Of a stretch of 64,000 nucleotides of DNA, positions 1 through 64,000 are shown piece by piece. Numbering within the stretch: the first letter of the stretch is position 1; each line of letters begins with the position of its first letter. Where the stretch lies: contig JACEEZ010017909.1 in NCBI GenBank assembly GCA_016584305.1, positions 42,599 through 106,598 on the forward strand, given 5' to 3'. The notes beneath the pieces are model-generated. The model searched no databases. It was not told where the DNA came from and saw only the letters and a program-made list of their open reading frames with translations. This DNA comes from Chionoecetes opilio. Taxonomy: Eukaryota > Arthropoda > Malacostraca > Decapoda > Majidae. Both the position numbers and the translations under genes were made by a program.

Positions 1-164
1 TTAAGCTTTAACAAGGGTCCTGGTCTTTGATATGTGATTTTAAGCTCAATATGCCTGGAGCAGTACAGAAAGTTTTCATAGAAGGGAAGCTACAGCATTG
101 AAATTAGTAAATTTTTGTAATGTGTGCTCACTCCTGCTTTAAAACATTCAAAACAAGGAGGAAG

Positions 165-312
165 TAATTAGTCTATAGGGAGCATTAAAAGGAGGCTGGA
201 TAAATTCATGGATGGGGATGAAAGGTGGATGTAGGAAATAAAATAAAGTAACATAACTGCCTCTTGTAGGTCTGCGGCCTCTTGTAGCTTTCTTATGTCA
301 TGTTCTTATGAA
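165..312 (+). repeat. Decapod-type dispersed repeat (SINE or LINE 3' end)
   Basis: The sequence from AAAAGGAGGCTGGATAAATT through GGATGGGGATGAAAGGTGGA to CTTGTAGCTTTCTTATG recurs at least five times in the window. Its 3' end lies 17-20 nt before the acceptor of exon 330. Confidence 0.75.
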
Positions 313-329
313 TTGGTGTTTCCCTGCAG

Positions 330-937
330 GTGTTTAATGGGCAGCTGGATGTGCTGTTGGTGCACGGTGACCAGCAAGTGTCTGGGCGCAAGGTGTTCAC
401 GGACATGGTGCTGCTCGGCCACTCTTCAGTCAGCCTCACAGTCTCCGGCTACTCGCTGCACAACCTTGAAAACTCTTTAATTGAAGACTTGATGACCGGC
501 CTGCAGAGTATGTACAGGTCTACAATTTTTTTTTAATTTAAAAATTTATTTAAGACTCAAATATTCAAAGTAAAGAGGAATATGTAGCAAGTAAGCAGAC
601 TAGTAACCTTCATTTGGGTAAGTCATCAGGTAGTTAGTGCAGTAAATAGAACTTTAAAAGGAGGTTGGCTAAATTCATGGATGGGGATGAAAGATTGATG
701 TTGGTAGTATTAAATGACTATCACGTAGGTCTGACTGCTTCTTGTAGCTTCCTTATTTTAATTTGTCATTAATTTTTAGGTGGCCGAACCATCATGGGTG
801 AGGTGAGGTTTGAGGGAGCGGTGCATGTGGTGGACGCAGTGCTGGGCGGCGCCAACGTCACTCACATCCTGCACAACGCCCTGCCCCTGCACACCACCTC
901 CATAGACGCCACTTTCATCTTTAAGGCAGCGGTCAAG
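330..937 (+). CDS. Gene A, first two exons in window
   Basis: Exon 330-507 follows the acceptor TTTCCCTGCAG, reads from VFNGQLDVLLVHGDQQVSGR and ends in phase 1 at donor GTATGT. Exon 780-937 follows AATTTTTAG, restores the frame (SGRTIMGEVRFEG...) and ends in phase 0 at GTTGGT. Both carry the module pattern: GDQQVSGRKVF in the first, and a glycine-hinged beta-rich stretch in the second. The phase-0 end of the second exon makes either downstream cassette (1208 or 3967) a legal splice partner. Upstream exons must exist, because no start codon or signal peptide is present here. Confidence 0.85.
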
Positions 938-3900
938 GTTGGTGGAAACTTTGAGAACATTTTTTAGTTATGATTAAAGTGACTGTCGACTTCAGATTTT
1001 CATTTAAGAAATCCTTCCCTTCTATCATTGATTTGAAAGTTCTTTTGGCTTTAAATATATTTTTCATAGGTAGTTTTAACATTTTAGTTCGAAAGACTTT
1101 TATTCGTAGGCTATATATTTTATTTTAATGCACTGCTACCAATGGGAATAGTCAAAACCTTATCTTAAAGTGTTTCGACCAAATCTGCAACTAATACTTA
1201 ATTTCAGATAGTGGGAGACACTCGCGTGAGCACCCACCTCAACGGTGTGAGTGTGGCGACCTTTGCCCTGCTGGCCGGCAACCACGTGTTCACCCGCAGC
1301 GTGACCTTCACCTCTGACCTGGTGAGGCATTCTCGGCACTGTGCCTTGGCGGGGGTGGCATATATGCAGTGTATTGAAGTCTTTCTAATATTTGTTTTAA
1401 AAGAATCATTCGGTCTTTACATTTAGTTTTCAATACATTTAAAGGAGTGTTTGCCAGTGGTACAAATCGTGAGTTTTACTGTATTTAGTCTTTAGATAGA
1501 AATTAAAGAAATCTTAATTTTATTTTCCAGTAGTTTTAAAGTTTTGTGAAGGTGAATAATTAGGTTCATCAATCTTTATACATGATTAAAATTTATTTCT
1601 TTTTAACAATGCAATACTTTGTTGGTTCAGGTTGTGGAGGGTGACGTCCACGTGGCCACCACTGTGAACGGCATCAACCTTGGCGCGCTGTCTGCAGTGT
1701 TGGCGCTGACAGACTCCCGGACCATGACGGTGAGCCAGGACATCACCCTGCACGGGCCCTCCTTCCTGGGCGGCCTGCACGTGGCCACTGGCGGCAGCAC
1801 TGTGGTGGGCGGCGTGAACCTGCAGGACGTGGTCTTGAGTGACGTGGATGCAGTCATCACAGGTGGGCCGGGGAGGGGCACAGGAAGTGAGGGTTGTAGT
1901 AAAGTCATGTTAGGTTTTTCAATGGATGGGGTTTGAGAGGTCAAGTTGGTGTGATATCTTTGCCTCCAGGAATGCCAAGATGGTGTACAGGTCATGGATT
2001 TCATAGTTATTGTAACTTTTAATGCCTGATCTTTTATTGTGAGTATTGACGCAGGAATGATATAATTATAATCCAATTCATCTCATTTGTAAAGAGATTC
2101 AGATGTAGGGAAAGTTCTTTGGGCTAGTAATTAGGGTAGAACAAGAAGTAACTGATTCAAGCTGGGAAAGTGTAGATTTATGAAGTAAATAGGGTAAAAC
2201 TGATTCACAAATAGGGTGGTAAATGATTGGAATAGACTTGGTTAGTGCAGTCAATAGGAAGCTTTAAAAGGAGGCTAGATTAATTCATGGATGGGGATGA
2301 AAGGTGGATGTAGGTAGTGTTGAAGTAACTAACTACCACTTGTAGGTCTCTTTGCCTCTTGTAGCTAATGTAAAATACATTGATTAATATACCATTGACA
2401 AATTTCACAAGACACCGGGTAAGCATCTAATCCTTCAATATTCTGTACCCAGGCGTGAAGACCTTCTCGTCCGTGCGTGTGGAGTCAGTGACTGCCGGCG
2501 GCGTGGTGGTGGTGCAGGGCGGCCTGGTGGATGGAGTGCTGCTGGAAGACCTCTTCTTCGGAAACTCGCTCAGGAAGTCCGGTAACACTTTGCCTGGGTT
2601 GACAAACTGGTAGACTTCAGCCTTAATATTCCTTGATATAACCAGAATATCTAATAATTCAAGTCTTCCTTGACTCCTTCACGCCCAGATGTTTCCTTTG
2701 CTAAAAAAAAAATTGAGCCATAGAATTAAGAAGTCTTAATATACCGAATTAGTTAGTAGATAAGGTTACTAAGCTGGTAATATCTAAAATATTACTTGTA
2801 TTCACTAAATCTTCTAATGGTAGCCAGATTACAATGCAATTTACGTTAAGAGTCTCGAGGGGTTAAACCCGTGCCTCTGCCCCGTGCCCAGGAGCTGCCG
2901 TGCAACACCTGGTGGGCCGCTCCCTCGGCGGGGTTGTGGCCAGGACAGTCAAGGGGACGCAGCTTGCCGCCTTTGAGAGGACAGTTGTGTACCGGGACTC
3001 TGCCTCTGAACGCCTGGCCGGCTCCCTGCGCTTCACTGGACCTGTGACCATCCAGGACTTAACGTTTGCAGGTGTGTAAGTCAGTCACAATGCTAAGCCT
3101 TCATACCTAAATCTATGACTCTACGCCTTTATATACACTATCTCAAATTTACAAAAGAATTCGGGTAGAGGAACCACTGGCTTAAATTAATGTGAATTTT
3201 CTACAGACACTTTTGTGAATATATTTACTAAACACATGGACTAAAAAAAAGGTTGATTCACTAGTGTTCTAGCTAATCATTCATAACTACATAACTAGTA
3301 ACTTTTCATGAACTAAACCCTTCAGGTAGCTTTGATGGCGTGTCTGCCGAGGAGTTTAAGTCTGGCTGGCTCCTGAAGACAGGTGACCAGGTGCTGACGG
3401 GCCAGAACACCCTGCAGAGCCTAGACACCCGGCACCTCACCTTCACCGGCAGAACCCTTCAGGGGGTGGACTTTGAACTGCTGGTGAAGAACACTGCCAA
3501 GATTGACGAGGTGACAGTCCTCCATCGGTTGGCCTTCGGTGAGTGTCAAGGACGGGAGGTGGGAGCATGTCTTAAGTAACGAGTCATTGATTTTGATTTA
3601 ATTTTTTGTGAATAAGAGAAATTCCAGTACGTACAGAAAAATCTTTATAAAAATTACTGCAAAACTAGCAGATGGCATGAATCTAACTTTTCCATACATG
3701 GAATGCCTTTACATAAATTATTATTATTGTTTTATATTAAACTATAATACAGAAAGTGATAAGTGAGACTACTAAACAGTCTTGCTAGAGGCAATGTAAG
3801 GTTTGATGGATGTGACTTTGTGATACACTAAATGAGAATGTTGTGATTAATATTTTATTGCTAGAATATTGACATTAAATTATTTAATTGACTGTTAGGG

Positions 3901-6900
3901 AACTTAAGGCATCATAAGACTGATTTCTGTGTTAGTAGCAAATCTGCAACTAATACTTAATTTCAGATTGTGGGAGACACTCGCGTGAGCACCCACTTCA
4001 ACGGTATCAGTGTGGCGAGCTTTGCCCTGCTGGCCGGCAACCACGTGTTCACCCGCAGCGTGACCTTCACCTCTGACCTGGTGAGGCACTCTCGGCACTG
4101 CCTTGGCAGGGGTGGCATATATACAATGTATTGATGTCTTCTAATAGTAGTTTTAAAAGAATCTTTCGGTTTTTACTTTACTTTGGTATTCAATAAATTT
4201 AAAGGAGTTTGCCAGTGGTACAAATAGTGAGTTTTACAGTATTTAGTATTTAGATAGAATTTCTTCAAAGAAATCTAATATAATTTTCCAGTATTAAAGT
4301 TTTGTGAAAGGGAATAATTAGGTTCATCAATCTTTATAAATTATTAAAATGTTATTTCTTTTCAACAATGCGATACTTTGTTGGTTCAGGTTGTGGAGGG
4401 TGACGTCCACGTGGCCACCACTGTGAACGGCATCAACCTTGGCGCGCTGTCTGCAGTGTTGGCGCTGACAGACTCCCGGACCATGACGGTGAGCCAGGAC
4501 ATCACCCTGCACGGGCCCTCCTTCCTGGGCGGCCTGCACGTGGCCACTGGCGGCAGCACTGTGGTGGGCGGCGTGAACCTGCAGGACGTGGTCTTGAGTG
4601 ACGTGGATGCAGTCATCACAGGTGGGCCGGGGAGGGGCACAGGAAGTGAGGGTTGTAGTAAAGTCTTGTTAGGTTTTTCAATGGATTTAGTTTTGAGAGG
4701 TAAAGTTGGTGTGATATCTTTGCCTCCAGGAATGCCAAGATGGTGTACAGGTCATGGATTTCATAGTTATTGTTACTTTTAATGCCTGATCTTTTATTTT
4801 GAGTATTGACGCAGGAATCAATCAATCATTGGGGGCATACGCCGCGGGGCGCGTCGCCTCGCCCACCCTAGACTCCACTCCCGGTGGTCACAATGCGCGA
4901 GTTTCCATGCAGGATTCTTTCCCATACCAAGCAGCTATCGACAAGAAACTTTAACTTGCCCCAGCCACGAGCCTTGTGGGCGCCCCCTTGGCCTCCTCCA
5001 TGCCGGATTGTCTCTTACAGATACAACCCGATGGGAAGGATCGGTTTCAGGGTAGCGTGCCACATGCCCATATAGCCGAAGTTGGCGCTGACGTACTATG
5101 CAGGTAATAGGCCTCGATTCAGTCTCACGGTGCAATCGCTGATTTGACTTTCTAGCTGACTTTTGACTTTTGACGATTTGACTGAATCATCCCAGCGATA
5201 CTCCATGATTCTGCGAAGACACTTATTACCAAAGGCATTGATTCGTCTCTTAAAGTCACTATTTAGTGTCCATGTCTCACAACCATAGAGTAAGACGGGG
5301 ATCACAAGCGACTTGAAGATCCGGATCTTTGTCCTTCTGCACAGGTACCGACAACTCCAAATACTCCCGCTGAGAGAGTCCATAACACCGTGGGCTATGC
5401 CAATCCGTCTTAATACTTCTTGACGTGAACCACAGTCATTATGGACTGCGCTACAAAGGTATGTAAAACTTTCCAAGATCTCAATGTCCTCGCCACACGC
5501 ATGAACAGACTGTACTGCTTCATCTAGTAAGTCTCCAAACACCTGGACCTTGGTCTTGAGCCAGGAGACCTCAAGTCCCAAAGGCTTTGCCTCCTCGTGC
5601 AGCGCCTCGAGAGCCATCACCAGGACTTCCAGCGACTCTGCAAAGATTACTGCATCATCGGCAAAAACAAGATCAGTGATCTTGGTGTTGCCGACGGATG
5701 CTCCACAATCACTTTGATCTACAACCTTGTCCAATACCCAGTCCATACAAGCGTTGAAAAGTGATGGGGCAAGGACGCACCCTTGCCTCACTCCTGTATT
5801 CACAGGAAAGAAGCTGGATACACCTGCCCCACATTTCACAGCACTCTGTCCCAGAATACAGACCAGTTATCAAACCAATAGTCTTTGCAGGACTCTTAAG
5901 TCGCAGAAGATCCCAGAGTGACTCACTGACTCAGTCAGTGAGCTGACTGTGTTTCGGGGATGCTTGCAGCCTATGTTTATCTCAAGAAGGCGTTTGACGC
6001 AGGAATGATATAATTATAATCCAATTCATCTCATTCTTGTTAAGAGATTCAGATGTAGGGAAAGTTCTTCGGGCTAGTAAATAGGGCAGAACAAGAAGTA
6101 ACTGATTCAAGCTGGGAAAGTGTAGATTTATGAAGTAAATAGGGTAAAACTGATTCACAAATAGGGTGGTAAATTATTGGAATAGACTAGGTTAGTGCAG
6201 TCAATAGGAAGCTTTAAAAGGAGGCTAGATTAATTCATGGATGGGGATGAAAGGTGGATGTAGGTAGTGCTGAAGTAACGGGAACTACCACTTGTAGGTC
6301 TCTGTTTTTAGCTTCCTATTTTCTGTTATTTTATGGATGGGATAACTTAAGATTAAATACTCGTGATTTAAATCATTTATAATATACCATTGACAAATTT
6401 CACAAGACACCGGGTAAGCATCTAATCCTTCAATATTCTGTACCCAGGCGTGAAGACCTTCTCGTCCGTGCGTGTGGAGTCTGTGACTGCCGGCGGCGTG
6501 GTGGTGGTGCAGGGCGGCCTGGTGGACGGCGTGCTGCTGGAAGACCTCTTCTTCGGAAACTCTCTCAGGAAGTCCGGTAACACTTTGCCTGGGTTGACAA
6601 ACTGGTAGACTTCAGCCTTAATATTCCTTGATATAACCAGAATATCTAATAATTAAAGTCTTCCTTGACTCCTTCACGCCCAGATGTTTCCTTTGCTAAA
6701 AAAAAAAAATTGTGAGCCATAGAATTAAGAAGTCTTAATATACCAAATTAGTTAGTAGATAAGGTTACTAAGCTGGTAATATCTAAAATATTACTTTTAT
6801 TCACTAAATCTTCTAATGGTAGCCAGATTACAATGCAATTTACGTTAAGAGTCAAGGGGTTAAACCCGTGCCTCTGCCCCGTGCCCAGGAGCTGCCGTGC

Positions 6901-9900
6901 AACACCTGGTGGGCCGCTCCCTCGGCGTGGTTGTGGCCAAGACCGTCAAGGGGACGCAGCTTGCCGCCTTTGAGAGGACAGTTGTGTACCGGGACTCTGC
7001 CTCTGAACGCCTGGCCGGCTCCCTGCGCTTCACTGGACCTGTGACCATCCAGGACTTAACGTTTGCAGGTGTGTAAGTCACTGTCACAATGCTAAGCCTT
7101 CATACCTAAATCTATGACTCTACGCCTTTATATACACTCTCAAATTTACAAAAGTATTCGGGTAGAGGAACCACTGGCTCAAATTAATGTGAATTTTCTA
7201 CTGACACTTTTGTGAATATATTTACTATTTATTAACGCATGGACTAAAAAAAGATTGATTCACTAGTGTTCTAGCTAATCATTCATAACTACATAACTAG
7301 TTTCATCCTAGTAACTTTTCATGAACCAAACCATTCAGGTAGCTTTGATGGCGTGTCTGCCGAGGAGTTTAAGTCAGGCTGGCTCCTGAAGACAGGTGAC
7401 CAGGTGCTGACGGGCCAGAACACCCTGCAGAGCCTAGACACCCGGCACCTCACCTTCACCGGCAGAACCCTTCAGGGGGTGGACTTTGAACTGCTGGTGA
7501 AGAACACTGCCAAGATTGACGAGGTGACAGTCCTCCATCGGGTGGCCTTCGGTGAGTGTCAAGGACGGGAGGTGGGAGCATGTCTTAAGTAACTGTCATT
7601 GATTTTGATTTAATTTTTTGTTAATAAGAGAAATTCTAGTACGTACAGAAAAATCTTTATAAAAATGAGACTGCAAAACTAGCAGATGGCATGAATCTAA
7701 CTTTTCCATACATGGAATGCCTTTACATAAATTATTATTTTTCATTAAATAATAATGCCGATGAAGTGATAAGTGAGACTACTAAACAGTCTTGCTAGAG
7801 GCAATGTAAGGTTTGATGGATGTGACTTTGTGATGCACTAAATGAGTATGTTGTGATTAATATTTTATTGCTAGAATATTGACATTAAATTATTTAATTG
7901 ACTTAGGGAACTTAAGGCATCATAAGACTGATTTCTGTGTTAGTAGCAAATCATAATTTTAAGAGGTGAAATAAATAGTTCTAGAAAGTGCCAATTGTAC
8001 GGTAATATTATTTAAGTTATTATTATTGTTAATGTAAAGTCAGTTTGATAGGAATTTGAATGTGCTTCCCAAATCACTTCTATAAAAATTTGACTTCATA
8101 ATATTCTTTAAAAAATTAAGGTCGGCTGATGTCCAACGCGGAAGTGCTGGTGAATGGCACCGTGCAGGGCTGGCGGCTGAGAGAAGAGGCAGTGACCACC
8201 ACGGCGGCCAACCAAGTAGTAAGTTGAAGATACCACAGGCTTGAGTGACCAGTGGTTCTATCATTTTACTTTTATTTTAAAATTACAAAACTATGTAATT
8301 AAGCACAATTTATGATAGTTTATACAAAGGGTGGCAATTGGATTACCTAAATTTAAAGTTTGTCCTGTAAGTGCATATATTACCTAAAAAAACTACTTTA
8401 GATTTTAATCTGTCCAATTATTTAGTAGTTTGACTAAAATAAGACTGTTAGCCATGAGTGGCTCAACATGACTGGTATTTGGCCATAGACTAAGTATTAA
8501 GAAACTGTTGTATAGGCCAGTGATCTCTGATCTCAATAAGTAACTGCGGGCCTGAGATAACTAGCTACCAATATTTGACTTAATTCCAGCCCAAACAAGC
8601 TAAATAAGATTGTTGCCATGTCTAATCGCATAGCAACTCTAATATATATATCTTTTTTTTGGCCTAGAATAATATCATTGGTCACTAGAAATCTCTGGCC
8701 CGCAGTTGGACCTATAAGAGATCACTAGCCTATACAAAGGGAACTTAACCCCTTCACACCTACATCTTAACCTTTGTTATAAAAAATTTATGTTTCAGCC
8801 ATAAAATTGCAAAGTAGCTAAAACTAAATTAGTTGGTAGAAAAGGATACTAAACTAGTCATATGTAAAATATTGCTTATAATTAATTAAAATAGTCATAT
8901 GATGGCCAAATTACAATGGAAATTACGTTCTGGGCCTCAGGCGTTAATACTTCGCATTGGCACAGCAGTCACACTGTTATTTGTCTTCCAGGTGACTGGC
9001 AAGAAGGTGTTCAAGTCTGGCGTGCACTACAGGGGACAGTTCTCCATCGAGCAGCAAGTCGTAGTATACACCAACGCAGACGACCAACATCCCCTGGCCC
9101 TAGACATTGAAGAGTTCTGTGCCTTCGTCATGAGTGTCCCGGCGGCCTCCACGCGGATCAGGAGGTGGATCATTAAGGGTGAGGATTATAGCCTTTTACG
9201 TAACTTAATCAATCTTATCTAATAAATTAAGTTAAATTATGAACACAGACATCCTAGGTAGGTGAATAGGAAGTTTTTGCATAATTAACAAATTAACAGA
9301 AATTCTAGCTGTGAATAGGATGCTTTTACATAATTAACACATTCTAGCTGTATAGGAAGTTTTAAGTTAGTTTAATGCATTAACTTGTATTTCATTGTTT
9401 TGTAGGCGATGTGAGGGTTGAGAAAAAGTTGTTGGTGGTGGAGACCTTCAATAGTGAGACAGTGGCCACGCTGGGCACCTCCTTCTGGCTCACCCACGTG
9501 CCCACCAGCATAGCCGCTGCAGTCTTCCTCGCTAAGGTGGAAGCCGGCGCAAACTTCAATGTGGATGTTGTGGTGAGTACGTGATAGTTCTCTGCCTTTA
9601 TGCCTGGGAGCTTTATTGGTCAATTAAGTGTATTAGTATCTACTTGCACTATACGTATACAGTCTCCTAGAGACCCAGGACTTAATTTCTATTGTAATTT
9701 GGCTACCATTAGACATTAGACTATTTCTAATGACTAAGCAATATTTTATAGATTTGACTTGTTTAGTATCCTTGTTGACTAAACTAATTTGGTATAGTAA
9801 GTTAGTTTTCGTAGTTTATGGCTAACAGACTTTTACATAGCAAAAGGAAAGTTCTGGGCATGAAGGGGTTAATGTCTTGTTCATGTGAGGGCGATTAAAG

Positions 9901-12900
9901 TTTCTAAATTTGCAGCTACAATTAATTTCATAGTGGTGAAGTCTTTAATTTTAAAGTAGATAAAAGCAATATGAATGTTCATTCTTTTCAGGGCAAGACC
10001 AATGGGCAAAGCCTTGAGGGTGTCTGGAACAATTTGTTGAAGAGGAAGTGTGAGGCCCAGACGGTTGAGGGTCAGCTCACTGTACACCAGCTGTCTCTCG
10101 ACCACCTGTCTACCCCGACCCTGACCAACCCCAACGACGACCTGCACGTGGCTGACCTGCTCAACATTCTGCTGCAGGACGGCGACCAGGTCATCACCGG
10201 CTTGATTAACTTCACCAGTGTGGAGGCGCAGGGCGAGTACTAATTACCTTGTGACCGTACTTTTGTTTATGCAATGGCACTCTAATATTTACTGCAACTA
10301 AGACACTAAATTGTCATTTTGATCCAAGTTTCAATACCAATCTAGTGTCTTAGTGTAGTAAATATTAGTGCTTTATTAGAGAACTTTAATTTTAATATTA
10401 ACTGTCTGGGGGGGGGGGAGAAAGTGAGAAAAAATAATTATCTTCATATTGAACACTAGTAACCTTAATCCTGTTCTGGCCTGTTCAGCGGACGTGGCTC
10501 TTGAGGGGACCATTAATGGCCTGCGTGTGACCACCGACTTTGCCCTTCATGGCCGCCAAAATGTAATCACTGGCAAGAAGACCTTTGGCCACCTCACCGT
10601 CCTTGGCAACCTGTCCATGGTGGAGGGTGGCACAGTGCAGGTGTGTACACAGACTAGACTGGCATTGCTGTGTCTGAAGCACCGTGCCACCCTGCAGAGG
10701 TGTGGCCTGTAGTGGTAAAGAGGGCAAACTGTACCTGTAATTCACTTTATGTGCAAGGGGTTGTAAGGGAAATTTTCACTTTATTGAAGGTGGATGGCTA
10801 TGCTATTTAGAAGGTAGATATTAGAAGTTATTTAAGGTAAACTGATAGTAGATAGAATTATTCATGCGTATTTTGCAGAAGTGACTTAATTCTTAAACCT
10901 CCTGGTTAAATTTAGATAAATGTCACTTGAGTAATATTTGCATAGTCTTCAGCAATAGGCAACCAATGTCAATCTTACAACAAAGTTTCCCTACAGGGTG
11001 TGGACGTGTCAGAGCTGGACCGCCTTGCAGCCCGGAAGGCTGTGGAGGGCGCGGTGATCGTTGTGCCTGGCACCACCACCCTGCAGGGCATGGTGTACAC
11101 AGGACCACACTTCCAGTATGAAAGACTTGTTAATCCTAGTATTCACTTCTATTCATTTTACAGACTGTAAATAGATTTAGTTTTTCTTTCTTCACTAGAT
11201 AGGTACTTTGATTTTGGAATTTCTACTAGATACTTTGAATTTAGATAAAGATTACCAAAGATTCTTACCTACATTTATATTTAGGTATGAATGTTTAATT
11301 TGCAGTGCAGTACTGGTATTTAACAGTAAGCAGAACCATAGCTGCTTAGCTTTGTTATTTATATTTAATGCGTGGTACCCTACTATTTGAAGTGCCTGAG
11401 AACTAATTTACTGCTCTATCCAGAATCTGTTTTGCCAGGCATCTGATAAAGACTATAATGTTCCAGGGTTGACGGCACCGTGGACGGCGTGTTGCTGCGC
11501 CGGGACACAGTGTTGCTGCGGTCAGGGCGGCAGGTGATGACTGGCGCCCTGGAGGTGAGCCCTGCCAACCCCGCCCTGCCCGCTGTGGAGGCCGGCCTTA
11601 TAGTGGTGCTGGACAACAGATTTAACGGCGTGGACCTCGACAGACTGGACAACAGCACGGTGAGTGGCGGCGCACGGGAGAAGCCATCCACTACAGACTT
11701 ATTCATTCAGAGGCTAATAAATACTATAATTATTACAAACATTAATATATATTTAATCACTTGCAAGGCATGACTTAAGAAGACTAATTCCAAGTCTCCT
11801 TCCAGCAATTTAATAGTCACTTTGTTGTGAAATAAAGATTTTCAGAGGCAGAGAAATACTTGCTGTTATGATTACTTAAATTTAATCTGTTAAAAGGAAT
11901 GTCCCTGAAACCTAGATTCAAATTACCTGTTTTGAGTCTAACCAGCCAATGCTAATGTTCACTTTGTCTTGTGTGGAAAGCCTGAAAGTCTGTCCTTTAA
12001 ATTTAATGGTTTTAAACCAAATGGGTGGATGGGTTCCAATATTTATCATAATATTTTTTACTTTCTTTTTTGTTTGTTCAGGTGCGACTAGACCGCCGGG
12101 TGTCCATCCAGCACTCCATCACCTTCCAGGGAGTGTGCCGCTTTAACTCTATAGTCCTGGAGAGCCACTTCATTAATGGCGTCCACCTCCAGGAGCTTGC
12201 AGACCTGATCAACACAGACTACCTCATCAGTCTGGGCGACCACCTGGGCGCCGCCCTGCACGCCGCCCGGAGCACCCGGGAGGTCATGGCAGGTGGGTGG
12301 CGGGCACTGGCCTGCAGGGTACTCTTGCAGCTTCAGTTCAAAGTGATTACTTATTTTAATTGGAGATTTTTAAGGTCTTGGTTTGGTAAATTTCAATAGA
12401 TTAACTTATTTATCTTTCTCAATCTAGATAAGTAAGAAAGTAATAGATTCCTGCAACATAGTTTAATTGCATTAAATAAACCTAGGAACTATTCTCTGCC
12501 ATTAACTTAGTTATTTCATGTTTTAATACATTGTGCACTTACCTCACTATAAACCTTTGCAGTGAAAGGTGCCGAAATCTGGTACTATGAAGAGCTTCCA
12601 TTTGACACTATATCCAAAGTGATCGCAGTGACGTGAGTAGCGTGACTAGCCATGGAGTTTGAAATATGAACAAAGATTGAAAACAAATGCCTTTGTAGAT
12701 AAATTTAGAGCCTGTGATATATATGTTCAGCTTGAAGAGGCAGGGAAAACTCAATTACTGCATAAAACTTGTGTAATTTCACTCTCTGAAGGAAAAGTCT
12801 TTATTGGTCATTATCTTATAAAAATTTTGGTTTTTAATAATTATATATGCCTGAATACCTGTTCCCAGCCTGGCCAGCACACAGCTCGAGGCCGGTGTGC

Positions 12901-15900
12901 ATGACTCCCTGGCGGGCATTGACCTGATCAACGATGCTGTCTACACCTACAACATGAACGTGCCCTTCGCAAAGATTTGTAAGTGTAAAAGGGCATCTTG
13001 TTAGATAAGTGTATCTAGCTCATCCCAAGAGCTGGCATGATGGGGAACTTTACCTTAAGACTTTGAGGATTAAGAGCTCATTTTATAAGTTTTTTGACTA
13101 CATAATATCATGATCCATACTGATAAGTACTCAACAATTGTCAGTTGGAACATAGGAAAATAAGGAAGCTAAAAGTCAGATCCCACATGGTAGTTCCTGT
13201 TACTTGCCTACCACTCTCTACCTCGAAATTATTATAGTGCCAACAATACATTTTATTAGCATTCTACAAATGATTTTTTGAGCAATTGTATGTATTTCTC
13301 CTGATTTTTGTTTGAGTTTTTTTTTGTTTACCTTTTTTTTCTTTTTTGCTACTGACGTCCTAGATAAACTTGTTTGTAAATGTTAAGCCCCAAGCCGCCC
13401 TACTCCCGAAGGGGTGAGGGAAATTGCGTACGCGGGCTCAACGGGGGGGTGTTAATGTAGCTCCTGTTTTAGCGCCCCCCCAAACCCGCTAAGGTTCTAT
13501 CCAATCGGTTGCTGGCGTGGCATGACAACTAACCCTGGCACCCCTACCTGTCGGGGGCCGGGTAGGGCGCATCTCAGGTTCTACAGAAGGTAAGCGGGCA
13601 GTGCCCGTTCGCGTCGTCGGAGATACGGGGAGCTTGGTTCCCCAGGCTAGCTATAGCCCCGGCTATGCCGGGGCGACCCTCCCTATCCCCCCTAGAGTCC
13701 CTGGCTTGATACAGGTCCCCCAGGGGCCTCCTTAATCGCCTGCCCTATCATGCACTTGTCAATCACGTGAATACATCACCATCTGCTGCGTCGCCTTCAG
13801 GAAGACCTGTATGTGGTACCCCAGAGGTCGTAGGTGCCTCGTAATGCCCCGGGGTTCCGAGGGGGAACTCGGGGGGAAGCCTCCTGAAGGAGGTATCTAG
13901 TGGGGCGTCGTAGTAGCGTAGAGTTTCCACCTCCGGACCACGCCCGCCCCTAGTGCCTGGCCCCAGCGCCCAGTGGCTCCCCAAGGGCCCTGAAGAGAGG
14001 TGGGGAGAGTCCTGCCCTGCTCCGGGGATCCTGGGGGGGCCTCGGGCGAGGCACGCCAGGACGCAGGCTGGAAACAGGGTAGTCTTATCCCGTAGAATTT
14101 TCCTTGCCAACCTTGCGTCGGCAACCTCAGGCACGCGGGCCAGACTTGGCACGCAGGATGTCTCCTACGCGTCGCGGTTACTCGCCCGTTACTCACGACT
14201 CTACGTGAGGTTACTCGCTGCAGTTATTCCTGCAGTAATACACTATCCCGCGTCGCGACAAAATGTGCACACTTATGATCGTCCGCCGAAGCCGCGTGAG
14301 GTACTGTCCTAGTTTCTCCTTCAGCCTTTGGGCGAGGAGCCCACCACTGACCTCAAGAGTCCCTTGTTCTATAGGTCTCCTGTTTAAGGCCTAACCTTTT
14401 CTCCCTCTCGGCGCTGATAATGATCTGTTCCCTCAGCGAAACTCCTTTGCGTCCCCTCTCCCACTACCATCCTCAGTCCCCTTCTCCTTCTCTCCATTTA
14501 TCCTTGGTTCCTCCCCATTTCTCATTCTTCTACGTCCCAGCCCTCACAGTAAACTACAGAGATGCTGCCCGAATAGCCGTATGGGTTCGTATGGGCTGCT
14601 TACACAAATTATGTTATAACTTTATTAACGTATGTATTATGGTAAGCATATTAAAGTGTTTAAAGTGTTTCAAGTGATTACCTTGTCGCCCTCAGACCCT
14701 GCCGTGAAGGTGTTGGAGCCCATCGCCGTGGCTGGTCTGGGCAGTGCCTTGCTGGCCACCTGTGGCAGACAACCCATGGAGGCCACACCCACGGGCACTC
14801 ACCCACTGCCAAAGTTCTCTGTTGTAAGAAAGATTGTATTGGTTTTTTAATTACCTATATTGTAGGGTATATTTCACTACTCTAATATTTATAAGATATC
14901 CTAATATTCTGATTGTTTTCCTCAGATTCACTTGGAGGGCGGCACAGGCACTGGCTATGGAGGCACTGGCTATGGAGGCACTGGCTATGGAGGCACTGGC
15001 TATGGACACATTTACTCCCTGACCTCTGAGGGAGGGCTGTTGGCTGCCTTTGAGACAAAAGAGTGCAGGGACTTGGTGGTGAGTAACTTATTGCTATTAG
15101 GTGAAAAGTGAAGATTCTAAGTTTGATAAGTTTCAGGTTTAGATCTGCTTTTAGATTTAGATCTGCTTTAGCTAACCCATGCGTTCATACTAGTTTGTAG
15201 AAGTGATTTATATAAACATAGATATAGTACTTAAGTCTAAATCTGTATGACTTCAATGTTTCTTCTCTACCAGAGCTTCCAGTTGCCTGACGGGCGGGTG
15301 TGTTTGGCGGTGTTGAACTACCGCGCCGCCACCACAGTCCTCTGCGGCACAGCCTCCACGGGCTTCCACCTCCTGACCCGCCTCGACACCACCCGGGCAG
15401 CCAAGGTCAGGGACAGACTAACTTTTGCATCACCTGTGCTCTGAAGCTATTAAGTTATAAATCTATGGTGAATCACATTACTGAAAATATTGTATATAAA
15501 GAATCACTGTCAATGATATGAAACTATGACCTTGCAGGGAGCTCAGTGTAGTAACAACAATATGAAAACTAAAACTATTTTCTGCAGGGTGTGTGGGTGA
15601 GTTATTATGGCAGTGAGCTATTACTGGTGGCGCAGGAGCCCAGCCAGACGGAGACTGGCATCCTGGGGCTGTACAAATATAACTCTGCACTCAACCAAAT
15701 GATGCTGGTGAGTTTTACAATGTTCCTCCTGTGATTATGATTAGTCTTTAGCCCTCATGAAATATACTAACTTTCTCGCAGCTACTAAACTGGTATGAAA
15801 ATCTGCCACTATTACATAATGTTTGCTATAATTACAAAGTTTCGGGGTGTGAGTATCTTTCTAGTGATTTCTATCGGTAATTAGATCAAATAAACCCTTT

Positions 15901-16850
15901 ACCACCAGGTGAACCGGGCCTACGAGCAAGTGTCGTCCCACGTAAGTGCCACCGTGCATGGCGGCAGCGTGCTGGTGGCAGTGACTGGCAAGCGCACGGC
16001 CCTGTGTGACACCTTTGTGGAAGTGTTCCTCACCAACACTACCGACGTGGGCCACAACCTGCAGGTGAGGGGCGCCAAGGGGCTTGTAGGGCACATTTTT
16101 ATGGGATCAGAGTAGATACTCTGCTTCTAAATTTAGCAACAAATTTAAAATGTTCACTAGATACCAACAAAAAATTGTAAGATAGTTTCTATTGTAAGTA
16201 TTCTGCCCCCAGCGTCTGGAGGTTCCCGAGGCGGTGCACAGCAGCCTAATCCAGCTGCACACGGGCGAGGTGGTGCTGATGGTGCAGACCCGACACAGCC
16301 TCTACCACTACTACATGCGCGGCTCCAAGTTTGTCTTCGTCAGGGAGGTGAGCGCACGCTACAAAACTCATTCTGGAACTAGTATTCTTTTAATTATTTA
16401 TTTTATATTGGATTATAGGACTTGAAGTGATTATAATATCAATCCATAAGTTTTTTTTTTCTCCGTAAACTGCGGGGTGCCACATATTCAACCTGCGGGG
16501 GTGCCACAAACTCTGAAGAATTATTAGTCTTAAGTAATAAAGTTTAATCTTTCATTAGTTACATTGTTAATCTTTAATCCCTTCAGATGAAGACTGCCTC
16601 GTCGCTGTGCCCTTGGTCCACGCCCTTCCTGGCCGGGCAGCCCCAGACCCTGCTGATCGCCCACGCCGGGCTGGGGGCCTACCAGGAGGATTACAAGAGT
16701 GCCAGGCTGACACCCGTGGCCACCACAATCTACAGGGCAGTTTACAGGGGTCCCTCCTTCACCACGCTGTACAGGGGCAAATCCCACCACCCATCCTCCC
16801 TCCACGCACACCACCACCAACCCTCCCCTGCCATACATTACCAAAGCTGA
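330..16850 (+). CDS. Gene A: large multi-exon modular extracellular-type protein, 3' part
   Basis: I reconstructed the exon chain from frame continuity and GT-AG borders. Exons: 330-507, 780-937, then either 1208-1321/1631-1862/2453-2581/2892-3071/3326-3538 or the duplicate 3967-4080/4390-4621/6448-6576/6889-7068/7339-7551, then 8121-8218, 8992-9178, 9406-9572, 9992-10232, 10489-10640, 10997-11115, 11467-11659, 12082-12292, 12563-12632, 12869-12978, 14696-14823, 14926-15078, 15274-15405, 15588-15707, 15909-16064, 16213-16347, 16587-16850 (stop TGA). With one cassette the exons total 3840 nt, exactly 1280 codons including the stop, which supports the chain. The 5' end lies outside the window. 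The N-terminal two thirds repeat a loose module with NG(V/I)xL and GxQxxTGxxxF. The C-terminal third is Cys-poor, Gly/Val-rich and propeller-like. I see no membrane segment, so it is probably secreted. I do not recognise a named orthologue. A large insect eggshell-type matrix protein or an EAR/TSPEAR-like protein are both possible, with low confidence. Confidence 0.85.
645..770 (+). repeat. Same dispersed repeat, copy 2
   Basis: GGTTGGCTAAATTCATGGAT...CTTGTAGCTTCCTTATT lies directly before the acceptor of exon 780. Confidence 0.75.
1208..3538 (+). CDS. Gene A exon cassette, copy 1 (five exons)
   Basis: Exons 1208-1321 (114 nt), 1631-1862 (232), 2453-2581 (129), 2892-3071 (180) and 3326-3538 (213). 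The cassette begins in phase 0 and ends in phase 1; the total is 868 nt = 289 codons + 1. It encodes three or four modules, for example VNGINLGALSAVLALTD, GVKTFSSVRVESVTAGG and GSFDGVSAEEF...LLKTGDQVLTGQNTL. The donor after 3538 is GTGAGT. The phase-1 end fits the phase-1 acceptor at 8121 but not the phase-0 acceptor of the duplicate at 3967. Joining 3538 to 3967 would run into TGA within that exon. Confidence 0.85.
2260..2372 (+). repeat. Same dispersed repeat, copy 3
   Basis: AAAGGAGGCTAGATTAATTC...GCCTCTTGTAGCT in the intron before exon 2453, within duplication unit 1. Confidence 0.75.
2673..2866 (+). repeat. TTAA-ended MITE-like element, copy 1
   Basis: Begins CTCCTTCACGCCCAGATGTT and ends GAGGGGTTAA. 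Related copies show inverted ends TTAACCCCTTCACRCC...GGGYCTCAAGGGGTTAA. The TTAA termini suggest a piggyBac-type non-autonomous element (inference). Confidence 0.6.
3967..7551 (+). CDS. Gene A exon cassette, copy 2 (duplicate of the five exons)
   Basis: Exons 3967-4080, 4390-4621, 6448-6576, 6889-7068 and 7339-7551 have exactly the lengths of copy 1 (114/232/129/180/213) and intact splice sites. The coding sequence is open and nearly identical to copy 1. Visible differences include L to F and V to I in the first exon (STHFNGISVAS) and L to V near the end (VLHRVAF). Introns also align apart from small indels and a 1.18-kb LINE insertion at 4819. All frames stay open, so this copy is recent, selected, or an uncollapsed allele. 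It can follow exon 780-937 (phase 0) and join exon 8121 (phase 1). Confidence 0.8.
4819..5998 (-). mobile_element. 5'-truncated, 5'-inverted non-LTR retrotransposon (LINE)
   Basis: The insertion lies between matching strings TTGACGCAGGAAT (4806-4818 and 5994-6006), absent as a pair from the empty duplicate site near 2046-2058. Read on the minus strand it ends in a short AATGATTGATTG tail, typical of LINEs with simple-repeat tails. The body encodes reverse transcriptase (see next entry). The terminal ~55 bp at the 5' end (5943-5998) is in the opposite orientation and encodes the RT motif-A region (AAYVYLKKAFD). Clade is uncertain: RTE/I-like by the C-terminal YGCETWT and LYGHVARYP signatures. 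Confidence 0.9.
4935..5923 (-). pseudogene. LINE reverse transcriptase C-terminal half, broken
   Basis: The main open stretch is 5096-5839 (about 247 codons). It contains TGVRQGCVLAP (RT motif B), LVFADDAVIF (FADD catalytic motif C), the thumb/connection, and LLYGCETWTL near the end. Upstream residues ESLWDLLRL...GLYSGTE lie in another frame at 5840-5923. The final HVARYPETDP...WRRPRGRP segment at 4935-5135 is in a third frame. At least two frameshifts plus the 5' inversion make it dead. The endonuclease domain is absent because of 5' truncation. Confidence 0.9.
6218..6310 (+). repeat. Same dispersed repeat, copy 4 (duplicate of copy 3)
   Basis: Paralogue of the 2260 copy within duplication unit 2, with a slightly truncated 3' end. 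Confidence 0.75.
6668..6863 (+). repeat. TTAA-ended MITE-like element, copy 2
   Basis: Counterpart of the 2673 copy in duplication unit 2. Confidence 0.6.
8121..12978 (+). CDS. Gene A central exons (modular region)
   Basis: Ten exons (8121-8218 to 12869-12978) in continuous frame. Module signatures recur: NGTVQGWRL then VTGKKVFKSG across the 8121/8992 junction, LLQDGDQVITGLINF in 9992-10232, NGLRVTTDFALHGRQNVITG in 10489-10640, VDGTVDGVLLRRDTVLLRSG in 11467-11659 and INGVHLQELADLIN in 12082-12292. The donor after 10232 appears to be GC rather than GT (GCGAGT), giving a GC-AG intron that joins GCG codons cleanly. No alternative GT donor keeps the frame. The module is about 45-50 residues and beta-rich, like tandem beta-prism or solenoid repeats. 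That structural reading is inference. Confidence 0.85.
8513..8732. mobile_element. 220-bp MITE with ~45-bp TIRs and TA target duplication
   Basis: The left end TAGGCCAGTGATCTCT and the right end AGAGATCACTAGCCTA are inverted complements. The similarity continues inward to AACTGCGGGCC on both arms. TA dinucleotides flank both ends (8511-8512, 8733-8734), fitting a Tc1/mariner-type MITE. It lies in the intron between exons 8121-8218 and 8992-9178. Confidence 0.8.
8745..8947 (+). repeat. TTAA-ended MITE-like element, copy 3
   Basis: Runs from TTAACCCCTTCACACCTACA to CTGGGCCTCAGGCGTTAA in the intron before exon 8992. Both inverted ends are visible. Confidence 0.65.
9663..9872 (-). repeat. TTAA-ended MITE-like element, copy 4 (reverse)
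   Basis: The same family in the opposite orientation, ending GGGCATGAAGGGGTTAA on the plus strand, in the intron before exon 9992. Confidence 0.65.
10283..10367. repeat. Intronic inverted repeat (31/30-nt arms)
   Basis: TAATATTTACTGCAACTAAG... (10283-10313) is complementary to the reverse of 10338-10367 with about three mismatches and a ~24-nt loop. It sits about 50 nt after the unusual GC donor at 10233. It could be a foldback MITE or a splice-modulating hairpin. Confidence 0.75.
13389..14540. other. GC-rich insert-like island in the intron before exon 14696
   Basis: About 1.1 kb of GC-rich sequence with short local palindromes (for example GGCTAGCTATAGCCCCGGCT) sits within an otherwise AT-rich intron (12979-14695). 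Overlapping open frames exist on both strands (13763-14152 minus, 13953-14312 plus), but none shows a recognisable domain. I could not find convincing terminal repeats. It is probably an unclassified mobile insert. Confidence 0.4.
14696..16850 (+). CDS. Gene A C-terminal exons (propeller-like region and stop)
   Basis: Exons 14696-14823, 14926-15078, 15274-15405, 15588-15707, 15909-16064, 16213-16347 and 16587-16850. All introns from the one after 14823 onward are phase 0 and each exon encodes about 40-52 residues. That looks like one blade per exon: HIYSLTSEGGLLAAFETKEC, FQLPDGRVCLAVLNYR, GVWVSYYGSELLLVAQE, HVSATVHGGSVLVAVTGKR, LIQLHTGEVVLMVQTRHSLY. The alternating hydrophobic 'xxVLxVxxxx' strands resemble EAR/EPTP repeats. 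The tail (TLYRGKSHHPSSLHAHHHQ) is His/Pro-rich. Stop TGA at 16848-16850. EAR-type assignment is by pattern only. Confidence 0.85.
14947..15006 (+). repeat. In-frame 15-nt coding minisatellite (GTGYG x4)
   Basis: Four near-perfect tandem copies of GGCACTGGCTATGGA inside exon 14926-15078 encode GTGYG repeats. The unit length keeps the frame, so copy number can vary without breaking the protein. It forms a flexible Gly/Tyr linker at the start of the propeller-like region. Confidence 0.9.
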
Positions 16851-16993
16851 TAACTTGTTGAAGTTTTAAATATTTATTGAGTTTGATTCATATGCTGTTA
16901 AATCACTAAGTTCCTCCACGTCAAACTGGTTGCAATGTAAACTTTATAATTTTTGTAATGTATAAGAGCAATATATGGACCCTCAGTATATGA

Positions 16994-16999
16994 ATTAAA
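16994..16999 (+). promoter_or_regulatory. Candidate polyadenylation signal of gene A
   Basis: ATTAAA lies 144 nt after the stop codon, in AT-rich sequence and 44 nt before the left LTR of the downstream retrotransposon. No closer AATAAA is seen. Confidence 0.4.
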
Positions 17000-17042
17000 C
17001 TAACAAATTAAGTCCTCGTTTTGTGAACCCCAGACATGTATA

Positions 17043-17334
17043 GAGGTTTGCAGTGATTAACCGGAGTGGTTGAGGAGTTTATCCGAAGGAGAAGCGAGAA
17101 TCTTCCGTAGGTGTTTTTTGTAAAGAACAGATATGCGGGACCACCAGCAGAGGGCTGGTGTTAGCAGTCCGGCTAGAGGACTAAGACTAGTTACATTAAC
17201 ATAAGGGCCTGAGAGGCTATGCGCAACGCTGCCGCGTCGCGTACAGTGATGAAACTTGGCATGTATGTGTAGGAATTATTTAGACATGAATATTATGTAG
17301 GTGTGACTTGTCTGGTTACATTCACATATCCACA
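17043..17334 (-). repeat. 3' LTR of the old LTR retrotransposon
   Basis: Starts GAGGTTTGCAGTGATTAACC and ends ATTCACATATCCACA on the plus strand. In element sense it begins TGTG but ends ...CCTC instead of CA. Confidence 0.9.
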
Positions 17335-17393
17335 CCTCTCTCCCTTCACGCTCGTGGCGCTAGTCTCGAAGAGACTCCTTTTCTTTGAGCCCT

Positions 17394-19808
17394 TTAGAAC
17401 GGCGCGGGGTCACAGGGGAGTGAATGAAAGTACTTTATTTTCTCGTCTGAGCAAGGGAACACAGGGATGTGGGGGAGGGTATAGTAACTAGGGGTTGGAA
17501 CGGGTCGGGAGGAAACTGCAGTTTCGCAACCAGACTTGCCCACTGGGAAGACTCTGGTCGTGCCGCAGCCCATAACCCCGACCTTGTCCCAGCGGTGTGA
17601 TGTCTGGTCCTGGACGCGGACGGTCTGGCCGACACACTGCCTGGGTAGGGGGCGGGCATGCTGGTCGTACTGAGCCTTGACCAGCTCAGCACGGGCGATA
17701 GCTCTGCGATCAAGTCCTCTGTGCGGCCTGCCACTCCTCCGAGAAGGACTCTGGATGGGCAGGGACAAAAGAGCGGAGCGGGTGGCCATAAAGTCTCATC
17801 GCAGGGGATAGTCCTGTTGAGTAGAGTGTTGCGAAGCTCCAGGGGACTTGTCTAAAGGCCTATCCAGACGAGCGGGCCTGATCGGCGGGCATGCCCGTCG
17901 TCGGGCACATTTGACGGGCAAACCATCGAATTGCCCGATCCCCCGTTGAGCGAAATAACCGTGCGGTGCCCAGTGGGTTGAGAAGTTACGCCGCTGCCAG
18001 ACACTAATTAACATTAGGGATAAATAGAAGGCTTGCCTCCCACTTGTCACTTCGATGTAACACTGTTCACATCAGTAACTTTATACACACGGCAACAATT
18101 ATGCTACACAATACTTCTTCGCAGTAGTACTGGGCACCATTGTTTATCGTACCGCATTCGACAACCTACTGGCATCGTCGGGCACGCCCGCCCATTCATA
18201 GACAAGTCGTGTGGACGACATTCACGGGCATGCCCGGCACAATTTGTCCGCCGACCGCGCTGCCCGCCGGGCACGCCCGCTCGTCTGGATAGGCCTTAAG
18301 TCTTCACTATGTTGCCGTTGGGCGCAGTCTTGAGGATGTGTTGTTTTACAGACTTGACGGCCGCCTCGGCGTGGCCATTAGACTGGGGGTAATGCGGCGA
18401 AGATACCGCGTGGTAGACACCCAAGCGCTCCGTGAAGTTCCGGAAGGCAGTGCTGGTGAATTGGGGCCCGCCGTCAGTCCTGCGGCGGAGCGGGACACCA
18501 ACTTCCCGGAAGTACCGGCAAAAGAGCCGTATGGTGTGCGTGGCGGTAGTATTGGCCCCGCAGTTGACTACCACAGGCCACCCGGAGTGTCCGCGATGAC
18601 CAGGAAAGACTTTCCGGCGACTGAGAAAAAGTCTGCGGAGACTGACTCGAATGGCCTGGAGGGTGGTCGTCGCACAGTAGTGGTTCCTGTTGCTGACTGG
18701 GCTGTAGGATCTGGCATGGCTCGCAGGCTTGGACGGTGCTGGTAATGTCGGTATCGATACCTGGCCAGAAGACTGTCTGCTGTGCCCGGCGCTTCGTGGC
18801 TGCGACACCTCTGTGACTGTCGTGCAGCCGAGCAAGGGTGCGGCGGCGGTGGGCTGCAGGAACCACAATTCTCTGGCCATACAGGACCAGCTCCCCGTCT
18901 GCGTACAGGCAATCACGGAATTTCCAGTAGGGGAGTAGAGCTGTGCAGGGTGTAACGATTAGGAGGGAATCCTGACGTCACGCAGTCCCGTAGGCGGGTG
19001 TACGACGGGTCTGTCGCTGCTGCGGCTCGGAGTTCCTGGATCGTCCTATCGGCGTCTTGGTGTGGCGGATCGAGGTGTGAAGGGTCCTGATCCTGGTTGA
19101 TGGCGTTGAGGGACACGACGCTCCTGAGGTGTGCTGCGGCTTCGTCGCACACCATCTCGTCCTCTGGCGTGGGGCGGCTAACTGGGGCTCGTGACAGGGC
19201 ATCAGGGATGAAGAGCTGCTTCCCAGCACGCCACACGGCCGTAAACAGGTAGGGCGAAACCTTCCCCTTGAGGCGTTGGAGGCGTGGGTCCTCAACCGCG
19301 TCCAAGGTGTAGTGGTTGAGAATCGGGATCAGGGGTCAATGGTCAGTCATCAACGTGAAGCTCTGTAGGCCTATCAAGTAAGGCCTGCACTTCGACATGG
19401 CCCAGGCGGCGGCGAGCAGCTAGAGTTCAATGGTGGCGTAACGGGTCTCTGCGTCAGCGAGGAATCTTGAGCCACACTGAACGAGGCATGTGCGTCTCTG
19501 GCCATGGTCTTGCAGAAGGGCGTAACCAAGCCCGTAGAGGCGAGAGACGTCACTTTGAAGAATAACGGAGTGCTGGGTCAAAGTGAGCGAGAATCGGCGG
19601 TCGAAGCAGCGCCGTCTTGACACGACTGAAGGCCTCGACGTGATCAGGTGTCCAAGTAAACGTTCTTTTCGGGCTCATCAGGGGACGGAGTGGCTGGGCG
19701 GCAGCGGCGATGGCTGGGGTGAACTCTTGACAGCTGGTTCACCAGGCCCATGAATGAGCGGAGGTCAGTCAAGTTAACGGGAGTCGCGAAGTTCCGGATG
19801 GCACTGAC
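17394..19808 (-). pseudogene. RNase H and integrase of the old LTR retrotransposon
   Basis: RNase H pieces: ILQSDVSRLYGLGYALLQDH (19420-19623) and LFIPDALSRAP (about 19200). The integrase zinc-binding region LHDSHRGVAATKRR...CEPCQ is at 18474-18866. The catalytic core has RTDGGPQFTSTAF and the glutamate motif NGHAEAAVKSVK at 18296-18560. It is interrupted at 18296 by a 441-bp MITE, and the integrase C-terminus (KAQYDQHARPL...) resumes at 17394-17789. Frameshifts and the insertion make it inactive. Confidence 0.85.
17856..18296. mobile_element. 441-bp MITE inserted in the integrase gene
   Basis: Terminal inverted repeats AGGCCTATCCAGACGAGCGG... and ...CCGCTCGTCTGGATAGGCCT extend at least 22 bp. 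The 3-bp target duplication TAA (17853-17855, 18297-18299) is typical of PIF/Harbinger-type elements. The interior is GC-rich with several GGGCATGCCC-type palindromes. No ORF. Confidence 0.9.
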
Positions 19809-20102
19809 TCTGGGCTATTTGCAAGAATGCTCGTCAAATCCCGGCAGGTGGAGATTCCCCACAGTCGTATCTCCGCCGATGGGATCTTCAAGAAATGCCC
19901 GACCGGTGGATATTTGACAGTCGTACCAACACAAGCGGTGGCTGCAAAAGCAGGCGTACCAACACATGAGAGTCCAAGGCGGCATCAGTATTTTGACTGT
20001 TTACCTATTTTGTAATCATGGCGGCATCAGTATTTTTGTTTTGTTACACCTATCTAATTCCATTTACTAGCTGTTAGAGGTAGGCTGTTTACCGAAAAGG
20101 CA

Positions 20103-20175
20103 GGCACCGCTCGGGGATTGAACCCGAGACCTTCCACTTGCCGGGCGGACGTGCTACCGTTACAGTACGGCCGCC
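20103..20175 (-). repeat. tRNA-like unit 1 (SINE head or pseudo-tRNA)
   Basis: On the minus strand it reads GGCGGCC...CGGTGCC over 73 nt. It has box A-like TAACGGTAGCAC, an anticodon stem TCCGC/GTGGA around loop CCGGCAA, and a TΨC arm with GGTTCAATCC. The acceptor stem has mismatches and position 33 is C rather than T, so a working tRNA is unlikely. Confidence 0.65.
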
Positions 20176-20300
20176 TCCCGGTGACAACCCACACATCTCT
20201 CCCCTAAGGCCCCCCCAGGGCCAGTCCGGGGAATGTGTATCGCTCTGCTGGATCCTACTCACTGCGCCATGTTAGAGGTAGGGGGTTCACCGAAAAGGCA

Positions 20301-20373
20301 GGCACCGCTCGGGGATCGAACCCGAGACCTTCCACTTACCGGGCGGACGTACTACCGTTACACTACGGTCGCC
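20301..20373 (-). repeat. tRNA-like unit 2
   Basis: A second 73-nt unit 198 bp from the first, with near-consensus box B GGTTCGATCC and loop CCGGTAA. The flanking sequence (AGAGGTAGG...ACCGAAAAGGCA) is also duplicated, so the whole ~198-bp unit is tandem. Confidence 0.65.
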
Positions 20374-20855
20374 TCCCGGTGACAACCCACACACTAGCCT
20401 AATTTATCATTTCTGCCATTAAAATAATAGCTTAGTTAGTGTTCGCCATTTGTCTGAGGCGTTGGTGTAGAAAAATGGGCCCGAGTGATGTGTGAGAGTA
20501 CATTTGAACGGCCCACCACCACTGCTCCACACAATGGTTGACCTTCCACCTCCACCACCGCCCGGCTTCCTGACAAGTTTACACACCTATATAAGGCCAT
20601 CTGGACCTGATTTTACCTTAATTATGACACGTGTGCATTCACAAGGTATGCATGTTACTCTCGGTTGTGTTGAAAACTCACCTGTAATGGTCTGGGAAGA
20701 AATAGAATGGAATAAGTGCACAGCGGGATGGAGGTGGGATGTACAAGCCACTGCATGGTGAACGCAGTCAGCTGACTCAAACCTCCACTCGTTGCGTTGT
20801 CCTTGCTTACCGCACCTCGATGCAACGGGTCGACAAAATTTCTTGCATATGGGCC

Positions 20856-22053
20856 TCTGTCCTCATCCGCGGCCACGCCCTCAGCTGAGAGGTTATACCC
20901 GCAGAAGCTCACACTAGGCGCGGCGACCACAAACGTACCCTTGTTAAGTGTGATCCCGTACACTTGCGACATCTGGTGAATACGTTGGAGGTGTGTGGGG
21001 AGGTCGTCGTCGAAGAGGAGAATGTCGTCAACCACCTTAACGCAGTTATCTACACCCTGCAGGGCCAGGTCGCCGCGGAGACAGTAAGTGTCACCGGTAG
21101 CCGAGAAACCCATGGGACCTCTGCAGTGTTGAAAGCGGCCGTATGGCGTGATAAATGTTGTCAGGTGTTGGTCGTCCTCGTGTAGTTCCAACTGCCAGTA
21201 CCCGCACAAGGTTTCCGCTGTGGTGAAAAAACGCGCTGACGGGTTGACACTGCGGACAGCGGTGAATGGAGTTGGGGCAGGATGTGTTGGGCGGGCCACT
21301 TGAGAGTGAGTTTCGTCAAGTCAACCGTGATTCTCACGCCTTTATCCTTAGCCACGACGACTAGCGGGTGACACCACTCTGAAAGGTCGTCACAGGGAGG
21401 CTTGATGATTCCCTGACGTGTCATCGAGTCAAGTTCCTCCTGAACTTGACGCTGGAAAGCGAAGGGAACCTGCCTCGGTGTGTGAATGGCGAATGGTACG
21501 GCTCCCTCCTTCACGTGAATCCTCATGGGTTTGCCCACCATGGGTTTCAGAGGAGACGTTTTGAGATTCGCCTTGGAGAGTAACACGTCCGAAAACTCGC
21601 GCAGAAAGTGCGCCCGTGCAGCTGACGGGGACGTGGTAGGAGGGAGTCATCTCAGCGCTTCTGTTGACGTGCTTGACCTCCAATAGTGGCTTCGGGAAGG
21701 CAGGTGAAATGATAGCCAGCTCCATGCAGTGGCCGTAGGACAGGAGGGGCGTTTGAATACCCTCGTGCACCTGTATCTTGGCGGTACAAGATTTCCCGTG
21801 GAGCCCTTTAAAGTAGCGTAAAAACATCCCACAGCAGGTGTTATTACTGACCATCCGCTGTCAGCGTAGTAGTGGACGGTAGAGATTGTAGGTGCTGAGG
21901 GGATGTGAAGCATTTGCAGGTGTCTCTTCCCGATAACAGTGACGTCGGCCCCTTGTCTGGTAAATCTGGAGCCTGGAAGTGGACTCGCCGTGCACCAGGT
22001 GAACGCAGACCGGGGTGGGAGTCAGGGGCACTGGAAGGTGAACATCTGTTAGG
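20856..22053 (-). pseudogene. Protease and reverse transcriptase of the old LTR retrotransposon
   Basis: The retropepsin remnant near 21930-21970 reads RQGADVTVIG, so the usual DTG triad is lost. RT follows in several frames: QEELDSMTRQGIIKPP and CHPLVVVAKDKG (21300-21500), then GYWQLELHEDDQHLTTFI, GPMGFSATGD and the catalytic box VVDDILLFDDD (20870-21200). The RT then continues as AADEDR, is cut at 20855 by the nested 1-kb element, and resumes at 19808 with SAIRNFATPVNLTD. It is degraded by several frameshifts. Confidence 0.85.
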
Positions 22054-22056
22054 CTA

Positions 22057-22385
22057 TAGTACAGCTTCTTAGAAAAATATATTGTTCAAATTGGGATAAA
22101 AGCAACAGACTTGGTGTACTTATAATATGATATACACTAAATAATATAGGGGGTTGACCCCAACAAAATTTGCATGATAAGAGGACGTGGCACCAAAAAA
22201 CAAAAGGCCGCCATAAAATACCAAAAAATTCTTTAGCGACCTAGATATGCTTCTAATATATTTTTTTGAGTGGTTTTAAAATACTAGACTATGGTTGTGG
22301 ACATGCCCAATCCATTAAGATCTATAGCTGAATGATTGGAAGCATCTCAAAATTTGAAATTTTCAAAATGGCGTCCATTTTGCTT
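22057..22385 (+). repeat. Left terminal inverted repeat of the 5.9-kb transposon
   Basis: Pairs with 27615-27947. Includes a perfect palindrome CAAAATGGCGTCCATTTTG at 22364-22382. Confidence 0.8.
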
Positions 22386-22521
22386 TAAATAAAGCATTTA
22401 GAAGCAAAAAAAAAGCACAAAACGCTGTAAAATATCTCATCATTTATATGATACTCCCTTGTAGTTTGTCTGCAAAAAACTTTTGCAAATGAAATACACT
22501 ATATGGGAATAGAACCAAAAT

Positions 22522-25500
22522 TTATTCAATGTGATATTCCGCTTTTGTCCAGTGATACTGATGCAAATTATTCTTGCAGTGCACATGTTGACCACATTTC
22601 GAAGTGACATACGATCGAGTATCTGCAGTCCATTTACTGTACACAGCCACCTGGCAGACACACAGTTCAGTGCAGCTAAGGTCGTTCCTCTTGCACTTGC
22701 AGAGTCCCCTGCATGCTTTCTTACACCCACAGCGAATAAGTTCATGACAACCCCGCGATGCCTCTGGTAGCGCTGTCCAGTGCGGATGCCACCATGTTCT
22801 GTCATAGTCCATCCCATTCACCTGGATTTGGCAGAAACGGGGAATGAGGTTCAGAGTCTGGCCCCATATGTGTCCAACCTTTGGTATGTAGCTCGTTGCA
22901 GTGTTCCAACAGTGCTGCCCAGTGGAGGAATGTTTTTTAGTGATCTTGACCCTGGCGCAAAAAGATTTTTCCTTGCTTCGTTCACAGTGCCCTAGCCCGC
23001 ATGTTCTGCTGTATAGAAGTACGACGTATTTCTCGATGGTTTGCAGATCCGTCAAGTCGAGGCTATTTTGGTGCTTTGGCAAGTTTTCCGAGAGTGTCTG
23101 TCAGAGAATCAAAGACATTCCAACTTTCCAGCATGTTTTTTTTCCCCACGTCCAGCAAACGATGAAGTATTTGTCACATCCTGTTAGGCAATGGAAAGTG
23201 GCAAAGCTGCTGCCTTCCTGCGCCCAAGATTTGATGCAACTGTGTGGGCCCCTATATACCGAAATGTCTTCCTGTCCCAAAATGCGACCACAGCTCTGCT
23301 ATTTCAGATGGAGAACTACTGCAACCGCTAGTACCAAATACGTCAGGTTTGTTGTACGTTTTGTAACTGCCCCTATATCCTTGTGCCACACAGTCAGTAC
23401 ATGTATCATTACCGAGTGTCCGCCTCCTCGTGTGTGCAGGGTTCTAGATGTGATGTGTTTCTTATCAGCCTGTGTGAATTTAAACATGTGTATCAAATGT
23501 TGACACTAAGTGCTTTCCCCTCGGGTGCTATTTCTTCTGCGATGTACTCCGCCAGAAGGAGGACAAGCTCTTCTTTGTTTGCGTCAACTTGCAGGAACGC
23601 TGCCAGTTGGTTGGAAGTGGTGTGCTTGCCAGAACTCTTCTGCGCTGTCCAGTTCCTCTGCTTTCCCGTGTGCTCTCCTTGAGACTGTTTTTGATGAAAA
23701 CGGTCCAAAACTACATCTAGTCTTTGAACCTTTTGAAGACGTCGTCGGATGTAAGGCATAAAAACACACTTGGCATATTCATTGAAGTTGGTCTTGACAC
23801 CTTTAGGTGGCAACATGTGTACAATTGCAGCACCGTCCAGCACCTCAGCTTCTACAACTGGGTCAAATCAGGAACAACTTTGTCTGTTTGGGTTTGGTTT
23901 GAAGGCATGGCACCAGACCCGACTTTGAGCAGTGTCTTAGGTTTCCCATGTTCGACAATGATGAAGGGCATGCCGGGTTTTTCGTGGGCGAAGAACTCGG
24001 TGAGGCTTCCACTCCTCGACTGGCACGAAATGTACAGCTGGGAGAATAAAGCACAGTTTCCCTTGAGTGAAGAAACCCTGAAACTTATTCTGCTGGGGGA
24101 CGTGTTTCTTCGGTGTTCCAAAGAGTGCCAGATTGTTCTTCGTATGGTGTCGGAAAGTGGTTTCTCGCAGAGGACCAGTCTTTCCTCTGCAAATGTGCTG
24201 TCCCTCTTCTGGCCAATATTTTTACTGTTTGTAGAGTCTGAGCCACGGAGTGGTCCATCACTAATTTGGTGTCGAGCGTGACCAGAACGTTCCCGTCATC
24301 AATGAAGGGTGCCCATGCCCTGCATGATTCCTTGCAGCTCCACACGTCTCGTTTGAACCCTTTGCACGCCTAGTGATTGCTCGTGATGCTTTCCTTTAGC
24401 CGCTGTCGTGATGTCATCAAACTCATTTATCAGCCTTGCGACTTCCGAACCTGCATCCATCCCCCCTGAGAGGGCAGCCGGATTTTCAGTAAACCCCACT
24501 GCACCACCATCTCCCTTTATGAACTCGTTTAGCTTTTCATGGTTTGGTCAAGGGCAATTGACGAGAAGGTGTTTTGTGTTTTCTGTACGGTGAAGTGCCC
24601 CTGTGCAAACTGACGCTATACACTAGGATGTGTGTCTTTCAAACTGGAGCATGTCAATGACATGGACTAGCAGCCACCTTGAGTAGTGCGTACGGTCCAT
24701 GGCAAACAACCATGGGATCAACTTTCCCAGCGTTTCTACATAGAGGTCGAAGTTGCCTTCTCGCAACGATTTCACAAACTGCAGACCAAGAGTTCAAGTG
24801 ATATGTCATACTCCAGTACAAGAACTGTGGGTGAAGTTCTGACTTTCGTCTTGCTCCATTCGCCATATGGAAGCACATCATCTTCGTTGGTGGATCCATC
24901 AGTGTACAGTGTGTAGGCACTTTGCTTCAAAAAGACTGAGAGTAGCAGCTGCTACTTGGTGTGCCCATCTTGTTCGTGTTACATGACCACCGCCCATCAT
25001 GGATTGTGCTCGGCCTGGTGTTGTGATATTTGCTTCCACCAGAGGGAAATCGACCATCCCCTGCCTTCAAGCCAGTAAACCCAGCATCTGATACAATGCC
25101 CTCTCAATGTGTAAGCCTCCCAGAATAACGACAAATTGGTTCTCTCCAAATGAATCAGGCCACCGCCACTGTATGCTTCGTGAGTGCATATAGTGGTTGG
25201 TCCACGGTAATAACAGGAATCTGTCCTGGGTTGAGATGCTGTATGCCTGTCGACCGGGGCATTGAATGACGTACCATAGCTACAGTGTGGGTCTTTTCGT
25301 GGAAAGAGCGGCAATAATGCACTGATGCATTTTGGGCGGACAGGTGCTGTTACTTTTGATGCGTGATAAGCAGCCCATGACATGTTTCATCTGCTTCCGT
25401 CTGTGCTTGTCGAAGGTGATTGTGTACATTATCTATCCCTGCATCTTCTTCGTTAAAATAGCGCCCAAAAACATCAGTGCCGGGACGTACCTCACCTTGT

Positions 25501-26738
25501 ACTTGTGGCACGTGATACTCAGTACCATCTAGACCACTGGTGGAACTTCTGTGTACACTAATGGAAAGGGGCGTAGCTTTGTAGTGCTTTGGGAGGTGTG
25601 GTCATATTTTGCTGTCAATCCTATCTCTGCTCCATGTGTGGTCACCGTTGGGTGTTTTAGTCAGAGATATAGGTGTTCCATGGAAACTATCTTTAGAAGA
25701 TCTGGAACTTGTTTGTGATCGATGTTGTCCATGGCCCCCCTCGTGAAAAATCCAGACTTGAGGTGTGGAGGGCAGACTACATTTTGTCATGGTAGAAGTT
25801 GGTTTCTCGATTAGCCAACTCAGTTTGATATGCTTAGGAGTCGATTGTAGCCAATGCAGAGACCGTACGGATGCCCGATTGTCAATCAGTTCCCTGTTTC
25901 TTGTATGTTTCATGAAGCATGAGGCTCAGGTATATTTGGGAAATGGAGTCTCTCTTTCCCCTCGTATGACGAACAGGTTTCGACGGCCTGTCGACATGTC
26001 TTCTTGGGTGCTTGACACTGTTGAACATCATCAATTGAGAAATTGTGAGTCCAGCAGGGCTTGTTGTCATTCTGGGTTTGGTCGTGTATGTTGGCTCCCT
26101 CTAAGACCCTATTTACCAAGGCTTTCAGATTTCCTGGGACTGTTTCATCTTGGCATTTCTCCGTAAAGGACCCACTAAAACTGTAGTCCATCTGGAACAT
26201 ATCCCGTCTCACTATTTCTGCAGCCTTTGCTAGAATCACTGCGTCTGACTCCATGTGTTGACTGCATGCAATCTTTATACTTGCACCAACGTCTTCTCAA
26301 ACATCAGCAACACATTCTTCCCCCTGAATGTGCTCTCAGGCCTGGAACCATCCTTATCAGTGATCTTTAAGTCGTGTGCTATTGGGCGAACATTTATGAC
26401 ACCATCCATTGTGATAGCCTGACTGTGTACATTTTAGGAGATCGGCAAGGCGAAATACTGCGCACGAATCAGGATCTCTGGCCTCTTCTATGAAAGTGAC
26501 CAACTCTGCTAGAAAAGTGCTTTTGCTCAGCCTCATGGGTCTCTTCATTAGTTGAGCACTCGCGTGCATGACGTTCACGGTTGTAGAGAGCAGCCAAACA
26601 CTTTGCGTGATATTGAGCGTCTTGTGCCACCAAGTCTCTTGTTCCCAGTTTGACCAAAATGCCCTGTCTTGAAGGAGTGTTGCTGGGATTCTCACCCCTT
26701 TTGGGCATATCTGGTGTCGAGGCATCAAAGCAGTCCAT
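22522..26738 (-). pseudogene. Decayed transposon protein: XPG-like region plus C-terminal CXC cysteine cluster
   Basis: Fragments in shifting frames follow one colinear order. N-terminal KLGTRDLVAQDAQYHAKCLA (26469-26738). ETVPGNLKALVNRVLEGANI (about 26000-26150). FDLYVETLGKLIPWLFAMDR (about 24670-24760). ENPAALSGGMDAGSEVARLI (24299-24499). ALFSQLYISCQSRSGSLTEF (about 24000-24060). LDGAAIVHMLPPKGVKT with a long basic segment (23493-23843). A degenerate nuclease-like stretch ending LTGCD (about 23180-23460). The C-terminal CGCKKACRGLCKCKRNDLSC...CVC cluster (about 22640-22730). I recognise this as the abundant uncharacterised protein family of cnidarians, arthropods and molluscs. Many frameshifts make it non-functional. 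Confidence 0.7.
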
Positions 26739-27614
26739 CTTTCCCTCCTAGTTCGCCACAGAAAAAACATTTCATTGCTTTGGTGTACGTTGACAAGTCC
26801 TATACTGGTTCTTGTTTTTTATCGGATGCAGTCCTCTGCTTGATCGCTCGATTTCCGCTTCCCTTTCTATGGCCAAGTGGTGGAATCAAACCTGTTGTAG
26901 CAGGTTTTGTGCCACCAAGCCTTTTGTTTTCTAATGCTCGCTGTATACCTTCACCTTCGTCAAGTCGTTTTTGGGTCTACGTCCAATGGAATTTCGCCCA
27001 GGTTTCAAATTCAAAAAATTGGAATTGAACGTTTCGTAACCTGAAATGTCTTTTCTTGTGGACTTAGCAGGGCATCTGGCTGGTTCGTCTCATCAATTTG
27101 ACAGATGATGCATTTAGACCAATCTGTTGGGTTACTGTAGTTTTCCCCCGACAATGCCCCTTCATCACCTCCAGTCACAATTTGACAACTTTAGACATAC
27201 TGTTCATTAAATTTAAAAAGTTAGCAGAACACTGGTGTTGCGTTGTATTTTTCAGTTTACATTATTTTTCTACATCTTGTGTCGTCACCTGCAAGTAGAA
27301 GAAGATTTGGCTATTAAAGTACATATCGTCGTGTAGCCTATATAGTACATGTATGCAAGCAAACATCGTATCAAAATTGCAATGTTACATTTATGCATGG
27401 GTGACAGTATTTAGGAAATAGGTCCGTCCTCATTTAGTACATCAAGTTTCATGAAACACCAGCTAGAATACCCTACACTATTCATTGATGTTATTGTGTC
27501 TGTATGGTACATTTTAAGTGTGATTATTATCATACATATCATGTAAAAACACTTTCTTTTAGCATGTGTAAAGTGGCATGTCAAATTTAGCAGTCGAAAT
27601 TGCGTCATTTCGTG

Positions 27615-27947
27615 CAAAATGGGCGCCATTTTGAAAATGTTTATATTGGATATTCATCCAATCATGTAGATATATATCTTAATGGATTGGGTATGTCCAT
27701 AAACTATAGGCTAGCATTTTAAAACACTCAAAAACCTAAATTAGAAGCAGAGCAAAGTCCCAAAGTATATTTTTCGGTATTTCATTGCGGCCATTTTGTT
27801 TTTAACGCCACACCCCCTTAACGGATCCATTTTGTTGGGGTCCACCTCTTATATTGTTTAGTATATCCCATATTATAATTATACCAAGTGTGTTGCTTTT
27901 ATCACAATTTGAACAATCGATCTGAAATGATGTGCTAAGCTGTACTA
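27615..27947 (-). repeat. Right terminal inverted repeat of the 5.9-kb transposon
   Basis: Complement of the left repeat with scattered mismatches and indels. Carries the matching palindrome CAAAATGGGCGCCATTTTG at 27615-27633. Confidence 0.8.
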
Positions 27948-28025
27948 CTACGACAGTTGCTGTATTTACGCCGTGAGGTGGGTGATGCGCGACCAATGTT
28001 TAACGCGCCACCCTGGCCATCGTGG

Positions 28026-28803
28026 CTAGGCGTGTTGCGGCAGAACCTGTCGTATAGTAGTGGCCAGTCCTGAAGGTTGACTCTTGAAATGGGCCTGTAG
28101 GGTGTCTAAGACCTCTGTCACAGTCAAGGAAGTGTCAGGTGCGATCCCTAGGCTATGTTCTAGGATCCTTTGTACGTCCAGTGACACAACCATCCGCAGC
28201 TGGATGAGTTGCTTATGTCGTGGCAGCCTCTGTAAATCCAGCATGGTAGAGTAATCTTCCCACAGACGACGCCACTGCCGGAAAACTTGGAAGGAAGAAT
28301 CAGCCAATAACGTCGGTGGACTGTGGGCCACATGCTTGCCTGTTGAAGTCGCGACGGTGGGCGTGGCAGCCACAGGAGAAGCGGCGAGTGGGGCGGTGGT
28401 TGTCGCGGGAGTCGCGACCGTGGGTAATTCGCCGCTCGCACCGGCATCGAGGGGGGGGTGTAGGTAAAGGAATGTCCCGCGCGCTGGCCGCAGACTGCAG
28501 TCTGTGCAAAGGAGACAAACGTGTGACAAGAACTTGGAACCGAGAATCCTCCTCCTTTCTCCTGGCCTCGTTGTCACGTAATCGTCTCTCCTCATCACGC
28601 TGGCACCTCTCCTCTTCATCCTGGATGCGTCGGTTATCAGCTGATAACCGGGACTCCTTCAGATAGCGAATCAAACTTGATATCGCGTCCCCCGGTAGCG
28701 GGGAGGAATGTGTCGTGTTATGTGGTTCAAAGGGTGGGGAAGCGATTTCCCCTTCGTCATCCTCCGAGCCGCTTGCCGCGGGTGACAAAACGGGGAATGA
28801 CAT
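28026..28803 (-). pseudogene. gag of the old LTR retrotransposon (frameshifted)
   Basis: An ATG at 28803 (MSFPVLSPAASGSEDDEGE) opens an acidic then strongly charged coiled-coil-like region (ESRLSADNRRIQDEEERC). The frame then breaks near a G8 run at about 28450. Another frame continues with a capsid-like segment (FRQWRRLWEDYSTMLDLQ... LQAHFKSQPSG) ending at 28026. No zinc knuckle is seen before the transposon insertion at 27950. Role: structural Gag, now non-functional. Confidence 0.75.
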
Positions 28804-29258
28804 CTTGAAGGGAGATGCTAACCGATAACCACCGTACGTGGAATATAAAAAAAACACAGGTAATTGTGGGTTCTGTGTGTGTGGTGTGTGGCGTTGGAGC
28901 GGGGTGAGTGAGAAGAGGGGGGAGGGGGTCTCTAGCCGCCCGCGCCTGGTTTCAAGGTCAGCCGTACCAAGCGGGTGATGGTGAACCACAACGGGGCCCC
29001 GGTACAAAAAACGCACACTGAAAAACACACACAGCAGTTATAATACACTGGTGACCCTACCGTCATACGCAGCAGTCCACACGCCTTACGTCTGTCCACA
29101 GGCACACGAGCACACGATGCTGGAGATTAAGTAAATCCAGGGAAAAAGCGTGGGTCGGTGAAGAGATGCCCCGTGGCGTCCAGACAGGAGTCGTTGGAAT
29201 GGCGGGAGTCGCTGCCCGTCTCTATGTTCTTATACCTGCGATCTGCGCCATGGTGCTC

Positions 29259-29550
29259 GAGGTTTGCAGTGATTAACCGGAGTGGTTGAGGGGAGTTTAT
29301 CCGAAGGAGAAGCGAGCATCTTCTGTAGGTGGTTTATTGTAAAGAACAGAGATATGCGGGACCACCAGCGGAGGGCTGGTGTTAGCGGTCCGGCTAGAGG
29401 GCAACGACTAGTTACATGAGGGCCTGAGCGGCAATGTGCAACACTGCCGCGTCGCGTACAGTGTTGCAACATAGCATGTATGTGTAGGAATTATTAAGAG
29501 GCATGAATATTATGTAGGTGTGATTGTCTGGTTATATTCACATATTCACA
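29259..29550 (-). repeat. 5' LTR of the old LTR retrotransposon
   Basis: Same length as the left LTR; GAGGTTTGCAGTGATTAACC to CATATTCACA on the plus strand, followed by GTATA. Confidence 0.9.
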
Positions 29551-29555
29551 GTATA

Positions 29556-29860
29556 CATAGACTAGTTTCTCTACTTGGTTATAGATTTTACTGAAGACTG
29601 CATCTGTGAACAAACTTCATTCCTACATTGCAATGACTTTTACAAAGTGACTTTCAGAAATCTCTATATGCGAAATATTATGATCTTTAAAAGTCTTTAA
29701 TGTGACATTAACAGATAGTATAAATGGTATGATTTCCTGGGGTAATTACTGATGGTGGGAAATTAAAGTTTTTTTCAGATTTGAAATTGATAAGGCTGTA
29801 TTTTGACACTACAAAATAGTGAGCCACATTTTCATACTAATAGTCTATAATAATATAAGC
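29556..29860. other. AT-rich spacer without recognised features
   Basis: Between the old retrotransposon and the GT repeat. No credible ORF, RNA or repeat was seen. Confidence 0.6.
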
Positions 29861-29864
29861 GAAA

Positions 29865-29884
29865 GTGTGTTTGTGTGTGTGTGT

Positions 29885-29917
<33 letters not shown>
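29865..29917 (+). repeat. (GT)n microsatellite
   Basis: Almost uninterrupted GT dinucleotides, following ATAATATAAGCGAAAGTG. Confidence 0.9.
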
Positions 29918-30083
29918 GTATAGGTTCCGCCCCCCGTGGTGGAATCCCATCATATACCACATTTTTGGAACCAGGTTGACCAGGGGAAGGTTTTAAGCCC
30001 ACTTTTTTTTTTTTTTTTTTAGCAGCCTATTAGCGATAATTGTGAAAAAAAAGTGGGTTGCGAGAATTGAGGAAACCTTGATG

Positions 30084-30350
30084 AAGGGTGATGGGTAATG
30101 GGTGAGTGAATGGGTGGGGTGATGGGTAATGGGTGTGGGATGATGGGTGAGTGAATGGGTGGGGGGTGATGGGTGATGGGTGAGGGAATAGATGGGGGGG
30201 TGATGGTTAATGGGTGAATGAATGGGTGTGTGGTGATGGGTAATGGGTGAGTGAATGGGTGGGGGGGTGATGGGTAATGGGTGAGTGAATGGGTGGGGGG
30301 TGATGGGTAATGGGTGAGTGAATGGGTTGGGGGTGATGTGAATGGGTTGG
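30084..30350 (+). repeat. ~32-bp minisatellite (TGATGGGTAATGGGTGAGTG)n
   Basis: About eight imperfect units of TGATGGGTAATGGGTGAGTG + AATGGGTGGGGG. Confidence 0.85.
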
Positions 30351-30699
30351 CGTTAATACATACATTTCTACATCCATGATTTCAGGAAAGTTAGAAGGGG
30401 CTATCTGGAGAGTCTGTGTTTGGTGGGCCGAAGGCCCACCAATAGCCCTCCGCAGGAGCTAGCCAAAAAGTCCGCCCGGAGGGCGGCTTTGCGGCTAGTA
30501 AACTATATAACCAGAGAACTGTAAACTCTAGTTAACCCTTGAAAGAAAAATACTAGTAAACTATCTTTCTATTCATTGAAATATTCAGAAGTAGGTATGT
30601 AACTAGCCTTTTAAGTGTCATTAAAAATTTCTACAACAGCATTTCCTCTTTGGCCTGGCCATTAAAATACACAACACTTCTGAGCAGCGTTATTAACAA

Positions 30700-30870
30700 T
30701 TTATAAAGTTTTTAAATATTAGTCTCTGGCCAATACCATCTTTTACTTCTAAGTATGCAAATAGTACGTTTTTAAACTGGTCATTGTGCTAGCTTCGACA
30801 ATATCGGCTAGTATTTTGTTCCATAGATTGACTACTCTGACATTGAAATAAATATTTGATTAAACTAAGG
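30700..30870 (-). mobile_element. LINE 3' coding remnant (CR1/Jockey-like)
   Basis: The minus strand of the stretch including TTCCATAGATTGACTACTCT and GACATTGAAATAA matches the 3' coding end also found at 59.6-59.7 kb (NVRVV... type reading). It is fragmentary. Confidence 0.5.
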
Positions 30871-30944
30871 GGAAGGAGGAAAAAGATATTTAAGATTTGG
30901 AAAGTAGTGTTGAAATATACTTAGTTTTTTTCCTTTTCATTATC

Positions 30945-30951
30945 TTTCTCG

Positions 30952-30983
<32 letters not shown>

Positions 30984-31035
30984 CTTTCTTTCTCTCTTTC
31001 TCTCTCTCTCTTTCTCTCTCTTTTTCTCTCTCGAT
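30945..31035 (+). repeat. (TCTCTTTC)n pyrimidine microsatellite
   Basis: Uninterrupted CT/CTTT tract. Open frames here are low-complexity shadows. Confidence 0.9.
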
Positions 31036-31141
31036 CTCTCTGCTCCCAGTTCTCTGACAAGTTTGCAAGCATTAGTGAGAAAGAGATGGTGAGTCTTTCC
31101 CTTCCCCACACATCCTTCCTCTGATCTAACCATACTGCTAT

Positions 31142-31848
31142 TGTTCTGGATTTTTCCCTTTACGCGAATAATATTCAGACAGGTAGACTCACCTTGTTTG
31201 TTAGATGATAGTCAAAAGTCCAGTAACACACGTTTCAATCAATCTGTTTCGTGGGGAATATTAGTGGTTTCGTGAGGATGTAGAGAGACACTTTGGGCTT
31301 TTGGCAGTTCGTATAATTTCAGTTAAAACTATACACTTCGGCGAAAATACGTAAGACAGGAGTCCCAGTCTAACACTCCGCCATGTACCTTGGTTCTTGC
31401 CCTTCTCTCGAGCCCTCCCGGAGGCAGCGACACACCTCGCCGATGCCTCCCTCGAGCTGGTTGATAATTACTCGTTTATCCTAAGACATTTTACATCTGC
31501 TCCCTTCACTCACTTTATTAGCATGGAGCAAATAATGTTTCTACTAGTAAACAAGCATTTTATATTACTACTCTCTATAAATATCTACCATGTTACCATA
31601 TATATATGGTGTGCTTTATAGCTACATGACATCTCTTAAAAATCTACTAGGTATGGTGACTCCGGCACAGGGAAAAAGAGGGGACAGAGGCCTCTTTGTA
31701 AGCCCTCGCGACAAATGCTGAGTCGACAAACCATGGAGACCGGGGGGGGGGGGCCCAAGTGCCACACCAGTGTCACACCAAACCTTCCACACTGTTCTTA
31801 TATTCCTTCATTCGTTTCTACCCTACTAATGCCTATAATGCCTTAACA
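31142..31848 (-). repeat. 3' LTR of the young retrotransposon
   Basis: TGTTCTGGATTTTTCCC to AATGCCTTAACA on the plus strand. Contains a G-run near 31742 and a TATATATATGG stretch. Confidence 0.95.
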
Positions 31849-32577
31849 TCGCTCGGTCACGCACCTGGCGCGCCCACGCGGCCTAAGAAAATGTACCTAA
31901 CCATGTTAAAAATGTGCTATACCTGTCAGACCTGTGAAGATTGAATTTTCCACGTAAAAGATACTTGCCTAACGTGATAGCTCGCTTAACACAACAACAA
32001 AGTAGCTATAGGACACTGGGAAAGAAAACAATGGGGTTTGGGGAATCAGGAGAGGCGTTCTCCAGAGCCGCGGGAAACTGCGACTCGTCAGAGAAGGTTT
32101 TAGGAACAAAAGATATCCTAGAGAATGGTAAATTCTAAAGATATTTGAGCGGAAACAGTGGAGACGTTTCTTGTATAAACTTCTTGGAAGCAAAACAAAA
32201 GCCAACACTTACATAGTGACCAGAAAGCCGTTGATAGGAAGTTCCGTAAGGGCAAACGACAGTCACATTGTTTGCTCATCAATACAATTGATACCCATGA
32301 ATCGGATTCAATGTTTCAGCTGGACTACCTTGAAAAAGTGAAATTCACATATGCCACCTTAAATAAGAAGGAAGGCAAATAGTGAAGTGGTAACTAGATC
32401 TCCTAGTCGGCCAGATGCATAGAGACAGATCGTCAGCCACTAAAAACCTAGAGATGATAGTAGTCCTGTGTTATAAAAGTCTGATTAATAGGTTAGCTTC
32501 ATGAAGGTCAGTCGATCCTTCCGAAGACCTATAATGATTAAACATGCAATACATGCAATTCACATAGCGAAAATTAG

Positions 32578-35500
32578 TTAGACTCGAGGTCGTAAATTAT
32601 AGCCGTGCATGGCGTTAGTGGTGATTGGGTTAGTGGAAGTGCTTGGAGGTAGGTAAGCACAATCAGCAAAGGCCGGGTCCCGTTGGGCTTTGGTCTTCTT
32701 CAACCTATCACTATGAATTATTTGGACAGTTTGAAGAAGGGGATCCAATACTTCAAACTTATTGCCATGCTTCTCACCAACAACAAGGCGCGGGCCCAAG
32801 AATTTCGGCGCCAACTTGGAATTCCTACTTGGACTTTGAACCATTACGGTATCCCCTTTTCTTATTGTTATAGGAACCGCACGCTTATGTTGTTGTGCCA
32901 TCATCTCGGCACGAGAAGCTTGTAGCCTTTCCTTGACCTTTTTGTGTATATTAGTAAAGACATGCAAATGCTGATCCAGATAGCTATCTATGTTATACAC
33001 AGGTTTAGTGGGCTTGGCCAATAGGTCATATGGCATCCGTTTATCCGCACCATAAAGTATGTAGTTAGGAGATTTGCCCGTGGACTCGCAAACTGAACTA
33101 TTAATGCAAGCCGTCACGTAGGGTAACCAATCTTCCCAATCGTCGTGCAAACTGTTTACAACAGGTCTCAACGCGTCCAGGATCTTCCTGTTAACGCGCT
33201 CCGCCAGCCCATTCGAGCTTGGATGGTATGCGACCGTGAAAGTCTGCTTAATATTGTACACTGTACAAATCTCCATAAGCAATGCATTACGGAACTCTGC
33301 GCCATTATCACTGAGCAATACTCTTGGTGTGAAATAAGGGCAGAAAAGATGACTTATTAATGCATGAGCTACAGTCGCAGCCGTTTTATTCTTCACCGGT
33401 GCAAGGACTACAAACCTTGAAAAGTGATCTACACACACCAGAAGGTATTGTGAGCCGTGATGACTCTTGGGTAACTGTAGAAGATCTATTGCAACTACGT
33501 CCCATGGTTGCTCAGGTGATGGGTATTCTAATATAGGAGCGGGTCCTGGAGTCGTCCCTTTGTTTTGGGCACAAGAAACACACCTGGCAACATATTCTTC
33601 AATGTCCACACGCATCGTGGGCCAAAAATACACACGCCTCGCGGCTGCTAGGGTACGATTACGTCCCGGATGTCCAGCCATGGGCACATCGTGCACAATT
33701 TTGAGTACCGTCGGAACAAAAACGTCAGGTATAACAAATTGTTCCACTGGGTCTCTTTTCTGTGGCCAATGTCGGCACAGTACCTTGTCATTCGACAGGA
33801 AAAATTGTGAGTAATTCACCGATAATGCTGGTAAGGAGGTCTCATCGCCCGACTCTAAGGCATAGATGACCTTCCCCCACATTTCAAGTTTACGTTGTTC
33901 GACGCCCAATTCATAGAGTGAAAAATTTGGCACGGGATTTTCCCCCGTGACCGCACCCACCACCGGAACGTTTCGCGATAACGCGTCCGCTACCACATTT
34001 GCACGTCCGGGCAAATATTTGAAGGTTGGGTTAAACTCTTGGATCGTCAGATACCATCGTGCAAGCCTACCGGATAAATTCTTACCCTTGAATAACTCAG
34101 TAACGGCTGCATGGTCGGTATAGACAGTTATTGGATAGCCAAAGATAACGTCTTTAAAATGTTTGAGAGCCCAAATTACTCCGAGGGTCTCTTGAAGTGT
34201 AACGGAATAATTTACTTCCGCCGGGATAAGAACTCTGCTCGCATACGCGATTACACGGTTCTTCCCTCTTTCGTCTTTTTGCATCAGTACTGCCCCAAGT
34301 CCCTTAGCCGAAGCGTCTGTACATAGCTCAAATGGAGCTGTAAAATCTGGGAATGCCAAGACAGGAGCGTTCACGAGTGTAAGTTTTAACTCTTCGAAGC
34401 TTTGTTCCTGAGGAGCATCCCAGTGAAATGAGACATCTTTTCTTAACAGCTGGTTTAGGGGAGATGCCTTTCTGGCGAAATCTTTGATAAAGGGGCGGTA
34501 AAAGCCGGCTAGTCCCAAAAAGGATCTAACATTCTCAACACTCTGGAGTTGAGGAAAGTTTTTGACGGCCAATACCTTATCGTCCATGGTGTGGAGTCCC
34601 TCCCGGTCGACAGTATGGCCTAAGAAGCTAATCTTAGCTTTCAAAAATTCACACTTGGTGAACTTGGTTTTGAGACCAGCTGACAACAGTCGCTGCAAAA
34701 CTGATTCCAAAGTTTTAAAGTGAGACTCATGGTCTTTGCTAGCAATTATAATATCGTCCAGGTATGCGAACACGGAGTTCCCTATCATACCGGCAAAAAT
34801 TGTATTTATCATTCTCTGAAAAGTAAGCGGCGCGGATTTCAAGCCAAACGGCATCCGAAGCCATTCGTAGTGACCTCTCGGCGTACTGAACGCCGTAACC
34901 TCTCTAGAGGATTCTGCCATGGGTACCTGCCAGTACCCCGACAAAAGGTCCAAACTACTGAAAATTGTATTACCCGGTCCTAACGACATGAGCAGATCTT
35001 TTAGGACTGGTAATAGATACCTGTCTTCTTCTGAGACCTGATTCACTCGCCGAAAGTCAATAACTGGGCGAAAAGTTCCATCCTTTTTCGGGACAAGGAA
35101 CAAAGGACTGTTCCAGGGGGAGCAGGAGTGTTGAATAACTCCTTGCTCTAACATTTCCTCTACATGTGTTTCTACCACAGCCCGTTGGCTATGAGGTAGC
35201 CTGTAAGCAGGTATGTAGACAGGTTTTGTCCCTGGACTGAGTTTAATGTGATGCTCCGTTGTATCGGTAGCACCAAGAGCTTCACTGGGGAGTGTTATGA
35301 CATCTTGGTACTGACCCAAGAGTTCCAAGAGCGAGTGCTTTAACTCCGGGTAGTCCACGACGTTGACAAGCGAACTGAGGGTTGGCACCAGACTCTGCTC
35401 GATGTCAACGGCGGACTTCTGCACCGTAGCAACACAAGCAGTAGGTAACTCCAATGGCTCAGGTACCACCTTTCGATCATACACCAACCCTTTCCCAAGG

Positions 35501-35757
35501 AAAACTCCATGTTTAACTGGCACTGGTCCACCCGTGGTGTTAACAACCAATGCTGATGTGACATGTCCTGCGCCGACAGTGCTAGGTGTCGCCTCTACGG
35601 CCAATCGTTTTACTTTACTGGGGCCATCGAGACATACTTCACTGTCTATAGGTGCATCAGGAACCGCCACTGGAACACGTATCGCCATGCGATCGGGGAT
35701 GTCGTGGTCACCGATAATCGTGGCCTTCACAACTTTCCAACCCGCTGTAAGATTCAC
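32578..35757 (-). CDS. pol: pol: reverse transcriptase, RNase H and integrase
   Basis: Single open frame of 1059 codons. Residues ~180-360 are RT, with FLVPKKDGTFRPVIDFR, SSLDLLSGYWQ, and the catalytic FAYLDDIIIAS at about 331-340. Residues ~470-600 are RNase H (FELCTDASAKGLGAVL, VYTDHAA, ADALSRN). Integrase has an HHCC zinc finger (H689/H696 region, C726, C729) and catalytic D758, D817, E853, a D-58-D-35-E spacing. A GPY/F-like module (KFLGPRLVV) follows, and the end is GYNLRPRV, a common Ty3/gypsy C-terminus. All catalytic residues are present, so it is probably active. The frame stays open upstream of 35757 into the protease overlap, so the reported start is arbitrary; expression likely needs a frameshift from the protease frame. 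Confidence 0.95.
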   Translation of the reverse strand: MNLTAGWKVVKATIIGDHDIPDRMAIRVPVAVPDAPIDSEVCLDGPSKVKRLAVEATPSTVGAGHVTSALVVNTTGGPVPVKHGVFLGKGLVYDRKVVPEPLELPTACVATVQKSAVDIEQSLVPTLSSLVNVVDYPELKHSLLELLGQYQDVITLPSEALGATDTTEHHIKLSPGTKPVYIPAYRLPHSQRAVVETHVEEMLEQGVIQHSCSPWNSPLFLVPKKDGTFRPVIDFRRVNQVSEEDRYLLPVLKDLLMSLGPGNTIFSSLDLLSGYWQVPMAESSREVTAFSTPRGHYEWLRMPFGLKSAPLTFQRMINTIFAGMIGNSVFAYLDDIIIASKDHESHFKTLESVLQRLLSAGLKTKFTKCEFLKAKISFLGHTVDREGLHTMDDKVLAVKNFPQLQSVENVRSFLGLAGFYRPFIKDFARKASPLNQLLRKDVSFHWDAPQEQSFEELKLTLVNAPVLAFPDFTAPFELCTDASAKGLGAVLMQKDERGKNRVIAYASRVLIPAEVNYSVTLQETLGVIWALKHFKDVIFGYPITVYTDHAAVTELFKGKNLSGRLARWYLTIQEFNPTFKYLPGRANVVADALSRNVPVVGAVTGENPVPNFSLYELGVEQRKLEMWGKVIYALESGDETSLPALSVNYSQFFLSNDKVLCRHWPQKRDPVEQFVIPDVFVPTVLKIVHDVPMAGHPGRNRTLAAARRVYFWPTMRVDIEEYVARCVSCAQNKGTTPGPAPILEYPSPEQPWDVVAIDLLQLPKSHHGSQYLLVCVDHFSRFVVLAPVKNKTAATVAHALISHLFCPYFTPRVLLSDNGAEFRNALLMEICTVYNIKQTFTVAYHPSSNGLAERVNRKILDALRPVVNSLHDDWEDWLPYVTACINSSVCESTGKSPNYILYGADKRMPYDLLAKPTKPVYNIDSYLDQHLHVFTNIHKKVKERLQASRAEMMAQQHKRAVPITIRKGDTVMVQSPSRNSKLAPKFLGPRLVVGEKHGNKFEVLDPLLQTVQIIHSDRLKKTKAQRDPAFADCAYLPPSTSTNPITTNAMHGYNLRPRV

Positions 35758-35809
35758 GCGAGCGTTAGAGACATGAATTGAGGGAACTACACCAGTCGGT
35801 GGCCCTCGC

Positions 35810-36298
35810 TTATCGCCTCTCTTCCCTCTGAGTGATTTGACATTTAGGGGAGTCAGAGACAGGAGAATCCATCGCCTTTAACTGCTTCCCTTTAAATGTT
35901 ATTAAATTTAAGTTGGGATCTATCCCAATTCGATTAGACTTCATCGTAGCTAAACCCAACAGCCCGTCTACAGGGAGCTGAAAGTTGGATGCTACATAGA
36001 ACTCCATATGAACCGGAGGAACCCTTTTGTTCAATGTAATAGGTAAGATCACTGTTCCCTTTATTTTTAAAGATGAACCTGTGACCCCCTTCACATTCAA
36101 ATAACTCTGGCGTAACGGCCACCGGCCACCACGTGCACTCCTCTTTAGAGCCTGATACGACTCTTCACAGAGTACATTTACAGTAGCTCCAGTGTCCACA
36201 GCCAGGGAAAGGTTTTGATGGCTTACCTTCGTGGGTATTGCCATGATGTTTGTTTGTTGGCAGGCAGCCATTATATTGTGGTAAATCGACAAATCCAC
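35810..36298 (-). CDS. Retropepsin-type aspartic protease region
   Basis: Contains LAVDTGATVNVLCEESYQ, the DTGA active-site motif, and a later GLLGLATMKSNRIG matching the second conserved Gly-rich strand. It cleaves the polyprotein. The frame equals that of the C-terminal gag ORF and differs from pol by one base; it terminates about 50 nt inside the overlapping open pol frame. The start shown is not a true initiation site, because the frame is open further upstream. Confidence 0.85.
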   Translation of the reverse strand: MDLSIYHNIMAACQQTNIMAIPTKVSHQNLSLAVDTGATVNVLCEESYQALKRSARGGRWPLRQSYLNVKGVTGSSLKIKGTVILPITLNKRVPPVHMEFYVASNFQLPVDGLLGLATMKSNRIGIDPNLNLITFKGKQLKAMDSPVSDSPKCQITQREERR

Positions 36299-36553
36299 CG
36301 TGCCTGCGCGAGGAAAATCTCCCTCGCTTTTGTGTCGAGTTAACCTGGATGGTGCGACGAGGCTCGCCTGTCTTCCCCCGACGACTTACCTCTCCCAGCA
36401 GCCCACTTATACTCATAGTTTTCACGAGCATCTAATATCTGGTAGCAATGGTCGGTATCGTGAGTACCCGTACCGTGGATCGCGCAGTGGTAGGAGGCCC
36501 TACTTATTCTGTGCTTTTGCTGCTGTCCCCTCCCCCGGAAGGAAAAGGAAGAT

Positions 36554-37541
36554 TTAAACCTGGTTGAATCCCTTCAATGGCTTCAAATGGGTTTTAATCC
36601 CTTCAGAGCCGTGGGTGGCGTTTGTATTTTGATTATCACCCAGTGGTGATGCCTTTCGCTGTTCTGCTCTCTTGCGGAGGCATCTCTTTTCTATATGTCC
36701 CACCTTGTTGCAATAGGAACAAATGACTACCTCTTTCGCAGCTGCCCCTGCATAAGAAGGTTGGGAGGGGTTATCGTCCGGTGTTGGAACAGGAGTATTT
36801 ACTCCTGCAACGGTGGCTGTGAAAGCCGTAGAGTGTACTGTCTCCATAAGCTTGCCGTCTAAGGCCGTTATGAAATCCACTAACTCGTCCTTAGGACTGA
36901 AGGGCAAAGCAAGAGCTGCACGACGCACCTTCCCCTGGACATGTAGCATATAGAACAAAAGTTCCAGAAATTTGGACATATTATCCATACTAATTTCTGT
37001 TGCAGTACACCAATTTGCTTCCGTTAGAATTTTGATGCACCCCTCCGTTAACGTATTGGCCGCGATAGACCCATCCCATACAGTTTGCGACGCCAAATTC
37101 GTTATTATTGAATCAGTTACATGACTTACCTGTTTCACTACGGTGGTTGCTGCCCCACCACTGAAAACTCAGGAAATTCTCCCTGAATTTGTCATAATTT
37201 TGTCCTATCTTCCGGGCAGAAAGTGCCGTGCTTTGCATTAATTTTTGAGCTCTCGAACCAGGTTGCAGTCGAGAACGAATGAAAGCAATTTTGTCTGCTG
37301 GCCTGCAAACGTCTGAGTTACTCATTACATCCTCACATAGAGTGAGAAATTGATAAGCGCTAAAACCTTCCTCTTCTCCACTAAATGGTCGCACGGATGC
37401 CTCTGTGGGTAAAACCTTAAATGAAGTAGGAAATGCAAGTCCAGCATTGGCCTGCCCAACCTGTGATAAACCCGCCATTTGAGGATTTAGGGTTGATGTT
37501 ATAGGAGTAATGTTAGCAAGAGTAGTATTAGTACTAGCAGC

Positions 37542-37572
<31 letters not shown>

Positions 37573-37694
37573 TCAGTACTAGTACTAGTAGCAGTCATCA
37601 TGAAATATTGTTTACCGCTCCTCAAGGTAAGATTATTCAAGTCTGAGGTTAAATTATCTACGTTTTCTGCTAACTTTTCCTTAGCGTTTGGCAT
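36554..37694 (-). CDS. gag: gag polyprotein (split by one frameshift)
   Basis: Start ATG at 37694 (MPNAKEKLAENVDNL). Residues 1-193 (37113-37694) include a threonine run encoded by an (ACT)n microsatellite and a capsid-like segment (KVLPTEASVRPFSGEEEGFS). The reading then shifts by one base near 37113-37138 into a second frame, ending at 36554. The second part carries the CCHC zinc knuckle CSYCNKVGHIEKRC (C-x2-C-x4-H-x4-C), which binds the genomic RNA. The shift is either a mutation or a base-calling error; a programmed site in mid-gag would be unusual. Confidence 0.85.
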
Positions 37695-38595
37695 TAATTA
37701 TATGAGACTATAACGTAGTTATAATTAATTAATTATATACGCAAAACGTCTCCATTTGCTATTTCCAAAAAGAGCATTCTATATTGAGAAATAAATTCTA
37801 AGGAAATTTCCTGCCATTGATGACAAGTTATTGTTTATTAACGTCCCCGCTAAAAAGTACCGTTTTCTTTTTTTCCCGCAAGGAAGTCTCCCTACATAGA
37901 AAAGAAAATGGGCTAAGGGGTGACTATCTTACATTGATAAGATTTCCTATCACGAGATGAAATCTTACTTAATATCTCATGTCTGTGTAATTAAATAATA
38001 ACGTGTAAATGTAGTGTTTTTAGCTAAATGCTTGTAACTACTTAACGTAATTGTTGATTGTAGACTGCTCACTCGAAGTTCTGGGCCGGTAGGGGAAGTC
38101 TCCTCTCCAGCACCTCGTCGAGCGGCTCCTCTTGTTTGCTGCTTGTCCGTCTTCGGTGAATAAGTTAGATGAATGACTGAGTAACCTTTAATTCCTCTAG
38201 GAGCACTAGTCGCAGGAAAGTAGTTCTCAATTAAACACTCATTAACTTATGTCCATTACACCATCGTTTCTCTCTTCTCGAAACAGGCGAAATCGGATTA
38301 TTTGTTGCGAGTTTCACCATAAGTTTCAGGTGGGCTTTCGTTGTTCTTAACGGATCGCTCACTCGCCCCGGCTGTTGCGCGGTTCAAAAGTTTCGTTTTT
38401 TTTTTTTTTGCAAAAAGTTTCGTTTTTTTTTTCTTCAAAAAGTTTCGTTTTTTATTTCAAAAAGTTTCGTTTTTTTGTTTCAAAAAGTTTCATCTCCTCT
38501 CACATTTCACTATTTCCAACACAGTTTCAGAGATTGTAATAATTTTTTTTTTTTAGCATTGATCAGTATTCGTGCCACACGCTATCACCACTTTA
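37695..38595 (-). other. 5' leader of the young retrotransposon
   Basis: About 900 bp of untranslated leader between the 5' LTR and gag. It contains the tandem CAAAAAGTTTCGTTTTTT tract (38380-38495). No ORF. Confidence 0.75.
38380..38495 (+). repeat. ~18-bp leader minisatellite (AAAAAGTTTCGTTTTTT)n
   Basis: Five or so units of CAAAAAGTTTCGTTTTTT with variable T-runs. The second retrotransposon copy has more units at 46715-46885. Confidence 0.85.
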
Positions 38596-39301
38596 TGTTC
38601 TGGATTTTTCCCTTTACGCGAATAATATTCACACAGGTAGACTCACCTTGTTTGTTAGATGATAGTCAAATGTCCAGTAACACATGTTTCAATCAATCTG
38701 TTTCGTGGGGAATATTAGTGGTTTCGTGAGGATGTAGAGAGACACTTTGGGCTTTTGGCAGTTCGTATAATTTCAGTTAAAACTATACACTTCGGCGAAA
38801 ATACGTAAGACAGGAGTCCCAGTCTAACACTCCGCCATGTACCTTGGTTCTTGCCCTTCTCTCGAGCCTCCCGGAGGCAGCGACACACCTCGCCGATGCC
38901 TCCCTCGAGCTGGTTGATAATTACTCGTTTATCCTAAGACATTTTACATCTGCTCCCTTCACTCACTTTATTAGCATGGAGCAAATAATGTTTCTACTAG
39001 TAAACAAGCATTTTATATTACTACTCTCTATAAATATCTACCATGTTACCATATATATATGGTGTGCTTTATAGCTACATGACATCTCTTAAAAATCTAC
39101 TAGGTGTGGTGACTCCGGCACAGGGAAAGAGAGGGGACAGAGGCCTCTTTGTAAGCCCTCGCGACAAATGCTGAGTCGACAAACCATGGAGACTGGGGGG
39201 GGGGGCCCCAAGTGCCACACCAGTGTCACACCAAACCTTTCACACTGTTCTTATATTCCTTCATTCGTTTCTACCCTACTAATGCCTATAATGCCTTAAC
39301 A
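38596..39301 (-). repeat. 5' LTR of the young retrotransposon
   Basis: Direct repeat of the 31142 LTR, about 98-99 percent identical by eye. In element sense it should hold the promoter (TATATA-rich segment near 39050) and transcription start. Confidence 0.95.
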
Positions 39302-39305
39302 CTAT

Positions 39306-39450
39306 AACGTTAAGTTCTTTTCCTCTTCCATCAGTTTCGCACTTTTTCTATAACTCTTCCCCTTCATTATATTATGCATTGCCATAGTGCCATATGACCT
39401 CTGATGTCTGGCACATTTTCCCCATTTTTGCATTAAATCAATCAATCTTT
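39306..39450 (+). mobile_element. LINE 3' end with (AATC)n tail
   Basis: The right flank of the young retrotransposon ends ATTTTTGCATTAAATCAATC followed by AATC, typical of a LINE 3' terminus. The retrotransposon inserted at or within it. Confidence 0.4.
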
Positions 39451-39789
39451 CCCTTCCCCCCTCGCTCTCTCTCTCTCTCTGGAACTCTAAAATAGGAGAG
39501 CAGAAATATAAAGTTGCTTTTGCAGTAGCCTAACTATAACTAGTTTAATGTTGTGGTTCGTTTTTTACTGTTACATAAATAAGTTCATTGAGCTTCTTTT
39601 GACCAGTCATATTCGCATTCTGCATGTTAATCCAAAAAAGGACGCCATAAAATCCGCCCATCACACCTCTTCCCCGCGGGATGTTTTAACCACCAACATT
39701 GCTGTCAATTTATCACTCGCTGATAAGTCTTTCCCTCTGTAAAAAACCGTTCGCCCCCTACTGCGTATAGCCTACCTTCCCCCTCATCT

Positions 39790-39845
39790 CCCTTTCTCTC
39801 TCTCTCTCTCTCCTTCTCTCTCTCTTTTCCCCCTTCTCTCTCTCC
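39790..39845 (+). repeat. (CT)n microsatellite
   Basis: Repeated CTCT tracts. Other CT tracts lie at 39465-39480 and 40665-40725. Confidence 0.85.
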
Positions 39846-40407
39846 CCTTATACCCCCCCCGCCGCTGCTCGCCGTCACTCTAAACACAGTTTCATACTAC
39901 CCTTTAATTTAAAAGGTTCCAAAAAATCTGATTTAAAAAATTTGCTCTTATTAAAAAAAAAATCTTTTCTTCTGGTAATCAAAACTGGGACATCGGTCTA
40001 AAAAACATAATAAAAAAAAGGGAAACTACAAAGGGCCTGGACCTACACGGGGTAGTTCCTGTCTCACTCGGTTTATCACTTACTGTTTTTGGTTTTTCCT
40101 CTTTTTTTTTCTCGCCTCATTTGCGTCTTGTAACCTTTCTCCATTACTTTTCTAATTTCGGATTTAAATTAGGCCTTCCCTTAAAAGACGAGCCTTCGAG
40201 GCACCCCAGTCGTGATTTGCCCTAGTCTTGGCAGCACTGCCTCGTGGTCTTTCTCGCCGACACCGCGACGCGTGTGGCAGTTTTCTTGAAATGTCTTCCA
40301 CCTGATGGTCGGCCAACCCTTTTGATGAGACTTTGATCTTCCTCCTCCTTCGTCCCCTTCGTTACAGCGCTACAGCATACGCTGTAACCGAAAACCCCCC
40401 TCCCCCC

Positions 40408-40410
<3 letters not shown>

Positions 40411-40444
<34 letters not shown>
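40411..40444 (+). repeat. Poly-T tract (~34)
   Basis: Uninterrupted T-run after AACCCCCCTCCCCCCAAAA. Possibly the A-tail of a retroposed copy on the minus strand, or an inflated homopolymer. Confidence 0.7.
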
Positions 40445-40449
<5 letters not shown>

Positions 40450-40831
40450 GACCATTTTAGGAGCTTTTGAAACCATTTTAAAGCTATTTGGGAAATTTTA
40501 ATTTATTTGCGAAGAAGTTTGGTCCCCTTCACGTGGCCCAAGTGGAAGTAGCCCCACGGCACTGTGCCAGGGTGCCACCCCCTACTAATCCCGTAGCTAC
40601 CCACTGCCAGTACATATAAAAACATTTTACTCAAAGAAAACATATTAAAATTTTTTTTATTTTTCCTTCCTCTCTCTCTCTCTCTCTCCTCCTCCCTTCT
40701 CTCTCTCCCCTCTCTTCTCTCTCTCATGCATTACCGATGTACCTACTGATATTACCGCAAGCTGCCAGCAGGGTTTTGGGCTATGATATGATGAAATTTA
40801 ACAAAAAAGCACTTATCAAAGGAAGAAAATG

Positions 40832-40858
40832 AAACACACACACACACACACACACAAC
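40832..40858 (+). repeat. (CA)n microsatellite
   Basis: ACACACACACACACACACAC tract just before the SINE. Confidence 0.9.
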
Positions 40859-40864
40859 AAAACA

Positions 40865-41285
40865 CCATGGTGCCTGCTGGCTCGGGGATTGGGCGGCGGG
40901 GCCCCAAAGCGGGGGTCGGGGGGGCGTTCAATCAAGGCCACCGAGTCATCTCGGGGGCCTTTTTAAAACCCCCCTTGCCATGCCGCGCCGCTTCCGGGGG
41001 GTTTTCACTGAAAAATGTGGGGGGTTAGTCCCCTTGAGCAAAGGAATGAGTGTGTGGGGTTGCGAGTCCCCCTTACCCGGATCGGTTACGCCTTGGCTAC
41101 ATCAGACCTGTGGCAGGTCGCGGGATTCGGACGCGCCACACTTCTCCTCTGCTCCTGTTGACCCCCCCAAACAGAAACTCGGGGAGCTTACTCCCTGCAT
41201 GCCGGAGTCGTGGCTTTGCTGCCTCTGGGTCGACCACGGGTGGACATCTGTGGCAATCGCCAGCTCAAGAAAATTTTGGGATGGG
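40865..41285 (+). mobile_element. tRNA-headed SINE-like element
   Basis: A degenerate tRNA-like head (CTGGCTCGGGGATTGGGCGG, then GGGGCGTTCAATC as box B) is followed by a body with CCGAGTCATCTCGGGGGCC, TTTTCACTGAAAAA and CCCTTACCCGGATCGG. A related piece occurs at about 58640-58780 (TTTTTTCACTGAAAAACT, CCCCTTTGAGAAAGGG). Confidence 0.55.
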
Positions 41286-42490
41286 TTCTTCCCCGCCCCA
41301 CGTTTTGGGGGCTGCAAATTTTTCAATGTTTTAATTTTATCAACAAAGATTTTTTTGTCTTCATGTGCCCTGGTCGACCCTTGGCGAAAAAATTTTATCA
41401 AAACAAATTCATGCTCGCTGTAACTTGCTGGAATAGGGACACGTCTGTTACAAAAAAAAAATTTACCGACTTAAATTTATTATATAACTTCATTCTTTTC
41501 TTTTTTTAATAGCAGTCGAAATGATCTAAACTACTACTTAGCGGTAAAGTTAAGGGCTTAATGCTGTATTTAAAAAAAAAATCATCATGGAAACAACCAA
41601 TTTATATAACGAGAGCATAAAGTAACACAGAAAACGAAGGACACAGTCCCCTACCCCCCCATGGAGGTTTTTCCCGATAAATGTACTAACGGTACCGTCC
41701 CTTTTCCGGGGTTAATGAGGGGAAACCCCGGTACCCCTGAGCACCTCCAGCTACCCCTTTCCCGCAGTGGGCCTTAGCCCCGGCAGGAGGGGGACGTGCG
41801 CCTCTGCTCGCTACAAATAAGGTGACAAGTGTGGTGATCGTTTGACAAAACAGTCCTCATAAGTATGATTTTTTAATTAGTTCCCGGTCTGGAGTGAAAT
41901 AAATTTCTGCAAGTGCACAGTGATCGTTGTACGAAATCTGTGGCGGGGTTCAATATCTTACAGTGGAAGTTTTGATGGCTTTTGTTTTTTCGGATAAGCT
42001 ACCCTGGGAACATATTCTCCTAGGGGCGTAATGTCGCCAGGCGCCCTTTTTACAATTTTCACCACTTTTAACACCACTACAGACTTGTGTGTGCCCCAAA
42101 AAGGGGATGCCCGTAGTTTGTTTGTACCGTCTTGTGACTTGTAAGTTAAAGTCTGTAGTGTGAATTCGCCTGGGACATTATGCACCGTGGGGGACTACGT
42201 GTTTTTGACTGTATAAAGGTTTTTTAAAAGGGGGTAGTTATCGGGAGTGTTCAATGTGTTATATAACCTTCATGACAAAAATAAGTTTTTTGGAAAGTTT
42301 TAGTCTTCTTCGGGAACCCTATTTCTTTAAAGTGACTTTTTTCAATAAAATATAATCCATACAGACTTTAGTGTGGTGGGGTTTTCATTTTTGATCATTT
42401 GGCTATAGTTGGCTTAGGAAATGTTAAAATAGTTTGGAATAGGTTTGAAGTTAAAACCCCTTTAGATTCAAAGGCAGTGCATTGGCGTTT
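41286..42490. other. No gene recognised
   Basis: AT-rich sequence with many inflated homopolymers. Short ORFs on both strands show no domain and no conserved splice frame. Confidence 0.5.
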
Positions 42491-42493
42491 TTT

Positions 42494-42680
42494 TAAACCC
42501 CTTCCCGCCCACATCTTTTCCCTTTGCTATAAGAATTTTTTTAGACCTAATTACAAATAACTGATTTTACCAATTTAATTGACACGGAACCAAGCGTATC
42601 TATAATTATTTTTTATATTAACAAAATCTTTAATGGTACCCAGATTAAAATTTAAATTACTTTCTGGGCTTCAAGGAGTC
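42494..42680 (+). repeat. TTAA-ended MITE-like element, copy 5
   Basis: AAACCCCTTCCCGCCCACAT...CTGGGCTTCAAGGAG upstream of gene B. A right-end fragment of the same family is at about 47466-47552. Confidence 0.5.
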
Positions 42681-42689
42681 CATATATAT

Positions 42690-43640
42690 CATTGCAGTTT
42701 TTGTTAATAGTGCATCTAAAACATCCTGAGTCTAGGGTGTTATGATGTAACCTTTGAGTAGTAATAGTGACTATGATAATACGGTCATGCGTGGATGGGT
42801 GACCTGGGTTGAAAAAAAATACCTGGGAAATTTTTTTTTTTTTTTAATTACATGCGAGCGTGAAAATGTTTCGGCAGGGCCCAAGCATGTACTTGTGCAT
42901 TCAGAAATAAAGGGTTAAATGCCTGGGCAATTTGGGGGTTTTGAAAATAAAAAAAAGCGGTTAAAAAATTTCTAGGAATGCATAAGCGATCTACCGCCCT
43001 TAATTACTTCAATCTTGGAATTTTACACTTCAATGTTCTGGAATTTTACAGTAACTACCACGTGTAAGTCTCTACGTCAAGCAGCTTACTTATAATTAAG
43101 ATTTCGGTGCGAATGTATATTTAAAAATAGGAATAGAAATTTATGAACTTCGCTTTGACTATAAACTAAATTAAAGTATAAGTAGTCTTATACCAAGCAT
43201 GAATGTATTTTTTTCACCCGTTCAAAGAGTATTTGAATAAATAAAAATATTTAGATCTTTGTCAAGCAAAACTTTTTCGGTAAGAAATTAATTTTATTTG
43301 TTTGGGACCATTAAAAAATGACTTACCTTTTTGTCAATTCTAGTCTCCCTTGTGGCGCATTCATGGCCCCCCTAGAAAATTGTGACACTAGGTACTACCT
43401 TCCTACCAGAAATAGCCTTCCAATTTTTGTGGATTACAATAACATAGGCCCAAGTCTAGCCTAAAAACCTGCAAATTATATTTGGTATTCTTGAAAAAAG
43501 ATATGTAGCACAAGGCTACACTACCCCCCCCACTCTCCCAGTCACTCGTAAAACTTAACTACCTCTCTCCCATCCTTAAGGCGGTACATAATCTTTAAAC
43601 GGCCTTTTTGTATTGGTATGCGAATGACTTTTGTTGTAAG
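42690..43640. other. Upstream region of gene B, no gene recognised
   Basis: AT-rich. A fragment resembling the dispersed repeat tail (CTACCACGTGTAAGTCTCTA) is near 43045. A 5' UTR exon and promoter of gene B may lie here or further upstream, but I cannot place them. Confidence 0.4.
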
Positions 43641-43705
43641 ACTTGTTGTATTATGTTTTCAATCCAGGCCTTTTCAGATCCCTTACCACAGTCTCCGCCA
43701 CCGCC

Positions 43706-45546
43706 ATGTGCTCGCCTACCTTGGGGCGGCGCCTAGCAGGGCTGTGCCTGCTGCTGGGGGTGCTCACGCTTGTAAGTACTCTATAAAGACTGCACAAATG
43801 TTGTTCGTACATATTACACTGGATGCGTAATTTAGGAAACTTTCACCATGAGTGCATTTTGCGCTTTTGGTAGTGTTTAAGAGCATACTTCCTACCTACA
43901 TAAGTTTATGTAGCCCAATTGCATAACTGCATTATCTACCTCGCTTATCTGTTACTTGAAAGTTTACTTTAAATTTAAGATTCTCAATGTAATCTTTAGT
44001 GTTTAATAAAAGCACTGTTGTTCCTTGCCATACTAGCCCACTGTACTAGCCACACACTAGCCCTACTGTAGCCCCAACAAGTGTCCCTGTGCACACCCTC
44101 GCCCCGTCCTTGATGGTGACGCTTGTTACAGATGCAGGCTGTGCCAACCACGGGGGAGGGACTTGAGTCACAGAAATGGTACAACGGGATATGGAACAAA
44201 ATTCGCTCCGGCATGACCGGAACCTACGACACCGTGGGTAAGTAGCCTGGCTAAACCTGCTGAATGGTAGTCTTGAGTGGATGCCACTGTTCAGTGATCG
44301 AGCGTGAGCACATCGTGGAAATAGATGAAGAGTTTCTTTATTAATATTTTTAGTCTGCTTTAATTTGATAATGTTCCCGTACAGATAAGGTAAAGAACGT
44401 GTTTAGGACCGCCACCACTACAGTGGCTGCAAGCGTCGATGAGCTGAAGAACATGCCGTATAACCTGGGGCGCACCGCTGCCTACCCGCAAACCCAACAC
44501 CCTGCGCGTGAACTAGGTACGGACAAGGTCGCAATCAAAGCCTTTAGAATTACCCAATTCTAAAGGCTTTGGTCAAAATAGCTTATTGTTTAGGTAACTA
44601 ATTTCTGGGAAAAGTGAAAATGAAAGTTGCATATTATGTTGTAGGTAATTTACTTTAGTTTTTACTTTAACTACCTCTAGTGGGTTTCGCTGCCTCTTGT
44701 AGCTTCCATATTATCTTTTTATTGTCAGATCTATCGCTTGGTTGCTTAAATTATTATTTCATAAAGGTTAAGTTAGTTAAAACAATGGCGTTAGGTTGAA
44801 CAGACGAATCACTACCACTTCATACCGGTGAGAACTATTTGTTTATATTTAAATCTGGTTCAAAACCTTATTCTTTTCCTGGGCATGGCTGAGATATTTT
44901 TTCTTCGTGGTACAGCTCTGCCCCTGTACCGGTTCCTGGGTGTGGACGAGAACGTGCTTCACCACCTCAAGAGCTTCCAGTCTCCCGCCCAGCCCGCCGC
45001 CATGACCATGTTCGAACACCGCGGCGTGATCTTCTGGCTAGTCACTGAGACCTTCACGGACGCTTTCGGCGCCATCATGCCCGGCAGGAACGGACGCCTC
45101 TACGTGTATGCAGTGCGGGTCAGTGAAGTCTTGTGTGATACCGATAAGAATAATCATTAATACTCTCTTGGCTCTATGATGAGTAAATTATAGTGTTAAT
45201 CTCTTTTAATCAGTTTAGTGCTTCGCTTCACTGTAAACTTAAGTAGTTAAACTTAGAGCTTGTCATATAGTTACGATTAGCTTAGGTAGTCTATAATTTT
45301 ACTTAGAGATTTCGATAGCACCTCCTTTTCTTATCAGTTTGCGTATCTCTCCTGGCAGTTTTGAAGTCAGTTTAGCTTTTAGAATAAAGCTTTTATTGAT
45401 TTGAGTCTGCTTTACAGGGCAATCACCTAATGAGCACGGTAGTGGAGACCAACGGAGCCGTGAAATGTGAACTTATCCTAAAGGCAACTCATTTCGTGGA
45501 CTTTGTGTGTGCCGAAAGACTGCACCAGCACTTCCAGGCTAATAAG
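43706..45546 (+). CDS. Gene B: secreted protein, first five coding exons (signal peptide, propeller-like start)
   Basis: Exons 43706-43771, 44132-44237, 44385-44516, 44916-45118 and 45418-45546 give 212 codons with GT-AG borders and matching phases (0,1,1,0,0). The ATG at 43706 has good context (CCGCCATGT) and follows an acceptor CAATCCAG at about 43665, so a 5' UTR intron is likely. Residues 1-22 (MCSPTLGRRLAGLCLLLGVL...) form a signal peptide. Residues ~23-100 are a basic/helical linker with WYNGIWNKIRSG. From ~105 on, MTMFEHRGVIFWLVTE, GRLYVYAVR and CELILKATHFVDFVC resemble EAR-type strands. The protein is cut off: no later exons are visible before the N at 45882 and the repeats. It shares its style with gene A's C-terminus and may be a paralogue. 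Confidence 0.8.
44536..44571. repeat. Perfect 16-bp stem-loop after a splice donor
   Basis: CAAAGCCTTTAGAATT, loop ACCC, then AATTCTAAAGGCTTTG, with no mismatch. It begins 20 nt after the end of gene B exon 44385-44516. Confidence 0.9.
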
Positions 45547-45881
45547 GTAAGGGGGCTAAAAGTTTTTTAGTTTTATAATTGCATGAGTTTTATTGGTACA
45601 GGGACATAGATTTTGAGATCTATCGATGGATCGCTATATATAGTATGTTACCGCAGACATTTAATATTTCTCTTAAGAATTAAAAATTAGCATGGGCTTT
45701 CTGTGTACTTTTACTTTATCGTTTTTTAATTACTTTTTAAAAGGGGGCATTTTTCTATTTTAAATTATTTTAAATTTTTATTTTTTAAATTAAACTTGCT
45801 GGCATTAGTTTAGTTAATTTTTTCTAAAAGAATATTTCCACCACGCTCCTTTAGTATTTGGTCCCAGTTTATTGCCCCCCC

Positions 45882-45882
45882 N
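45882..45882. other. Single N: assembly join or gap
   Basis: The only N in the window, in ATTGCCCCCCCNTTTTAGC. Sequence style and accuracy change here, between gene B's intron and a retrotransposon fragment. Confidence 0.9.
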
Positions 45883-45959
45883 TTTTAGCAAACGGCACGA
45901 CCTTGTAGTGACTGGTATGGAAAATCCGGGGTTCTTCCTTCCTGAGACCCCTTTAAATT

Positions 45960-47070
45960 TTTCTAAAGGGTTTTAAATTATCCTAACCGTTTTTTCTGTT
46001 TAACTTTTCCTTAGCGTTTGGCATTAATTATATGAGACTAAAAACTAGTTATAATTATTAATTATATACGCAAAACGTCTCCATTTGTTTATTTCCAAAA
46101 GAACTTTTTCTATTTTTGAGAAATAATTCTAAGGAATTTCCTGCCTTGATGACAAGTTATTTTTTATTAACGTCCCCGCTAAAAAGTCCCGTTTTTTTTT
46201 TTTTTCCCGCAAGGAAGCCTCCCTACATAGAAAAGAAAATGGGCTAAGGGGTGACTATTTTACACTGATAAGATTTCCTATTACGAGATGAAATCTTAAT
46301 TAATATCTCATGTCTGTGTAATTAAATAATAACGTGTAAATGTAGTGTTTTTAGCTAAATGCTTGTAACTACTTAACGTAATTGTTGATTGTAGACTGCT
46401 CACTCGAAGATCTGGGCCGGTAGGGGGAAGTCTCCTCTCCAGCACCTCGTCGAGCGGCTCCTCTTTTTCGCTGCTTGTCCGTCTTCGGTGAATAAGTTAG
46501 ATGAATGACTGAGTAACCTTTAATTCCCCTAGGAGCACTAGTCGCAGGAAAGTAGTTCTCAATTAAACACTCATTAACTTATGTCCATTACACCATCGTT
46601 TCTCTCTTCTCGAAACAGGCGAAATCGGATTATTTGTTGCGAGTTTCACCATAAGTTTCAGGTGGGCTTTCGTTGTTCTTAACGGATCGCTCACTCGCCC
46701 CGGCTGTTGCGCGGTTCAAAAGTTTCGTTTTTTTTCTTCTTTTTTCTCAAAAAGTTTCGTTTTTTTTTTCTCAGAAAGTTTCGTTTTTTTTCTTTTTTTC
46801 AAAAAGTTTCGTTTATTTGTTTCAAAAAGTTTCGTTTTTTTGTTTTTGTTTCAAAAAGTTTTTTTTTTTCAAAAAGTTTCGTCTCCTCTCACATTTCACT
46901 ATTTCCAACACAGTTTCACAGAGATTGTAATTAATTATTTAGCACTGATCAGTATTCGTGCCACACGCTATCACCACTTTATGTTCTGGATTTTTCCCAT
47001 TACGCGAATAATATTCACACAGGTAGACTCACCTTGTTTGTTAGATGATAGTCAAATGTCCAGTAACACA
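45960..47070 (-). mobile_element. Truncated second copy of the young retrotransposon (leader plus LTR piece)
   Basis: Aligns with about 37630-38690: gag start region, AACTTTTCCTTAGCGTTTGG, the leader, an expanded minisatellite (46715-46885) and the first ~85 bp of the LTR (from TGTTCTGGATTTTTCCC at about 46983). It ends abruptly after CAGTAACACA, exactly where a hAT-like MITE begins. Confidence 0.85.
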
Positions 47071-47368
47071 CAGGCCCGTGGCCAGGACTTGACATTCGGG
47101 GGGACTATTTCCATCGTAGGGGGCTTAACTTTTTTATACTTTTCCTTCCACGTATATTTCTACTCGAATGTCTTGTATGAACATGTGATGAACCAAGTTT
47201 CTTATATAATGTATGATTGTATAACTATATGATATTTTTTATTAACAAAGTTTTATTTAAAAAATTTTGTTTTATTGTAAAATTTATTTTAAAATTAAAA
47301 CTTCTGGGGGGCTAATGAGTTTCTTGGGGAGCTAAGCCCCCCATAGCTCCCATGTGGCTACGGGCCTG
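47071..47368. mobile_element. hAT-like MITE, copy 1
   Basis: Inverted ends CAGGCCCGTGGCCA and TGGCTACGGGCCTG resemble known hAT-type termini. No 8-bp target duplication is visible here (GTAACACA versus CTCTACCC). Confidence 0.65.
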
Positions 47369-47938
47369 CTCTACCCCCCCCCCCCTTCCCTGTGGCTGAT
47401 TCACGCCTCAGGCACAGAAAGTCCCATGGATTTCTTGAGGCGGTTGTCATTCACGCCACGGAGGGCATTACGGCATTACTTATATTGACTAAAAAACGTC
47501 TAATGGTTGCCAAATTTTCAGTGGAATTACGCTCTGGGTCTCAAGGGGTTAAAAGGCAACCAAATTACTTACGATTGATATTACGAATATTGTCACTATC
47601 ATTCACTTTTTCTCAGCCGTGCCTTTCTTCAAATCTTTTTTATTTCCCGACGTAAGTGTAAAGCATGGAACCAAAACAATACAGACTCAGAAATATCCTA
47701 CCGTTGAATTAAGAGATAAAACATAAGAAAAAGAGCTACACGAAGCAGTTTTTTAATTTTTTTTTTTTAAAATTTTTTTTTTAAAGCCAAATTTTTTTTG
47801 GAATTTCCCAAATTTTAAAATTCTTTTTTGCCAAAACCCCCCTATCACCATTTTAAATTTTTTTTGGTTCCCCTGGGAATTTTTCCCCAAAAAATTTCCC
47901 GGGGCCCGAATTTTTTTATATTCCCCACAAACCCGGTT

Positions 47939-48039
<101 letters not shown>

Positions 48040-49229
48040 TTTGTTAAGGGTGGCCAAATTCCAGTAAAAACGGCCCGGGCCAAAAGGGGTTGGGGGAATT
48101 TTTAAAAATTACTTAATTTTTTAAAATTTTCCTTTCCACTTTTTTTTACCGTTGCCTTTTCTTAAACCGTTTTTTATTTACAATGAAATGAAGGGAACCC
48201 AAAAAATTTTTTACAAGTTTAAAAAATAGTTTATTAAAAATTTTTTAAAATTTAAAAACGGGGGGAAAATAAGGGGCAAGCCCCCAACCCCAGTGTTTTG
48301 GGGTTTAAAACCCCCCCCCCTTTTCTAATTCCCCCCAAAAGGCAAAACCCAATATTTTCTTAGGGGGGTTTTCATTACGACCAGGGAAAACATTTTATTT
48401 TGATTAAAATCCAATTTCCCCAAATTTTCCCCCCGGGAAAACCTCCCCCTTTCCAAAAAACCCCGGCCCCCCAAAACCTTCTTTGGGGTTTTCCCCAAAG
48501 CAATCTTCACTTTTTCCCCCGGTGGGGGTTTTTCCCAACCAAAAATTTGAGGGGGAAGGGGGAAAAGGGGGAAAAAAACTAAGAAAGAAAAAAATTTTTT
48601 CCTTAATTAAGAGCAAAAAACTTTAAAAAAAGAGGGTAAAGAAGTAAGCGAAATTTTAATTTTTGTTTAGATAAAGGCAAATTCCTATTTAATAAGGAAG
48701 CAGGGGAAAGGGAAAAAACTTTTTTTTTTTTTGGAAAACCCCCAAAAAAGAAATCCCCCATTGCCCCCCCGGAAAATGGGGGTTATTTGGGGGGAATTTC
48801 AGGGGTTTTTATTGGGGGATACTTTCCAATAACAAAAGGGCCTTTTTGGGTAACGTGAAAGCAAAACTGAAAAAAAAAAATTTTTCCCAAAATTTTAAAC
48901 GCGCAAAAAACCAAACCCCCCGGGGGGGAAAGGGCAAAGGAAGAAACCAAACAAAACCCCAAAAAGGAACCGACGGGACAAGACACAGGCAAAAACGTGA
49001 GGGGGTTTTTTTTTTAAGGGGGCCTCCGGCCACGGGCCCGGGTTTCGTGGGGGGAAATTTTCCCGGGGATTTTTAGAAAAACTTCTTTACAAAAATTCCC
49101 CTTAACCGGGGGATTTTTGTGGTTAAAAAAGGTTCCACAAAAACCTTTTTAAAAATTATAAGGCGTTTTTCCAAGCTCGCTTTTTCCCAAATAAACCCCC
49201 ACTTTCGCCCCGACCCGGGGAACCCCAAA

Positions 49230-49448
49230 CCTGATAAACACACAACAAAACCACCACACCACACCACCCCACCCAAAAACACACCAACCCCCCCCACACC
49301 CCACCACCCCCCACCCCCCCACACAAAACCACACCCCCACAAAAAACCACAAACCAAACAAAACCCCCAAACCTTTTCCAAAACCCACACCCACCCCCCA
49401 AAAACCAAACACACACAAAACAAAAACCACCCACACACACACACAACA

Positions 49449-49496
<48 letters not shown>

Positions 49497-49615
49497 CACA
49501 CACACACACACACACACACAACACACCACCACACACACAAAAACCCCAAAACACACACACACACCCACCAACACAACACCCACCCCACAACACACACCAC
49601 CAAAAACCACACCCC
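49230..49615 (+). repeat. (CA)n and CCACA-rich block
   Basis: Long CA dinucleotide runs within C/A-only sequence. Large open frames on both strands here are low-complexity artefacts. Confidence 0.9.
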
Positions 49616-50156
49616 CTGTAAAAACAAAGCAAAAATGCTTTTTTATCTAAGCTTCAGAAACTTACTCTCCCCTTTCACACATTGCAAATAAATGCAAAAT
49701 AAGTAGGTAATAGCAATAAAGGTAGGAGGCCCCCGGCTTAGTATAAACGTAATTTTTTTTCCCTTTTTTTTTTTTTTACGTTTGGAGTTCACTCAATTCC
49801 TTCCCTTCCCCTTTTTCACCCCCAGGCCCTTTCCCTTTTTTCCTCCTCCTCCTCCTCTTCCTCCGAATAATCCCAACAACAAACCGGCCCCAAAGCATCT
49901 TGGGTCAAAGAAAAAAGGGGAAAAAAAAAATTTTTACGAAATGGGAAAAAAAAAGTTGAATTTCCCCAGTTGGAGGAGGAGGAGGAGGGGGAGGAGAAGG
50001 AGGAGAGTACGGGAGGAAAATATAAACCGGCCACAAGGAGGAGGAGCGGGGAGGTTTTATAAAAAAGGCTCACCCTTCTGCAGTAGACGTCACTTCTACA
50101 CTGTCCTCAAACAACCCCTAGCAAGGTAAGAACTTGAGTCTATCCTATGAAAGTGT

Positions 50157-50157
<1 letters not shown>

Positions 50158-50197
<40 letters not shown>

Positions 50198-50225
50198 CTT
50201 CTCTCTCTCTCTCTCTCTCTTTTTC
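50158..50225 (+). repeat. (TC)n microsatellite
   Basis: Nearly uninterrupted TC tract. Confidence 0.9.
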
Positions 50226-50416
50226 TCCTCCTTTTTTCCCCCTTTCCTTTCACTCTCCCTTTCACTCTAACTTCACTTTTTTAAAACCCCCAAAACCTTC
50301 CACTTCTCACTCTTTCCTTTTTTTAAACCCCCTTTTTTCACTCTTTCTCCCCCCCTTTTTCCCTCTCTTTCTTTCTCATTCTCACTCCCCTCCCCTTTTC
50401 CCCCACTCTCCCTCAT

Positions 50417-50540
50417 AATAAAATATTTTTATATATTTTATATATTTTAATATATATATATAATTAAAAATTTTATATTATATATATAATTTTTATAATA
50501 AAATTATATTATATATATATAAAAATTTTATATAAATAAT
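50417..50540 (+). repeat. (TA)n-rich microsatellite
   Basis: TATATA tracts interspersed with AAAATTTT. A counterpart lies at 55363-55440. Confidence 0.85.
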
Positions 50541-52292
50541 GTGGTTCCTTTTTACAAAATAAATTACCCTTTCGTTCATGATGGTGTTTGGGGGTTGAGG
50601 GTGATGATGGTGTGGGTATGCGGGATAAAGGCTCCCCCCCCCCCCCGCGTAACCACAGCAGGGGAAGTCCTGTCCGTCCCCGGGGGGGGTCGTACGGTAA
50701 GATTTCCCTGAAAAAGCGATGAGAAATTTACGGGGGGCGGCGGTCCCAATACGGCGGGGCTTTACAAGAACCTATTATAAATGAGCTTGCCGGGTCCCCT
50801 CGATTCCTTTTTACATGGGACATTTAAGAAACTCGTTACCTTTTGATTAAAAAGATTGCACGTGCACACCTTTGTTTTTTTTGTTTTCCTTATTTTTTGG
50901 GCAGTTTTGGTGTATGACTGAGGGGTATCATAAAGGCATGTTTTTTTCATGTCACGCCCCTTCTAAAATTTTAAAACCTGAAATGCTCCCCCCCTCCCCC
51001 CGGTTTCCCCGCTGCAAAAGATTTTTCTACTCATTCCCCTCCTTATTTTTCCCCCATTTTTCAAATTTGCAAGAAAAATCAGTTTTTTTAAACCCCTTTA
51101 AATCCCTTTCAGGGTAAACCTAAAATCTCTCTTGTTTCTATATTTCCCCAAACCTTTCCCCTATGACTTTTTTTTTTTCCCAAGAAGGGTGAAAAGGGAC
51201 CACCTCCCGACCCAAAATTTGGCCCCACCCCCCCTTTCTTTATTTTTTATTTGTCTTCTTTTTTTGGGGTTTTGACAACAAAAGGGGGGTTTTCTTTTAC
51301 CTTTTTTTGTGTCCTTTTCTTTTCCTTTGTGTAAAAAAAAAGGGAAAAAAAAAAGATTTCCCTACTTTTCCTTTACCAGCCTGAAAAGGGAAAAATTGCC
51401 ATAGTTTTCTTCTTTCAGCCCCTCTCTCTTAACAAAAGTTCACCACCCCATTATGCTTCTTTTAATAAAACATTTTTCTTGCAGGTTTTTCGATATAGAA
51501 GCTTTTTTTTATCCATTGTCCTGGGACCCCCTTGGGACTTTTTGGGAAAGGTTTTCCAAGAACACCCTTAAATTTTTTGGGCTTACTGAAGGACCTCGAC
51601 GTGCCACTGGGTATCCTTTTACCCCCCTGAAAATCCTAAAAAACACGTGGGAAAATTTTAAAGGTTTACCCCGGGACAAGGATTTACTAAAGGCCCCTTC
51701 CCCTCCACCCTTGGGGGTCGTTTTCCATGGGGAAAGGGGTGTAAATTTTCAACAGGCTTTCGGGAAATTTTAAAAAGTCATTTTGAGCCCAAAGTTTTTA
51801 CGGGTATACAGGGGGTTCTATGGCGGGGGAAAATTCCGAACTGTATAAAATGAACTTTTTTTAAATTTTTCTGGGAAATTATAATCAGCACAAAAAAATA
51901 TTATTGCAATCACCAAAAAAATTTAATTTTTATTATAATATTTCAAAGGAGTTTAAATGAACACATCAGTTGTCATGCTAATTGCAGTAGGGGAAACAGC
52001 AACCCACAGCTTTCTATGTACGTTTTCGTAACAATTGAAAAAAAGACACTTTCAATCAAATAAAATTTGGGATATATAAAATTTTATTTTTTATACAATT
52101 TCAAAAAAATTCACATGGATTTTTAATCAACCAACCAAGTTTTTGAAAAAATAGGCTGAAAATTTATAATAAATATACGATAATTACAGTGCCATTTTGG
52201 GTTTAAATTTTTTCCCCCGTAGTTCAGTTACTAATGATGCCCTTTCCCAAACCTTTTCTCGTCCCCCCGGGCCCGGGGACGTGGGTCCCCCC

Positions 52293-52616
52293 CAGGCCCG
52301 TGGCCAGGATTTTGACATTCGGGGGGACTTTTTTTCCATCTTTAGGGGGCTTAACTTTTTTATACTTTTCCTTCACGATATTTCTACTCGAATGTTTTGT
52401 ATGAACATGTGATAAACCCAAGTTCCATTATATAATGTATGATTGTTTAAAGTTTTTGATATTTATTTTTAAACAAAGTTTTTTAAAATATTTTTTTTTT
52501 ATTGAAAATTTTTTATTTTAAAATTTAAAAAAATTTCCCGGGGGGGGTAATGGGGTTTCTTGGGGGGGCCCTAAAGCCCCCCATGGGCCCCTTTTGGTTT
52601 AAGGGGCCCGGGCTCT
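52293..52616. mobile_element. hAT-like MITE, copy 2
   Basis: CAGGCCCGTGGCCAGGATTT start; the right end is degraded (AAGGGGCCCGGGCT). Homopolymer-inflated relative to copy 1. Confidence 0.55.
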
Positions 52617-53766
52617 CCCCCCCCCCCCCTTCCCCCTGTGGTGATTCACCCTGGGCCCAAAAAGTCCCAGGGATTTTTTGGGGCGGTTGTCTTTCACGCC
52701 ACGGGGGGCATTACGGCTTTAAATTATATTGAAAAAAAATCGTCAAAGGGGTTTTCCCAAATTCAGGGGAAAATTCCCGCTCTGGGTCTAAAGGGGAAAA
52801 AAGGGGGCCCCCAAAAAAACTTACGATTGATATTACGAATTTGTCACTATAAATTTTCATTTTTTTTCTCAGCCGTGTTTTTCCCTTAAAATCTTTTTTT
52901 TTTTTTCCTGACGAAATTTTGAAATGAAAAGGGAAACCCCCAAAACAATAAAAAGACATCAAGAAAATAACCCAAACCTTTGGAATTAAGAGCAAAAAAA
53001 AACATAAAAAAAAATAAGGAAGCAAACCCCGAAGCAGTGTTTTCTTTTAAATTTTCACACTTGTTCAGTATGAAAAAAAAAGGGAAAACCCAATTTTTAA
53101 ATATATGGGAAAGTTCACTTTGGAACAGATCATGAAAAATTGTTTTTGTTTGATTAACACATCCATCTTCACCCACCATCCCCCTCCCCACCCCCCACCA
53201 CCTCCCCCACCTTCCGCCCCCCCCGGGCCCCCCCAAACCGTCATGTTTTGGTTTTTCCCCGAGCAAGCTTCACGTTTTTTAAAGGGGGGGGGGGGGGGGG
53301 GGGGGAGGGGGAATCTCCCGAGACCAAAAACCCGGGAGGCGGATTTTTGGGGTAAAGGGTAAAAAGGAAGGTGAAAAGAAAAAAAAATCCTGCCCTTTTA
53401 ACTGCAGCAAGACAAAAAACATTAACCAGAGGGGAAGACGGCGTAAAGAAGAAGCGAGAATAGATTTTTTAGCCTGAAGGAGTATTGCTAGGTAACTGAA
53501 GAGCGCGGGAAGGAAAAAAACGTTTTAATGCGGGAAAGTCGGTAGAAAAAAGGAAAAAAACCATACATCCCAAAAGGGGAAAAAGGGTTTTATTTGGAAG
53601 GAGAATTGTACTACTGGGATTATTTAGATCACTTTTTTTTAACAAAACATAAATATCCATATAAAAGGGATATACATTTTAAGTATAAGTTTTAAAACCT
53701 AAACTGATTTAAAAAAATTATGGTTTTAAAAACTTGAATCTACAGCGCATTTTCCTCAAAAAAACA

Positions 53767-54060
53767 CCAACACCACGCACCCCACGCACGCACGCACGCA
53801 CGCACCCCCCACGCACCCACGAAACCCCCGCACCCAGGGCACGCCCACGCACGCACGCACGCAGGGCACGCACGAAACGCACGCACGCACGCACGAAACG
53901 CACGCCCCACGCACCCGCACCAGGGCCCCAACGCACCACGACACGCCCCCACGAAACCAGCACCCCGACCCCCACGCACCCCGCCCCACGCCCCACACCC
54001 CAACCCCAAACCCCACACACCCCCAAACACACACCCACAAACCCAAACACCACACACCTT
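53767..54060 (+). repeat. (CACG)n/(CCCACA)n block
   Basis: Tandem GCAC/CACG tetranucleotides grading into CCCCACA. All ORFs over it are shadows. Confidence 0.9.
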
Positions 54061-54552
54061 TTTAAAAAAAAGCACATGCTTTTTAAAATTCTAAGCTTCA
54101 AAAAATTATCTTAATTCACACTTTGCAAAAAAATTGCAAAAATAAGTAGGAAATTTAAAAACCCAAATAAGGGTTTTAAGGGGGCACGACTTAGTATGAA
54201 CGTTAAAAAAATGCAGAAAAGGATGAAAAAATAAATACAAGGGATGCGTAACTTTAGTTATGAGGGGGAGTTTGAAGTTATTAAAATTACACTCACTCGG
54301 GGAACGCAGAGTAAAGGGGCGATCGGGATAAATTTTTTTTTTTAAATGGTAAAGGGGATTTAAAAAAGGGAGGGGTAGGAAAATTTTCCTTAGGTTTTTA
54401 AAACCAGGGTAGAAAAAGAAGAAAAGGTTTTTAAGGGCTGGAAAAGCGTAAAATTTAAAAAAGGAAAAATGGGGAAAAAACGGGTTTTCCACAAATGGGG
54501 GGTGGAATAAAGGGGGAATTTCTCAGTAACGGTTGTTATGGGGAGTCTTTAG

Positions 54553-54690
54553 GGGAGCTTTAAAGGGGAGCTGGATAAGTTCATGGATGGGGATGAAAGG
54601 TGATGTGGGGTAGGGGTTTTTTTGCCCGGAACTACCACGTGTAGGCCCGCGGCCCCTCTTGTAGCTTCCTTTTTTTTCTTATGTTTTTTA
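54553..54690 (+). repeat. Same dispersed repeat, copy 5
   Basis: GGGGAGCTGGATAAGTTCAT...CCCCTCTTGTAGCTTCC inside the tandem-array region, with homopolymer-inflated bases. Confidence 0.7.
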
Positions 54691-55099
54691 ATTTTTTTTT
54701 CCCTTTACGTTTTGGGAGTTCATTTTCAGTTCCTTCCCTTTTCCATTTAAACCCCCCGGACCCTTTTCCTTTTTCCCTCCCCCCTCCCCTTTCCTCCCCC
54801 AAAAAGCTCCCAAAAACAAGGCCCGGGCCAAATCATCTTTGGGAACAAGTCAAAGGGAAAGAAAATTTTTCGAAAACAAAAAAAAAAATTGATTTGCCAG
54901 GTTGGGAAAGGGGGAGGGGGAGGGAAAGGGGGAGAAGGAGGAGAGTAAAGGAGGCAAAAATCACCCGGGCCTAAGGGGGAGGAGGGAGGGGTTTTAAGAG
55001 GCTCATCTTCTGCAGTAAAAGGGGGTCACTTCTTTCACTTGTCCCAAACAACAAAAGCCCGGGAAGAATTTTAGTCTCATCCTTTTGAAAGTGTGTGCC

Positions 55100-55182
55100 C
55101 CCCCTCTCTCTCTTCTCTCTCCCCCTTTTCTCTCTTTTTCTCTCTTCCTCCCCCTCTCTCTCTCTCTCTCTCTCTCTTCTCA
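55100..55182 (+). repeat. (TC)n microsatellite, unit 2
   Basis: Counterpart of the 50158 tract, followed by a pyrimidine-rich stretch to 55350. Confidence 0.85.
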
Positions 55183-57154
55183 CCCCCTTTCAACCTTTTT
55201 CCCTCTTTTTTCCCTTTTACTCTCCCACCCCACTTTCCTTTCACAAATCACCCTTCCCCTCTCTCTTCTCTCACTCTTTTTTTACACCCTTTTTCCCCCT
55301 TTTCTCTCTCTTTTTTACTCTCTTTCTTTTTTCATTCTCCTCACTCACCTCACACCTTTCATATTATATATTATATATATATATTAAAATATATATATAT
55401 ATTATATAATATTTTTATATATATTATATATATAAAATAAAAATTGGGGGTCTCCTTTTTTTCAGTATTATTTGCCCTTTGTTGGCCTGATGGTGTGGTG
55501 GTGATGGTGAGTGGTGTCGGTAGCGTGGCCCGAGGCTCATCGCTTTTACCACAGCAGTGGAAGTCCCGATCCGTACCGGGGGGGCTCTTTCGGTAGAACT
55601 CCCGTGAAAAGGGATGAGTACTACGGCGGCGAAAGGTTCCCAAAACGGCGGGGGCTACAAGAGACCGATTATAAATTAGCTTGCCCGTCCCTCGATTCCC
55701 CCCTACTGATGACGATTTTAAGTACTCTGTTTCCAATTAAAAAAAAGGGGCCCCCTTTTCACGTTTCACCCCCTTTGTTTTTTTTGTTTTCCTTTCTTTT
55801 GGGGGAGAAATTTTTTGTATGGGCTGAGGGGTATCTGAACCATGTTTTTTTCATTTCTCCTGCTCTTCGAATTGTTTTTAAATTGCCCTGCCTCCCCCCC
55901 TCCCGCGGCCCTTTGCGCACAAAACTTTTTTACTCATTCTCATCCTTATTTCCCCCATTTTTTTAAAGCAAAAAGTTAAACAATTTTTTCTTTTTTCAAA
56001 CCCTTCACTGGTAAACTCTTAACTCTCTCTTTGGTTTTCCTTTTGTTCCCACCTTCCAAGACTTAAATTTTTCAAAAGAGGAGTTTACAAACACCCCCCC
56101 GATCAAATTTGGGCCCCCCCGCCTTTTTTTATTTTTTATGTCTTTTTTTAAAGGGATGACAACTAAGGCGGGTTTTCTGGGTTTCCCCCCTTTTTTTTGG
56201 GCCTTGGTTTATTCCTTTTTATGAAAAAAAAGAAAAAAAAAAAATTTCCCTAAAATATCCTTTACCCGGAAACCTGGAAAAAGAAAACTTGCCATATGCT
56301 TCATTTTTCAGCGCCCCTCTCTATACAAGTTTCCCCCAAAACCCCCTCTATGCTTCGTAAAAATAGCAATTCTTCAGTTATTTCGATAAAGAGAATTTTT
56401 TTATCCATTTTCCGGGGATCCTTGAATATTGGAGGATTTTCAAGAAAAATCCTTAAGTTCTTTGGTCCCCTTTTTTGAAGGGGCCCTGACGTGCTCCCCT
56501 CGTATCCTTTTCTTCCTGAACATCCTGAAAAAAACGTGGAAAAAATTTTTCGGTATCCCGGAAAGAAGGATTTACTAAAGGCTTTTTCCCTCCACCCTCG
56601 GGTCGTGTTTCCCTCGGGATAAGTGTCCTTTTCAAAATGGCTTTTAGGAAATTATAAGTCGTTTTAGCCCCAAAGGGTTTTTAAGGAAAACAGTGGGCTA
56701 TGCCGGAGTAATCACGAAAGGTATCAAGGAAAAATTTTTTTGATTTTTCTAGGAAAATAAACAGCACATAAAAAAAATTATTGCCAAATCAAACCCTAAA
56801 TAAATTTTTTTATAATATTTCAAAGGGGATTAATTGAAAAACATCGTTGTCATGCTAATTTGGGAGTAAAGGGAAAAGCAATCCCCAGATTTTTTAGTGT
56901 TATTAAAAAATTTATAAAATGGGCCCCTTTTCAAAAATAAATTTTACAAATTTTTTTCTTATACAAAATTTTAATAAATTCACATGGGAGTAATCAACCA
57001 AAACCAAATATTTGCAAATAGGCTGACAATTATAATAAAAATAAGATAATTACAGTGCCAGTTTGGGGTTTAATTTTTTTTCCCAAATAGTTTTCAGTTA
57101 CTAATGAGTGGGCCTTCCAACCCTTCCGTCCACCCCCCGTGGAGTGGGGCCCCC

Positions 57155-57466
57155 CAGGCCCGTGGGCCCCGACTTGACTTTGGGGGGACTATTTCCATCG
57201 TAGGGGGCTTTTAAATTTTTTATACTTTTCCTTCCCCGTAATTTCTACCGAAGTCTTGTAGGAAAATGTGAAGAACCAAGTTTTCCCTTAAAAATAATGT
57301 TTTGTTTTTATAAAGGATATGATATTTTTTTTTTAACAAAGGGTTTATTTAAAAAAATTTTTTTTTATTGTAAAATTTTTATTTTAAAAATTTAAAAATT
57401 CTGGGGGGGGAATGATTTTTTTTGGGGGCTAAGCCCCCCCTAGCTCCCCCTTTTGGTACGGGCCTG
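57155..57466. mobile_element. hAT-like MITE, copy 3
   Basis: CAGGCCCGTGGGCCCCGACT start and GGTACGGGCCTG end. Confidence 0.55.
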
Positions 57467-58519
57467 CTTCCCCCCCCCCCCCCTTTCCCCTTTGGGTGAT
57501 TCACGCCTCAGGCACGAAAGTCCCAGGATTTCTTTAGGCGGTTTTTCTTTACGCCACGGAAAGGGGATTACGGCTTACTTTATTGGGCTAAAAAACGTCT
57601 AATGGGGGGGCCAAATTACAGTGGAAATTAGCTCTGGGTCTCAAGGGGTTAAAAAAGGGAACCCAAAAACTTACGATTTTATTACGGAAAATTGGGCACT
57701 ACCCTTCACTTTTTCTCAGCCGTGCCTTTTTTTCATCATTTTTTTTTCCGGGGGTAAGTGTTTAAAGCCTGGAAAACCCCAAAAAAATACAAACATCAAA
57801 AAAATGTCCCCACCCTTGAATTAAAAGAAAAAAAACATAAGAAAAAAGGAAGCTACACGAAGCAGGGGTTTTCGTTAAATTTTTTCCCCCTTTTTAAGTA
57901 TGAACCAAAAGCAAAAAACAAAAAATTTATTTATATCGGAAAATTCCTTGACAGATCAAAGAAAAATTTTTTTGTTTGATTAAAAACAAACCATCTTTAC
58001 CCCCCATCTCCCTCCCCGCCCCCCCACCTCACCCACCTTCCGCCACCCCGCCCCCCAAACCCTCATTTTTGGGATTTCCCGAGCAAGCTTCCGTTTTTCA
58101 AGTGAGGGGGAAACTCCCCAGACACAACAACGGAGGCGGGGGTTTTGGGGGAAGGTGAAAGGGGAAGGGGAGAAAGGAAAAAAAAACCTTTTTTTATAAC
58201 TGCAGAAGACAAAACCTTAAACCCAAAAGGGGGAAGGGGCGGCGTAAAGAAGTAAGCAGAGAAAGAAGTTTTTAGACGGGAATACGTATTGAGGAATGAA
58301 GGAAGGAAAAAAAACGTGTAATGTTTTGGGGAAAGCGGTAGGGGGAAGGAAAAAAATACATGCCACGGGGGAAAAAAGGGTTTACTTGTAAAGGAGAGTT
58401 TGTACTAGGGGATTTTAACACTATAATAACATAAATACCTTTCCCCGGGGATATACATATGTAAGTATAAGATTCTACTAAATGTTTAAAAAAAAAATTT
58501 AATTGCTTTTTCCTCTAAA

Positions 58520-58995
58520 ACACAACACCCACACGCACACGCACCGCACACCCCAAAAACCCCAACACACCACAACACACACACACACCACCACACGCAC
58601 ACGCACACCACAAAACCCCTGGTGGTTGGGTTGTTTAGGGCGCCCGCGGCGCCATTCTGCGGACCGGGTTCGACCCCCCGGCCCCACTCTTTTTTCCCGG
58701 GGTTTTTTCACTGAAAAACTGGGTGTTACTATCCCCTTTGAGAAAGGGGGATTTGGTGGTTGTGGGTGAGGTTCCAGTTTTACCTATAATAGGTCATAAG
58801 GAAGCTTCAAGCCCCGCTTGGGGGGGGTAAACTAGCGATCGCGAGCCCGACTCGCGTGAACAAGACCGTGGGTAAAATGACAACACCACACAAAAAAACA
58901 CACACACCACACACACACACACACACCACACACACCCCACCAAAAAACCCCACACACACACCACACAACACACACCCGCACGCTTTGCACCCACA
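58520..58995 (+). repeat. (CA)n blocks flanking a SINE fragment
   Basis: CACACGCACACGCACCGCAC at 58530 and CACACACACACACACACC-type runs at 58890-58980 enclose a tRNA-like/SINE piece at about 58615-58790 with box B GGGTTCGACCCC. Confidence 0.75.
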
Positions 58996-59579
58996 ACCCC
59001 CCAAAAAAAAAAAACACACCAAACCTGTAAAAAAACAAAGCATATGCTTTTTATCTAAGTTCAAAAACCCCTTACTCTCCTTCCCCATTGCAAATAAATC
59101 CAAATAAGTAGGTAATAGCAATAATTAGGAGGCCGATTAGTAAAAAATAATGTTTTTCCCTTAGGGTTTTTGGAGTTCCTCAAGTTCCCTTTCCCCCTTG
59201 CCATTTCATCCCCGGGCCCTCTCCTTTTCCTCCAAAAAGCCCCAACAAAAACCCGGTCCAAAGCATCTTCGGTAAAAAATAAAAAGGAAAAAAAAAAATC
59301 TTCGAAATCGAAAAAAAATTTTGATTTGCCAGTTGGAGGATTACAAGGATTACAAGGAGTAACAGACACCGGGAGCCCTTTTGGTCCTACGAGGGTATCT
59401 GTGACTAAATACTACTAACTATCAACTACGTAAAAAAACTTTTGGAAAAAGATCCCAATGTCCCTAAAGAGGAGGGAAACAGGGAATTCCAAAGTGCAAA
59501 ATGTGGGATTGAAAATCAAACTACAACTACCATACCACTAAAAACTAATCATACGGGGGACTAATACAAATTCGCACTA

Positions 59580-62300
59580 TAAAACCCCCCCATTTACTTT
59601 ACAGTGCGCGTCAATCTGTTTTTTGAATGTAGTTATTGGTTGGCCCCGAAAATTTTTGGGGTAACTTGTTCCATCGATAAAAACGACTCTAACATTGAAA
59701 TAATTTTTACGGAGATCGGGTAGCAACGTTGACCGTTTGTTTTAAACCCATTATTTCTTGTTGTCACTTAGTTGAAAGCTCAAATAGTTCCTTGTTAATG
59801 ACATCAAAAAACCTTTTAGGATTTTAAAAGGTTTCTATCAAGTCCCCACGGTTTCTACGACCCTTTTAAAGGAAAAATTTAAGTTTCCGCAGTCTCTTTT
59901 CATAAGAGAATTTTCGCAGAGAGGGAAATTTGTTTGGTTGTCTTTTTTGCACTATCCAATTTGGCTTGATTTTTTACGAAACAGGGCGACCAAATTAACG
60001 GCATATTAATTTGCGGCCTAACCAAGGACGTGTAAAATTTGTGTCATTCTTTGGGGAGTTTTTATTTTCAAAGTTACTTTTAAATAAACCCCAAACATCA
60101 TATTTGCCTTTTTTACTGGCAGCTAGCAATGCGAACTGGTTTTCAGATCATTCTGATGAGGGAACCTAAATCCTTTTCCTGCGTATTTTCAGTTAAGTTT
60201 TTATTTTGCTTTTGATATTTTAATTGAGGTTATCGTTCCCTTATGTTACTTTAAAATTTATGGGAAGGGGAATTTTAATAGCCATTTATCACTCCAATCT
60301 GATAGTTTGTCGAATCACTTTTTTTAGAGTTCGCAGTTTTCTCTTATTGCTTTACCGCCTAATTTGGGTCATCTGCAAATTTTGATATTTAGATACAAGT
60401 CCCAGTCCAACGTTGATAATTCGAAAAAGAGTGGCCCCCAAGCCAAAAAACCCTGAGGCCCCCCACAAATGACATCTCCAATCAATGCCTCCCTTTATTA
60501 CTACCCGTTTGTTTTACGTTTGAAACCCAAATCGAAATCCATGAAAAAAAAATTGCTCTCCTATGCCATGTGCCCTTAGCTTGGTAACGCCCTTAGTAAA
60601 ACTGTATCGAAGGCTTTTTGAAAATCAAGGTATATTACATCCGAGGGTTTTTTAGCGTCCTTTTTGAATAAAGACATTAAAAAAAATCCGTAGGTTTTTT
60701 AAAGCGGACCCTTTTTATTTCAAAATCCATGCTGGGAGTTTATAAGAGTTTTTTTTTCATCGAGGAAAACCTTTTTTATCCCGCATTTTTTTCTAAAATA
60801 TTTAACAATCAAAAAAAGTTAGCTAATTGGGCGAAAATTCTTGCGAGGCTCTTACCCCCCTTTTTTTTGAAATATCGGTGTAAATTAGCAAATTTCCACA
60901 TACTAGGAAAATTTTTTTCCTTAATGCATTTTTTGAAAAAAAATTTTTTTAATGGGAGCAAAAGTTGACTATGACATTCGCAAGTAGTGGGGGGGCGAGA
61001 TTTCGTCCCCCCCCAAGATTTTGTGGGTCAAGTTTCAGCAAATATTTTGATATTTCGTCTACTGTTATCTCTCTTTTACCAAAAGGGGTCTATCCCTTTC
61101 GAGCCCCTGCCATCTTTTTTTACTGGTTCTGGGGTAATGAGTTTTTCGTCCTTTTATAAATAACCGCTTTAAAGTATTTCTTTGAGTACGAAGCCATCTT
61201 TTATTATCTTTTCCCAAAGATATTATTTTTATTTTTCGTGGTCCAATACTTGTTTTTGACGTTTTTCTTACTTCGAACTATTGAAAAAAACCTTTTCGGG
61301 TTTGATTTGGATTCCTTGCAATTTTTTTTTCATACTCGCGCCTTTTAGATTAATTAGCCTTTGCAGCGACGTTTGACGTCTTGTATTCTCTAGAATCGCA
61401 GTCTGCATTTGATCGTTTGTAAACTTTATACCCGGCGCTTTTTGGGGCCCAATGATTTGTTGGAAAACTCATTATTATCCAACGGGTCTGTTTTTAGTTA
61501 TTCAAAACGTTTTTTTTACCCTGGGGAACATGTTTTTTCCACCCCGATCCGGGGTTTATTAGTGAATACATTTCACATGTTTTCGGGTTATTACCATTTT
61601 GTAGGTCAATCCCCTTTAAATTCGCTTAGTACCCGCTATCTTGTGAAATTGCTTTATTATAAAATTTTTGGGCTAAAAAACCGATTTTTCTGTGATGTTA
61701 CATTGCAATTTTTGCCCCTCTGATTACCTGTGATACTGTTTGCCAAAGTTAACCTATATCGCAGTAATCAATCAGATCAAGGTCGGTAGTGGGGAAAAAA
61801 AATCTAGGATACTTTATCCCCTTTTAGGCTCCGGGCACCTGATTTAAATATACTTCGTTCACCCTATCAAGCAATCGCTACCTTCTCTATCAGCAAATTT
61901 TTTTCCCTTTATATGAGGGGGTTAAAAAACTCCACAAATAATTTTATCTTATTATTGTTCCAACTCTTTTTTTTTGTCATACAGGAGGCAAACTCCCGCA
62001 TTTGATTTGGGGGACGATTATTTTCCCAAAAGTTAGCAATTTTTTCCGTTTAGCTTAAACTTTTTCGTAACTGAGTCATAATATCTTTGTTTACTTTTTC
62101 GATTTTGATTGCTTGCAAATTTTTTTTTAATGTAAAAAATGACACCCCCCACCCGCTTTTTTGCTGCGACAATTTAGGGGTTTTTATAGCCTGGAATGGC
62201 TATTTCAGCTAATAAAGTTTATCTTTTGTTTGACCCAACTCTCATGATACTGACATATCTGGCGTTTCGGGAACAACGATCTAATAATTCGTTACGCTTT
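59580..62300 (-). mobile_element. CR1/Jockey-like LINE remnant splitting array unit 3
   Basis: On the minus strand, scattered frames show LINE RT sequence: TAGTAATAAAGGGAGGCATTG-region readings followed by WGASGFFG..., then GLVSKYQNLQM (the FADD region, degraded), FDKLSDWSDKWLLKF at about 60260-60330, and a 3' reading YFNVRVV at about 59680. Frameshifts are so frequent that no ORF survives; many coincide with homopolymers. The left border is near 59345-59580 and the right border near 62300-62690, where the array unit resumes. Confidence 0.7.
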
Positions 62301-62929
62301 AAAATAAGCTTCTGGCATTTGTGTAGAGTAATTTAAGTTCCTTTTAGTTTTGGTTTACTTGGGGAGGGGGTTTACCGGGAGGGGGGGCCTCTACGGCCAC
62401 TGTTTCAGGGCGCTTGATTTTAAATTACTTTGATTTGTATTTGCGGAAACCCGGGGCTGACCCGCGTTGCTGTGGGGGAGAAAGAAAAGGGGTTTAAGGT
62501 GATGCTGCACCGCCGTCCGCTCGCGGTTTTTTATCTGTAAAAAAAAACTTTTTATTTTGCAACGTCCTATCTGCATGGCCGACGGGGCTGAGGTGGAGTC
62601 CCTCACCCCAAAAAGGGGTGGAATCCCAAACCCGGGTGGGATCCCCGTAAAAAATTATCCCGAAGTTTGCGAAGTCACATTCTCCTGTGCACAAAAGACC
62701 TCGTCGGTTTTTTGGGAGGAGGAGGGGAGGGAGGAAGGGGAAGGGGAGGAGGAGAGGGGAGGGGGGAGGGGGAAAGGAGGAGGAAAGTACGGAGGAAAAT
62801 ATCACCGGCCATAAGGGAGGAGGAGCAGGAGGTATTAAGAGGTAAAACTTCTGCAGTAGAGCGTCACTTCTACCTTGTCCTCAAACAAACTAAAAGGTAA
62901 GACTTGAAAACTCATCCTATGAAAGTGTG

Positions 62930-63415
62930 TGCTCTTTCTCTTCCCCTCTCTCTTCCCTTCTTTCCCCCCTCTCTCTCTCCCCCATCCTTTCCCCCCCCCC
63001 CCCCTCCCCCCCCCGCCCCCACTCCCCTCTCCCCCTCCCCCCCTCCCTCTTTTTACCTTTTTCCCCCCTTTTTCACCCCCTTTTCCCTCTTTTTGTTTCC
63101 CCCCTTTCACTCCTCCTCTTTCCCTCTTTTCCCCCCTTTTCCCTCCTTCCCCCTCTCTCTTTTTTTTCCCCTTTTTTTTCCCCTTCCTCCTCCCTTCTCT
63201 CTCTCCCTTTTTCTCTTCCTTCCCCTCTCTCTTTTCTCTTCTTTTCCCCTCTCTCTCTCTTTAAATTTTTTTTTCTCCTTTTTTTCTCCCTTTTCATTTT
63301 CGGTTTATTAATTTTCCCTTAGGGGGTCCCCTTCTTAATTCCCTTCCCTTTCCCCCCCCTCGCCCTCCCTCCCCCCTCCTTATCTTTCTCTCCCTCTCTC
63401 CTCTAATATTAAATT
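62930..63415 (+). repeat. Pyrimidine-rich (TC/CCCT)n tract
   Basis: Almost pure C/T over about 480 bp. Overlapping Ser/Pro/Phe/Leu-rich frames are artefacts. Confidence 0.9.
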
Positions 63416-64000
63416 TATTTAATTATTTAAAAATTTTTTTTTTTTTTTTTCCTTTTTAAAGGGGGGGTTGGGGTGTGGTTTGGGTGGTTTTTTTGGGCTT
63501 GGGGTCAGCCTACTCAGAATGTAATGGGGCTTAAGCATAAATACGGGGGTTAGGGGGGGCCCCCCAAGGCGGCGGCTAAAAAACCTATTCCCCAACTATC
63601 GGCCTTGACCCCTACATGATACGTTTCAAGTACCCGACCCATTGTTGCTTGCCTGCACCACCCTTTTTTTCTTTTTTTTTCCCTTCTTTTGGGCAGATTT
63701 TTTATACATTTTGAAAAAATGATTTAACTCCTCTTTCTAATTTTTCCCCTTCAAAGCAATTTTCCTTTTCAAGAATGGTCTTTATTGCCAAAAACCGGGG
63801 GTTTTTTTTTTTTTTTTATTGCTTTTTTTCTTTTTTCTTCCCCCAATTCTTTATTTTTAAGGGGAAAACCCCCCCCCCCCCCGGGGGGAAAAACCCCCAA
63901 CCTAAAGCGGGGGTTTTCCCTTTTTTTTTAAACCCCCTTCCCCTTTTTTTGGGGGGGGTCCCCTTTGGGGTTTTTTTTTTTATTCCTTTTTGGGATGAAA

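Follow-up and report, generated by a model that had tools for sequence, protein, structure and literature searches.

Academ is a superfamily of DNA transposons reportedly described by Kapitonov and Jurka in 2010, a source on which our comparison with AcademX draws, and its AcademX and AcademH lineages are said to have been defined by Kojima in 2020 (cited in PMC10045372). The AcademX nuclease is of the XPG type and is accompanied by a cysteine cluster; this zinc cluster of eight cysteines (Cys8) is a defining feature of the lineage. According to excerpts of the papers cited here and below, AcademX elements generate target-site duplications of 3 or 4 bp and AcademH elements of 9 or 10 bp, a difference linked to the nuclease of the former and the helicase of the latter (PMC10045372). 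The same kind of excerpt reports 100 curated bivalve Academ elements with a mean length of 5,565 bp, found with DDE profiles, and an almost exclusive occurrence in bivalves among molluscs (PMC10294476), as well as Academ elements in whitefly (PMC9143410) and clam (PMC8905726), AcademH-type helicases in fungi (PMC10799480), and a human fossil fragment matching Academ-1_NV (PMC9004415). Academ is an already known, though poorly annotated, kind of element, and the cut-and-paste transposon described here fits it. It lies in a 64,000-nt stretch of Chionoecetes opilio DNA (the window), and we explain it best, with a probability of roughly 0.93, as a dead, non-autonomous copy of the nuclease-bearing AcademX lineage, an assignment made on described traits rather than by comparison with curated sequences.

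Boundaries, state and surroundings of the element

The element and its ends comprise the following features:

22057..27947, gene on the minus strand: decayed AcademX-like DNA transposon (inverted ends and comparison with other copies)
22054..22056, no strand: left target-site duplication, CTA (letters flanking the element)
27948..27950, no strand: right target-site duplication, CTA (letters flanking the element)
22057..22400, plus strand: left terminal inverted repeat, starting TAGTACAGCTT (self-comparison and copy alignments)
27602..27947, minus strand: right terminal inverted repeat (self-comparison and copy alignments)

The first-pass annotation had given the same coordinates, and these proved exact when the outer limits, 22057 and 27947, were set by alignment to other copies in the genome; the CTA duplication that it proposed flanks the element on both sides. 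Inverted ends, previously put at about 330 bp, are present as a 149-nt match (80% identity) and a 105-nt match (79%), both in register, with left/right similarity fading near column 345. Near-palindromic CAAAATGGCxxCCAT blocks within 22057-22400 and its right counterpart are among the segments best conserved between left and right; judged by sequence, they are possible protein-binding sites. As anticipated from the single decayed large protein seen earlier, the coding strand keeps no open frame longer than 192 aa and has many stops relative to a related protein. The window copy is dead and non-autonomous.

The transposon seems to be nested in a decayed LTR retrotransposon (20658-22056 and 27948-28658). 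A reverse-transcriptase match at 20658-21320 falls below the Pfam cut-off (21.6 of 29.6 bits), and gag-like and protease-like stretches around the transposon were read by eye. Elsewhere in the window, an unbroken 1,099-aa pol frame on the minus strand (32581-35877) contains reverse transcriptase, RNase H, H2C2 and integrase regions and is Gypsy-like by domain order; a reverse-transcriptase fragment at 5099-5866 (minus strand) looks LINE-like by eye and has a sub-threshold DUF6451 match.

Copies, related families and target duplications in the crab genome

Searching the 1.94-Gb genome with the left end returned at least 40 matches. In the loci fetched, left-type ends are 87-95% identical to the left end of the window element and right-type ends are 91-95% identical to its right end, apart from L036 at 81%. 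The two types are distinct, as the arms within one copy are just 63-78% identical over 392-401 aligned positions (ten copies). Copy ends read TAGTACAG, with altered first bases in six (L013, L020, L025, L026, L036 and L038, the first of these being the same as L039), and the TAGT...ACTA termini are the same in eight of the nine other two-ended copies examined, the ninth, L039, having one altered end. Pairwise identity among eight copies is 94.6-98.2%, the window copy being among the most diverged. None of nine full-length copies of this family has an unbroken gene; L043 and L042 retain frames of 777 and 766 aa, respectively. L047 is an internally deleted derivative of 1,987 bp. L043 measures 7,253 bp, exceeding the other copies by about 1 kb or more; its seemingly extra part holds a 131-aa frame (6437-6829, minus strand) that resembles a host protein and is perhaps a gene copy inserted into the element. 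L010 (G000:C16025), on a second contig, has the same insertion as the window locus, and its left flank is 97.3% identical to window positions 20604-22056 over 1,460 bp; by this sequence comparison we take it for either a duplicate or an allele of this locus.

Exact 3-bp repeats flank six of the first eight two-ended copies, versus 44 of 1,520 displaced 3-mer pairs. With L047 (CTT) and L048 (AAC) added, eight of ten copies of the window family carry a 3-bp duplication, and the triplets vary (CTA, TAA, AAA, CCA, GGG, TAA, CTT, AAC). No repeat was found in the flanks of L045, and L039 sits within a (TC)n run in which a duplication is undecidable. No strict target sequence emerged across 20 distinct flanks, which represent fewer than 20 insertions because both sides of some copies were included.

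A protein search of the same genome, in which 58 of 11,391 first-look candidates were scored, uncovered several diverged subfamilies; two copies of each of three subfamilies, picked for unbroken or long frames, were fetched. Boundaries in families 2 and 4 were taken from copy-to-copy alignment and trimmed or shifted by at most 2 bp to a TAGT/ACTA terminus, and those of family 3 from a scan within eight bases of the ends for inverted termini with a duplication, which had one solution per copy. Family 2 (L052 and L053) is 45.8% identical to the 777-aa L043 frame; its inverted ends are about 185 bp long and 76-77% identical, with termini TAGTCTAGGCGA. Its two copies are 99.8% identical across the whole element (5,407 bp), each has an unbroken stop-to-stop frame of 1,523 codons, and their duplications are CTG (3 bp) and CTCC (4 bp). 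Family 3 (L054 and L055), which shares 49.5% identity with the L043 frame, has TAGTACTGCAGA at its termini, and its target duplications are TTA and CTA; in L054 the gene is split between frames of 947 and 354 aa, and L055 carries an internal deletion. In family 4 (L056 and L057; 44.9%) the ends are short, TAGTGGGGGGCCTA. L056 is flanked by GAA/GAA and retains a 1,434-codon frame that lacks part of zinc cluster 1, while L057 is broken and shows neither a 3- nor a 4-bp repeat at its flanks.

Pooling the four families, 13 of 16 two-ended copies have a duplication, 12 of 3 bp and one of 4 bp; the exceptions are L045 and L057, without a repeat, and the undecidable L039. The expectation that other copies share inverted ends and 3-4-bp duplications is therefore borne out in four families. 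The first-pass annotation had named intact members without inverted ends as evidence against its reading; in the crab genome, both intact copies (L052 and L053) have such ends.

Domain architecture of the encoded protein

A search with the 777-aa L043 frame yielded at least 499 proteins (cluster representatives; E ≤ 1e-3) among 7,997 candidates scored; when the first 620 residues of a long relative served as the query, 249 were found among 7,986 scored. Among the 235 matches listed, 62 measure 1,480-1,600 aa (median 1,524), and all conservation counts below refer to these full-length relatives in P0121 numbering. In these relatives a single open frame encodes one protein of about 1,520 aa, which carries, from its N-terminus onward, a pair of CCHC zinc clusters, a stretch that may be winged-helix-like, the presumed transposase core, a nuclease domain and a C-terminal Cys cluster. 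The corresponding segments of the window copy, from the N-terminus, are:

27092..27115 (KCIICQ half) and 26900-26917 (WWHKTC half), minus strand: N-terminal zinc cluster 1 (C, C, H, C in 59-62 of 62)
26580..26769, minus strand: N-terminal zinc cluster 2, with CFFCGE at 26752-26769 and YHAKC in 26580-26618 (62 of 62)
25674..25732, minus strand: presumed first catalytic Asp strand and hairpin, from MDNID (25718-25732) to DSFHGT (25674-25691) (low-confidence model, conservation)
25182..25205, minus strand: presumed second catalytic Asp, VDQPLYAL (D in 61 of 62)
24695-24754, minus strand: NFDLYVETLGKLIPWLFAMD, quoted in the first-pass annotation (motif match)
24524..24544, minus strand: presumed catalytic Glu, NHEKLNE, HEQxN in relatives (E in 62 of 62)
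24374-24391, minus strand: KHHEQS, likewise quoted (motif match)
23173..23843, minus strand: XPG/FEN-like nuclease core (motifs and predicted fold; the domain extends beyond both sides)
23811-23843, minus strand: VLDGAAIVHML(PP), LDG (motif match)
23709-23723, minus strand: RLDVV (motif match)
23412-23429, minus strand: EEADTR (motif match)
23173-23187, minus strand: LTGCD, TGCD (motif match)
22654..22731, minus strand: C-terminal Cys cluster, CGCKKACRGLCKCKRNDLSCTELCVC, previously noted as Cys8 (motif match, conservation)

All motifs quoted earlier were located, every one on the minus strand; a DTDV motif had no match in the decayed window copy. The Cys cluster recognized earlier is conserved, with nine C-terminal cysteines each present in 57-61 of the 62 relatives.

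What had been called a nuclease-like region is predicted to adopt a 5'-nuclease fold of the FEN1/EXO1/XPG type, known from DNA repair (residues 510-875 of the predicted model), with 8-16% sequence identity in the structural matches, and all 62 relatives share the same residue at each of ten presumed active-site positions. We take the conserved carboxylates to be metal-binding, by their order against FEN1 residues rather than by a computed residue alignment. The domain resembles the FEN1/EXO1/XPG/GEN1/XRN superfamily in predicted fold and in the order of conserved carboxylates, lysine and arginine, but differs from it in low sequence identity and in being a transposon domain fused to a transposase-like core. 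Pfam XPG models gave no match in 32 full-length relatives, and 5_3_exonuc matched once (E = 0.068).

The motifs MDNID, DSFHGT, VDQPLYAL and NHEKLNE are conserved and spaced like a D, D, E core that contains a large helical insert: D491, D494, D667 and E888 are kept in 62, 61, 61 and 62 of the 62 relatives, respectively. A low-confidence model of the N-terminal part places a hairpin at the first motif and a strand just before the second. Structure-library searches returned no match in support of this model, so we refer to this region as a presumed transposase core. Pfam DUF6589, a domain of unknown function, matched at E ≤ 0.1 in 20 members of one set of 46 and in 10 of another set of 32 (best E 1.1e-8). 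In P0015, the match covers residues 211-340, in the Glu-bearing region, and positions 275-401 of 410 of the model, below the curated cut-off. Since these weak matches fall on the Glu region, DUF6589 may be part of an Academ-type transposase; it resembles the transposon protein there and differs in that fewer than half of the scanned members match. In literature retrieved for DUF6589, PF20231 or Academ, the word DUF6589 is absent among the matches listed.

Named organisms among the matches listed include limpet, tunicate (Ciona), sea anemone, hake, oyster, priapulid (Priapulus) and coral (Oculina), and named relatives are labeled hypothetical, uncharacterised, "AWS domain-containing" or "Tesmin/TSO1-like CXC domain-containing". 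The limpet Patella caerulea has members (P0060 and P0189), which stand beside the near-restriction of mollusc Academ to bivalves in the excerpt of PMC10294476. In Actinostola, the predicted gene P0091 joins a DDE_Tnp_4 fragment to a member of the family and is probably a case of nested transposons annotated as one gene.

Classification and a possible division of labour

The window element fits AcademX because every feature with a clear result agrees with this lineage and those of AcademH differ. Terminal inverted repeats, a 3-4-bp duplication and a nuclease in place of a helicase are shared with AcademX (PMC10045372, in excerpt), as are a length of 5-6 kb and one large protein, and no difference was seen in the tested features; ends of about 345 bp whose left and right versions differ by about a quarter are a trait of the window family. 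The nuclease fold, the Cys cluster and the duplications support the superfamily call made in the first-pass annotation, and our guess is that the window family is probably already represented in Repbase. AcademH belongs to the same superfamily, and a DDE-type core is expected there too, but in the excerpted description it has a helicase and 9-10-bp duplications (PMC10045372) versus 3-4 bp in the crab families. No helicase is among the nine Pfam families matched (E ≤ 0.1) by 32 full-length relatives, and with the duplication length this speaks against AcademH membership.

A different or new superfamily with inverted ends, in which an XPG-like nuclease was recruited independently of Academ, would accommodate the weak DUF6589 matches and a comparison based on descriptions in place of curated Academ sequences. 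However, an XPG-type nuclease, a Cys cluster, 3-4-bp duplications, a length of 5-6 kb and one large protein together match what is described for AcademX, and independent recruitment is less simple; we hold this origin to be very unlikely. Names of the Tesmin/TSO1-like or AWS-domain type (P0060 and P0098) might instead point to host genes, one of which was merely captured by an element, and of 61 full-length relatives with a contig, nine are on contigs longer than 20 kb. Yet for the other 52 the contigs measure 4.9-7.4 kb (median 5,826.5 bp), and no relative is on a contig of 7.5-20 kb, a peak that collapsed high-copy elements would give and to which short assemblies alone could contribute. Moreover, four families in the crab genome each lie between inverted ends, and the two unbroken copies are nearly identical over the entire 5.4-kb element, so that a host-gene origin appears extremely improbable.

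The anatomy, ends, duplications, predicted nuclease fold and conserved presumed active site are shown for these elements; beyond them, we infer that two nucleases within the same polypeptide divide the labour. Most likely, the long ends would be bound by the zinc, winged-helix-like and Cys parts, DNA binding being the presumed role of the zinc and Cys parts. The DDE core, given the chemistry expected of it, would cut the 3' ends and join them to target positions 3 (sometimes 4) bp apart, and branched 5' ends would be left to an active flap endonuclease, which would either free the element from the donor or trim 5' flaps after joining. AcademX would then be a eukaryotic division-of-labour counterpart of TnsB/TnsA in Tn7, a tentative proposal to which we give somewhat less than even odds. 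Transposition might also proceed by the DDE core only, with the nuclease domain as a catalytically dead scaffold: duplication length by itself requires no second nuclease, and nuclease activity is here a prediction. All ten positions of the presumed active site are conserved, however, which is hardly expected of a dead scaffold and makes this reading unlikely. Processing of 5' ends by the flap nuclease is worth testing because the duplication length contrasts with that of the helicase lineage.

If the two-nuclease proposal is true, it would explain the 9-10-bp duplications in the helicase sister lineage versus 3-4 bp here, and Pfam DUF6589 would correspond to the region of an Academ-type transposase that bears the Glu. 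The natural unbroken copies in the crab genome allow the role of a flap-nuclease domain within a transposase to be addressed. If the relatives in other animals are transposon proteins, as in this genome, they should be removed from host gene counts and from analyses of gene families and horizontal transfer.
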